A stretch of 43,852 nt of DNA from Candidatus Dorea intestinavium (GTDB taxonomy: Bacteria; Bacillota; Clostridia; Lachnospirales; Lachnospiraceae). This document shows, in pieces, positions 1-43,852 of this stretch (position 1 is the first letter of the stretch; every line of letters begins with the position of its first letter). Under the pieces are notes generated by a model that was not told where the DNA came from, made no database searches, and saw only the letters and a list, made by a program, of their open reading frames with translations. The position numbers and the translations under genes are program-made. The DNA is taken from assembly GCA_019113475.1 (NCBI GenBank), contig DXHJ01000106.1, positions 1-43,852 of the forward strand, in the 5' to 3' direction.

Positions 1-1015
1 CTGTGACAACCGCCATTAAAGCCGTCATACTAATAAAACCAATGCGATAAGCACTTCTTACTCGGTCGTGTTTTCCGGCTCCATAGTTATAACTAATGAC
101 AGGTTGAATCCCTTGGGTCATACCCACGGAAACCACAAACATAATCTGCATAACACTTTGAATAATGGTCATCGCCCCAACGTGAATATCACCACCATAT
201 TTTTGCAAACCACTATTAAAGACAATATTAATCAAACTTTCTGTAATCTGCATAATAAAAGGTGAAACACCAAGCGCTAAAATTGCTAGTAAAATCTTCT
301 TTTCCAAGCGAATATTCTTTCTTTCAATACGAATGCTGCTTTTCTTTGATTTTAAAACCCACAGAATGAAAAATGCGCTGGCAGCCTGAGAAATAACGGT
401 AGCAATCGCCGCTCCCTTTACCCCCAGATTAAAAGTAAAAATAAAAATAGGGTCTAAAGCAATATTTAAGACAGCTCCTAATAAAATAGCCAACATGGAA
501 GTTTTTGACCTACCTTGGCAATTAATAAAAGGATTTAGTCCAATAGCAAACTGCACAAAAATCGTTCCGATTAAATAAATTTCCAAATAATCAAGGCCAT
601 AGGAAATCGTATTTTCACTAGCGCCAAAAGCCATTAACAGAGGTCTTTTAATAATTTCAAAAATAACCGTTAGCAAAAGACCAATGATAATCAAAGAAGC
701 AATAGCATTTCCTAGCATCTTTTGGGCTTTGTCTTGATCCTTTTTTCCTAGTTCAATAGCAGCAAGGGGCGCTCCTCCTGAACCGATTAATTGAGCAAAA
801 GCGGATACTAATAAAAGAACCGGAAAAGTTACACCCACGCCCGTTAGCGCCACTGCCCCAATGTCCTTAATCCTCCCTATATACATGCGATCAACGATAT
901 TATACAAAACATTAATCACTTGCGCTAACATAGCTGGTAGTGATAAGGTCACGATTAGTTTGGGAATCGGCCAATCCGCTAATCTATTTTCATTTTCATT
1001 TCTATTTTCCATCAT
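1..1015 (-). CDS. MATE family efflux transporter (3' end outside window)
   Basis: An uninterrupted reading frame runs from tandem ATG codons (1015 and 1012) to the left edge, about 338 codons, and the C-terminus is missing. The N-terminus reads MMENRNENENRLADWPIP, then hydrophobic helices with the MATE-typical 'NVLYNIVDRMYIG' segment and a Ser-Gly-Gly-rich second helix. Near the window edge it reads 'RSAYRIGFISM', another MATE-like stretch. MATE proteins are inner-membrane exporters of cationic drugs or metabolites driven by Na+ or H+ gradients. An AAGGA ribosome binding site lies about 7 nt before the first ATG. The gene starts only 9 nt after the stop of the upstream MFS exporter, so the two probably share a transcript. 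The substrate cannot be read from sequence. Confidence 0.9.
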   Translation of the reverse strand, partial: MMENRNENENRLADWPIPKLIVTLSLPAMLAQVINVLYNIVDRMYIGRIKDIGAVALTGVGVTFPVLLLVSAFAQLIGSGGAPLAAIELGKKDQDKAQKMLGNAIASLIIIGLLLTVIFEIIKRPLLMAFGASENTISYGLDYLEIYLIGTIFVQFAIGLNPFINCQGRSKTSMLAILLGAVLNIALDPIFIFTFNLGVKGAAIATVISQAASAFFILWVLKSKKSSIRIERKNIRLEKKILLAILALGVSPFIMQITESLINIVFNSGLQKYGGDIHVGAMTIIQSVMQIMFVVSVGMTQGIQPVISYNYGAGKHDRVRSAYRIGFISMTALMAVVT

Positions 1016-1024
1016 TTATTTTCC

Positions 1025-2236
1025 TTAATACAAATCCTTATTTTTCCTGATAGCTGGTGATAAAATCATCCATAAAGCTAAGATAATTGCCAGAATTCCA
1101 CAAATCATAAAGCAGCGATTAACACCAATAATCTCTGAGAAACTACCGCCTAGGATTAAGCCAACAGGGCCAGCAAAAAGACACACATTAAAAGAAAGAG
1201 AAAGAGCTCTTCCTAAATATTCATCGGGAATTCTGCTTTGAAAAATTGTGGTTCGAAGTCCGTAAAAGAACGGAATCGTAAAGCCCATAATAGCGGCGCA
1301 AATCATAAAATAAGGCAAGGCCGTTGGTAAGAGCAGACCGGATATTAAGGCTCCAATTCCATAAATACCAATAGAAGCGGTAATTCCGTGAATTTTAGAA
1401 ATCTTATTTCCCACAATTCCTAATACAAAAGAGCCAATTAAGGTTCCCGAAGAAAAGATAATTTCCACCATACTAGAATCGGCAATACTTCCGCGAAAAT
1501 ACGTCATGGTAATAAGGGGATACATAGAACCAATGGGAAAGTAAACAAAGGCATAAAGGGTACTAATCACTAAAACTGTCATAAGACCTGGCTCTCTTCT
1601 AATAGCCTCCACCCCTTCTTTGGTATCTTGCCAAATATGCAGTGCACCTGTCTTTTGACAATGCGCTGACTGGGGAATTTTCATAAAGATGACAATAATA
1701 ATAGCTACTGCCGCCCCGATTACATCTAGTAACACAATAAAGCCTAAATCCCAAATACTATATAAAACTGCCGCAAGAGCAGGACTTAAAATCAATGACA
1801 CCGATTCAAAGCCTTGCATAATTCCCGCACATCTTGCTAACTCTTCTTTTGGTACGATCGTTGGGGTAATGGCATTAAGGGAAGGGGAGTGAAAGGCCGA
1901 ACCAATGGATCTAAGGGCTAAAACCAAATAAATAAACCAAATAGGTAACTCACCCATAAAAGAAACCAAAGAGAGCGATAAGGCCATCAAGGCAATTCCC
2001 CCATCGGAGAGAATCAGCACTTTTTTTCGATCAAACTTATCAATAAAAGCCCCAGAAAACATTCCCACAATAGCTCTTGGTAAAAAGCCGCAAAGGGTTG
2101 ATAAAGTAACGATAATTGCCGACTGAGTTTTCTGGGTTAAATACCACACAATTGCCATTTGCAAAATAGAGCTAGTTAGCATAGAAACTGCTTGTCCGAC
2201 CCCTAGCATGGCAAATCTTCTTTTCCAATGTTCCAT
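1025..2236 (-). CDS. MFS exporter, Mef-like (DHA3 type)
   Basis: A 403-residue major facilitator protein with about 12 predicted membrane segments. The N-terminal part ('GQAVSMLTSSILQMAIVWYL', then 'GAFIDKFDRKKVLI') and the central 'RSIGSAFHSPSLNAITP' closely resemble my recollection of the macrolide exporter Mef(A) and its many uncharacterised Firmicute relatives. 'DKFDRKK' is the MFS loop 2-3 motif. These are proton-driven drug or metabolite exporters of the cytoplasmic membrane. It is first in a two-gene unit with the downstream MATE exporter, under the promoter at 2294-2322. The ribosome binding site is weak (AGAAAG before the ATG). Resemblance to Mef is not evidence of macrolide resistance, since no erm or msr partner is nearby. 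Confidence 0.88.
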   Translation of the reverse strand: MEHWKRRFAMLGVGQAVSMLTSSILQMAIVWYLTQKTQSAIIVTLSTLCGFLPRAIVGMFSGAFIDKFDRKKVLILSDGGIALMALSLSLVSFMGELPIWFIYLVLALRSIGSAFHSPSLNAITPTIVPKEELARCAGIMQGFESVSLILSPALAAVLYSIWDLGFIVLLDVIGAAVAIIIVIFMKIPQSAHCQKTGALHIWQDTKEGVEAIRREPGLMTVLVISTLYAFVYFPIGSMYPLITMTYFRGSIADSSMVEIIFSSGTLIGSFVLGIVGNKISKIHGITASIGIYGIGALISGLLLPTALPYFMICAAIMGFTIPFFYGLRTTIFQSRIPDEYLGRALSLSFNVCLFAGPVGLILGGSFSEIIGVNRCFMICGILAIILALWMILSPAIRKNKDLY

Positions 2237-2293
2237 TTTTTCATCACTTTCTACAAATTATTTTTTCAGTTCTTTTTCATGCCTTAATAATAT

Positions 2294-2322
2294 ATTATAT
2301 CAGGACAAGAAAAGGCTAGCAA
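2294..2322 (-). promoter_or_regulatory. Promoter of the MFS-MATE unit
   Basis: On the minus strand, TTGCTA (2322-2317), a 17-nt spacer and a perfect TATAAT (2299-2294) preceded by TG (extended -10). This is a good vegetative sigma-A promoter match, about 58 nt upstream of the MFS start codon. Confidence 0.7.
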
Positions 2323-2332
2323 ATAAAGAAAA

Positions 2333-2358
2333 GGCTTGGTCCCATCTTGGACCAAGCC
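2333..2358 (-). terminator. Intrinsic terminator after the AGCS symporter gene
   Basis: A perfect 10-bp inverted repeat (GGCTTGGTCC / GGACCAAGCC) around a 6-nt loop. On the minus strand it is followed by TTTTCTTTATTT. It starts 16 nt after the symporter stop codon. The plus-strand flank is also T-rich, but no plus-strand gene ends here. Confidence 0.88.
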
Positions 2359-2374
2359 TAAAATTATTTTTTCA

Positions 2375-3733
2375 TTATTCTTTGTAACTTTTATCCACTT
2401 CTTTTACTACTTTCGTTAAGGCCAAAAGACCCAGTAAGTTTGGTATAACCATTAAGCCATTAAAGCAATCAGCCATATCCCAAACTAAATCTACTTTAAG
2501 AGCGGAACCAATAACAATACAAACACAGACAAGTAAAGCATAGATTTTAACCGCTTTTGTACCAAATAAATATTTAATATTTGCTTCACCAAAGAAGTAC
2601 CAACCAACAATGGTAGAAAAAGCAAAGAAGAAAAGACAAATAGCTAAAAATATCTCACCAAACTTACCAAAAACAGAAGAAAAGGCTGCTTGAGAAAGTG
2701 CAGTACCAGTTAAGGAACCATCTGGTTTTATAACACCAGTAATAATAATAACAAAAGCAGTTAGGTTTAAAACTACAAAAGTATCGATAAAGACACCAAC
2801 CATAGCAACAAAACCTTGTTCAGAAGGTTGTTTTACCTTGGCTACTGCGTGAGCGTGAGGGGTTGAACCCATACCGGCTTCGTTAGAGAAAAGACCTCTT
2901 GCTACGCCTTTTTGTAAGGCTATTTTTAAAGTTGCACCTGTTACACCACCAGCAATTGCATCTGGTTTAAAGGCACCTACGACGATTGCATATAGTACAT
3001 GAGGAAACTGCGTAATATTTGCGCCAATAACAATCAAAGATCCAACAATATAAAAGACTGCCATAACAGGAACTAATAGCTCTGTTACTTGCGCAATACG
3101 TTTAATACCACCCGAAAAAACTACAAAAGCAAGAACAGCTACAATTACACCAATAATCACGGGATTAATACCAAAAGCGGTATTAAAAGCAGCTCCAATC
3201 GAGTTTGATTGAACCGCATTTCCCATAAAACCTAGCGCAAAAATAATTAAGACAGCAAAGATAGCTGCTAATATTTTACCAAACTTTCCTTTATAGGCCG
3301 CCTTTATATAATAAACGGGGCCACCTGTTACCGTACCTTTTTCGTCTACATGTTTATACTTTTGGGCCATAATAGCTTCCGCATAGATTGTTGCCATACC
3401 AAAGAAAGCACTAATCCACATCCAGAAAATAGCACCTGGGCCACCAATGGCAATAGCGGTTGCCGCTCCGGCAATATTTCCGGTACCAACTTGAGCTGCT
3501 ACTGCCGTTGCTAAGGCTTGGAAAGAACTCATGCCATCTTTGCCAGCAGCTTCTTTGCCTTTTTTCTTAAAAATACCGCCAAATACATTTTTCATACCAG
3601 TCCCAAACCTACGGACCTGAATAAAATGTAAATTAAAGGTAAACCAAATTCCCGTTCCTACTAATAAAAAGATTAGTAGTTTGTCCCACAATAGAGCATT
3701 TAATGTACTTACAAAACTAGTTAGAGCTTCCAT
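2375..3733 (-). CDS. Alanine/glycine:cation symporter (AGCS family)
   Basis: Sodium:alanine symporter family protein of about 452 residues with 10-12 hydrophobic segments. Family hallmarks visible include 'ALATAVAAQVGTGNIAGAATA' near residue 80, 'GGPGAIFWMW', 'GGPVYYI', and 'GLFSNEAGMGSTPHAHA' near residue 285. The family imports alanine, glycine or other small amino acids with Na+ across the cytoplasmic membrane. Start choice: the frame opens with TTG at 3748, but AGGAGG lies directly against the next ATG (3739). The ATG at 3733 has a 6-nt spacing to AGGAGG and is the likely start. It is monocistronic, ending at the strong hairpin at 2333-2358. Confidence 0.93.
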   Translation of the reverse strand: MEALTSFVSTLNALLWDKLLIFLLVGTGIWFTFNLHFIQVRRFGTGMKNVFGGIFKKKGKEAAGKDGMSSFQALATAVAAQVGTGNIAGAATAIAIGGPGAIFWMWISAFFGMATIYAEAIMAQKYKHVDEKGTVTGGPVYYIKAAYKGKFGKILAAIFAVLIIFALGFMGNAVQSNSIGAAFNTAFGINPVIIGVIVAVLAFVVFSGGIKRIAQVTELLVPVMAVFYIVGSLIVIGANITQFPHVLYAIVVGAFKPDAIAGGVTGATLKIALQKGVARGLFSNEAGMGSTPHAHAVAKVKQPSEQGFVAMVGVFIDTFVVLNLTAFVIIITGVIKPDGSLTGTALSQAAFSSVFGKFGEIFLAICLFFFAFSTIVGWYFFGEANIKYLFGTKAVKIYALLVCVCIVIGSALKVDLVWDMADCFNGLMVIPNLLGLLALTKVVKEVDKSYKE

Positions 3734-3929
3734 TTCCATCCTCCTCAATCTTTTTTGTCACTCTTTCTAATTATCCTATAAATTAACTAAATCATAAGAT
3801 TTTCGGTAGGTTTTTACAATATGAAACTCTTCTTTTCGTAATATTTTCGTTTACCCTATTTTTGTTAAATTGTTATCGATGTTATTTATCCTTTTACTCT
3901 TTTTTATTAGATAATTTTTGCCAATAATC
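3734..3929 (-). other. Intergenic region upstream of the AGCS gene
   Basis: An AT-rich 196-nt stretch between the signal-peptidase-like gene and the symporter. Besides the symporter ribosome binding site I see only weak promoter-like AT tracts (for example GATAAT with no convincing -35) and no clear hairpin terminator for the upstream gene. Confidence 0.5.
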
Positions 3930-4373
3930 TTATAGTTGTAAGATGGCCCCTAAGAAAATAGCAAAATCTCCCAAATTGTAAGTTATATCTGAAAATTTTT
4001 TAGCTTTTACTTTAAAACCAATATAATCCACTACATACCCTCTAATGATGTGGTCATAAGCATTGCTTAAGCCCCCACCAAGAAGAAGTGACATGCCAAT
4101 CTTTTTTAGAATTCCTTTTCCTCTCCAAGTCTTAATCGCTAAAAGAAAAATAATTCCTACAGAAAAAGAAGAACAGAGCTTGACAAGTTTTGGGTTTTTC
4201 TCTAATAGATTTAAAAACATACCATAATTATGTACCTTACGTAGTTCTATTTTTTTATCTTGTAATTCTTCTTTTAAAGAACAGTTGCCTGCTTCTACTT
4301 CTTTTTTTATTAACAAATCGCTCTGACAAACGACGCCTGCAATTACTGGATAGATCATCTTAATTTTTCCCAT
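3930..4373 (-). CDS. Signal peptidase II (LspA)-like membrane protein
   Basis: A 147-residue protein with about four hydrophobic segments. LspA landmarks appear in order: a 'DLLIKK' segment after helix 1 (LspA 'DQxxK'), 'VHNYGMF' near residues 48-53 (LspA 'NxGxAF'), N104/D107 followed by 'GYVVDYI' with D116, and 'YNLGDFAI' with D136. D116 and D136 match the catalytic aspartate pair of LspA, which cleaves prolipoprotein signal peptides in the membrane. The amphipathic stretch at residues 20-45 is charged and unusual for LspA, so this may be a divergent paralogue rather than the housekeeping enzyme. AAGGAGG lies 6 nt before the ATG, and this site is buried in the hairpin described at 4378-4421. 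Confidence 0.75.
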   Translation of the reverse strand: MGKIKMIYPVIAGVVCQSDLLIKKEVEAGNCSLKEELQDKKIELRKVHNYGMFLNLLEKNPKLVKLCSSFSVGIIFLLAIKTWRGKGILKKIGMSLLLGGGLSNAYDHIIRGYVVDYIGFKVKAKKFSDITYNLGDFAIFLGAILQL

Positions 4374-4377
4374 AAAA

Positions 4378-4421
4378 AACCTCCTTAGTCTAAGTTACTT
4401 ATAACATGAGCCAAGGAGGTT
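4378..4421 (-). terminator. Terminator-like hairpin containing the RBS of the next gene
   Basis: On the minus strand AACCTCCTT (4421-4413) pairs perfectly with AAGGAGGTT (4386-4378). Between them lies a 26-nt loop with a small inner GTTA/TAAC stem. The 3' arm runs into TTTTTT and then the ATG at 4373. It begins 7 nt after the response-regulator stop, the usual place for an operon terminator. Its 3' arm is the AAGGAGG ribosome binding site of the LspA-like gene, so the hairpin could both terminate transcription and hide that site. Confidence 0.65.
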
Positions 4422-4428
4422 GTAAATC

Positions 4429-5175
4429 TTAATTATTCTTTTTTTGATTGCGATATTCGTTAGCAGAAACTCCTACCATTTTTTTAAAAACACGGGAAAA
4501 ATGAGCAATATCCATAAATCCTGTTTCCTGTGCAATATCACCAATGCGGTAAAACGGATCTTTTAAGAGTTCTTTCGCTTCTTCAATGCGCTTTTGATTT
4601 AAAATATCCGAAAAACTTTTTCCGGTATGACGATTAAGGAGTTTACTTAAATGCCATTGACTTACATAAACTTGATCCGCTACATCAGAAAGCTTTAACT
4701 TTTCTTTGTAGTGAGCATCAATATAAGTAAGCGCATTTTGCACAATAAAATTATTGGCTACCCCTTCCTCTTCTGCCCCTGTTTCCATCTTCGCGTTCGT
4801 TTCTTTTAACTTTTTCGTCATCACTTCCATGGCTTCATTTAGTTCATCCATCTTTGATGGCTTCGTTAAAAACCTAGTGATTCCTAGTCGGATTGCTTTT
4901 TGTGCATAATCAAAGTTTCGATAACCGGTTAAGATTGATACTTGCAATTTGGGAAACTCTGACTTTAAAGCGGCCAGCATCGTCAAGCCATCCATATTAG
5001 GCATGGAAATATCGGTAAAAACAATGTCTGGATGTTTTTGTCTAATCACTTCAATTCCTTCATTCCCATCTTCAGCAGTACCAACAACTTGCGCGTCATA
5101 CTTTTTCCAATCAAAACCTTTTGACATACCTTCTAGTATAATCGGCTCGTCATCAATCAAAACTACCTTATACAT
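4429..5175 (-). CDS. Response regulator, YesN-like with AraC-type DNA-binding domain
   Basis: A 248-residue two-domain regulator. Residues 1-120 form a receiver: acidic pair D8-D9, phospho-acceptor D55 in 'FTDISMPNMDG', and K106 in 'FLTKPSK'. Residues 145-245 form two AraC-type helix-turn-helix motifs ('KLSDVADQVYVSQWHLSKLL' and 'GDIAQETGFMDIAHFSRVFK'). It probably pairs with the YesM-like kinase encoded in the same operon (8419-10146) and activates the operon in response to extracellular sugar or solute-binding protein state. It is last in the operon, 9 nt after the second permease gene, with an AAGGAG site before its ATG. Confidence 0.93.
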   Translation of the reverse strand: MYKVVLIDDEPIILEGMSKGFDWKKYDAQVVGTAEDGNEGIEVIRQKHPDIVFTDISMPNMDGLTMLAALKSEFPKLQVSILTGYRNFDYAQKAIRLGITRFLTKPSKMDELNEAMEVMTKKLKETNAKMETGAEEEGVANNFIVQNALTYIDAHYKEKLKLSDVADQVYVSQWHLSKLLNRHTGKSFSDILNQKRIEEAKELLKDPFYRIGDIAQETGFMDIAHFSRVFKKMVGVSANEYRNQKKNN

Positions 5176-5184
5176 ATCCTCTCC

Positions 5185-6039
5185 TTATCCCTTTACGGCC
5201 CCTGCAGTCATCCCTTTAATTATATACTTTTGCAGGCAAATGTAAACTATCAGAATCGGGATAATAACTAGGGCTACAGCTGCTGCCATTAATCCATAGT
5301 TGGTTCCTTCTCGTGAAGTAATCTCGTTTAAGAGTCTGGTAATACCATATTGGTTTCCTCGTAACATAAAGGTCTGAGTAAAGAGATCATTATAGCTCCA
5401 AAGAAAACTAAAGATACCAACGGTGGCAAAAGAAGGCTTTGCTAGTGGCATAATAACTTTGCCAAAAATTTGGAACGCATTACAGCCTTCCATATAAGCT
5501 GCTTCTTCAAGTTCAATCGGTAATTCTTTAATATAACCACTTAATACCACAATGGCAAAAGACATATTCCCAGCAATTTGCGGTAAAATTACAGCAAGCA
5601 AAGATTTCCATACATGCGGTGTATTAACAATACCGATTGCTGCCATCATTCTAAAAACTGGGATAATCGTGGCAAAAACAGGAAACATCATGCCGGCAAT
5701 AACGATATTTTGTAAAATCTTACGGCCTTTAAAACGGTAGCGTACGAGACCATATGAAGCCATACCCGCTAAGAGAATTACAACAAAGGCCACAGTTACG
5801 GAAATAATAATACTGTTGCGATAAGCGCCAATAATGTCTAACCTTTGAAAAGCCGTTGTATAGTTATCCAGCGTAAACTTATCCCCAATTGGTAATGAGA
5901 ATGAATCCGAAACAATAATCTTTCTATCCTTAAAAGAGTTTAAAACAACCCAAAGGATAGGGTAGATGGTGGTGAGCGCCCATTGAATTAAAACAATGTA
6001 GATAATAACCATACCAATACTGGTTTTTTTCTTCTTCAT
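5185..6039 (-). CDS. Carbohydrate ABC transporter permease (MalG-like)
   Basis: A 284-residue inner-membrane permease with six predicted helices. The EAA loop is 'ELEEAAYMEGCNAFQIFGKV' at about residues 176-195, the site that docks the ATPase. The N-terminal 'YPILWVVLNSFKD' is typical of MalG-type CUT1 permeases. It starts 14 nt after the MalF-like gene, with AGGAG upstream. With that gene and the binding lipoprotein it forms an importer. No ATPase gene lies in the operon, so a shared MsmX/MsiK-type ATPase from elsewhere is expected. Confidence 0.93.
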   Translation of the reverse strand: MKKKKTSIGMVIIYIVLIQWALTTIYPILWVVLNSFKDRKIIVSDSFSLPIGDKFTLDNYTTAFQRLDIIGAYRNSIIISVTVAFVVILLAGMASYGLVRYRFKGRKILQNIVIAGMMFPVFATIIPVFRMMAAIGIVNTPHVWKSLLAVILPQIAGNMSFAIVVLSGYIKELPIELEEAAYMEGCNAFQIFGKVIMPLAKPSFATVGIFSFLWSYNDLFTQTFMLRGNQYGITRLLNEITSREGTNYGLMAAAVALVIIPILIVYICLQKYIIKGMTAGAVKG

Positions 6040-6053
6040 AATGCCCTTCTCCT

Positions 6054-6938
6054 TTAATAGTCTTTTTGTTTAAACACTTTATTAACCACTTTTGAAAGTA
6101 CCACACCTAAGATAACAATTAAAATCGCAATGGCCGAACTATAATCTACGTCATTTTGATTAAAGACTGTGTGATACATATAAGTACCAGTAAGCCAGGT
6201 GCTATTTACTGGCATACCTTTGGGGAACATTACCCAAGGTAAGTCAAATACTTTTAGTGCGCCAGTTACAGCTAGTACCGCACAAGTACAAATTACATTA
6301 TACGCAAGAGGAACCGTAATATATTTTACCCTTTGAAAAGGAGTAGCACCATCGATTGCTGCTGCTTCATAAAGTTCTCCGGAAATATTATTAAGTCCTG
6401 TTACAATAATGATAAAGTAAAAACCAACATACTGCCAGGTAACTGGTATCATCAAGGTCATAAGCGCATGCGCTTGCTCTTTCCAGTCAATTAAGGTGCT
6501 GCGGCCAAATATTTCTAAGAGTTGGTTAAGCATTCCCTTATCATATAAAAAGATTAAGTTAAACAACAAACCAAGAGCGGTTGCTGATACTACGATAGGG
6601 AAAAAGTAAACAATCTGAAAGAACTTCTTTCCTCGCCTAATATTGTCAACTAACAAAGCTAAACCTAAGGCAATTCCTACTTGAAAAATCAAAGTGACAA
6701 CTACCATAATTGCGGTATTTTTTAATGCTGTGAGCATATTCTTGTCAGTAAACATTCTGACATAGTTTGAATACCAAGGTGAGTTAAGACCCTTTGCAGC
6801 ATTACCAAGACCCCTTATGTTTTGAAAGCTGTTCCATATATTAACGAAAAAAGGATAGTATAAAAATACAAGCATAAATGCAAATGCAGGTATTAGAAAC
6901 ACCAAAAGTGGCTTCTTATTGCGATAAATGTTCGACAT
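6054..6938 (-). CDS. Carbohydrate ABC transporter permease (MalF-like)
   Basis: A 294-residue permease with six predicted helices. The EAA loop is 'ELYEAAAIDGATPFQRVKYI' near residues 189-208, and the N-terminal 'FLIPAFAFMLVFLYYPFFVNIWNSF' is characteristic of CUT1 MalF/UgpA-type subunits. AAGGAGG precedes the ATG. The gene follows the binding-protein gene after 75 nt that contain an attenuator-like hairpin (6960-6990), consistent with lower permease than binding-protein expression. Confidence 0.93.
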   Translation of the reverse strand: MSNIYRNKKPLLVFLIPAFAFMLVFLYYPFFVNIWNSFQNIRGLGNAAKGLNSPWYSNYVRMFTDKNMLTALKNTAIMVVVTLIFQVGIALGLALLVDNIRRGKKFFQIVYFFPIVVSATALGLLFNLIFLYDKGMLNQLLEIFGRSTLIDWKEQAHALMTLMIPVTWQYVGFYFIIIVTGLNNISGELYEAAAIDGATPFQRVKYITVPLAYNVICTCAVLAVTGALKVFDLPWVMFPKGMPVNSTWLTGTYMYHTVFNQNDVDYSSAIAILIVILGVVLSKVVNKVFKQKDY

Positions 6939-6959
6939 TTCATCCTCCTTTTAAAAAGA

Positions 6960-6990
6960 GGACTGCCAACCCCTACTGTGTTGACAGTCC
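6960..6990 (-). terminator. Intra-operon attenuator hairpin
   Basis: An 11-bp inverted repeat with one mismatch (arms 6960-6970 and 6980-6990, GGACTGccaac / gttgaCAGTCC) around a 9-nt loop. On the minus strand it is followed by TCTTTTT, then the AAGGAGG of the downstream permease. This is a short intrinsic terminator inside the operon, between binding protein and permeases. It probably lets part of the transcripts through and protects the upstream mRNA 3' end. Confidence 0.75.
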
Positions 6991-7013
6991 TTGATATGTT
7001 AGAAAAATTTCAA

Positions 7014-8330
7014 CTATTCTTGAATTTCTTTAACCATTTCCAGCACTTCACTTACGGCTGTCTTAATATCATTGTCTCCGCTTACAAGGCCTGGCATTCC
7101 ATCAAATACAGGTCCTCTTGCATCTGTTGGCACTTGATCTTGAACAGCTCCGGCGATTCCTGTAATATCAGAAATCATGTGGTAACCATCTTTTCCAAGG
7201 CTTGTAAGTGTACTTTCATCAACGTCTGCACCTTCTTTAAGAGCAGTTGCTGATGTTCCCGCAAACTTAGAAACCATTTCATCAGATGTCATTTTAGTAA
7301 TAAAGCTTACTGCTGCTTCACGTTTTGCATCATCATCCCAAGCTTTTTTAGTGATATAGTATCCTGATGATAAGCCACCGATTAGATCAGTTGCTTTACG
7401 ATCACCTTTAGCTGGTACATAAGTTACGGTAAAGTTATCAATATTATCTGTAGCTTCTTCAATTCCGCCAACTTTCCAAGAACCATCTAATAAGAATGCT
7501 GATTTTCCATCAATAAATCCTTGTACTGTTTCATCATCGGTTCCAGATAAAGTATTTTCTGGGAAGAATCCTTTTTCATATAATGTTTTGATATCTTCAA
7601 TACCAGCAACCCAAGCTTTACCGTTTTCATCATCTACTGACTCTGGTAAAGTATTGTGAGTTTTTACTGAATCATGATTAAAGATTGTATATTCAAACCA
7701 GTAGTGAGGTACTTGTGCTAAAGATGCAGCAATTGGATTAAAACCAGCATCTTTAATCTTTTGGCAAGTTTCCATAAATTCATCCCAAGTAGTATCTTTT
7801 CCTGGAACTTCAACGCCTGCTGCCTCAACTACTTCTTTGTTTACAAATAAACCTTCCCAGTAACCATTAACTGGTACAGAATAGTTCTTGCCATCAACTG
7901 GTGATGCACCAAGCATTTCATCTTTCATGTTGGTTGCATAGTCTGGATATTCTTTACGAATATCATCGATAGAAACAACCTTACCAGCCTCTACAAAACT
8001 GTTTGAATCAACCCCGTTAAAGTAGAATAATACATCCGGTTCTGATCCCGCTTGAAAGTCTGCCGCAACTCTTGCTTTAAAAGCTTCATCTGAAGTTTGA
8101 GAAGAATCAGAAACGGTGTTACCTGTTTCTTCTTCCCAAGCTTTTACGCCCTCTTGGAAGTTCTCGGCATTTCCGTCATTACCTGCATAAGTTGTTACTA
8201 CATTTAGCGTAACACCTTTGCCCTTGTCATCCTCTTTTGCTGCTGTGTTATCATCACTCTTGCTGCCACAAGCTGCGAGTGATCCCACGAGCATACATGC
8301 GATTAATGTTGCTACAATTTTCTTTTTCAT
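7014..8330 (-). CDS. Sugar-binding lipoprotein of ABC importer (SBP family 1)
   Basis: A 438-residue extracellular solute-binding protein. The signal peptide ends in the lipobox 'SLAAC' with lipidated C21, followed by an acidic, low-complexity linker to about residue 38. The mature part has the family-1 layout: 'LNVVTTYAGNDGN' start, 'PDVLFYFNGVDSNSFVEAGK', 'DGKNYSVPVNGYWEGLFVNK', 'FIDGKSAFLLDGSW'. It captures a sugar outside the cell for the two permeases encoded downstream. The adjacent GH94 phosphorylase suggests a GlcNAc disaccharide, but the ligand is inferred, not read. AAGGAGG lies before the ATG. I found no convincing separate promoter in the 88 nt after the kinase gene. Confidence 0.93.
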   Translation of the reverse strand: MKKKIVATLIACMLVGSLAACGSKSDDNTAAKEDDKGKGVTLNVVTTYAGNDGNAENFQEGVKAWEEETGNTVSDSSQTSDEAFKARVAADFQAGSEPDVLFYFNGVDSNSFVEAGKVVSIDDIRKEYPDYATNMKDEMLGASPVDGKNYSVPVNGYWEGLFVNKEVVEAAGVEVPGKDTTWDEFMETCQKIKDAGFNPIAASLAQVPHYWFEYTIFNHDSVKTHNTLPESVDDENGKAWVAGIEDIKTLYEKGFFPENTLSGTDDETVQGFIDGKSAFLLDGSWKVGGIEEATDNIDNFTVTYVPAKGDRKATDLIGGLSSGYYITKKAWDDDAKREAAVSFITKMTSDEMVSKFAGTSATALKEGADVDESTLTSLGKDGYHMISDITGIAGAVQDQVPTDARGPVFDGMPGLVSGDNDIKTAVSEVLEMVKEIQE

Positions 8331-8418
8331 TCTATATCCTCCTTTATAGATCTCATTTCTATCTCAATCTTAACCTATAAAGAAACCCTGGTAAATGATA
8401 GGCATTGTGAATTATTGT

Positions 8419-10146
8419 CTATTCTTGTTCACTTTCCCATTTAAGTTTTAGTGTACTAATTGTTTGATTTTTTTGGTTACTTATAATCGTTAATCCACAC
8501 TCTTTCCCGTACAGAATTTTTAAACGAAGATTTACGTTACGAATCCCGATATTCATGGCTCCCGTAGGGATTTCTGGCTGTTCGCTGAGAAGATTTTCTA
8601 TTTTTTTACGATCTTCTTCGGCTAATTTAGCGTGATTCATAATCCGAATTAACAAATAAGAGCCTTCTTTGACAATTTGTATTTTAATGTGAATATTGTT
8701 GTCTTTTCCGCGACCGTGTTCGACAGCATTTTCGACGATTGGTTGAATAATAAGACGTGGCACCAAGACCCCTAAGAGTTCTTCATCAATCTCTCGTTCT
8801 ACTTTTAGTTTTTTCCCGTGTCTTTTTTCAGCAATAAATAAATAGGCGTTCATATAACTTAGTTCTTCGGCTAAATAAACCATTTCTTTCTTATTACGAT
8901 TTAAAGTAGCTTCTAGCATCGTAGATAAGGCTTCAATCATCGTACTAACCTTATAGTCACCATTCATTCTAGCTTCCCAGTTAATAATTTCTAACGTATT
9001 ATTAAGAAAGTGGGGATTAATTTGTGATTGCAAGGCTTTGATTTTTGCATCTCTAAGAGCAATCTCCTCCGAATAAATCATATCAAACTGGCGCTTTAAC
9101 TCTAAAGACATGTGGTTAAAGCTTTCACTTAAATATCCCATCTCTTTACTACTATTAATTTCTTCCATTTTATAGCCTAGGTTGCCTTCTTCGATTTGCT
9201 TAGCAGCCAGGGTTAACTCATCAATGGGCTGATTGATTTCTCTTCTAAAGAAACGAAATACCAGTAAAAATAACGGCAGTAAAAACAGCAGAACCACTCC
9301 TAATAAATAAAAAATGGAAGTTTCTTCTTGCTTATATTCGCTTAAATCAAGGCGCGTAATAATGTCATAGCGCTGGCCATCAGCTTTAATGGATTGCTTA
9401 ATGTAGGTCTCCCCTGCTACTTTGGTTATCTTCCCATCACTTTTAAATTGCGATGGAGAGATTTTCTGGCCATTACCATAGAGATAATCATCATTTATGT
9501 AAACGCAATAGTTGCGATAACCTAAAACGCTTTCTATATTCTTAAAAAGGTTGGTTGGATTTAACTCCATCACCAAAAGAGCAAAGGGCTTAAAATCTCG
9601 TGTTAGCATATTTCGTACCAAATAGACCTGATCATCAATATTGGTAACAAAAGTATTGGTCCCCAGATTTTTAGCTTGTGCTAATAAAATATCTTTAGCT
9701 TCTACTTCAAAGTTTTTTACCTTGTCATAGGCATGTTTTAGTTCCATATCGTTTTTGGTGTAATAGACCCGCTTAGGATACTCATTAAAAACTAACATGG
9801 CTGTGTGAAAATAAGCATTAAAACGATATTGATCCGATAAAAAACGGGTCACTGTTGTATAAAGCTTATAACTATCTTGGTTCTGGAGGTATTCATTATA
9901 CCCTTCTTCAATCATAGACATATAAGAAGCTCCCCTAGAATCTGATAAGGCTATATTTAAATTTTGTTTGATGAGCTCTGCCGCTTTTTCTGTCGAAAGG
10001 GCGGCTTTTCTTTCGATATATTGTTCACTACGAATGTCCAATAAAATAAACATGACAGAAGTTATTAATACCATGGGGATAATCCACCCTAGTATTAATA
10101 ACCTTATCATGTTCCATTTTAACTTTCGCTTTTCTTTTTTTATCAT
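8419..10146 (-). CDS. Sensor histidine kinase, YesM-like
   Basis: A 575-residue membrane kinase. One helix spans about residues 14-36, an extracellular sensor region runs to about 278, a second helix spans about 279-300, and a HAMP domain covers about 300-355. The phospho-acceptor is H379 in 'QINPHFLNNTLE' (the His_kinase/YesM motif), and a HATPase follows with 'PIVENAVEHG' and the C-terminal 'GIRNVNLRLKILYG'. It should phosphorylate the YesN-like regulator encoded at the end of the operon. The start at 10146 is preceded by CCGGAGC with 7-nt spacing and lies 18 nt after the mutase gene, so it is cotranscribed. Confidence 0.93.
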   Translation of the reverse strand: MIKKEKRKLKWNMIRLLILGWIIPMVLITSVMFILLDIRSEQYIERKAALSTEKAAELIKQNLNIALSDSRGASYMSMIEEGYNEYLQNQDSYKLYTTVTRFLSDQYRFNAYFHTAMLVFNEYPKRVYYTKNDMELKHAYDKVKNFEVEAKDILLAQAKNLGTNTFVTNIDDQVYLVRNMLTRDFKPFALLVMELNPTNLFKNIESVLGYRNYCVYINDDYLYGNGQKISPSQFKSDGKITKVAGETYIKQSIKADGQRYDIITRLDLSEYKQEETSIFYLLGVVLLFLLPLFLLVFRFFRREINQPIDELTLAAKQIEEGNLGYKMEEINSSKEMGYLSESFNHMSLELKRQFDMIYSEEIALRDAKIKALQSQINPHFLNNTLEIINWEARMNGDYKVSTMIEALSTMLEATLNRNKKEMVYLAEELSYMNAYLFIAEKRHGKKLKVEREIDEELLGVLVPRLIIQPIVENAVEHGRGKDNNIHIKIQIVKEGSYLLIRIMNHAKLAEEDRKKIENLLSEQPEIPTGAMNIGIRNVNLRLKILYGKECGLTIISNQKNQTISTLKLKWESEQE

Positions 10147-10164
10147 CTTTTAGCTCCGGTTAAA

Positions 10165-11574
10165 TTAAAGTTCTAGATCTCCTTCAAAAATCTTACAAAC
10201 TTCAATTGCATCTTCTTTATTATTCATCTCACAGAATATTCGAAGAAGGGGTTCTGTTCCTGAAAATCTAGCACAGACCCAACCGCCATTTCTAAAATAA
10301 ATCTTGCAGCCGTCAAGATAAGAAACCTTCGCTATTTCATAAGGCAGATTGGGTAGCTTCTTTTCGACTAAAAGAGATTGATGAATTTCTTCCTTTTTCT
10401 CCTTCGTAAAGCTATAGGAGCGCTCTTCCATGTAAAGCTCACCAAATTCAGCGACAATTTCTTGATAAAGTTCTGATAGTTTCTTACCTGTTACAGCTAT
10501 CATTTCTACTAAAAGCGTAGCTGCATATACACCGTCTTTCCCATGAATGTGTCCTCTTACGGTTAAGCCTCCTGAAGACTCACCCCCTAAAACAGCATTG
10601 GTATCTTGCATCTTAGCCGAAATATACTTAAAACCAACCGGCACTTCATAACATTCCTCACCAAAAGATTTTGCCTCCATATCAAGCATATGGGTGGTGC
10701 AGATATTACGAACCACTGGTCCCTTCCACTTCTTGTATTTTATGAGATAGTAATATAATAACACAAGAATATCATTGGGGTGTAAAAATCGTCCTGTATC
10801 ATCCACAATTCCCAGGCGATCTGCATCGCCATCTGTCGCAATGCCTAAATCCAAGTTATGAGAAGTAACGTGAAGCTGTAAATCTTTAATGGTTTCCGTA
10901 TTCGGCGCCGGAAGCCGTCCGCCAAAGAGCGTATCATGATATTCATGAATGGTTTCCACATCACATCTCGCCGTTAAAAGTATGGTTTTTAATGAAGTCT
11001 CACTTACCCCATACATTGGATCAAGCGCTATGCGCAGGCTTCTACTTCTGATGGCCTCCATATCAATGTTTTTAATAATACTATCTAAGTAGTCATTGAG
11101 CGGATAAATCTCCTCAATTAAGCTTTTTTTCTTTCCTTCTGCATAAGAAAGCGTGGGAACTGGTTTGGTTACATTTTTAATGTGATTTTCAATTTCTACC
11201 GTTTGTCTTTCATCAGCATCACGTCCACCATAGGTGAAGACTTTTATCCCATTATAAATAGCCGGATTATGGCTGGCCGTAATGACCATGCCATAATGCA
11301 GTTTATTTTTCATTACATAATACATAACTACTGGTGTGGGAACTGATTTATTAATTAGTTTTGCTTTAATGTTGGCACCAGCAAAAACTTCTGCTGCCCA
11401 TTGCATGGATTCTTTCGATAAGAACCTTCTGTCATATCCGAGCACCACTTCTTCATGATTCACTTTTTCTTCTACCATTTTATTGCAAATGGCTTTTGTT
11501 AAAATTTGAATATTTTCTTTTGTAAATTCATCGCCAATAATAGCACGCCAGCCACCTGTTCCAAATTTTATCAT
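10165..11574 (-). CDS. Phosphohexomutase (alpha-D-phosphohexomutase family)
   Basis: A 469-residue, four-domain mutase. The active-site phosphoserine is S101 in 'ITASHNP'. The metal loop 'TDGDADR' lies near residue 245, the sugar-binding loop 'GGESSGG' near 328, and the phosphate-binding 'FSGTEPLLRIF' near 440. Family members interconvert sugar 1- and 6-phosphates (glucose, mannose or GlcNAc). It starts 12 nt downstream of a phosphorylase that releases a sugar 1-phosphate, so its role is most likely conversion of that product (GlcNAc-1-P if the phosphorylase is chitobiose-specific) to the 6-phosphate. Specificity cannot be fixed from motifs. The ribosome binding site is GGAAGG. Confidence 0.92.
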   Translation of the reverse strand: MIKFGTGGWRAIIGDEFTKENIQILTKAICNKMVEEKVNHEEVVLGYDRRFLSKESMQWAAEVFAGANIKAKLINKSVPTPVVMYYVMKNKLHYGMVITASHNPAIYNGIKVFTYGGRDADERQTVEIENHIKNVTKPVPTLSYAEGKKKSLIEEIYPLNDYLDSIIKNIDMEAIRSRSLRIALDPMYGVSETSLKTILLTARCDVETIHEYHDTLFGGRLPAPNTETIKDLQLHVTSHNLDLGIATDGDADRLGIVDDTGRFLHPNDILVLLYYYLIKYKKWKGPVVRNICTTHMLDMEAKSFGEECYEVPVGFKYISAKMQDTNAVLGGESSGGLTVRGHIHGKDGVYAATLLVEMIAVTGKKLSELYQEIVAEFGELYMEERSYSFTKEKKEEIHQSLLVEKKLPNLPYEIAKVSYLDGCKIYFRNGGWVCARFSGTEPLLRIFCEMNNKEDAIEVCKIFEGDLEL

Positions 11575-11586
11575 CTTTACACCTTC

Positions 11587-13971
11587 CTAACCCATGGTTA
11601 CGACTATATTATGAATTTTATCATCCTTAAACATCGGAATTTTATCAACCTTTAGTCCATCAATTTCAATGGTCTTTACCCCTTTTGCTACTTTATCAGG
11701 GTTTTTCACTTTAATAATGTAGGTCGCACTTCGCCATTTTCTAATAACTGAAAATCCTTCCCAGTCCTTTGGAATACAGGGATCAATGACTAGTTCTTCA
11801 AAGCCTGGTCTGATACCTAAAATATAACGAGTAGCGGAAAAATAAGCCCAGCCGCCAGTTCCCGTCATAAAAGGATGTCTAGCCCGGCCAAAGGCAGTAT
11901 GATCTGGTCCCATAATAAATTGACAATAAGAATAAGGCTCTGCTTGTCTTGTTTCAATCTGGTCGTTTTGATTATAAGGACTTAAGGCGTCGTAGTACTC
12001 CATTGCCTGGTCGCCATTACCCAGTTTACATTCTGCTGCCCAAACCCAAGGATTGGGATGACTAAAGATGGAAGAGTTTTCCTTAAGCCCTGGACAAACT
12101 CTTGTCACAAAGCCAATATCATCATTTCTAACAGTATAGGCTGGAGCATTGAGACGGATTCCATAAGGGGTAAACAAATGCTCTTTAATGCTATCAAGAG
12201 CGATTTGGCCTTTATCAACAGGTGCTGCCCCTGATAAAACTGCCCAAGCATTAGACTCTAGATGAATTTTTCCTTCTTTATCTTCTTTGCCGCCAATAGC
12301 CGTACCATCTTTGGTATAACCTCTTAGATACCACTTGCCATTCCAAAGCTGTTTGCAAGCCTCTTCTACTGTCTTTGCCATTTTCGTAAAGTGTTTTACA
12401 TCCTCTTCTTTTCCTAAGTACTTTGCTAATTCAAGGAAGTTGGTAATCGCCCAGTAATGAAGGAATGATACTAGGGCACTTTCGCCGCCCCCAAGATTTA
12501 GGCAATCATTCCAATCAGCGCGCAGACCTTTACAAATTCCACTCGCTCCGACTTCTCGATGAGAAAATTCCAAGATGGTTTTCATATGATCATAAACACT
12601 ATCTTCTCCACCATTCGCATAACCTAGCACCATAGTAAGAAAGTCTGTATCACCTGTTTCTTTCAAGTATTCAATAATCGAAGGTACTAGCCACAAAGCA
12701 TCATCTGAACAGGCCTGATCAATACCATGAACCCGGTTTTCTAGCGGAACTGGTACAACTGTTGGTGAATCAGAATTTTCCGGCTCTGCCTCTGGGTCAA
12801 ACCATTCTGGTTCAAATAAATGCACCCCATAGCCTTCTTTGGTTAAAGCACGAAGTAGCTGAATCATACGCTCCTTGCATTTTTTAGGGTTAGAATGAGG
12901 AATGGTCATAGCGTCTTGGGCCGTATCACGGTAGCCAAGTCCGGTTCTTCCTCCCGTTTCAATAAAGGAAGCAAATCTAGAAAACATAACATTGATTTCT
13001 GATTGATAAAGGGTCCAAGTATTAAGTAGGGTGTTCATGCCTTCATTGGGTGTTTGTACTTGTAATCGTGAAAGCTTATCTTCCCACATATTGGCCATTT
13101 CCTCATAAGAGCGGTCCACCTCTTTTAAATCTCTGTACTTCTCTCTAACTTCTCTCGCTTTCTCACGGTTGCCTGTCCCAAGCATATAGATAAAACGCAC
13201 TTCTTCACCAGGACTTAAGGTAATTTCTTTCATTAAACTACCGCAGTGATTGTTTCCTTCCTCACAAAGGCCTGAACACTGGCCCTTTATTACGGCTTGG
13301 GGGTTTGTTTCTGTATGATAAAGGCCAATAAATTGATCCCTTAAAGTATCAAAACCATCAGGCTCAAAGGAAGCAGTAAAGTACTGCTCTTTTCCTGGCT
13401 CATAAAAGAGATACTGCTCGATAATACCATCTTTATAATCAGCACCAGCACTATACATACTCATTTGGAAGTTTTGGTTATCACTACTAATCGCATGGAA
13501 AGAAAATTCACTAAAAGAAAAGATACGCAGTGTTCTTTCTTTTTCATCTGTATTTTTCACTTTTAAATCCCAAAGTAAAACATCCTCCCCTAGCGGAATG
13601 GATAGCCTTAGTTCACTTTGAATCTTTTTATATTCACCGTAATAACGACTATAAGAAAGACCATGAGCGCAGCGATAAGTGGCTTGATCTAAAGGTTTTG
13701 CTACGGGTTGCCAAGTAGCACTCCAATAATCTGCATCTTCTTGGTCACGAAAATATATATCAAAACCGGGGCGATCCATAGGAATCGCATTGCCTCTAAA
13801 TCTGGTCATACGGTGATGTTCTGGAGATTTATGAAACATATAACCACCAGCTGTTTGATTGACAACGGCACAGTTTCGTTCCACCCCTAAATAGTTCGTC
13901 CATGAAGTTGGCACATCTACTTTGTCTATAATATATTCTCTTTTTTCATTATCAAAATAACCATATTTCAT
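11587..13971 (-). CDS. GH94 phosphorylase, probable N,N'-diacetylchitobiose phosphorylase
   Basis: A cytoplasmic inverting phosphorylase of about 794 residues, the usual GH94 length. N-terminal beta-sandwich landmarks are 'MKYGYFDNEKREY' and 'NQTAGGYMF'. The (alpha/alpha)6 barrel carries 'GGRTGLGYRDTAQD' and the general acid D489 in 'RADWNDCLN'. From memory it matches Vibrio chitobiose phosphorylase over long stretches ('MDRPG', 'SSDNQNFQMSMYSAG', 'NHCGSL', 'LFEPEWFDPE', 'SPTVVP', 'NLGGGES') that differ in cellobiose phosphorylases. Expected reaction: (GlcNAc)2 + Pi gives GlcNAc-1-P + GlcNAc. Start choice: GTG at 13974 and ATG at 13971 follow GGAGG, and the ATG has the better spacing (8 nt) and matches homologue N-termini. 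It is first in the seven-gene operon. Confidence 0.88.
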   Translation of the reverse strand: MKYGYFDNEKREYIIDKVDVPTSWTNYLGVERNCAVVNQTAGGYMFHKSPEHHRMTRFRGNAIPMDRPGFDIYFRDQEDADYWSATWQPVAKPLDQATYRCAHGLSYSRYYGEYKKIQSELRLSIPLGEDVLLWDLKVKNTDEKERTLRIFSFSEFSFHAISSDNQNFQMSMYSAGADYKDGIIEQYLFYEPGKEQYFTASFEPDGFDTLRDQFIGLYHTETNPQAVIKGQCSGLCEEGNNHCGSLMKEITLSPGEEVRFIYMLGTGNREKAREVREKYRDLKEVDRSYEEMANMWEDKLSRLQVQTPNEGMNTLLNTWTLYQSEINVMFSRFASFIETGGRTGLGYRDTAQDAMTIPHSNPKKCKERMIQLLRALTKEGYGVHLFEPEWFDPEAEPENSDSPTVVPVPLENRVHGIDQACSDDALWLVPSIIEYLKETGDTDFLTMVLGYANGGEDSVYDHMKTILEFSHREVGASGICKGLRADWNDCLNLGGGESALVSFLHYWAITNFLELAKYLGKEEDVKHFTKMAKTVEEACKQLWNGKWYLRGYTKDGTAIGGKEDKEGKIHLESNAWAVLSGAAPVDKGQIALDSIKEHLFTPYGIRLNAPAYTVRNDDIGFVTRVCPGLKENSSIFSHPNPWVWAAECKLGNGDQAMEYYDALSPYNQNDQIETRQAEPYSYCQFIMGPDHTAFGRARHPFMTGTGGWAYFSATRYILGIRPGFEELVIDPCIPKDWEGFSVIRKWRSATYIIKVKNPDKVAKGVKTIEIDGLKVDKIPMFKDDKIHNIVVTMG

Positions 13972-13997
13972 CACAACATCCTCCTTTTATTACTTTT

Positions 13998-14003
13998 AGT
14001 ATA
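13998..14003 (-). promoter_or_regulatory. Putative -10 of the phosphorylase operon
   Basis: TATACT on the minus strand, 26 nt before the phosphorylase start codon. The expected -35 position (about 14021-14026) has no consensus match. This fits an activator-dependent promoter, possibly driven by the operon's own YesN-like regulator. A palindrome lies immediately upstream (14030-14051). Confidence 0.5.
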
Positions 14004-14029
14004 ATCGAAAGACTTTCCTCTCACTAGAG

Positions 14030-14051
14030 ATACAAATGTCAATATTTGTAT
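14030..14051. promoter_or_regulatory. 22-bp operator-like palindrome in the divergent promoter region
   Basis: ATACAAAT-N6-ATTTGTAT, a perfect 8-bp inverted repeat. It lies just upstream of the expected -35 of the leftward phosphorylase operon and across the -35 zone of glyA (extended -10 at 14069-14077). No regulator family can be assigned from the sequence alone. Confidence 0.55.
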
Positions 14052-14068
14052 TTTTATGTGCTAAATAA

Positions 14069-14077
14069 TGCTATAAT
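14069..14077 (+). promoter_or_regulatory. Extended -10 promoter of glyA
   Basis: TGCTATAAT, a perfect TATAAT with the extended TGn. The -35 is weak (TTGTAT is 20 nt upstream and overlaps the palindrome). It lies 40 nt before the glyA start codon. Confidence 0.6.
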
Positions 14078-14117
14078 GAGGTTTAATTATCGGGATTATT
14101 GAAAAGGAGGAGATAAG

Positions 14118-15353
14118 ATGTATAGTTTTGCAGAAATTAGTAATTATGACCCAGAAATTGCCGAAGCAATTTCCCAGGAAATTCAGCGCCAAAATACACA
14201 CATTGAATTAATCGCTTCTGAAAATTGGGTAAGTAAAGCTGTTATGGCAGCTATGGGTAGTCCTTTTACCAATAAGTATGCTGAAGGTTATCCGGGAAAA
14301 CGTTACTATGGTGGTTGTGAATGGGTTGATGTTGCCGAAAATCTAGCAATTAAAAGAGCGAAAGAATTGTTTCATTGTGATTATGTAAACGTTCAACCCC
14401 ACTCTGGAGCCCAAGCTAATATGGCCGTTTATTATGCATTATTAGAACCAGGTGATACCGTTTTAGGAATGAATTTAAATCATGGTGGTCATCTAACTCA
14501 TGGCTCAAAAGTTAATTTTTCCGGCCGTTTTTATAATATTATCCCTTATGGGGTAAATGAAGATGGTTTGATTGACTATGACAAAGTCTTAGAACTGGCT
14601 TTAAAAGAAAAGCCTAAAATGATTATCGCTGGGGCTAGTGCTTATCCAAGGGCCATTGACTTTAAGCGTTTCCGGGAAATTGCTGATGCCTGTGGCGCTT
14701 ATTTAATGGTGGATATGGCGCACATTGCTGGCCTTGTCGCAACCGGTTTACATCAAAGTCCTCTACCCTATGCTGATGTAGTTACGACTACCACGCATAA
14801 AACCCTAAGAGGTCCAAGAGGGGGGATGATTTTAGCAAATCAAGAGGCAGCAGATAAGTTTAATTTTAACAAAGCTATTTTCCCTGGTATTCAAGGGGGA
14901 CCCCTCGAACACGTTATTGCGGCTAAAGCCGTTTGTTTTAAAGAAGCTCTCGCACCAGAATTTAAAACTTATCAAGAGCAAACTCTAAAAAATGCTAAAG
15001 TACTTGGCGAAGAACTGCTTAAGAATGGCTTAAAACTAGTTTCTGGGGGCACGGACAATCATCTCCTTTTAATCGATTTAAATGACTCTGCTTTAACCGG
15101 TCAAGAATTAGAAGAGCGTTTAGATAAAGCCCATATTACAGCTAATAAAAACACCATTCCCGGTGATAAAAGGTCACCTCGCATTACCAGTGGGGTTAGA
15201 CTGGGAACTCCTGCTGTTACCACTAGAGGCTTTAAAGAAGAAGAAATGAAACAAGTGGCTAAAGCAATTGCTCTTGTCGCTGAAGATGAAAATAACATTC
15301 CCAAAGCACAAGAAATTATTGCCCTATTAACAACGAAATATCCTTTAATTTAA
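14118..15353 (+). CDS. glyA: Serine hydroxymethyltransferase
   Basis: A 411-residue PLP enzyme converting serine and tetrahydrofolate to glycine and 5,10-methylene-tetrahydrofolate in the cytoplasm, the main one-carbon source. Hallmarks: '[11 protein letters not shown]' near residue 30, '[16 protein letters not shown]', and the PLP lysine in '[16 protein letters not shown]' near residue 226. The C-terminal '[16 protein letters not shown]' is also present. Length is normal. AAGGAGG lies 7-8 nt before the ATG. It is monocistronic between the divergent promoter region and a bidirectional terminator. Confidence 0.98.
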
Positions 15354-15362
15354 TCATAAAAA

Positions 15363-15388
15363 AAAGAAAGCACTTTGCTGCTTTCTTT
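15363..15388. terminator. Bidirectional terminator between glyA and the SDR gene
   Basis: AAAGAAAGCA (15363-15372), 6-nt loop, TGCTTTCTTT (15379-15388), flanked by A and T runs on both sides. It can serve glyA (plus) and the convergent SDR gene (minus). Confidence 0.9.
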
Positions 15389-15410
15389 TTTTGCTCTTTG
15401 ATACAATCAA

Positions 15411-16211
15411 CTATGGTCTAAGACCTAAGCCACCTTCTAGAGTAAGGGTTTCACCAGTTAAATATTTAAAATCTGGGGAAGCAAGGGCTACACATGGACG
15501 ACCAATTTCTGTTTCCACATCGCCATAATGTCCCATTGGCGGCATATGAACATTTGCTTTAAAGGCATCTGGATAGTCATTTTCAAACTTCTCTAATTGA
15601 GCAGTCCAAGCAAGTGGACAAATAACATTAACATTAATACCATCTTTGCCCCACTCTGTTGCTGCTACTCTTGACAACCCTCTAATTCCCTCTTTCGCTG
15701 CTGCATAAGAGCCTTGACCAAAGTTACCAAATAATCCAGCTCCGGAACCAAAGTTAATAACCGTTCCTTTGGTTTTTGCTAAATGAGGATAGCAAGCTTT
15801 CATGTAATAGTAGGTTGCATAAAGTCCTGAAAAGATTGCTAAATCAAATTGCTCTGTTGTTTGATCAGCAATCGTTACACCAGAATAAGAAGCCTGGGCA
15901 TTATTAATTAAGACGTCAATTCTGCCAAATTCGGCAATAGCCTTATCAATTACATTTTGTACCACTTCTTCATTGTTGCTACCAACACTTACATCTGCTT
16001 GGACAGCAAGTACTTTTATTTTATAGTTTGCTTCTAATTCTTTTTTGGCATCTTCTAGTTTTTGTACATTTCTACCGGTAAGAACTAGATTTGCTCCTTC
16101 TTTTGCATAAGCTGTTGCAATACCATATCCAATTGAACCACAAGAGCCATCCTTTAATACTGCACGTCCGCCTCCTGTAATAATTGCTGTTTTATCTTTT
16201 AAAAATCCCAT
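15411..16211 (-). CDS. SDR family oxidoreductase with an insertion in the Gly-rich loop
   Basis: A short-chain dehydrogenase of about 266 residues. Classical elements are the cofactor loop near residue 10, 'LINNAQ' (the NNAG-like motif) near 103, a serine in 'NFGSGAG' near 155, and the catalytic Y/K of 'GSYAAAKEG' near 170. The Rossmann glycine motif is split: 'TGGG' is followed by 'RAVLKDGSCG' before 'SIGYGIA', about ten extra residues. I recall this insertion in other clostridial SDRs. The substrate is unknown. AAGGAGG lies 7 nt before the ATG at 16211, and a TTG one codon upstream is too close to the site. Confidence 0.92.
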   Translation of the reverse strand: MGFLKDKTAIITGGGRAVLKDGSCGSIGYGIATAYAKEGANLVLTGRNVQKLEDAKKELEANYKIKVLAVQADVSVGSNNEEVVQNVIDKAIAEFGRIDVLINNAQASYSGVTIADQTTEQFDLAIFSGLYATYYYMKACYPHLAKTKGTVINFGSGAGLFGNFGQGSYAAAKEGIRGLSRVAATEWGKDGINVNVICPLAWTAQLEKFENDYPDAFKANVHMPPMGHYGDVETEIGRPCVALASPDFKYLTGETLTLEGGLGLRP

Positions 16212-16247
16212 CAAAATACCTCCTTAATTTGCCGTTCTTCACTTGTT

Positions 16248-16276
16248 ATAATAGCAAGTATTTCCTAATTTAACAA
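16248..16276 (-). promoter_or_regulatory. Promoter of the SDR gene
   Basis: On the minus strand TTGTTA (16276-16271), 17-nt spacer, TATTAT (16253-16248) with an extended TGC immediately before it, about 37 nt upstream of the SDR ATG. Confidence 0.7.
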
Positions 16277-16302
16277 TGGTAAATTTTTAACATACTAAAA
16301 AA

Positions 16303-16337
16303 TTGACTTTTTATCAGATTTGGAGTAATCTTATAAT
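16303..16337 (+). promoter_or_regulatory. Possible promoter of the NSS transporter gene
   Basis: TTGACT (16303-16308) and TATAAT (16332-16337) are both present but 23 nt apart. TAATCT (16326-16331) would give 17-nt spacing with a poor -10. The long leader (about 70 nt) carries TATCGC/GCGATA, a weak inverted repeat. Confidence 0.4.
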
Positions 16338-16413
16338 ATTGTGTAGCTTTATCGCATTAAACTGCAACGCTTTATAGCGATAGAGTGAATCTTAAAATCG
16401 GAGGAATTACTAT

Positions 16414-17739
16414 ATGAAATCAGACCATACCAAAAAATTTCACTCCCGCTGGGGCTTTATTTTAGCAACTGTTGGATCTGCTGTCGGAATGGCCAATGTG
16501 TGGGGCTTTCCTTATAAAGTAGGGGCCAATGGTGGCGGCGCTTTTTTGCTAGCTTATTTAATCTTTGTCGTTATCTTTAGTTATGTAGGTTTATCGGCAG
16601 AATATGCTGTCGGCAGAAGAGCAAAAACTGGAACATTAGGTGCTTACGAAAAGGCTTGGGAATCAGGCAATCATAAAACACTAGGAAAATATGTGGGTTG
16701 GCTACCTCTTGCTGGTTCTATGTGCATCGCCATTGGTTATGCTGTTATTATTGCTTACGTTCTAAAAGCTTTAATTGACTCCCTAACTGGTTCCATTATG
16801 AAAATTGATTCTGGTAAGTGGTTTGAAGGCTTTTCTTCCACTTCTTATAGCGTGGCACCTTTCCACATTATTATTGTTATTGGTACTTTGTTAACGTTAA
16901 TGCTGGGAGCAAAAAGTATTGAAAAAACCAATAAAATTATTATGCCGATGTTTTTTATTTTATTTTTAGTTCTTGCTGTTCGAGTGGCCTTTTTACCCGG
17001 TGTATTAGAAGGTTATAAATTTATGTTTACTCCTGATTGGCAGTACTTAAAAGATCCTATGACCTGGGTCTGGGCGATGGGACAAGCGTTCTTCTCCTTA
17101 TCCGTTACCGGTAGTGGCATGATTGTCTACGGCGCTTATCTAGGTGATGACGAAGATATTGTAAGCGCCGCCAAACAAACAGCACTTTTTGATACTATTG
17201 CCGGTATGCTAGCAGCCCTTGTTATTATTCCCGCTTCTTTTGCTTATGGCTTAGATGTAGGGGCCGGACCGGGACTCTTATTTGTAACATTACCAACCAT
17301 CTTACAAGACATTCCTTTTGGTCAACTATTTGCCATTATCTTATATACAGCCATGATTTTTGCCGGTGTTAGTTCCTTGCAAAACATGTTTGAAGCCGTT
17401 GGTGAATCCTTGCTCCATAAATTTGGTAAATTAAATCGTAAAATCGTCTTAGTCATTCTTTGTGTCCTTTGTCTAGGCATTGGCATAAACATGGAAAAGA
17501 TTAGTTCCTGGGGTCCTTGGATGGATATTGTTTCCATTTATATTATTCCAATCGGCGCTACTCTTGGTGCTTTCTCTTGGTTCTGGATTATGAAAAAGAA
17601 AGACTTATTGGAAGAAATCAATAAAGGCTCTAAAAAGAAAAAATATGGTAGCTTCTGGTACAACTTAGGCAAATATATTTATGTACCACTAGCCTTACTT
17701 CTTTGTATTATCGCCTTAGCAAAACATATATCCTTTTAA
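16414..17739 (+). CDS. Sodium-dependent amino-acid transporter (NSS/SNF family)
   Basis: A 441-residue LeuT-fold Na+ symporter with 11-12 predicted helices. The TM1 signature 'GSAVGMANVWGFPYKVGANG' includes the unwound Na+ and substrate site. 'QAFFSLSVTGSGMIVYGAYL' matches the TM6 region, and 'FAGVSSLQNMFEAVGESL' matches TM8. The extracellular-gate arginine of LeuT ('WRFPY') is a glycine here ('WGFPY'). It probably imports an amino acid, but the substrate is unknown. CGGAGG lies before the ATG. It is monocistronic, with a terminator at 17744-17772. Confidence 0.93.
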   Translation: MKSDHTKKFHSRWGFILATVGSAVGMANVWGFPYKVGANGGGAFLLAYLIFVVIFSYVGLSAEYAVGRRAKTGTLGAYEKAWESGNHKTLGKYVGWLPLAGSMCIAIGYAVIIAYVLKALIDSLTGSIMKIDSGKWFEGFSSTSYSVAPFHIIIVIGTLLTLMLGAKSIEKTNKIIMPMFFILFLVLAVRVAFLPGVLEGYKFMFTPDWQYLKDPMTWVWAMGQAFFSLSVTGSGMIVYGAYLGDDEDIVSAAKQTALFDTIAGMLAALVIIPASFAYGLDVGAGPGLLFVTLPTILQDIPFGQLFAIILYTAMIFAGVSSLQNMFEAVGESLLHKFGKLNRKIVLVILCVLCLGIGINMEKISSWGPWMDIVSIYIIPIGATLGAFSWFWIMKKKDLLEEINKGSKKKKYGSFWYNLGKYIYVPLALLLCIIALAKHISF

Positions 17740-17743
17740 ACTG

Positions 17744-17772
17744 GGCAGTCGCTAGCAGCGGCTGTCTTTTTT
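17744..17772 (+). terminator. Terminator of the NSS transporter gene
   Basis: GCAGTCGCT / AGCGGCTGT (9-bp stem with two G-U pairs) around AGC, followed by CTTTTTT, a few nt after the transporter stop codon. Confidence 0.85.
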
Positions 17773-17818
17773 ATTTCTTTCATCTTTTCGAAGTTTATTA
17801 CCCAAAAAGAAGAAGAAA

Positions 17819-17827
17819 TGGTATGAT
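17819..17827 (+). promoter_or_regulatory. Possible extended -10 promoter of the AmmeMemoRadiSam genes
   Basis: TGGTATGAT, an extended -10 with no recognisable -35. It would give a leader of about 19 nt carrying the AAAGG ribosome binding site. Confidence 0.4.
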
Positions 17828-17852
17828 GAGACTATGAAAGGTTGTGATTTTT

Positions 17853-19166
17853 ATGAGTATAAAATCAGCATATATGGTACCTCATCCACCCCTTATTATC
17901 CCCGAAATTGGCGATGGTAGGCAAAGAGGAATAGCTGATACCATCACCGCTTATGAAGAAGTGGGACAAGAAATTGGTAACCTAAAACCGGAAACTATTA
18001 TCCTTATTTCTCCCCATCAAACTCTTTATCAAGATTATTTCCATATCTCACCAGGTACCAAAGCCTTTGGTGACTTTTCTCCTTTTCTAGCCGGTGATGT
18101 TAAGATGGAGCTTCCTTATGATGAAGATTTTACGAAAGCTCTTTCTACTCTTTGTAAAGAAGAAGACTTTCCCGCTGGAACTAAAGGGGAGTTAGAACCA
18201 AAACTAGATCATGGCACCATGGTACCCCTTTATTTTGTTAACAAGTACTGGCAAAATTATAAGTTAGTACGAATTGGTCTTGCCGGACTTTCTCTCGAAG
18301 AGCATTATCATTTTGGAGAATTAATTAACCAGGTAATTCGGGAGTTAAAACGAGAGGTGGTTATTATTGCGAGTGGCGATTTATCTCATCACTTAAAAGA
18401 TAGCGGCCCCTATGAATTTACACCTGAAGGGCCTTTATACGACAAAGAAATTATGGCCATTATGGGCTCTGGAGATTTCTCTAAACTCCTTACCTTTACC
18501 GATAACTTTCTCAGAAAAGCCGGCGAATGTGGTCATCGTTCTTTTACCATTTTGGCGGGAATCTTAAGCCATACCCGAGTTGCTGCCAAAACTCTTTCTT
18601 ATGAAGGTCCCTTTGGAGTTGGTTACGGCGTCGTTAAATACACGCCTTTAACCAGTATTAACCCTTATGTTCAACTAGCGAAAGAGACGATTAAAACTTA
18701 TCTAGCTTCAGGCAATGCTCTGCCTTTGCCAAAAGGTCTACCTGATGATTTTTATCAAAGCCAGGCTGGCGTTTTTGTTTCTCTCAAAAAGGAAGGGCAG
18801 CTTCGAGGTTGTATTGGCACCATTTTACCCACCAAAGATTCTCTAGGGGAAGAAATTATCCAAAACGCCATTGAAGCCTCTGCCTTTGATCCCCGTTTTT
18901 TACCCGTTGCTCCAATTGAACTAGACAAGCTAGAAATAAGTGTCGATATTTTAGGACCTTTAGAGGCAATTACTTCTCTTAATCAACTCGATGTAAAGCG
19001 CTATGGTGTAATTGTCACAAAAGGCGGCAAGCGCGGCTTACTACTGCCGAATCTAGAGGGTGTTAATAGCGTCAAAGAACAAGTGGAAATAGCCAAGCAA
19101 AAAGCGGGTATTGAAGAGGATGAAAATTTAAAATTAGAACGCTTTGAAGTTATTCGCCACACCTAA
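17853..19166 (+). CDS. AmmeMemoRadiSam system protein, AmrB-AmrA fusion
   Basis: A two-domain protein of about 437 residues. Residues 1-260 form a Memo/LigB-like class III extradiol dioxygenase domain, with candidate metal or active-site histidines in 'VPHPPL', 'ISPHQTLYQDYFH' and 'DLSHHLKD'. Residues 280-437 form an AMMECR1 domain with 'GVFVSLKKEGQLRGCIGT', 'ASAFDPRF' and 'VDILGPLE'. These domains occur with the radical SAM protein encoded directly downstream. The biochemical function of this three-part system is not established to my knowledge. Start: the frame opens at GTG 17844, but AAAGG lies only 2 nt from it, and the ATG at 17853 is better spaced. Confidence 0.92.
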   Translation: MSIKSAYMVPHPPLIIPEIGDGRQRGIADTITAYEEVGQEIGNLKPETIILISPHQTLYQDYFHISPGTKAFGDFSPFLAGDVKMELPYDEDFTKALSTLCKEEDFPAGTKGELEPKLDHGTMVPLYFVNKYWQNYKLVRIGLAGLSLEEHYHFGELINQVIRELKREVVIIASGDLSHHLKDSGPYEFTPEGPLYDKEIMAIMGSGDFSKLLTFTDNFLRKAGECGHRSFTILAGILSHTRVAAKTLSYEGPFGVGYGVVKYTPLTSINPYVQLAKETIKTYLASGNALPLPKGLPDDFYQSQAGVFVSLKKEGQLRGCIGTILPTKDSLGEEIIQNAIEASAFDPRFLPVAPIELDKLEISVDILGPLEAITSLNQLDVKRYGVIVTKGGKRGLLLPNLEGVNSVKEQVEIAKQKAGIEEDENLKLERFEVIRHT

Positions 19167-19178
19167 AAGGAGGCTCTT

Positions 19179-20006
19179 ATGAAACTAACTTGTCCTGTCT
19201 GTTTTCGCCACTGTCAACTGGCACCCAACCAATTGGGGTTTTGCGGGGCCAGAAAAAATAGTAACCAAGAAATTATTTGCGATAATTATGGTCGCATCAC
19301 GGCTATGGCTCTTGATGACATTGAGAAAAAACCACTACGATTATTTTTCCCTGGTAGCAAAATTCTTTCTGTTGGTAGTTATGGCTGTAATTTACGCTGT
19401 GCCTTTTGTCAAAATTATGATATTTCCATGCAAACTCTGACGAATAAGGATACTATTTACCTCTCTCCTAATGCTTTATTAGAAGAGGCCATAAAGCAAA
19501 AGGCTTTTGGTAATATCGGGGCTGCTTTTACCTATAATGAACCATTAATTAGTTACGAATACGTTCTAGATTGTGCCAAACTCTTAAAGAAAAATGATTT
19601 GCAAGTTGTCGTCGTAACCAATGGCTGTATCTCGCCAGCCGTATTAGAAGTTCTTTTGCCTTTCGTTGATGCAATGAATATTGATCTAAAGGGTTTTAGT
19701 GAAGACTATTATAAAAAAGTCGGTGGAGACTTTGAAAGCGTCAAAGCTTTTATTAAAAAAGCTGCGCCAAAATGCCACATCGAATTAACCACCTTAATCG
19801 TGCCAGATGAAAATGATTCTGTAGCAGAAATAGAAAAAGAAGCAAAATGGATTGCTTCTCTCTCACCTGATATTCCTTTGCACCTGACGCGCTTTTTCCC
19901 TCGTTATAAAATGCTTGATAAAGAGGCTACGGATATTAAAGAGCTATTAGCCTTGGCTACCGTCGCCAGAAAGCATTTAAACCAAGTCTTTTTAGGTAAT
20001 TGTTAA
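19179..20006 (+). CDS. amrS: AmmeMemoRadiSam system radical SAM enzyme
   Basis: A 275-residue radical SAM enzyme of the PflA-like branch. The [4Fe-4S] motif is 'YGCNLRCAFCQNYDIS' (CxxxCxxC). It is preceded by an N-terminal cysteine cluster 'CPVCFRHCQLAPNQLGFCG' that could bind a further metal or cluster. The 'FTYNEPLI' and 'MNIDLKGF' segments are family-typical. It starts 12 nt after the AmrB-AmrA gene with AAGGAGG, so the two are one operon. Its stop codon overlaps the stop of the convergent tag gene. Confidence 0.94.
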   Translation: MKLTCPVCFRHCQLAPNQLGFCGARKNSNQEIICDNYGRITAMALDDIEKKPLRLFFPGSKILSVGSYGCNLRCAFCQNYDISMQTLTNKDTIYLSPNALLEEAIKQKAFGNIGAAFTYNEPLISYEYVLDCAKLLKKNDLQVVVVTNGCISPAVLEVLLPFVDAMNIDLKGFSEDYYKKVGGDFESVKAFIKKAAPKCHIELTTLIVPDENDSVAEIEKEAKWIASLSPDIPLHLTRFFPRYKMLDKEATDIKELLALATVARKHLNQVFLGNC

Positions 20007-20572
20007 TGCCTTCTTTGATAAATAATACAATCCGTTAAATGGTCATCCACCATACCTATTGCTTGCATAAAGGAATAGACTATGGTGGAGCCAACAAATT
20101 TAAACCCTCTTTTTTTCAAATCTTTGCTAATCTCATCTGACAAGGGCGTGGTAATAGGAACTTCTTCGCTACTTTTCCAGTGTCCCACAATCGGTTTATT
20201 ATCCACATAGCGCCAGATATAAGTGTCAAAACTCCCAAATTCTTTTTGAATCTCTAAAAAGCTCTTAGCATTATTCACTGCTGCATTAATTTTTAGTTTA
20301 TTGCGGATAATTCTCTCGTCTTTTAGTAGTTCTGCTATTTTATCTGCTGAATAAAGAGCGACTTTTTCTGGCTCAAAATTATCAAAAACTTCCTTAAAAG
20401 CTGCTCTTTTCTTTAAAATAGTAATCCAGGATAGTCCCGCCTGCATACCTTCTAAAATTAACATCTCAAACAATCCTCTTTCATCATGAAGAGGAACACC
20501 CCATTCTTTATCGTGATAAGCAAGATAGATTTCTTGATCTTTTGCCCAAGGGCAGCGTTTTATCTTTTCCAA
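20003..20572 (-). CDS. tag: DNA-3-methyladenine glycosylase I
   Basis: A 189-residue base-excision enzyme that removes 3-methyladenine from alkylated DNA. The zinc-ligand arrangement of Tag is visible: Cys in 'RCPWA', His in 'AYHDKEWG', and His/Cys in 'DDHLTDC' at the C-terminus. 'LFEMLILEGMQAGLSWITIL' is the conserved helix. Start: the likely initiator is TTG at 20572, with GGAG 6 nt upstream and no nearer ATG. The last 4 nt (TTAA, 20003-20006) are shared with the stop of the opposing amrS gene. Confidence 0.96.
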   Translation of the reverse strand: MEKIKRCPWAKDQEIYLAYHDKEWGVPLHDERGLFEMLILEGMQAGLSWITILKKRAAFKEVFDNFEPEKVALYSADKIAELLKDERIIRNKLKINAAVNNAKSFLEIQKEFGSFDTYIWRYVDNKPIVGHWKSSEEVPITTPLSDEISKDLKKRGFKFVGSTIVYSFMQAIGMVDDHLTDCIIYQRRH

Positions 20573-20627
20573 AATATTCTCCTTTTTTTATATTCATAAA
20601 ATAACAATAAAATAATTCTTTCTTGTG

Positions 20628-20656
20628 TTGATTAATGTTCTCGCTTATATTATCAT
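20628..20656 (+). promoter_or_regulatory. Promoter of the bacterioferritin gene
   Basis: TTGATT (20628-20633), 17-nt spacer, TATCAT (20651-20656). This is a reasonable sigma-A match with a leader of about 65 nt. I see no clear Fur- or PerR-type box in it. Confidence 0.6.
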
Positions 20657-20727
20657 ACAACTACACATAGTTAATTATAAATTCTGACTATTTGAATAAA
20701 ACTTACGGAGACGAAAGGAGATCTATT

Positions 20728-21195
20728 ATGAAGGGCGATCCAAAATTGATTGACACACTTAATTCTCTATTAGCAGATGAACTAACCGCTATCAACCAAT
20801 ACATGGTTCATGCAGAAATGTGCGAGGACTGGGGTTATGGCAAATTACACAGCCTAATCGAGAAACGTGCCATTAAAGAAATGATCCATGCTGAACGATT
20901 AATCGGAAGAATTCTTTTCCTTGAAGGTACCCCCATTGTTACCGATTTAAAACACATCCACATTGGTGCCGAAGTTGCAAAACAAATAGACCATGATCAC
21001 GACGCTGAAGCGGGAGCAATTAAAGCTTACAATGAAGCGATTATCTTGGCTGGCGAAGTAAAAGACTACGCGACTCGTGATATGTTAATGGAAATACTCG
21101 CTGATGAAGATCAGCACATTGATGAAATTGAAGAATTGCAAGATCAAATAGAACAAATGACCTTACCAATCTTCTTATCAACACTTACAAATTAG
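20728..21195 (+). CDS. bfr: Bacterioferritin
   Basis: A 155-residue ferritin-fold protein that oxidises and stores iron in a 24-mer shell. All ferroxidase ligands of E. coli Bfr are at equivalent numbers: E18, E51, H54, E94, E127 and H130. M52, the axial haem ligand, is conserved ('IKEMIHAERL'), so a haem-binding Bfr is likely. Start: ATG at 20728 follows AAAGGAG with 7-nt spacing and gives the canonical 'MKGDPKLID' N-terminus. The longer frame upstream has no ribosome binding site. Confidence 0.96.
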   Translation: MKGDPKLIDTLNSLLADELTAINQYMVHAEMCEDWGYGKLHSLIEKRAIKEMIHAERLIGRILFLEGTPIVTDLKHIHIGAEVAKQIDHDHDAEAGAIKAYNEAIILAGEVKDYATRDMLMEILADEDQHIDEIEELQDQIEQMTLPIFLSTLTN

Positions 21196-21216
21196 TTTTT
21201 CCTAATCCTCTAATAG

Positions 21217-21254
21217 AAAAGGTCGGCTTAAGATTTTGTTTAGGCCGATCTTTT
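21217..21254. terminator. Bidirectional terminator between bfr and the PH-domain gene
   Basis: A 14-bp stem with one G-U pair (AAAAGGTCGGCTTA / TAGGCCGATCTTTT) around a 10-nt loop. The A/T runs allow termination of both converging genes. Confidence 0.87.
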
Positions 21255-21259
21255 CACGT

Positions 21260-22006
21260 CTATTTTATTTGCTGTAATCGTTCAAAAAGCTCTTTCGTCT
21301 CCTCTTTTGTCTCTTGATTTAAGACATAGACATTTTCGTCATCTTTCATAACAATGTATTCATCGTTTTTATTATAAACAAATAAGTAATATTTACCAAA
21401 GGCTTCATTCTTATAATTACCAGCGCTTACTTTAAGGTTCCCTTTGCCGCCAACACGGTCGCCGCGGTCAATATCACTTTCTAGAGTTATTTCCTTAATC
21501 CCCTGTAAATCAATCTTTTTATTCACTAGCGAGCCCGATTTTACCCGTAGATAATCATCCTTAAATTCATAGCTTATCTCTCCTCTAAATAAAAGTAGCA
21601 CAACAATAAAACAAGCGACAAGGCCCAGTACTAAGGCAATAATGTTATTTCTACTGTGTTTTCTATGGTCTTCTTTTGTCATGGTTACTTGCGGTGGATT
21701 TTCTACTTTGGCGTAGGTATGGGCCAAAACCAGCATTACAGCTATAGCTAACATCATAAAAATAAAGAGAAGGGTTCCTAAAAGCGGATGTTCCTCGCCA
21801 AATTCATTCATTAGAAAAAGTGCAATAGCAAGAAAACCTAGTCCACTACCGGTCACTCTACCTAGCTTTTTTGCATCATATTTTGCCTTATCTCTTTTAC
21901 TAGCCGTATTATAGCCAGCAATTAAAAAACTGCCTTTTCCACTCCATAAAATAATCGTAAGTATGGCAAAGATAATTGCCATTCCATTCAGAATATAATC
22001 ACTCAT
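21260..22006 (-). CDS. Membrane protein, DUF3784-like N-terminus plus bacterial PH-like domain
   Basis: A 248-residue protein of unknown function. Residues 1-110 hold three hydrophobic segments, with 'LIAGYNTASKRDKAKYDAKK' typical of DUF3784 membrane proteins between the first two. A fourth helix lies around residues 122-143. Residues 145-245 form a beta-rich region ('DYLRVKSGSLVNKKIDLQGIKEI', ending 'ETKELFERLQQI') that looks like a bacterial pleckstrin-homology fold. It is probably anchored in the cytoplasmic membrane. Start: ATG at 22006 follows AAGGAGG, and the longer frame to 22060 would read through the neighbouring terminator hairpin. It is monocistronic. Confidence 0.75.
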   Translation of the reverse strand: MSDYILNGMAIIFAILTIILWSGKGSFLIAGYNTASKRDKAKYDAKKLGRVTGSGLGFLAIALFLMNEFGEEHPLLGTLLFIFMMLAIAVMLVLAHTYAKVENPPQVTMTKEDHRKHSRNNIIALVLGLVACFIVVLLLFRGEISYEFKDDYLRVKSGSLVNKKIDLQGIKEITLESDIDRGDRVGGKGNLKVSAGNYKNEAFGKYYLFVYNKNDEYIVMKDDENVYVLNQETKEETKELFERLQQIK

Positions 22007-22043
22007 AAGCCCCTCCTTAATCAAGATGTTGTGGTGATGATAA

Positions 22044-22072
22044 AAAGGACACTTCACCAAGAAGTGTCCTTT
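22044..22072 (-). terminator. Terminator of the ABC importer operon
   Basis: A perfect 12-bp stem (AAAGGACACTTC / GAAGTGTCCTTT) around a 5-nt loop. On the minus strand it is followed by TTTTTATC, directly after the ATPase stop codon. Confidence 0.92.
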
Positions 22073-22074
22073 AA

Positions 22075-23037
22075 TTATACTATTAATTTGGTTTTTATGC
22101 CATTGTCGATTTTGATTCCTACTTCAGCTCCTACTTGCAAAGAAAAGTTTTCTTGCTCTCTAATTAGAATAATATCTTCTCGTACACGAAGATAATATTG
22201 ATTATAAAATCCTAAGAATTCGGATTTCGTAATGGTCCCGACTGCCTCAGAATTTTCTCTCTCCAAAGAGATACTTAAATCTTCTGGTCGACACTTTATT
22301 ATTTTTCCACTTTTCGTAGTAAAAGTATTAATCGGTCCTAAAAAACCCATGGTGTATTCATCTTTGGGTTGTAAGTATACTTCTTTTGGTGAGCCAACTT
22401 GTGTTAATCTACCTTCATGCATAATCCCAATCTTATCAGCAATTACCATGGCTTCTTCCCGGTCATGGGTAACAAAAATAGTTGTAATTCCAAATTGTCT
22501 TTGAATCTCTTTAATTTCTTCCCGCATTTTAATTCGTAGTTTGGCATCTAAATTGCTTAAAGGTTCATCTAATAATAATACTTTAGGTCTAGTAATTAGG
22601 GCTCTAGCAAGCGCTACCCTTTGTCTTTGTCCTCCGGATATTTCTCCTACCCCTGCTTTAGCGTAGTCTTTTAAGCCCACCGCTTCTAGAAATTTAGTAG
22701 CTTCTTTTAGTGCTTCTCTTTTCTTATAACCTCTAAATTTAAGGCCGTACATAACATTTTTTTCAACTGTCATGTTCGGAAATAAAGCATAGGACTGAAA
22801 GACAGTGGAAACAGGTCTTTTTTGTGGATCTTCTGTCGTGATATCTTCACCTTCAATTAAAATTCGACCACTGTCAGGTTTTAAGAAACCGCCAATCATC
22901 TTAAGGGTGGTGGTTTTCCCACAACCTGAAGCACCAAGAAGGCAAAGAATTTCTCCCTTTTCTACGCCAATCTCTAGTTCTTTTACTACTTTATGATGAT
23001 CAAAACTTTTACTAATCTTATCCAATGTTAGAAACAT
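22075..23037 (-). CDS. ABC transporter ATP-binding protein (PotA/FbpC type)
   Basis: A 320-residue ATPase. Walker A is 'GASGCGKTT' near residue 34, the Q-loop is 'VFQSYALFPNMTV', the signature is 'ISGGQRQRVALARAL' near 132, Walker B is 'VLLLDEPLSNLD', and the H-loop is 'FVTHDREEAM'. A TOBE-like C-terminal domain starts near residue 245. It powers the importer formed with the permease and binding protein encoded upstream. Its 5' end overlaps the permease gene by 20 nt, implying translational coupling. Confidence 0.94.
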   Translation of the reverse strand: MFLTLDKISKSFDHHKVVKELEIGVEKGEILCLLGASGCGKTTTLKMIGGFLKPDSGRILIEGEDITTEDPQKRPVSTVFQSYALFPNMTVEKNVMYGLKFRGYKKREALKEATKFLEAVGLKDYAKAGVGEISGGQRQRVALARALITRPKVLLLDEPLSNLDAKLRIKMREEIKEIQRQFGITTIFVTHDREEAMVIADKIGIMHEGRLTQVGSPKEVYLQPKDEYTMGFLGPINTFTTKSGKIIKCRPEDLSISLERENSEAVGTITKSEFLGFYNQYYLRVREDIILIREQENFSLQVGAEVGIKIDNGIKTKLIV

Positions 23038-24712
23038 AAGGTGCTCCTTTCTTTTTTCCTTTGGTTAAACCAATAAACAACAAATTCACCACGACGGTGC
23101 AAAAAATCAAAACAGTAGAAATCATCGAGGCTTCCGCATATTTTCCCGTATTAATCGCATCAAACAAGGTAAATACGGCGATTTTTTGACCTGGCGTCAC
23201 CAAGAAAATAACTGCTCCTGCTGTTACCATTGCACTAGTAAAATTATTGACAAAGCCTACCATAAAGGCATTTTTAATATTAGGTAAGATAATATCCTTT
23301 AAGATTTGGGGCTTTGTTGCCCCTAAGTCAGCTGCTGCTAAATCTAACTCTGTGGATAATTGGGTAAGCGAAGCCGAAGTTACTTTGGTAGTAATTGATA
23401 ATTGTTTAAAAATCATATTGAGGACAACGATCACCGCTGTTCCCGTTAGTTTAAGAGGCAGACTATTAAAAGCTAAGATGTAGCCAATCCCAAAACAAGA
23501 ACCAGGAATCATATAGGGAATGGTTACCACAAAATCCCAGAAACTACCTAGATAAATTTTTCTGCGGTCAATATAATAAGAAAGCAATATGCCAATAAGG
23601 CTGCCCACTAGAGCCACAATTAAGGCATAAGTAATGCTACGAATAAACGTGTCTGCACTGCGATTCATCATATTTTGAAAGGGTTCTAAGGAAAAATGTC
23701 GTTTCCCCTTTTTTAACTTACTAAAACTATTCAGGAAAATAGACCCATATTGTAAGGTCATTACACTATAAAAAAGCAAAGATAATGCGATTATCAAAAA
23801 ACCAATGAAGCCACCCGGTCGATACTCAGCCTTTTCTACCTTGGCTTCACTATTTTCCCGGGCTAACCAGCGCTCATTCTTTTTCATTAAGTAACGATAA
23901 AAAATAAAAACTATAATGGCCGGCACTAAGAGCAAAACATTCATGGCTGCGCTTTTTTCTAAATTCGAAAAGCCCACTAACTGCATATAAATTGCCGTTG
24001 CAAGATTTTCATATCTTCCCCCTATTACCACCGGCGTACCATAATCAGCCATCGAGCGAATGAACGAAAGTAAAAAGCAAACGAAGATTGCTGGTTTAAT
24101 TAAGGGCAATAAAACCAATCTATAGGTACTCGAATTTTTCCCGCCTAAATCTTTAGAAGCCTGTAATAAATTTCCATCGACTCGGTCTAATAAACCGATT
24201 AATAATAAGGCATTTAAAGAAGAAAAATAAATAGTTTGCATAATAACAACGCCGATAAAGCCATAAGGATTTAAGGAAAGGCCTAAAAGTCCATGGGTAA
24301 TACTGCCTCTTCTCCCAAAGAGTTGAATATATGCAAGTGAAGAAACAAAAGGCGGTGATACCATGGTAATCAATAAAAAGGTGGAAAATATAGCTTTCGC
24401 TTTAGGTTTTAAAAACACCACAAAAGAAGCCACCGCCACTGATAATAGGGTAGAAAATACTCCTGCTAAAAAAGCCACAAAAACGCTGTTCCATAAAAGC
24501 TTTTTGTTCTTACCAAACAATTCCTGATAAATAGAAAAACTTATGCCTGTTGGGGTTTTAACACTGCGCAAAACCACACATAAGATAGGATATAAAATAA
24601 ATAATAAAATTGCTACAATCAAAACAATAATCATTAATTTATCAATAATGATAAAAAGGCGGGAGCCTTTTGACTGCTCCCGCGTAATTTTAACTTCTTG
24701 CTTACTCTTCAC
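23018..24712 (-). CDS. ABC transporter permease, fused double-domain (FbpB/AfuB type)
   Basis: A 564-residue permease with about 12 predicted helices, made of two homologous halves. Each half has an EAA-type loop ('LLQASKDLGGKNSSTYRLV' near residue 182 and 'LDLAAADLGATKPQILKDI' near 460). This layout is typical of importers for Fe(III) or for phosphorylated compounds. The start is GTG at 24712 with GGGAG 6 nt upstream. It overlaps the binding-protein stop by 11 nt and the ATPase start by 20 nt, so the three genes form a tightly coupled unit. Confidence 0.93.
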   Translation of the reverse strand: MKSKQEVKITREQSKGSRLFIIIDKLMIIVLIVAILLFILYPILCVVLRSVKTPTGISFSIYQELFGKNKKLLWNSVFVAFLAGVFSTLLSVAVASFVVFLKPKAKAIFSTFLLITMVSPPFVSSLAYIQLFGRRGSITHGLLGLSLNPYGFIGVVIMQTIYFSSLNALLLIGLLDRVDGNLLQASKDLGGKNSSTYRLVLLPLIKPAIFVCFLLSFIRSMADYGTPVVIGGRYENLATAIYMQLVGFSNLEKSAAMNVLLLVPAIIVFIFYRYLMKKNERWLARENSEAKVEKAEYRPGGFIGFLIIALSLLFYSVMTLQYGSIFLNSFSKLKKGKRHFSLEPFQNMMNRSADTFIRSITYALIVALVGSLIGILLSYYIDRRKIYLGSFWDFVVTIPYMIPGSCFGIGYILAFNSLPLKLTGTAVIVVLNMIFKQLSITTKVTSASLTQLSTELDLAAADLGATKPQILKDIILPNIKNAFMVGFVNNFTSAMVTAGAVIFLVTPGQKIAVFTLFDAINTGKYAEASMISTVLIFCTVVVNLLFIGLTKGKKKGAPYVSNIG

Positions 24713-25781
24713 CTTTGTCTCCCATTAATGTTTCCCATTTTTCCAGGATAGTATCTCTTTGTGAACCAAATAAGGATAAATCTTCTTTCATCAGCTGTGC
24801 TTGATCAAAATCAAGTTCTAAACCTTTTAGTTCTGGTTTTACTAAAAGTGTAGTATTTTTCTTATCAATTCCAGCTAACATTACTTGATTTTCATCATCA
24901 CTAAAGAACCATTCAATAAAAGCTTTTGCAGCTTTGGTATTATCTGCATTAGCAAAAGCTGCTACTCCTTCTGGTACATAAGGCATGCCATCACTTGGAT
25001 AAATTACTTTAACATTAGCACTTTCTTCCAATTCATCAAGAGTACCATCTAGATAAGTAATACCAATGGCCACTTCGCCAGCTGCTACTTTTGTGCTTGG
25101 ATCTGATCCTCTTTTTGAATAATAAGCAACATTTTCATTTAAATCTTCAAAATATTTCCAGCCTGCTTCTTCACCTTTTTCTTGAAGTAGCGCATTTACT
25201 ACCGCATAGTTTGTTCCTGAAATTGCCGGATTTGACATCAAAATCTCACCCTTATATTGTGGATCTGTTAAATCATCCCAACTTTTTGGTTCTTCTAAAC
25301 CTTTTTCTTTTAAGATGTCTTCATTAACAATAAAGCCAACAACAGTAAGGCCTTTAGAGAAATAATAATTGTCACTATCTTTGTATTCAGGGGCTAAGTC
25401 TTTGCTTGCAGCAAAATCAACTTGCTCTAATAAATCATTTGCTTTTGCATCCATAAAAGCATCAATGCCGCCACCAAACCAAAGATCAGCTGCTGGCGTG
25501 CCACCCTCAGCTTTTAGTTTTGAAAGTACTTCTCCAGAAGACATAGAAATAAACTCTACTTTAGGACCCACCTCTTCGGTGTATTTGTCAAAAAGTGGTT
25601 GATATTCTTCACTGGTTGTAACAACTTTTAATGTTCCCTCTAACTTCTCGGTGGCTGCTTCTTTCTGAGAATCGGTTTCCTCTGTCTTTGTATCTTCTTT
25701 TACTTCTTCTTTTTTACCACAGGCTGCCAAACTAAAAACCATGGTTACCATTAGCAAAAGAGCAATAATTTTCTTTTTCAT
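24702..25781 (-). CDS. ABC substrate-binding lipoprotein (Fe(III)/phospho-compound family)
   Basis: A 359-residue binding protein with signal peptide and lipobox 'SLAAC' (C21), then an acidic K/E/T-rich linker to about residue 48. The mature fold begins 'LKVVTTSEEYQPLFDKYTEE'. 'GTPAADLWFGGG', 'DPQYKGEILMSNPAISGTNY' and 'GEVAIGITYLDG' are typical of the AfuA/FbpA/phosphonate group. The consecutive iron-binding tyrosines of FbpA that follow the 'GEVALG' segment are absent ('ITYLDG'). A phosphorylated or other anionic substrate is therefore at least as likely as iron. It is first in the operon, with a promoter sharing a 16-nt element with the double-cubane operon. Confidence 0.92.
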   Translation of the reverse strand: MKKKIIALLLMVTMVFSLAACGKKEEVKEDTKTEETDSQKEAATEKLEGTLKVVTTSEEYQPLFDKYTEEVGPKVEFISMSSGEVLSKLKAEGGTPAADLWFGGGIDAFMDAKANDLLEQVDFAASKDLAPEYKDSDNYYFSKGLTVVGFIVNEDILKEKGLEEPKSWDDLTDPQYKGEILMSNPAISGTNYAVVNALLQEKGEEAGWKYFEDLNENVAYYSKRGSDPSTKVAAGEVAIGITYLDGTLDELEESANVKVIYPSDGMPYVPEGVAAFANADNTKAAKAFIEWFFSDDENQVMLAGIDKKNTTLLVKPELKGLELDFDQAQLMKEDLSLFGSQRDTILEKWETLMGDKGEE

Positions 25782-25816
25782 CTCTTATTTCTCCTATATT
25801 TTTTTGAATTTCTTTT

Positions 25817-25865
25817 TATATAGTAACATTTTTAATGAAAAAGGTCTTATTGTTGTTTTCGATAC
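25817..25865 (-). promoter_or_regulatory. Promoter of the ABC importer operon with shared 16-nt element
   Basis: On the minus strand AAAACAACAATAAGAC (25859-25844), then exactly 21 nt, then TATATA (25822-25817), then 35 nt to the binding-protein ATG. The same 16-mer with the same 21-nt spacing to a -10-like hexamer lies before the double-cubane gene (28277-28235). No consensus -35 is present. The 16-mer probably binds an activator or acts as a non-standard -35. Confidence 0.65.
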
Positions 25866-25901
25866 CGATTCATCTTTTATAGTTTTTATCTATTAATGTT
25901 T

Positions 25902-26660
25902 TTACCGCTTCTCCTGGGCTAAGTAGGAAGCACCTAAAGCCCCTGCATACTTTCCCAACTTTTGGTTTTTTACTTCTTGCTTTAACTTCCTACTTAAAAG
26001 AGTGGCGAAAAAATCATTTTCGCTTAAACCTCCGGTTAAAATTAGATTAGCTGGGAGGTTTTTCTTTCTACTAAGTTGTGCTACCTTTTCGGCTACAGAG
26101 TCAACAATTCCGGCAGCAATATCTTCTCTTTTTCTGCCTTCCCCAATATAGCTAATAATTTCCGATTCTGCAAAGACTGTACATAAGGAGCTAATGGGTA
26201 GCACCGTGCCACTTTCTGCTAATAAGAACAGTTCGTCTAACCCAATTCCTAGCCGATTAGCCATAACTTCTAGAAATTTTCCGGTACCAGCTGAGCATTT
26301 ATCATTCATAATAAAATCACTTACTAGGCCTTGCTCTAAAATAATGCACTTGGTGTCTTGACCACCTACATCGATAATACCACATGAATCACCTGCTAGC
26401 TCTTTACCGCCGCGCCCGTGACAAGTAATCTCCGTTATAATATGATCTGCATAATCTACTGCTATTCGCCCATACCCGGTAGCCACCACCTTGACATTAT
26501 CTGCTCTTACATCGATGTTTTCTTCTAAAAGATGCTCTCGAATCGCCTCTGCTGTTTCTTTACTACTCCAACCAGTTGGTACTACAAATTTTTCTTCTAA
26601 GTCTCCTCGCACCACAACCTTTGATGCGGTAGAGCCAATATCAATTCCTACATAAAACAT
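25902..26660 (-). CDS. Acyl-CoA dehydratase activase-type ATPase (HgdC/BadF family)
   Basis: About 252 residues with an ASKHA ATPase fold. The phosphate-1 loop is 'GIDIGSTASKVVV' and a second loop is 'GIIDVGGQDTKCI'. The two cysteines that bridge one [4Fe-4S] cluster across the homodimer in HgdC are in place: 'NDKCSAGTGKFLE' (about residue 122) and 'SSLCTVFAESE' (about 160). Such proteins use ATP to inject low-potential electrons into a partner, here probably the double-cubane protein encoded two genes upstream. Start: the first ATG (26669) touches AAAGG, so the ATG at 26660 with 9-nt spacing is more likely and gives 'MFYVGIDIG'. Confidence 0.93.
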   Translation of the reverse strand: MFYVGIDIGSTASKVVVRGDLEEKFVVPTGWSSKETAEAIREHLLEENIDVRADNVKVVATGYGRIAVDYADHIITEITCHGRGGKELAGDSCGIIDVGGQDTKCIILEQGLVSDFIMNDKCSAGTGKFLEVMANRLGIGLDELFLLAESGTVLPISSLCTVFAESEIISYIGEGRKREDIAAGIVDSVAEKVAQLSRKKNLPANLILTGGLSENDFFATLLSRKLKQEVKNQKLGKYAGALGASYLAQEKR

Positions 26661-26672
26661 TTTCTTCATCCT

Positions 26673-26927
26673 TTAGCAGTATTTATCCCTTTGCGGGTTA
26701 ATGTCTTCTTCTATCTCCACTATTTTTTCAATACTAATTTCTTTACCCTTAATAGTCTCTTGAATCTGTCGCAAATTTTCTTTTTTGACAATTAAAGAAA
26801 CTCCACAACACTTACTAGCGCTTCTTGGTGTTGGAGCAATTTTAGCATAGATTGTTTCTTTCCTTAATTCTCGGTAGAGACGCATCGCATTATCGTGATT
26901 AGGAAATAAAATATAATTCATCATCAT
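26673..26927 (-). CDS. DUF3343 small protein, putative Se/S carrier-like
   Basis: An 84-residue protein of the DUF3343 family, described in databases as putative Se/S carrier-like. The N-terminus reads 'YILFPNHDNAMRLYRELR' and the key feature is 'PRSASKCCGVSL' with adjacent cysteines near residue 40. A further cysteine is the last residue ('DKYC'). It starts with three tandem ATGs overlapping the stop of the double-cubane gene (TAATG) with no ribosome binding site of its own, so it must be translationally coupled. It lies 3 nt before the activase frame. The function is unproven. The context suggests delivery of sulfur or selenium, or redox support, to the reductase. Confidence 0.88.
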   Translation of the reverse strand: MMMNYILFPNHDNAMRLYRELRKETIYAKIAPTPRSASKCCGVSLIVKKENLRQIQETIKGKEISIEKIVEIEEDINPQRDKYC

Positions 26928-28201
26928 TAATTATTTAGCATCTCGATAAAAGCGCTAATTCTTGTTCTTAATTGTTGGGCATCACTATCTGTATAATCAG
27001 TTTCAATACCTAGTACCGGAATGCCGGCTTCTTTCATGGCTCTTTCTACTAAGAATCCTTCTGTATCATATAAATTACAAAATTTAAGGTTTACATCGAT
27101 AATACCATCTACTTTATACTCCTTAGCCAGTCTTAAAATATCATCGATTCTACCCGTATTGGGGGTAAAACAAGCACAATTAATCTTCATGTAACGTTCT
27201 GCTAAGGCTTCGATTTCTTCATCTATAGTCTCTGCTTTTTCATCCACAAAATTTTCAAAATAACGAGTTCCCGTGCAGGTTTCTTCACAGACTACAATTG
27301 CTCCACTGGTTTCAATTAATTGGTGAAGTTTCCAGTTAGGAATTGCCATTGGCGTACCCGTTACCATAATTCGTTTATCTCCTTGTTTACAAACGCTAAC
27401 GCCATTTGTTACTCGCTCTTCTAGCTCATCACAAAGCTTATTTGTCATGGTTGCAAAACGAACCGGATCATCATAGAAAGCAATTTGGGAAATCAATAAA
27501 ACATCTCTTCCGCTAATAGGCACATTTTCTTCTTTTCTAAAGTTATAAAGTCTTGCTAATGCTCTTCTCTTATCACCAATAATTTTAATACTTTTCTTTA
27601 GTGATTCAGCGGTAATTTTATTTCCGGTTTCTTTTTCAACCATTTCCATTAAAGATCTTATTTCTTCTTCCCAAGCCTTGATGTCTTTTGCTCGCTTCAT
27701 TTGTGGTAAATCCATAACATACATAGGAACATCTTCCCCCAGAATTTCCCAGGCTTTTTTCTTACCGTCACAAGTTGTTTCTCCTATATATACATCCGCA
27801 ATCCTAAAAAATGGACAGGTCCGATCAAGTCTTGCTCCTACAGAAGCTTTAATTAGTGGACAAGTATTGGTTGGCAGTACCTTTTCTCCCCCTGGCACCC
27901 AAAACTGAGAGCCACCACAAAGTCCAGTAGCAATTCCCTTAGCGGCAATAATTACTTCATCTGGTACATAAACACAGAAGGTCCCAAAAACTTTGGTGCC
28001 GTTTTTTTGTGCTTCGATAAGCTCCGCTGGTCTAATGCCATGAATATCCGCAACCACCATATCAAAGAAATCCATACTTTCTGGTCTGTTCTCTTGTGAT
28101 AAGTAAACATCCCCAAATGCTTGTGGCAAAACATCACATAAGACATCATGCATTTCCAAATCCATTCCTAGTTCTTTCCACATTGTTTGATTATCAGCCA
28201 T
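26927..28201 (-). CDS. Double-cubane-cluster-type reductase (2-hydroxyacyl-CoA dehydratase superfamily)
   Basis: A 424-residue HgdB-like protein. It contains 12 or more cysteines, including C76 ('GTFCVY'), C95 ('GLCGGS'), C114 ('TNTCPLIK'), C129 ('RTCPFF'), C144, C305/C309 ('VCEETCTGTRY'), C342/C344 ('NCACFTPN') and C375. The layout resembles double-cubane-cluster proteins, which carry an [8Fe-9S] cluster and reduce small molecules with ATP-driven electrons from an activase. The single-subunit arrangement, with no HgdA-like partner, argues against a classical 2-hydroxyacyl-CoA dehydratase. It is first in the operon with DUF3343 and the activase. GGAGG precedes the ATG. The physiological substrate is unknown. 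Confidence 0.88.
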   Translation of the reverse strand: MADNQTMWKELGMDLEMHDVLCDVLPQAFGDVYLSQENRPESMDFFDMVVADIHGIRPAELIEAQKNGTKVFGTFCVYVPDEVIIAAKGIATGLCGGSQFWVPGGEKVLPTNTCPLIKASVGARLDRTCPFFRIADVYIGETTCDGKKKAWEILGEDVPMYVMDLPQMKRAKDIKAWEEEIRSLMEMVEKETGNKITAESLKKSIKIIGDKRRALARLYNFRKEENVPISGRDVLLISQIAFYDDPVRFATMTNKLCDELEERVTNGVSVCKQGDKRIMVTGTPMAIPNWKLHQLIETSGAIVVCEETCTGTRYFENFVDEKAETIDEEIEALAERYMKINCACFTPNTGRIDDILRLAKEYKVDGIIDVNLKFCNLYDTEGFLVERAMKEAGIPVLGIETDYTDSDAQQLRTRISAFIEMLNN

Positions 28202-28234
28202 TTTATCCTCCTTAGTAATATATATTTTCCTATT

Positions 28235-28283
28235 ACCATACTAGCACTATGGTGGATATTCGTCTTATTGTTGTTTTGTATCG
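28235..28283 (-). promoter_or_regulatory. Promoter of the double-cubane operon with shared 16-nt element
   Basis: AAAACAACAATAAGAC on the minus strand (28277-28262), 21 nt, then TATGGT (28240-28235), then 33 nt to the ATG. The layout is nearly identical to the promoter of the ABC importer (25817-25865). The six bases before the element are CGATAC here and GTATCG there. Confidence 0.65.
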
Positions 28284-28306
28284 TTGCCGGCAATTATTAT
28301 TTTTTT

Positions 28307-29452
28307 CTATAGAGAAACTATTTCTCTAATTGCCTTTAGACACGTAAGTACTTCCTCTTCTTGATTAAAAGCACCAAAAGAAAAGCGTACCGTTCCCTCT
28401 GGAAAGGTTTTTAAACTTTTATGAGCCATTGGTGCACAGTGAAGACCTACTCTCGTTAAAATTTGGTATTCACTTTCTAATTGATAAGCGACCCTAGCAT
28501 TATCTCTTCCCTTAAAATCAAGCGAGACCACCGCTCCTCGACCAGCTATACTTTTCTTACCAACAATCCTTACTGCTGGTATTTCTTTAAGTCCTTCTAA
28601 AAACTGCTTTGTTAAGTTCATCTTCTCTTGATGAATTGCTCTTATTCCTCGTTTTTCTAAATATTCTAAAGCTTTATTTAAACCCAAGATTCCTGGCAAA
28701 TTTAAGGTACCGCTTTCAAAACGATCGGGTAAAATTTCCGGCATTTGTAATAAATTAGAAAAACTGCCTGTTCCCCCACTAATCAGAGGCTCAATCTCTT
28801 TTTCGCCTTTTTTTGAAAGCATAAAACCGCCGATTCCTTGTGGTCCTAAAAGTGCTTTATGTCCAGTAAAGGTTAAAAAGTCAATCCCCTCTTCTTCCAT
28901 GTTAATAGGTAAGTCTCCTGCTGATTGCGCCGTATCAAGAATAAACAGTAAATTCCTTTCCCGGCAAATTTGACCAATTTCTTGAATGGGCATAATAGTC
29001 CCACAGACATTGGAGGCTTGTAGCATCACTACGGCTTTCGTATTGTCCTTAATTAGCTCGTTAATATCGGAGGCTTTAATGCTTCCTTCCTCATCTGCTT
29101 GAAGGAGATCAAAACTTACACCCTGTTCTTTTAATTGTGTTAAAGGACGCATTACCGCATTATGTTCCATGCTGCTAGTTATAATATGGTCTCCTTTTTT
29201 TAAGACACCTTTTAAAACCATATTTAGTGAATAAGTAATATTAGGGGTAAAAATCACATTTTTTGAATGTTTACAGCCAAATAGACGCGCTAACCGTTCT
29301 CGACACTCTAATACTTCTAATTCCACATTATAAGAGCCTTCATAATTTCCTCTATTAATATTAAAGGCCCCTTTTTCAATAAAATCAGCCATGACTTTAC
29401 CAACTCCCGGGGCTTTAGGAAATGAAGTGCTACCATTGTCAAAATTAATCAT
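28307..29452 (-). CDS. Cysteine desulfurase-like class V aminotransferase
   Basis: A 381-residue PLP enzyme. It starts 'INFDNGSTSFPKAP' and has 'SSMEHNAVMRP', 'LDTAQSAGDLPI', the PLP lysine in 'FTGHKALLGPQGIGG' near residue 205, and 'RFESGTLNLPGI'. The active-site cysteine region is 'RVGLHCAPMAHKSL' near residue 360. This is the SufS/CsdA-like branch known from Enterococcus EF2568 and relatives (TIGR01977-like), sometimes linked to selenium-dependent gene sets. It would release sulfur or selenium from cysteine or selenocysteine. It lies 105 nt upstream of the double-cubane operon on the same strand. GGGAGG lies 8 nt before the ATG. Confidence 0.92.
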   Translation of the reverse strand: MINFDNGSTSFPKAPGVGKVMADFIEKGAFNINRGNYEGSYNVELEVLECRERLARLFGCKHSKNVIFTPNITYSLNMVLKGVLKKGDHIITSSMEHNAVMRPLTQLKEQGVSFDLLQADEEGSIKASDINELIKDNTKAVVMLQASNVCGTIMPIQEIGQICRERNLLFILDTAQSAGDLPINMEEEGIDFLTFTGHKALLGPQGIGGFMLSKKGEKEIEPLISGGTGSFSNLLQMPEILPDRFESGTLNLPGILGLNKALEYLEKRGIRAIHQEKMNLTKQFLEGLKEIPAVRIVGKKSIAGRGAVVSLDFKGRDNARVAYQLESEYQILTRVGLHCAPMAHKSLKTFPEGTVRFSFGAFNQEEEVLTCLKAIREIVSL

Positions 29453-29478
29453 CCTTTTTTCCTCCCTTTCTTGCCCTC

Positions 29479-29484
29479 ATTATA
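29479..29484 (-). promoter_or_regulatory. Possible -10 of the desulfurase gene
   Basis: TATAAT on the minus strand, in the T-rich tail of the preceding terminator and about 26 nt before the desulfurase ATG. The -35 region falls in the terminator hairpin and shows no consensus. Confidence 0.4.
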
Positions 29485-29490
29485 ACAAAA

Positions 29491-29519
29491 AAAAGACACT
29501 TTCATAGAAAATGTCTTTT
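29491..29519 (-). terminator. Terminator of the coiled-coil secreted protein gene
   Basis: A stem of 13 bp with one mismatch (AAAAGACACTTTC / GAAAATGTCTTTT). On the minus strand it is followed by TTTTGTT, about 10 nt after the stop codon. Confidence 0.82.
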
Positions 29520-29529
29520 TAATCTTAAT

Positions 29530-30576
29530 TTAGCGAATGTAAACATCTAAATGATTGCCACTGGTGCCTCGATCATAAATTTTTCCTTGATAACCAAAAG
29601 GTGTATCATAAACGGTTCCCATGGGGGCTGAGCCAGCTAAACAGATATAGCCAGATCCATCACTTACGTATCCATCAGCATTAACATGTCTGCCCGGTAT
29701 CTGAAGTGCACCACCTGGTAAAACGCTTTGTGAGTAATAAGTAAAAGTATAACCATTCCAGTTAATTCGACCAGCTCGCATAAATTGTGCCAAGCTATAA
29801 AGAGCACTGCTTCCTGATGAACCATTTTCTTCTGGTTGTACCGGTGTTGGTGTTGGCTCAGGAGTCGGTGTTGGTTGTGGTGTTGGTTGGATATTATTGT
29901 TTTGTTCCTCAGATTTAGTCGGTTCTTCTTTTTTGCTTTCTTCTTTCTGAGAAACACTAGGAGAAGAAACCTGAGCTAATTGTTGTGCTTTTTTAAGTTC
30001 TTCTTCTAAAGCTTTCTTTTGTTTTTCTTGTTCAATCGCACTGTTTGTAGAAGCTAAAGTCTTCTCAACACTTTTAATTTTGTTATCAAGACTTGTTTGT
30101 AATAAGGCCAATTCACTACGCTTTGTTTGAAGCTCTTCATCTTTTGTCAGAACTTCTTCGTAGATTTCTTTATACTTTTCAAGCATATTATGATCATACT
30201 CAGTAATGGCTTGTGCATACTCTACATTTGTTTGAATGGCTGCCAAACTATTTGATTCAACAATTGTTTCTAACATTGCATGGGGTCCGTTCTCATACAT
30301 GTAGCGAATCCTAAGCTTCATATCTTCGTATTGCTTTTGCTTCGTTGCTTCAGCTTCTGATAAAGAGGCTTTTTGGCTCTCGATTTCAGCCGCTGTCTCT
30401 TGCATCTTCGTTGTAGCTTCCGATAATTCAGCTTCTAATGTACTTAATTGATTATTTAGACTGCTGGCTTTTTTCTCTAATTCGGTTGCAGAACCGGTAC
30501 TAGAAACACTTAAAGCCAATATTATCACCATAGTAATCATTATAAAAGAACGGAAAAAATGGGTTCTTATTTTCAT
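29530..30576 (-). CDS. Secreted coiled-coil protein with C-terminal cell-wall-type domain
   Basis: 348 residues. A signal peptide (about residues 1-30) precedes a long coiled coil (about 32-200) of the CwlO/PcsB N-terminal type ('LRIRYMYENGPHAMLETIVES'). A K/E-rich then P/T-repeat linker covers about 205-250 ('PTPQPTPTPEPTPTPV'). The C-terminal domain (about 262-348) reads 'INWNGYTFTYYSQSVLPGG' and ends 'GNHLDVYIR'. I recall that domain in clostridial exported wall proteins, possibly a 3D/double-psi barrel. It is probably a cell-wall-remodelling protein or regulator. No NlpC/P60 catalytic triad is present. It is monocistronic with its own promoter and terminator. Confidence 0.8.
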   Translation of the reverse strand: MKIRTHFFRSFIMITMVIILALSVSSTGSATELEKKASSLNNQLSTLEAELSEATTKMQETAAEIESQKASLSEAEATKQKQYEDMKLRIRYMYENGPHAMLETIVESNSLAAIQTNVEYAQAITEYDHNMLEKYKEIYEEVLTKDEELQTKRSELALLQTSLDNKIKSVEKTLASTNSAIEQEKQKKALEEELKKAQQLAQVSSPSVSQKEESKKEEPTKSEEQNNNIQPTPQPTPTPEPTPTPVQPEENGSSGSSALYSLAQFMRAGRINWNGYTFTYYSQSVLPGGALQIPGRHVNADGYVSDGSGYICLAGSAPMGTVYDTPFGYQGKIYDRGTSGNHLDVYIR

Positions 30577-30610
30577 GATTTATGTATCCTTTCATATTAG
30601 CGGTCTTTCT

Positions 30611-30639
30611 ATAATACAACTTATTAGGCAAATGTGCAA
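30611..30639 (-). promoter_or_regulatory. Promoter of the coiled-coil secreted protein gene
   Basis: On the minus strand TTGCAC (30639-30634), 17-nt spacer, TATTAT (30616-30611), 34 nt before the start codon. Confidence 0.68.
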
Positions 30640-30662
30640 GTTTTTGTGCATATCGTGCTACC

Positions 30663-30691
30663 TTTAGCGCCTTAAAAAGACTTGTTATAAT
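30663..30691 (+). promoter_or_regulatory. Promoter of the ArsS-like operon
   Basis: TTTAGC (30663-30668), 17-nt spacer, TATAAT (30686-30691) with an extended TGT in front. It is divergent to, and only about 25 nt from, the promoter of the coiled-coil gene. Confidence 0.6.
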
Positions 30692-30692
30692 A

Positions 30693-30724
30693 TTTATCTA
30701 TCAATAATCTCACCTATAGATAAA
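30693..30724 (+). promoter_or_regulatory. Operator-like inverted repeat at the transcription start of the ArsS-like operon
   Basis: TTTATCTAT (30693-30701) and ATAGATAAA (30716-30724) form a perfect 9-bp inverted repeat with a 14-nt centre. It begins 2 nt after the -10 and covers the expected start of transcription. This is suitable as a repressor site or 5'-UTR hairpin. There is no T-tract, so it is not a terminator. Confidence 0.5.
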
Positions 30725-30769
30725 ACCTATTTTACACTTTCGTTAGCGATGTATATAGTAGAATATATT

Positions 30770-31468
30770 ATGAATTGGATAAGAAAAAATAAGAAAATAA
30801 TCATCTTTATTGCCCTGTTTTTTAGTGTTTTTCTACTTAATAAAATATTGAATTTGTCAGGTTATCTAGATATTCTAGATCATCTGGCTTTTTTGGAGCG
30901 TCTTATTAAAGACAATATTATTTTTGCTCTGCTTATTTATATCGGATTAACTATAATAGGTTCCGTTTTATTGGCACTTCCTGGCATTACTTTTGCCATT
31001 GCCGCTGGCCTGCTATTTGGTCCGTTTCTAGGCACCCTCGCTTGCACTATTGCTGCTACCCTTGGTGCCATTGCTTCCTTTATCATTGGAAGATTCTTTT
31101 TAAAAGATGGTCTGAAACCTTTCATTCAAAAGAATGACTATCTAAACCGTCTGCTTTTTAATAATAATAGTAAAAATGATCTCTTTATTTTAATGATTAC
31201 AAGGCTCGTTCCGCTTTTTCCCTATAATTTACAAAACTTTGCTTATGGGATTACGGATATGAAGTTATCCACTTATGCAATATTTTCCTTTCTTTTTATG
31301 ATTCCTGGTACGGCCATGTATACCATTGGGGCCGCTGGGATTGCGGATAAAGAAAATAGAGGATTACTAATTACAATTACTATGGTTTTAGCTGTTGCTA
31401 TGATTATTTTGGGCCGCTATTTGAAGAAAAAATTTGTCAATACGGAGAACCTCCATGAAGAGAAATAG
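30770..31468 (+). CDS. TVP38/TMEM64 (VTT/DedA-like) membrane protein
   Basis: About 232 residues with five or six hydrophobic segments. VTT-family features are 'LALPGITFAIAAGLLFGPFLGT' and 'RLVPLFPYNLQNFAYGITDMKL', the conserved Arg-Pro re-entrant region, followed by 'PGTAMYTIGAAG'. The family is thought to act in membrane lipid or small-molecule transport, but this member's role is unknown. Start is uncertain: ATG at 30749 and ATG at 30770 are in frame and neither has a clear ribosome binding site. I prefer 30770, which gives a positively charged N-terminus followed by the first helix. It is first gene of the ArsS-like operon. Confidence 0.85.
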   Translation: MNWIRKNKKIIIFIALFFSVFLLNKILNLSGYLDILDHLAFLERLIKDNIIFALLIYIGLTIIGSVLLALPGITFAIAAGLLFGPFLGTLACTIAATLGAIASFIIGRFFLKDGLKPFIQKNDYLNRLLFNNNSKNDLFILMITRLVPLFPYNLQNFAYGITDMKLSTYAIFSFLFMIPGTAMYTIGAAGIADKENRGLLITITMVLAVAMIILGRYLKKKFVNTENLHEEK

Positions 31469-32432
31469 AACCCTTGATACTTCTTTATGTATCCATTGTA
31501 AAAAGTGCACAGAAAATTGCTTGTTTTTAACAAAATACAACTTAGATTTTGGAGACAGCAAACAAATTAATGACCTTGCTTATCACTGTTATCTTTGTGG
31601 AAAATGTACTGAAGTTTGTCCTGTAGGAATTGATGGTCGAGAAGTTATTTTAAGAGCAAGACAAAAAGCAGTAAGAAAAAATAAAGGTAAAATTAAAGGC
31701 TATCACTTTCTGCGGCTAGAAAAGCAAAACTATATTTTCAAAAATTATAAAAGGGCAAAGGGAAAAATTATCCTTTTCCCTGGGTGTAATTTTCCGGCTT
31801 TTTACCCGGAAACAACGAAATGCCTTTATACTTTTTTAAAATCCCATTTTAAGATTGGGATTGCCTATGACTGTTGTGGTAAACCGATTGCTGAACTTGG
31901 CTTAGAAAAAGAAGCTAATGAAATTATTGCCAGACAAAATCGTTATTATAAAGAAAATAACATTGCGGAAATTGTCGTCCTTTGTCCTAATTGCTATTAC
32001 TATCTTTCCCCTTTATTAGAAGTAAAAGTTACGAGTATTTATGAAAAACTTCACGAAATCGGCTTCAAGGGCACTATCAAAGAAGATATTTTTAATTTAT
32101 TTATTCCTTGTCCTGATAAAGAATCCCTTAAGTGGAAAAAGGAAATCCTCCCCTTTTTAGACGGTGAGGTAAAAGATATTTCCGGAATTCAATGCTGTGG
32201 TGTCGGCGGTTGTGCTCATCTAACTGAGCCGGAACTTTCAAAAACTCTACTGGAAAATTTAAAAAAGAAATCTTTAGAAAACGTTTATACCTATTGTGGA
32301 ACTTGTGGCGGCAATATTTCTCGATCTGGCGCTAAAGAGGTTCACCATCTTTTACCAGAACTATTAAAAACCAGAGAAGTTGCTGATATTAAGCACTCCT
32401 TAGTGAATAGAATAAAAACAAAATATAAATAA
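31455..32432 (+). CDS. Fe-S oxidoreductase, ferredoxin plus two CCG domains (HdrD/GlpC-like)
   Basis: About 325 residues. An N-terminal bis-[4Fe-4S] domain has C12, C15, C18, C22 and C45, C48, C51, C55. It is followed by two CCG cysteine-rich domains: 'AYDCCGKPIAE' with 'CPNCYYY', and 'QCCGVGGCAHL' with 'YCGTCGGNI'. In heterodisulfide-reductase-type proteins CCG domains bind noncubane clusters or serve thiol/disulfide chemistry. It probably passes electrons to or from the radical SAM step or a thiol intermediate in this operon. Start: ATG at 31455 has GGAG 7 nt upstream and overlaps the VTT gene by 14 nt. Confidence 0.9.
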   Translation: MKRNRTLDTSLCIHCKKCTENCLFLTKYNLDFGDSKQINDLAYHCYLCGKCTEVCPVGIDGREVILRARQKAVRKNKGKIKGYHFLRLEKQNYIFKNYKRAKGKIILFPGCNFPAFYPETTKCLYTFLKSHFKIGIAYDCCGKPIAELGLEKEANEIIARQNRYYKENNIAEIVVLCPNCYYYLSPLLEVKVTSIYEKLHEIGFKGTIKEDIFNLFIPCPDKESLKWKKEILPFLDGEVKDISGIQCCGVGGCAHLTEPELSKTLLENLKKKSLENVYTYCGTCGGNISRSGAKEVHHLLPELLKTREVADIKHSLVNRIKTKYK

Positions 32433-32447
32433 TAAAGGAGATTACAA

Positions 32448-32780
32448 ATGAATACTTATTACAATCCTGAAGACTTAGCAAAATTTGGAACGATCGGAGA
32501 AAAGGCCCCAAGCCTTGCCGAAAAGTTTTTTGATTACTACGGCGATGTTTTCGCTGAAGGTGCTTTAACTGCTCGCGAAAAAGCTTTAATCGCCCTTGCT
32601 GTAGCAACGGCCATTCAATGCCCTTATTGCATTGATTCTTACACTAACACTTGTTTAAACATGGGTGTAGACGAAACTCAAATGACCGAAGCCATTCATG
32701 TAGCAGCAGCAATAAGAGGCGGTGCTACCTTAGCTCACGGCGTGCAAATGAAAAATATTGTCAAGAAATTGGAGTTATAA
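32448..32780 (+). CDS. AhpD-like carboxymuconolactone decarboxylase family protein (ArsS-associated)
   Basis: A 110-residue single-domain protein. The redox pair is 'CPYCIDSYTNTC' near residue 57, followed by 'EAIHVAAAIRGGATLAHG'. The usual AhpD histidine four residues after the second cysteine is replaced by the sequence 'IDSYTN'. Close relatives are annotated as arsenosugar-biosynthesis-associated peroxidase-like proteins because they sit beside ArsS-type radical SAM genes, as here. It probably handles thiol/disulfide or peroxide chemistry in the pathway. AAAGGAG precedes the ATG. The next gene begins 4 nt downstream. Confidence 0.9.
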   Translation: MNTYYNPEDLAKFGTIGEKAPSLAEKFFDYYGDVFAEGALTAREKALIALAVATAIQCPYCIDSYTNTCLNMGVDETQMTEAIHVAAAIRGGATLAHGVQMKNIVKKLEL

Positions 32781-32784
32781 TCTT

Positions 32785-33738
32785 ATGAGTGATGTAATGG
32801 ATTTTAATGAGCATTTAATCGCTTCTGATTATGCTTATACTGCTAAGAATTTAGATGTTATGCAAATGAACTTAGGAAAGCTTTGTAACTTAAGTTGCAA
32901 ACACTGCCACGTAGAGGCTGGGCCAAAACGTACCGAAATCATGCCTTGGTCTGTTATGGAAGCTTGTCTTTTAGTTTTCGAGAAATATAAAATGAAAACC
33001 ATCGATATTACCGGTGGTGCTCCAGAAATGAACCCTAATTTTGAAAAGCTTCTGCGAAAGGCTGCCAAGATTTCTTCTCATGTCATTGTCCGGACAAACT
33101 TAGTAATTTTAAAAGAGGAAAAATACGCTCATTTTCTCGATTTATATAAAGAGCTTAAGATAGAGGTTGTCTGCTCTCTTCCTTATTATCGTCCTGATAC
33201 TATGAACCGAGTCAGGGGAGATGGAACTTTTGAAACTTCTATCGAAATCTTACAAAAATTGAATCAATTAGGTTATGGCAGGGAAGAGGGACTGGTTTTA
33301 AACCTTGTCTATAATCCCTCAGGTGCTTTCTTCGCTCCGCCCCAAGAAACTATGGAAGCCGAATACAAATACCATTTAAAGAAAGATTTTGCTATTGATT
33401 TTAATCATCTTTTTACCATTATTAATAATCCCGTGGGACGTTTTGGTGCTTTCCTTAAAAGAAGTGATAATTATGATGGTTATTTAAAGAAACTAGAAGA
33501 AAGCTTTAATCCGGCTACACTTGAAGGCATGATGTGCCGTTTTCAATTATCAGTAAGCTATGATGGTTCTGTTTATGACTGTGATTTTAACCAAGCAATT
33601 GACTTAAAAATCACTTCTGATAAGACCATCTTTGATCTTGTTTGCGAGGATTATTCTCCTCGTAAAATACAATTTAAGAATCACTGTTATGCTTGCACAG
33701 CTGGTCAAGGATCAAGTTGTGGTGGTGCTACAAATTAG
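32785..33738 (+). CDS. ArsS-like radical SAM protein
   Basis: 317 residues. The radical SAM motif 'LCNLSCKHCHVEAGP' carries C34, C38 and C41. It is followed by 'DITGGAPEMNP' and 'GLVLNLVYNPSGAFFAPPQ'. The C-terminus holds further cysteines, 'CDFNQA', and the hallmark tail 'HCYACTAGQGSSCGG', which likely binds an auxiliary cluster. The match is to the family named arsenosugar biosynthesis radical SAM (seleno)protein ArsS. Here the tail has cysteine, and no in-frame TGA is seen. Start: ATG at 32785 has TTGGAG 10 nt upstream. The substrate in this organism is uncertain because no ArsM methyltransferase is present. Confidence 0.92.
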   Translation: MSDVMDFNEHLIASDYAYTAKNLDVMQMNLGKLCNLSCKHCHVEAGPKRTEIMPWSVMEACLLVFEKYKMKTIDITGGAPEMNPNFEKLLRKAAKISSHVIVRTNLVILKEEKYAHFLDLYKELKIEVVCSLPYYRPDTMNRVRGDGTFETSIEILQKLNQLGYGREEGLVLNLVYNPSGAFFAPPQETMEAEYKYHLKKDFAIDFNHLFTIINNPVGRFGAFLKRSDNYDGYLKKLEESFNPATLEGMMCRFQLSVSYDGSVYDCDFNQAIDLKITSDKTIFDLVCEDYSPRKIQFKNHCYACTAGQGSSCGGATN

Positions 33739-33747
33739 GAGAAAATT

Positions 33748-34155
33748 ATGACAAAAAATGATATAAATACGGCTTTTGCCGAGGGAACCGATTGTTCCCA
33801 GCTTGTTTTGGAAGCCTTTGCTGATAAACTAGCGATGGATAAAGATTTAGCTCATCGCATTTCTGCTGCTTTTGGTGCCGGCATGCATCAAGGTGAAACT
33901 TGTGGCGCAGTAACTGGCGCCGGTATGGTTTTAGGCCTTAAATATGGAAATGACAAAGAACTTTTGCTCACAAAAACAGAAGAATTTAGAAACCAAATAG
34001 CTAAAAAATATAATTCTTGCATGTGCAAAGGGATTCTTGGCTATGATATTAGTAAAGAGGAAGAGCGAGCAAAAATACTAGAAGAAAATTTATTGTTTAT
34101 CACTTGCCCAGCTGTAGTTTTAGATTCTATTGAAATTTTGGAGAAGCTTTTATAA
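33748..34155 (+). CDS. C_GCAxxG_C_C family redox protein
   Basis: A 135-residue small protein with the named cysteine pattern: Cys in 'TDCSQLV' (about 17), 'GETCGAVTGAGMVLG' (about 51), 'SCMCKGILG' (about 91-93) and 'ITCPAVV' (about 115). Relatives occur beside redox and ArsS-like genes. A thiol-redox or metal/cluster-binding role is likely but unproven. It starts 9 nt after the radical SAM stop with AGGAG. Its stop codon overlaps the glycosyltransferase start (TAATG). Confidence 0.9.
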   Translation: MTKNDINTAFAEGTDCSQLVLEAFADKLAMDKDLAHRISAAFGAGMHQGETCGAVTGAGMVLGLKYGNDKELLLTKTEEFRNQIAKKYNSCMCKGILGYDISKEEERAKILEENLLFITCPAVVLDSIEILEKLL

Positions 34156-35483
34156 TGAAAAAAGCCATTATTATTTTTACTAGGATACCAGCAGAAGGAA
34201 AAACAAAAACTCGGCTTATGCCGAGTTTTTCTCCTAAAGAATGTAAAGACTTTCATATCGCTACTTTAAGGGACCTCTATGATGTTTGTGCCTCTTGCAA
34301 AAAAGACATTATTCTTAGTTACCTAGCAGATGGTGATTTTGCCTCTTTTAAAGCTTTGTTCCCAGCAAATGTAAGATTTATCCCCCAAAGAGGAACTAAT
34401 CTTGGTGAACGTATGTACTATGCTTTACTTGATGCTTTACAAGTCTATGATTGTTGCCTTCTTTTAGGAACCGATGTGCCAGAAGTTAGTAAAAAAGATT
34501 TAAAGCAAGCCTTTTCTTTTTTAAAAAATAAAGACGTTGTTCTCGGTCCCACTTTTGATGGGGGGTATTTTTTAGTTGGCATGAAAAAGCCTATTAAAGA
34601 ACTTTTTAAAGATAAAACTTATAGCCATAGTGAAGTGTTTAAAGAAGCTTATGACTCTGTCACTCCTAATTATTCGGTAGGAATTTTAACAAAAAAGCAT
34701 GATATGGATACGCTGGCAGATATCAAAAGTTACAGAAAACGTTTACAAACAGCTTCTTCTAAACATTATACTTTTACTCGAACACAAAAATTCCTAATAA
34801 AAAAAGAGCTGATTTCCATTATTATCCCCATTTATAATGAAGAAAAAACTATTAAGGACTTACAAAAACAATTGTGGCCGCTTAGAAAAGAATGTGAGAT
34901 CATCTTTGTTGATGGCGGCTCAACTGATTTAACTAAAGAATTAATTTATCCCGATTTCACTTTACTTTTCTCCGGTAAAGGAAGGGCTAATCAAATGAAT
35001 GCTGGCGCCAAAATAAGTCATGGTAGCATCTTATTTTTTCTTCATAGTGATAGTTTTTTGCCTGCTAACTTTTTAACTGAAATTAGAAAAGTTATGATTG
35101 GTCATTCCTTTGGTGGCTTTGGTATTTCTTTTCTCTCTAAGAGCCCTTTAATGCGCATCAATGAGCATTTATCTAATAGACGAATGAAAAGAGGAATTAT
35201 CTTTGGCGATCAAGGGATTTTTATTGACCGTACTCTTTTCTTTAAGATTGGCTTGTATCCTAATATTCCCATTATGGAGGATTACCAGTTATCTCTAACC
35301 TTAAAAAGCCTAGGAATTCGTCCCGGATTTGCCACTAAAACAATTGCAACTTCCGCTAGACGTTATCCCCAAGGCTTTTTAAAGAAACTTTTATTAATGG
35401 CTCAGATGGCAAGACTTCGTTCCGCTTATCGAAACGGAGTTGCCCCCGATTTAATTGCTAAAAAGTATAAAGACATCCGTTAA
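34155..35483 (+). CDS. Fused double glycosyltransferase (TIGR04282-like + TIGR04283-like)
   Basis: 442 residues in two domains. Residues 1-195 form a DUF2064/TIGR04282-like nucleotidyl/glycosyltransferase ('KKAIIIFTRIPAEGKTKTRL', 'LLGTDVPEV', 'LGPTFDGGYFLVG'). Residues 214-442 form a GT2 enzyme of the TIGR04283 type ('ISIIIPIYNEEKTI', 'FVDGGSTDLT', 'GKGRANQMNAGA', 'FGDQGIFI'). Separate or fused versions accompany ArsS genes. In that pathway they are presumed to build or modify a sugar-linked product. No signal or membrane segment is obvious. There is no internal ATG with ribosome binding site at the domain junction, so the fusion appears to be a single protein. It is last in the operon, 4 nt from the stop of the convergent VTT gene. 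Confidence 0.9.
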   Translation: MKKAIIIFTRIPAEGKTKTRLMPSFSPKECKDFHIATLRDLYDVCASCKKDIILSYLADGDFASFKALFPANVRFIPQRGTNLGERMYYALLDALQVYDCCLLLGTDVPEVSKKDLKQAFSFLKNKDVVLGPTFDGGYFLVGMKKPIKELFKDKTYSHSEVFKEAYDSVTPNYSVGILTKKHDMDTLADIKSYRKRLQTASSKHYTFTRTQKFLIKKELISIIIPIYNEEKTIKDLQKQLWPLRKECEIIFVDGGSTDLTKELIYPDFTLLFSGKGRANQMNAGAKISHGSILFFLHSDSFLPANFLTEIRKVMIGHSFGGFGISFLSKSPLMRINEHLSNRRMKRGIIFGDQGIFIDRTLFFKIGLYPNIPIMEDYQLSLTLKSLGIRPGFATKTIATSARRYPQGFLKKLLLMAQMARLRSAYRNGVAPDLIAKKYKDIR

Positions 35484-35487
35484 TGTT

Positions 35488-36213
35488 TTATTGTTCCTTC
35501 TTTTTTTTATCACGGTCTTGATAAATTTTTCGTAAAAGAAAGACAAAGGCTGATAGCGCAAAAAGAATAAAGAGACCTGTTACCAACATTTTTGCTCCAC
35601 CAGTGAGCATGCCACCTACATAGGAATAAATAATCGTTGCTGGTAGCTGGCCAATTCCTGTAGCAATAAAAAACTGGAGAAAAGACATACCCGTAAGCCC
35701 TGCCGCGTAACTTACTATATCAAAGGAGACAAAGGGTAGAAGCCTGGCAATTAGAATGCTTTGCTTACCGTATTTGTTAAAAAACTTATCGATACTTTCT
35801 AAGGCTCCTTTACTTGTTAGCTTGATTACAACGTCACGACCTAGTACTCTGGCAATAAAAAAGCAAAGCGCTGCTCCGGCCATAGCACTACTCCAGGATA
35901 AAATTGCTCCTTGCCACCAACCAAATAGATTAGCATTGGCAAAAGTCAAAAGGAAAGCGGGTAGAGGTGCCACGACAGATTGTAAAATCATCAATAAAAA
36001 GGAGATCGCTGCCGCATAAGCCCCATAGGAAGCCACAAAATTTTTAATAACCTCAAAGTCACCGGTTGCAAACATAGCAAATATTTTATTTGCTTCCTTT
36101 TTTACAGAAGGGACTAAAAAATAGCTTAAAATAGACGCTAAAATAAGTAGGATTACCATAATACGTAGGGTCCATTTTCCTTTTTTAACAGTTTCCTTAT
36201 TCGTTTCTTTCAT
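35488..36213 (-). CDS. TVP38/TMEM64 (VTT/DedA-like) membrane protein
   Basis: 241 residues with about six hydrophobic segments. VTT features are 'PLPAFLLTFANANLFGWWQGA', 'ARVLGRDVVIK', and the conserved 'ARLLPFVSFDIVSYAAGLTGM' near residue 155. It is a paralogue of the VTT gene heading the adjacent plus-strand operon but clearly diverged in sequence. The role is unknown, probably lipid or solute movement across the membrane. GGAG lies upstream of the ATG. A candidate promoter (TTAGAC, 18 nt, TATACT) lies in the 147-nt gap to the divergent kinase-fold gene. Confidence 0.88.
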   Translation of the reverse strand: MKETNKETVKKGKWTLRIMVILLILASILSYFLVPSVKKEANKIFAMFATGDFEVIKNFVASYGAYAAAISFLLMILQSVVAPLPAFLLTFANANLFGWWQGAILSWSSAMAGAALCFFIARVLGRDVVIKLTSKGALESIDKFFNKYGKQSILIARLLPFVSFDIVSYAAGLTGMSFLQFFIATGIGQLPATIIYSYVGGMLTGGAKMLVTGLFILFALSAFVFLLRKIYQDRDKKKKEQ

Positions 36214-36360
36214 TTCCTTTATCTCCTTTTTTTACTAAAGCTCATACCTAGTATATTTTAACTGACTCGCTTCGTCTAATCGGTATTTTGAATATCTTGC
36301 TTTTATTAATAGATTTCTTAAATAAAACTTACCAAATAATATCTTATGGAGGAATTTCTT

Positions 36361-37374
36361 ATGACAATTGACCCTTTAATTACCCGCTACTTAGAAAGTG
36401 ACTTCTTTAAAAGCAGGCTAAAAATCCCCACTAAAGCTAATGTCTCTTGGGACTTCCTCGCTCAAGGAGAATACAACCTAAATGTGGTTTTTCTTCATCC
36501 TGTTACGAAAAAGAACTATGTCTTACGCATGAATTTTGGTAGTCAAATGGATTTAGAAAGCCAACTTCGTTATGAAGCAAATGCGCTTAAACTACTAGCT
36601 AAAACGAAAAGGACCCCGCTTCTCTATCTGCTTGATGATAGCAAAAAAGTTATCGAAACAGATGTTTTAATTATGGAATATCTGCCGGGAGAACCTTTAA
36701 ATTACCACACAGACATTCCTTTAGCCATGGAGATATTAGCCGATATCCATAGCTTAAAATTACCCCAAAATCATGGCCTTGTTACACCGTCTTCACCCGT
36801 TGAAGCAATCCTTTTAGAGTGTCGTAAAATGTTTTCTCACTACGAGACTTCTTCTCTAGCAAAGCCGCAAGTAGTGACAAGGGTAAAGCAAATGCTGAAT
36901 CATTTGACAAAAAAAAGTAAAAGTCTATCAATAACTTCTACTCCCTATCGTTGCCTTATTAATACTGAATTAAATAATACTAATTTTCTAATTAACGGAG
37001 CAGGCAAAGAAAACTATCTAATTGACTGGGAAAAACCTATTTATGCTTCTCCCGCTCAAGACCTTGGTCATTTTTTTGCCCCTACAACCACTTTTTGGAA
37101 AACTGATGTGTTTTTAAGTCCTAAAGAGATTAATAAGAATATTGATTACTATATTGCAAGGGTTGACAATCGTTTTCCCACTTCTTCTTTAAAAGAAGAA
37201 ATCAATACATATTTAGAAGTCACCTGTTTAAGAGGCATTACTTGGTGTGCTATGGCTTTTGTTGATTACAATAGTGGTGAAAAAAAACTGACCAACGAAT
37301 CAACCAGATTAAAACTGGGTCAATACATTAGTCAGCAATTCTTAGATAAAATTGAAACTTCTTATTTAGTTTAG
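36361..37374 (+). CDS. Phosphotransferase-fold protein (APH/choline kinase-like) with altered catalytic loop
   Basis: About 337 residues with an aminoglycoside-phosphotransferase-like kinase fold. The N-lobe has 'YVLRMNF' (ATP-binding Lys replaced by Arg-Met) and 'LIMEYLPGEPL' as hinge. The catalytic loop normally reads HGDLHPGN but is 'NTELNNTN' here, so His and Asp are replaced by Asn and Glu. The metal-binding Asp of 'LIDWEKP' and the loop Asn are kept. The phosphate acceptor is unknown. Its position between the ArsS-like operon and the rhodanese lipoprotein suggests a link to that pathway. Start: ATG at 36361 has GGAGG 8 nt upstream, while the ATG at 36346 precedes that site. Confidence 0.8.
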   Translation: MTIDPLITRYLESDFFKSRLKIPTKANVSWDFLAQGEYNLNVVFLHPVTKKNYVLRMNFGSQMDLESQLRYEANALKLLAKTKRTPLLYLLDDSKKVIETDVLIMEYLPGEPLNYHTDIPLAMEILADIHSLKLPQNHGLVTPSSPVEAILLECRKMFSHYETSSLAKPQVVTRVKQMLNHLTKKSKSLSITSTPYRCLINTELNNTNFLINGAGKENYLIDWEKPIYASPAQDLGHFFAPTTTFWKTDVFLSPKEINKNIDYYIARVDNRFPTSSLKEEINTYLEVTCLRGITWCAMAFVDYNSGEKKLTNESTRLKLGQYISQQFLDKIETSYLV

Positions 37375-37380
37375 CTGCGC

Positions 37381-38238
37381 TTACTTTTCAAAAGCTGCCT
37401 TTGCATCTGCACCTTTGGCACCATCTTTAATAATGAAAAGTTGATCCGCTTTAAATCCAGCATCTTGTAACAGAGATACTCCTGTTTTTGCACATTTGTT
37501 ACCACTGTAACACATGAAATAGACAGGTTTTGCTGGATCAAGATCATTAGACATTTCTACAAGTGACTTTTGAAGTTTTACATCTTCAACATCAGTAAGG
37601 TCGGAATGAAGAGAACCTGCAAGGTGACCTGCCTCAAAGTTTTCATCATCACGAACGTCAATGATTTGCGCATCTTTGTCAGCGATTACATCTTTTGCTT
37701 CGGCATATTGCCAGTCAATGTTTTCATCAACACGACTTGTTGTAAGTGCATTTTTCATCTTTGCAAGTGCTTTAGCGCCACCTTCAACGGTATAGATTAA
37801 ATCTTTATCAATGCCAGCATCTTCTAAAACGCCTGTAGCTTTTTGTGCTCCACGTTGTCCGCTATTGCAAACAATATAAATTTCTTTACCATCCATTAGC
37901 TTATCTTTAGCATAAGTTGTCATTTTTTCAACTAATGATTCGTCTTCTAATGGGAAGATTGGGCACCATTGTGAATTAATAAGTCTGCCTTCTACATAGT
38001 TATCCCATTCTCTTACGTCAAGAATATGAGTCTCGCCAGCTTTAGCTGCTTTTAGTGCCTCGTCGGCAGAAACATATTGCCATTCGCTTTCTTCTTTCGC
38101 ATCGTCCGTTTTAGCACTTTCTTCGGTTTTCGTATCTTCTGTTTTTGCTTCCTCTTTACTACCACATCCCATAGCCAGTGTACCAGCTAAAAGAATTGTC
38201 GCACCTAATAATACTATTTTTCTTTTCACTTTCTTCAT
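37381..38238 (-). CDS. Double-rhodanese lipoprotein
   Basis: 285 residues. A signal peptide with lipobox 'LAMGC' (C25) and an acidic K/E/T linker precede two rhodanese domains, about residues 55-165 and 175-283. Both carry an active-site cysteine: C124 in 'VCNSGQRG' and C243 in 'MCYSGNKC'. It should sit on the outer face of the membrane and transfer or bind sulfane sulfur. It is convergent with the kinase-fold gene (6 nt gap). Its promoter contains a palindrome (38274-38302). Start note: AAGGAGG abuts the ATG at 38238. A GTG at 38229, with 9-nt spacing, is an alternative initiator and would remove three residues. Confidence 0.93.
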   Translation of the reverse strand: MKKVKRKIVLLGATILLAGTLAMGCGSKEEAKTEDTKTEESAKTDDAKEESEWQYVSADEALKAAKAGETHILDVREWDNYVEGRLINSQWCPIFPLEDESLVEKMTTYAKDKLMDGKEIYIVCNSGQRGAQKATGVLEDAGIDKDLIYTVEGGAKALAKMKNALTTSRVDENIDWQYAEAKDVIADKDAQIIDVRDDENFEAGHLAGSLHSDLTDVEDVKLQKSLVEMSNDLDPAKPVYFMCYSGNKCAKTGVSLLQDAGFKADQLFIIKDGAKGADAKAAFEK

Positions 38239-38273
38239 CCTCCTTATTATCGGGCTTTAGCCACTCCCTAGGT

Positions 38274-38302
38274 ATTATAGTAAGTACTTACTTTAACCGC
38301 AA
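38274..38302 (-). promoter_or_regulatory. Promoter of the rhodanese lipoprotein with operator palindrome in the spacer
   Basis: On the minus strand TTGCGG (38302-38297), 17-nt spacer, TATAAT (38279-38274). A perfect 14-bp palindrome AGTAAGTACTTACT (38279-38292) fills most of the spacer, the classic place for a repressor operator. It lies 36 nt from the start codon. Confidence 0.68.
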
Positions 38303-38362
38303 GTAGCTTAAAGAAAGTGATAATCGTTATTTTTGATAAGTAAATATTTTAATAGTTCATTT

Positions 38363-39529
38363 CTATAACTGTTTTTCATCTTTACGGATAATAACATTTG
38401 CTACCATAAATAACATGTTAATAGCAATGGCAATAATAATAACCGCCATACCACCTTTAATGCCGGTATGCTTTGCCACGGTTCCGACAATACTTGGCAT
38501 AATAATTGCCCCAAAGCTGCCAATGGTAAGAAGCATTCCTAGGCAAGTTGGGTATTCTTTGACAACGTCGCCAATGCTGGCAATCGTAGTAGCATAGATT
38601 CCGGCCATGAAAAGGCCTACCCCGACAACACCAATAGAAGTAATCACCGAATGGTGAACAAATAATAAAATTAAAGCAAAGATTACGTAACCAATACTAG
38701 TACCTAATAATAAATATTGCTTTTTAATTTTTGTCGAAACAAAAGCGGTTAGTAGTCTACCAATTAAAATAACCAGCCACAAGACACTAGTCATTACTTG
38801 GGAAAACTGGCTACTTAAGATGCCTGAATCTTGTAAATAGGTAACAAGCCAACCATTAATGGATTGCTCTGCACAAAGGTAAAAGAAAATAATTCCAGTT
38901 GCGACAATAAAATATTTATTCTTTAAAAAGGACCAATCAGTTTTTGATCCATCTTTTGCTGCTGGATAGTTATTTGGCACATTCATAAAGAAAACAATCA
39001 GTAAGGATGTTAAAATCAAGGCTGCTTCAGTCAACGCCATGTACATCCAGTTGTGAGGATTGTTCTTGGTGAAAATAAGCACTAAAAAGGGTGCTAGAAA
39101 TGCGCCAATAGAAAAAACTGCATGTAATAAATTTAGCGCCCAAGCTTTACCTGTTGCTACTTCATTGACAACCGAGTTGTTAAAGTTACTAACTGCTCCA
39201 CGGTTTACGCCGGTAAAGAAAAAGGCTAGGATTAGTAAAGCTGGATTTGACGTTCTGGTCATTAAAACAAACGCAATAACACCAAAAGTACCTAAAAATA
39301 TCAATGTATTCTTTCTACCAAATTTAATCGGTAAAATACCGCCTAAAAAACTAGATACTAAATTACCAATGGCGTGAGCAGAAACAAGAAAACCACCGAT
39401 TTGATAATCTAAACCATAGGTATCACGAATAAAGGGTAGAAGTGAACCGATTAAAAGCGTTAGTATCCCATTGACAAAAAAGATATAATAACACCGAACA
39501 AAGATCCCTCTTGTTTCTTTAGTTGTCAT
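38363..39529 (-). CDS. MFS transporter
   Basis: About 388 residues with 12 predicted helices. Features include 'GFLVSAHAIGNLVSSFLGG' in TM2, 'KFGRKNTLIFLG' (MFS loop motif), and 'LNLLHAVFSIGAFLAPFL', typical of the sugar/FucP-like or uncharacterised MFS branch. The substrate is unknown. Start: the frame opens with TTG at 39538, but GCGGAGG abuts it. The ATG at 39529 is 9 nt from that site. The gene overlaps the 3' end of the HIT gene by 11 nt, so the two are cotranscribed and coupled. Confidence 0.9.
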   Translation of the reverse strand: MTTKETRGIFVRCYYIFFVNGILTLLIGSLLPFIRDTYGLDYQIGGFLVSAHAIGNLVSSFLGGILPIKFGRKNTLIFLGTFGVIAFVLMTRTSNPALLILAFFFTGVNRGAVSNFNNSVVNEVATGKAWALNLLHAVFSIGAFLAPFLVLIFTKNNPHNWMYMALTEAALILTSLLIVFFMNVPNNYPAAKDGSKTDWSFLKNKYFIVATGIIFFYLCAEQSINGWLVTYLQDSGILSSQFSQVMTSVLWLVILIGRLLTAFVSTKIKKQYLLLGTSIGYVIFALILLFVHHSVITSIGVVGVGLFMAGIYATTIASIGDVVKEYPTCLGMLLTIGSFGAIIMPSIVGTVAKHTGIKGGMAVIIIAIAINMLFMVANVIIRKDEKQL

Positions 39530-39953
39530 CGTGCTCAACCTCCGCTTTTATCTTTTGAATCATCTCTTGATATTCTTCATCGGTAAGATATTTTTTATCA
39601 GGATTCATTAAAAAGGTACCACCCCATTCATCTTCTCCCGCATATTTTGGTACCAAATGAAAATGTAAATGACTTCCTGTATCACCATAAGCTCCATAAT
39701 TTAACTTATCGGGCTGAAATACCTTATGAATAGCTTTTGCTGCCTTATTTACATCTTCAAAGAAATCCCTACGTTCCTCTTCTGATAAGTCCACCATTTC
39801 TCCTACATGACGGTTAAATGCCACAATACAACGTCCTGGTTTGCTTTGTTCCTTAAAAAGAATTAAGCTACTAACTTTAAGTTCACAAATAGGAATACCA
39901 AACTTAGCAAGTGCTTCTCCTCCTACACAATAACCACAATTTTGATCGATCAT
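39519..39953 (-). CDS. HIT family (histidine triad) protein
   Basis: About 144 residues. The active-site triad is 'HLHFHLVP' near residue 100, and an N-terminal 'CGYC' could bind zinc. HIT proteins hydrolyse or transfer nucleotidyl groups, for example AMP-lysine or adenylylated metabolites. Start: AAGGAGG is 2 nt from the ATG at 39959 and 8 nt from the ATG at 39953, so the latter is preferred. It is first gene of a two-gene unit with the MFS transporter. Confidence 0.93.
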   Translation of the reverse strand: MIDQNCGYCVGGEALAKFGIPICELKVSSLILFKEQSKPGRCIVAFNRHVGEMVDLSEEERRDFFEDVNKAAKAIHKVFQPDKLNYGAYGDTGSHLHFHLVPKYAGEDEWGGTFLMNPDKKYLTDEEYQEMIQKIKAEVEHDDN

Positions 39954-39959
39954 TTTCAT

Positions 39960-40163
39960 ATCCTCCTTCTAGTCTACCTCTTTAAGTACACTTTTCCTCA
40001 TTTATTTCCGACACTTATCGCATCTTACAATTAAAATACTAGTCTTAATACTCGGTAATTGTAACCGCATTTTCTTCATATTAATAGGACTTTCTTACTT
40101 TTCTCCAAATTAAAAGAGAATCTTGCTTAATAACCGGAAAATTCCTTCAATAAGATCAGTTTT
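39960..40163. other. Intergenic region between the HIT and Gfo/Idh/MocA genes
   Basis: About 200 nt, AT-rich. Both flanking genes are on the minus strand, so this should hold the end of one transcript and the promoter of the HIT gene. I see a weak TTGTAA-N17-AAATAA but no convincing terminator hairpin or small gene. Confidence 0.5.
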
Positions 40164-41249
40164 CTAGTTATCAAAAGGAAATTTAATCACCTGATTTGTC
40201 TTCGTTGCTTGATAAATAGCCGTGAATAATTCTACTGATTTTCTTCCTTCTTTGGCATCAACAAAAGGCTTTTTCTGCGTTAAAATTCCGGTTATAAAAT
40301 CTTCTATTTGTTTCTTGTGATAATAACTGGTAGCATCAACACTGGCAAAAAAGTCGTTATCTTCTTTTTTCCACTTTTCACTATTTTTTTCTTCCCCAGG
40401 AATCGTCCATAAATCATTATAAGGGGCTTCTTCAATAGTCGATTTACCAGGCAAAAACATTGCACCACCATCAGTTTGTACTCCCACTCCAGCGCCATTA
40501 CTACCAAAAATATGGACTTTGCCATAAAGTGCGGGATTTTGACTATTGGAGACCACAATATTACCAATTCCGCCATTTTTAAAACGAATAACGGCAGCCG
40601 CTGTATCTTCAACTTCTAAATAGTCGTGATTGATATTACTACAAAGGCCATAAACTTCATCTACTTCGCCCATGTACCACTGCAATAAATCAAGTTGATG
40701 AAGTGCTTGATTAATCAAAACACCGCCTCCTTCCCCTTTTAGGGTTCCGCGCCAAGGATCACTATCATAATAATCCCGGTCTCGCCACCCGAGCATAGTC
40801 ACAAGTCCTAGCGAAGGAGTCCCTATTTTTCCTTCTTCAATGGCTTTTTTTATTCTTTGACTGGGCTTGTAATAACGCCTTTGAACAATCATCCCTATTT
40901 GCACCTTATTTCTTTTTCCAGCTTCTATAATTTGATCACAATCTTGAAGCGAGGAAGCAAGGGGTTTTTCGATGATTACGTTACAGCCACAATCTGCTGC
41001 CCAAACGGCCGCCTTGGCATGAAGAGGATGAGGTGTACACACACTGACTACATCTAAATCGCATTCTTCAATCATTTGTTTTACATCCGTATAAGCTTTG
41101 ACCTGATATTTATCGGCAAAATTCTTTGTTTTTCCTAGCTCTCTACCACACACTGCGACAAACTGTGACTGCTCTATCTCTCTATAAGCCTTAGCATGAA
41201 AGTCTCCTATTTTCCCACAGCCTATAATTCCTGTTCTTAACCGTTTCAT
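40164..41249 (-). CDS. Gfo/Idh/MocA family oxidoreductase
   Basis: A 361-residue NAD(P)-dependent sugar dehydrogenase-type enzyme. The Rossmann start is 'RTGIIGCGKIGDFHAKAYR'. The 'EKPLAS' motif near residue 95 holds the conserved Lys. 'GGGVLINQALHQLDLLQWYMG' near residue 175 carries the active-site His-Asp region. It probably oxidises or epimerises a sugar or inositol, with the substrate unknown. It starts 23 nt after the unidentified gene at 41273-42145 with GAGG upstream, so they form a two-gene operon. Confidence 0.95.
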   Translation of the reverse strand: MKRLRTGIIGCGKIGDFHAKAYREIEQSQFVAVCGRELGKTKNFADKYQVKAYTDVKQMIEECDLDVVSVCTPHPLHAKAAVWAADCGCNVIIEKPLASSLQDCDQIIEAGKRNKVQIGMIVQRRYYKPSQRIKKAIEEGKIGTPSLGLVTMLGWRDRDYYDSDPWRGTLKGEGGGVLINQALHQLDLLQWYMGEVDEVYGLCSNINHDYLEVEDTAAAVIRFKNGGIGNIVVSNSQNPALYGKVHIFGSNGAGVGVQTDGGAMFLPGKSTIEEAPYNDLWTIPGEEKNSEKWKKEDNDFFASVDATSYYHKKQIEDFITGILTQKKPFVDAKEGRKSVELFTAIYQATKTNQVIKFPFDN

Positions 41250-41272
41250 TGCTTAATCCTCATTTTTTCCTT

Positions 41273-42145
41273 TTAATAATAGATTGGTACTAGGTATACT
41301 CCTTGTACTGGTACCATACTATAGCGTTTTGTCATGGGAAAGATCTGATAAAGAGCATTGTTGATTTTTAGAACCGCCATCTCTCCCTTTTTCATTTCTT
41401 CCACTTGCTGACCCATCTCTTTGAGAAAGTTTATTGTTTGTTCTCTTCGATTCATAACAGTCGTATTTAAAACAACCATATCGATGAAAATAGCTTTCCT
41501 TCTTTCTAAATAAGGAAAGGCCAGATTAATTCCCTGTAAAAAAGGGTTCTTAAATAAATTGCTTTTAGCTTTTAGAAAATTACTAGAAAGGCTTTCTAAG
41601 CTACTGTGAAACTGCGCTTCCCACACTAGTTTATAAAGCTCATTTTGTAGGGTTAATGCCAACATTTTTTCTTGTACTTTTTCTTGTTCTAAAGCAGAAA
41701 ATAATTCATGGAGACAGCCACTTTCTCTTAGAAGCCACAATAAAAGGATCGTTTTTTCCTGTGGTTCCTGCTCTTCTAGTAGTTCTTTTCTAAGTCCCTC
41801 TTTACTAGTAACATAAGTCTCTTTTTCACTTCTATAGGCCTTTAATTCCAGTCCTGCTGTATAATAATTAATGTCACAGCCCAAGATATCTGGTACTTCT
41901 TCCAGCAAATCTTCTTCCTTTAGAAATAATACTATTTCATTTTCCAATTTTTTTGCTTCTCTTTTCTTTAACCCTTTCGCCGTGAAAACGGCTTCTTCTA
42001 CTTTTTCTTTTTCTAATCCTGCTTCTAAAACAAGAGCTGCTGCCACTGCTCTAAGAACTGCGCTTTTAGCCAGTGAATCGTGAAGACTATCCTGACCATC
42101 TAAAGCGAGAATTGCATATTGTCTAGATAACGTTAGTTCCTCCAT
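41273..42145 (-). CDS. Unrecognised protein, possibly GPP34-like
   Basis: 290 residues, mostly alpha-helical, rich in Glu, Lys and Leu, with no signal peptide or clear membrane segment. The N-terminus 'MEELTLSRQYAILALDGQDS' followed by 'AVLRAVAAALVLEAGLE' is reminiscent of GPP34 (GOLPH3-like) proteins, but I cannot confirm this. The C-terminus 'LKINNALYQIFPMTKRYSMVPVQGVYLVPIYY' is unusually aromatic and hydrophobic. It is cotranscribed with the Gfo/Idh/MocA enzyme, so a sugar-related role is possible. Start: ATG at 42145 has GGGAGG at 6-nt spacing, and a TTG at 42160 lies before that site. Confidence 0.7.
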   Translation of the reverse strand: MEELTLSRQYAILALDGQDSLHDSLAKSAVLRAVAAALVLEAGLEKEKVEEAVFTAKGLKKREAKKLENEIVLFLKEEDLLEEVPDILGCDINYYTAGLELKAYRSEKETYVTSKEGLRKELLEEQEPQEKTILLLWLLRESGCLHELFSALEQEKVQEKMLALTLQNELYKLVWEAQFHSSLESLSSNFLKAKSNLFKNPFLQGINLAFPYLERRKAIFIDMVVLNTTVMNRREQTINFLKEMGQQVEEMKKGEMAVLKINNALYQIFPMTKRYSMVPVQGVYLVPIYY

Positions 42146-42194
42146 ATCATTCCTCCCCAAGTAGCATTCCTTTTACTACTTGTACTTATGATTT

Positions 42195-42223
42195 AACGTA
42201 TCTCTTTACCAGTCTTTTGTCAA
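42195..42223 (-). promoter_or_regulatory. Promoter of the GPP34-like/Gfo operon
   Basis: On the minus strand a perfect TTGACA (42223-42218), 17-nt spacer, TACGTT (42200-42195), about 50 nt before the start codon. It lies just downstream of the rubrerythrin terminator. Confidence 0.6.
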
Positions 42224-42229
42224 CGAAAA

Positions 42230-42253
42230 AGACGCCATCAAATGATGGCATCT
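42230..42253 (-). terminator. Terminator of the ferredoxin-rubrerythrin gene
   Basis: Inverted repeat AGACGCCATCA / TGATGGCATCT with one mismatch and a tight loop. On the minus strand it is followed by TTTTTCG, about 20 nt after the stop codon. Confidence 0.78.
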
Positions 42254-42272
42254 CTTTTCTTAATTATTCTAA

Positions 42273-43448
42273 CTAATAATTTTCCGTATTAATCTCAAAA
42301 TAAGCCTTAGGATAAGCGCAAACGGGACATATTTCCGGAGCACAGGTACCAACTACAATATGACCACATCTACGGCATTCCCAAACTTTCACTTCACTTC
42401 TGGCAAAAACTTTGGCCATTTCCACATTTTTTAATAGGGCCCGATAACGTTCTTCGTGATGTTTTTCGATGGCAGCTACCATTCTAAACTTCGCTGCTAA
42501 AATCGGAAAGCCCTCTTCTTCAGCCGTTTTAGCAAAGCCATCATACATATCTGTCCACTCATAGTTTTCTCCCTCAGCAGCTGCTTCTAGGTTTTCTGCC
42601 GTATTTCCAATTCCAGACATTTCTTTGAACCACATTTTGGCATGTTCTTTTTCATTATCTGCTGTTTTAAGGAAGAGAGCGGCAATCTGTTCCATCCCCT
42701 CCTCTTTGGCTTTTGAAGCAAAATAAGTGTACTTATTTCTTGCCTGTGATTCGCCAGCAAAGGCTGCTTCTAAATTTTTTTCTGTCTGAGTCCCGGCGTA
42801 TTTGTTCTTGCTATTTTCATTTATTTCTTCCAGGTTTTCACCTTTTGCCTTGCAGACTGGGCAAATAGGCTCTACTCCTTCTGCTACTTCAAAAACGGCA
42901 TTACAAATTTTACATTTGAATTTTTTCATTGTCGCTTTCTCCTTTGGCGGGTTTTCGTTACAAGGTATTAACTCTAAAAGTCTTTTTGCTACTTCCAGGG
43001 GAAAATCTTCAGTTGGTGGATGAGCAATCAGCTCTTTTAATAGGTTCCTTGCATTTGCACTTTGCGGCAACATAAAACCTGCTTCACGCAGTAAATCTTC
43101 GGCATTTAATCTAGCTGATTTTGCAAAAGCTCGCATAAGACGATTGAGTCCTTCGTTTTCTGTTTTCTTAGCTAGTGCTTGCGCAATGTTTTCTTGTTTT
43201 ATTTTGCTTTTAGCTAATGCATTTAATGCAGCTATTACTTCTTCATCCTTTTTTTGTTGTGGTGGCATTTCTACCGGTATTAAAGAAATAGCTTTGCTAG
43301 GACAGGCCTCGGCACAAACTCCACAGCCAATGCATTTATTAACATCGATAATACTGTTTTCTGTATCCGTGGCATTCGTAGGACAAACGTAAAGGCAAAG
43401 GCAATCTTTTGTACACAGTCTTATATTTCTAACAGCAACTTTTTTCAT
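42273..43448 (-). CDS. Ferredoxin - rubrerythrin fusion protein
   Basis: 391 residues in five parts. A two-cluster ferredoxin covers about 1-60 (C12, C16, C18, C22 and C39, C42, C45, C49). A helical linker covers about 65-165. A rubredoxin-like knuckle has C179, C182, C196 and C199. A rubrerythrin four-helix diiron domain covers about 215-350 ('[17 protein letters not shown]', '[10 protein letters not shown]', 'IEKHHEERY'). A C-terminal rubredoxin site has C358, C361, C374 and C377. It would reduce peroxide with electrons relayed through its own ferredoxin. M174 (ATG at 42929) has AAAGGAG 9 nt upstream and could also start a normal-sized 218-residue rubrerythrin. It overlaps the upstream gene by ATGA. 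Confidence 0.92.
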
Positions 43449-43852
43449 TGGGCACTCCTCCTTTCTATTTTTTCAAATTTCCAAGAAGGAACTTTGCAAA
43501 CCGGACAAAGTGTGGGAGCCTCATCTCCGATAAAGACAAATCCACAAGCAGTACATACCCAAATCTCGGTATCGGCAAGAAGAGCTTCCCCTTCTTTCTC
43601 ATATCTTTGTAGTAAACTATTTAAAATACGAGTTACCTTTTCGCTCCAGGTATTCGCTCTTAGTGCGCCGCGATCACCCTTCGCACTTGCTGTTGTTTTA
43701 ACATCAACCAAACCATGTTTTAAATCACTTTGAATAAGTTCTGCTATTTCTGTCGTTTTAGCTGTTTCTACTACAGAGGCAATATCCATAAAATATTGAG
43801 CAAGTTTTGTAAAAAGTTCACTTTCTTCCTGTTTGTACTGCTTTTCACATCC
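43445..43852 (-). CDS. Rubredoxin-domain protein (5' end outside window)
   Basis: At least 135 residues. The frame is open to the right edge with no stop ('[20 protein letters not shown]' precedes the first internal Met at 43789), so the true N-terminus lies outside. The visible part is a helical, ferritin-like or linker segment followed by a C-terminal rubredoxin-type site, '[22 protein letters not shown]' with two CxxC pairs. It is probably the C-terminus of a multidomain rubrerythrin-like or flavin/iron peroxidase component. Its stop overlaps the ferredoxin-rubrerythrin start (ATGA), so both belong to one oxidative-stress operon. Confidence 0.8.

Follow-up and report, generated by a model that had tools for sequence, protein, structure and literature searches.

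Two neighbouring operons in the genome of Candidatus Dorea intestinavium, one for a double-cubane-cluster reductase and its partners, the other for a three-gene ABC importer, carry the same 16 nucleotides, AAAACAACAATAAGAC, ahead of their first genes. The locus raises the question of what this element is and whether it ties the two operons together. The DNA analysed, called the window here, is a stretch of 43,852 nucleotides, and the features under discussion are listed in Table 1. The initial annotation had placed both copies on the minus strand with no third one in the window, each 21 nt from a -10-like hexamer (TATGGT or TATATA) that lies 33 or 35 nt, respectively, ahead of the ATG; positions, copy number and distances were all borne out. 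Nor is the 16-mer common genome-wide, since a search of the 1.90-Mb draft genome returned two exact copies and none with one mismatch. With two mismatches allowed there were seven copies, as many as for the reversed control pattern. We propose that both copies are probably the promoter-proximal parts of a predicted two-part operator for the selenium-metabolism regulator LysR_Se (NF040786), which would place the reductase and importer operons in one selenium regulon.

The reductase is related to structures 6eno and 7yyl. The desulfurase-family gene upstream of it is a conserved neighbour of the reductase in relatives; its product scores 408 bits with the model for the selenocysteine lyase SclA, under the cutoff of 525. 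The best models for the importer are PhnS2, PhnT2 and PhnU2 (putative 2-aminoethylphosphonate), all of them below cutoff (195 of 393, 329 of 458 and 210 of 593 bits, respectively). By sequence, the importer's binding protein is closest to the solved chains 8x1a, 4r72 (named Fe3+-transport) and 6wce (pyridoxal-phosphate-binding). We take 4r72 to be AfuA, a sugar-phosphate binder. Directly behind the importer ATPase gene lies a gene for a DUF3784/bacterial-PH-domain protein (21260-22060, minus strand), possibly the fourth of the operon.

Table 1. Genes and promoter features of the reductase and importer operons (window coordinates).
Feature	Position	Strand	Remarks
Cysteine-desulfurase/selenocysteine-lyase family protein, upstream of reductase	28307..29452	-	TIGR01977 above cutoff
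Upstream dyad, reductase operon	28292..28311	-	TATAGAAAAAAATAATAATT (ATAG-N7-TAAT); score 16.1 with other-genera matrix
16-mer copy 1, promoter-proximal	28262..28277	-	CAAT 29 bp downstream of dyad core
Reductase promoter core	28235..28266	-	weak -35 AAGACG (28266-28261); -10 TAGTAT (28243-28238) or TATGGT (28240-28235)
Double-cubane-cluster reductase	26927..28201	-	NF040772, 505 bits (cutoff 350)
Putative Se/S carrier protein (DUF3343, PF11823)	26673..26927	-	
BadF/BcrAD-type ATPase, activator of reductase	25902..26669	-	TIGR00241 above cutoff
Upstream dyad, importer operon	25875..25894	-	AATAGATAAAAACTATAAAA (ATAG-N7-CTAT); composite ranks 3rd
16-mer copy 2, promoter-proximal	25844..25859	-	CAAT 30 bp downstream of dyad core
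Importer promoter core	25817..25848	-	weak -35 AAGACC (25848-25843); -10 TACTAT (25825-25820; extended, TGT) or TATATA (25822-25817)
ABC importer, solute-binding lipoprotein (AfuA/PhnS2-like)	24702..25781	-	
ABC importer, fused double permease (PhnU2-like)	23018..24712	-	
ABC importer, ATPase with TOBE domain (PhnT2-like)	22075..23037	-	

The exact 16-mer had to be rejected as a family-wide motif: in 150 family genomes, matches with at most one mismatch were about as frequent as for the reversed control, and at the loci examined in other genomes nothing similar to the reductase or importer genes lay near such matches. When promoters were aligned across relatives, as the initial annotation had advised, the 16-mer was not kept, but a two-part element recurred. 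In 38 reductase loci of relatives, ATAG is followed after 7 nt by C[AT]ATAAA and, about 30 nt further on, by an A-tract with CAATAA; 24 nt past CAATAA comes ATTG at -35, and then TGTTACGGTWAT at -10. These loci were chosen by the CAAT/ATTG spacing and TGnTA, while ATAG and the A-tract were not selection criteria. The position of the window promoter core is occupied in the relatives by TGTTACGGTWAT or TGTTATGGTAAT, and the window 16-mer resembles their middle (CAATAA) site. The flanks of the two copies, described earlier as different, are indeed unlike at base level, but they contain a related dyad of LysR type (T-N11-A) that had gone unseen: ATAG-N7-CWAT, located 29-30 bp upstream of the CAAT within the 16-mer, which itself abuts a weak -35 box. 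The importer has the form ATAG-N7-CTAT and the reductase the degenerate form ATAG-N7-TAAT. The 16-mer thus looks like the promoter-side half of a larger, putative regulator binding site.

Two arrangements of this site can be told apart. In both window promoters, and in the importer promoters of three relatives (G077, G283 and G117), CAAT stands directly ahead of the -35 box, in the order CAAT, -35, 17 nt, -10; it is 21 bp (two helical turns) nearer than in the relatives' reductase promoters, while the dyad is still 29-30 bp upstream of it. Searched rigidly in 397 genomes, the reductase-type layout of the relatives gave six matches, all six at a reductase start, against none for the control. 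The importer-type layout of the window gave eight, where the control gave three; the eight comprise a seleno_YedE gene, a second-type double-cubane reductase, two importers and four others. Among the eight importer carriers, no dyad was found ahead of the importer in three (G229, G236 and G295), and the profile of the relatives' whole reductase promoter recognises neither window promoter. An RNA element was ruled out, as there is no conserved structure. The whole-promoter profile has partial matches upstream of sugar-type ABC binding proteins in two genomes (G191:C11:227293, E 4e-4; G077:C20:33145, E 0.004), and in G199 the reductase-type element is duplicated ahead of the desulfurase-family gene, 1.3 kb upstream of the reductase promoter (profile E 1.7e-9).

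A two-part (composite) matrix was trained solely on double-cubane-reductase promoters of other genera and run over both strands of 1.036 Mb (54%) of the Dorea draft genome. With matrices and spacings refined after inspection of the window, whose genome had no part in the training, the window reductase promoter ranked second (26.8) and the importer promoter third (26.5); the best controls scored 15.6 and 18.1. The first rank (29.8) went to the promoter of a betaine-reductase operon (G000:C15 3784-6163, minus strand) with a selenoprotein B gene containing an in-frame UGA, a BCCT betaine transporter gene and part of selenoprotein A, and the fourth (22.5) to a site upstream of a C-GCAxxG-C-C (seleno)protein gene. 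The scores of the short motifs by themselves overlap those of controls. The 16-nt left-arm matrix matches about 4% of upstream regions on either strand and was therefore set aside as evidence by itself; the dyad alone was likewise judged unspecific, because, when 1.04 Mb was scanned with it, several matches scoring above the importer site fell in coding sequence. Two further sites in the window may be mentioned. A dyad-like site, TATAGATAAAACCTATT (30715-30731), lies just ahead of the -35 box of an arsenosugar-type operon (30749-35483, plus strand; VTT, dicluster Fe-S, TIGR04169, ArsS (TIGR04167), C-GCAxxG and TIGR04282/04283), a candidate third regulon member, and a weaker composite site (38348-38367, minus strand), whose score of 17.9 is close to the best of the controls, is found upstream of a double-rhodanese-domain protein gene (37381-38238).

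The most likely regulator of both promoters is the selenium-metabolism LysR. The Dorea genome encodes one NF040786 protein (G000:C188:2104-3003; 401 bits, cutoff 250), between selB and a set of sclA-like, seleno_YedE and YedF-like genes. The best dyad match in a 541-kb sample of the genome is at G000:C188:3006, 6 nt behind this very gene and ahead of the sclA-like gene. Of 30 NF040786 loci, 21 have their top-scoring dyad 6-108 nt behind the LysR match, typically in the form TATAGA-N5-TCTATA. An NF040786 match above cutoff is present in 79 genomes out of the 397 of the family; all eight importer carriers belong to these 79 (hypergeometric p = 2e-6, with genomes treated as unrelated), as does every carrier of this reductase that was checked. 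In G117 the element is flanked by the LysR gene and the importer, which are transcribed divergently. G236 has its LysR gene a short distance behind the importer, and the importer of G229 is followed by an sclA-like gene. Taken together, composite ranks two and three, the adjacency of dyad and LysR gene, and the co-occurrence in eight of eight carriers lend good support to the earlier suggestion that one regulator may serve both operons.

Among the alternatives, the one that fares best, though we consider it improbable, is that some other LysR-family protein, for instance a regulator of sulfur or methionine metabolism, uses the element as its operator, and that the overlap with selenium genes arises through proteins common to both pathways. 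The MET-box of streptococcal MtaR is TATAGTTTNAAACTATA; our element shares its TATAG/CTATA half-sites and its 17-bp length but has a different gene set. The inclusion of cysteine-desulfurase-family proteins and a rhodanese-domain gene among the putative targets would also fit such a regulator. Against it stand the location of the site directly behind NF040786 genes in most loci, the selenoprotein operon as top match in the own genome, and the presence of NF040786 in all importer carriers.

The initial annotation had further suggested that the importer supplies the reductase with its substrate, iron or sulfur, so that the two would form one functional unit. This idea, which has in its favour that the operons adjoin in the window and have a control element in common, does not agree with their distribution, and we give it little credence. 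Among 80 reductase loci from other genomes (74-82% identity), most keep the genes for the desulfurase-family protein, reductase, carrier and activase as a group, but not one has the importer binding protein next to the reductase. The importer occurs in seven other family genomes (47-79% identity), of which three have a distant reductase ortholog and four have no ortholog; conversely, no close importer homolog was found in four sampled reductase genomes. Given that these 80 loci never show the two operons adjacent and that either is found in genomes lacking the other, we regard them as independent units that happen to adjoin here. A common selenium signal is the more likely link between them than substrate supply.

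Still slightly less credible is the view that these are just two sigma-A promoters of the ordinary kind, each with A-rich DNA upstream and a GAC-type -35 box, which share 16 bases by chance and have no regulator in common. Repetition as such is unremarkable here, because the window contains six independent repeats of at least 16 nt, and A-rich stretches ahead of -35 boxes are common in the Dorea genome. It is the placement of the 16-mer, not the bare repeat, that is remarkable. Of all 14-16-mers in 230 upstream regions from 541 kb, with the Shine-Dalgarno zone excluded, it alone recurs in a second region equally far from the start codon; for 16-mers, a Markov model predicts 0.05 such pairs. 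Coincidence also sits badly with a matrix trained elsewhere that puts both promoters far above controls, and with the same layout being kept in the importer promoters of three relatives.

The choice of -10 hexamer is ambiguous, as TAGTAT and TACTAT are spaced just as constantly as TATGGT and TATATA. They lie 17 nt from AAGACG and AAGACC (TGNTANTAT), the usual sigma-A geometry of this genome. Judged from sequence by the sigma-A criteria (TTGACA, about 17 nt, TATAAT), spacing and -10 fit and the -35 boxes match at three of six positions. Those poor -35 boxes are what speaks for a non-standard sigma factor at both promoters, as the initial annotation had considered, but the 17-nt spacer, the extended -10 and the distance to the start codon are those of ordinary sigma-A promoters in the Dorea genome, and importer promoters of the same layout in relatives have near-consensus boxes (TATAAT, TTGAAA, TTAACA), so that such a factor is not needed and is very improbable.

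Our data thus suggest a model for the LysR_Se operator and its action. LysR_Se would sense selenium status, perhaps via selenophosphate, and would occupy the upstream part of the operator, a T-N11-A dyad of the form ATAG-N7-CWAT (best form TATAGA-N5-TCTATA). It would also contact the second part, CAAT, positioned 29-30 bp (about three helical turns) downstream and abutting the weak -35 box AAGAC[C/G] of a sigma-A promoter, and would recruit RNA polymerase, thereby activating a promoter with a poor -35. On this model both the reductase operon and the importer would belong to one selenium regulon and would not form a substrate-supply pair; what the importer takes up may be a selenium (or sulfur) compound. 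The model is weakest at the reductase dyad, which is degenerate and scores only 4.6 with a matrix derived from LysR-adjacent sites, and in those three of the eight importer carriers where no recognisable element precedes the importer. We are considerably more tentative about function: it is conceivable that the importer is a dedicated, LysR_Se-controlled importer of selenium compounds, and that the reductase and its DUF3343 partner act in selenium (or sulfur) reduction or trafficking.

What we newly propose is the form of the operator, its two spacings, and the importer as a LysR_Se target. If the proposal is right, LysR_Se gains an operator open to experimental test, to our knowledge the first defined DNA target of this bacterial family, and a double-cubane reductase of unknown role is placed in the selenium regulon. 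Since the importer shares the predicted operator with the reductase operon, it becomes a testable candidate for selenium uptake, so that a specific ABC importer would be nominated for this role in Lachnospiraceae-type anaerobes.

The prediction of LysR_Se rests on its gene context, which links it to DUF3343, YedE and a 2-hydroxyglutaryl-CoA-dehydratase-like gene; its authors put forward selenophosphate as the effector (Lin et al., 2015; PMC5322559); the term "binding site" is absent from the text of that paper, and in the literature searched, mostly outside subscription journals, we found no operator described for the family. In Methanococcus maripaludis, selenium depletion raises YedE and an ABC importer of PhnU/PgtC type (MMJJ_09770-09790), which is like the importer of the window by annotation (PhnU-like permease, PgtC-like binding protein). 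That importer is archaeal, however, and its deletion had no absolute phenotype, as use of the tested selenium species was not abolished; to its authors' knowledge, no specific selenium transporter had been identified by 2024 (PMC11097638). The likeness to LysR_Se/HrsM itself lies in the Dorea homologue beside selB and the sclA-like, yedE and yedF genes, and in the recurrence of the element beside genes of the family, but archaeal HrsM has been described as a repressor of Cys-encoding isogenes (PMC11097638), whereas we propose an activator. LysR-type promoters generally have a distal T-N11-A site and a second site near the -35 box. The window promoters match this arrangement, with the dyad about 30 bp upstream, whereas the reductase promoters of relatives differ from it in having the pair of sites 21 bp (two helical turns) further upstream and an extra ATTG at -35.
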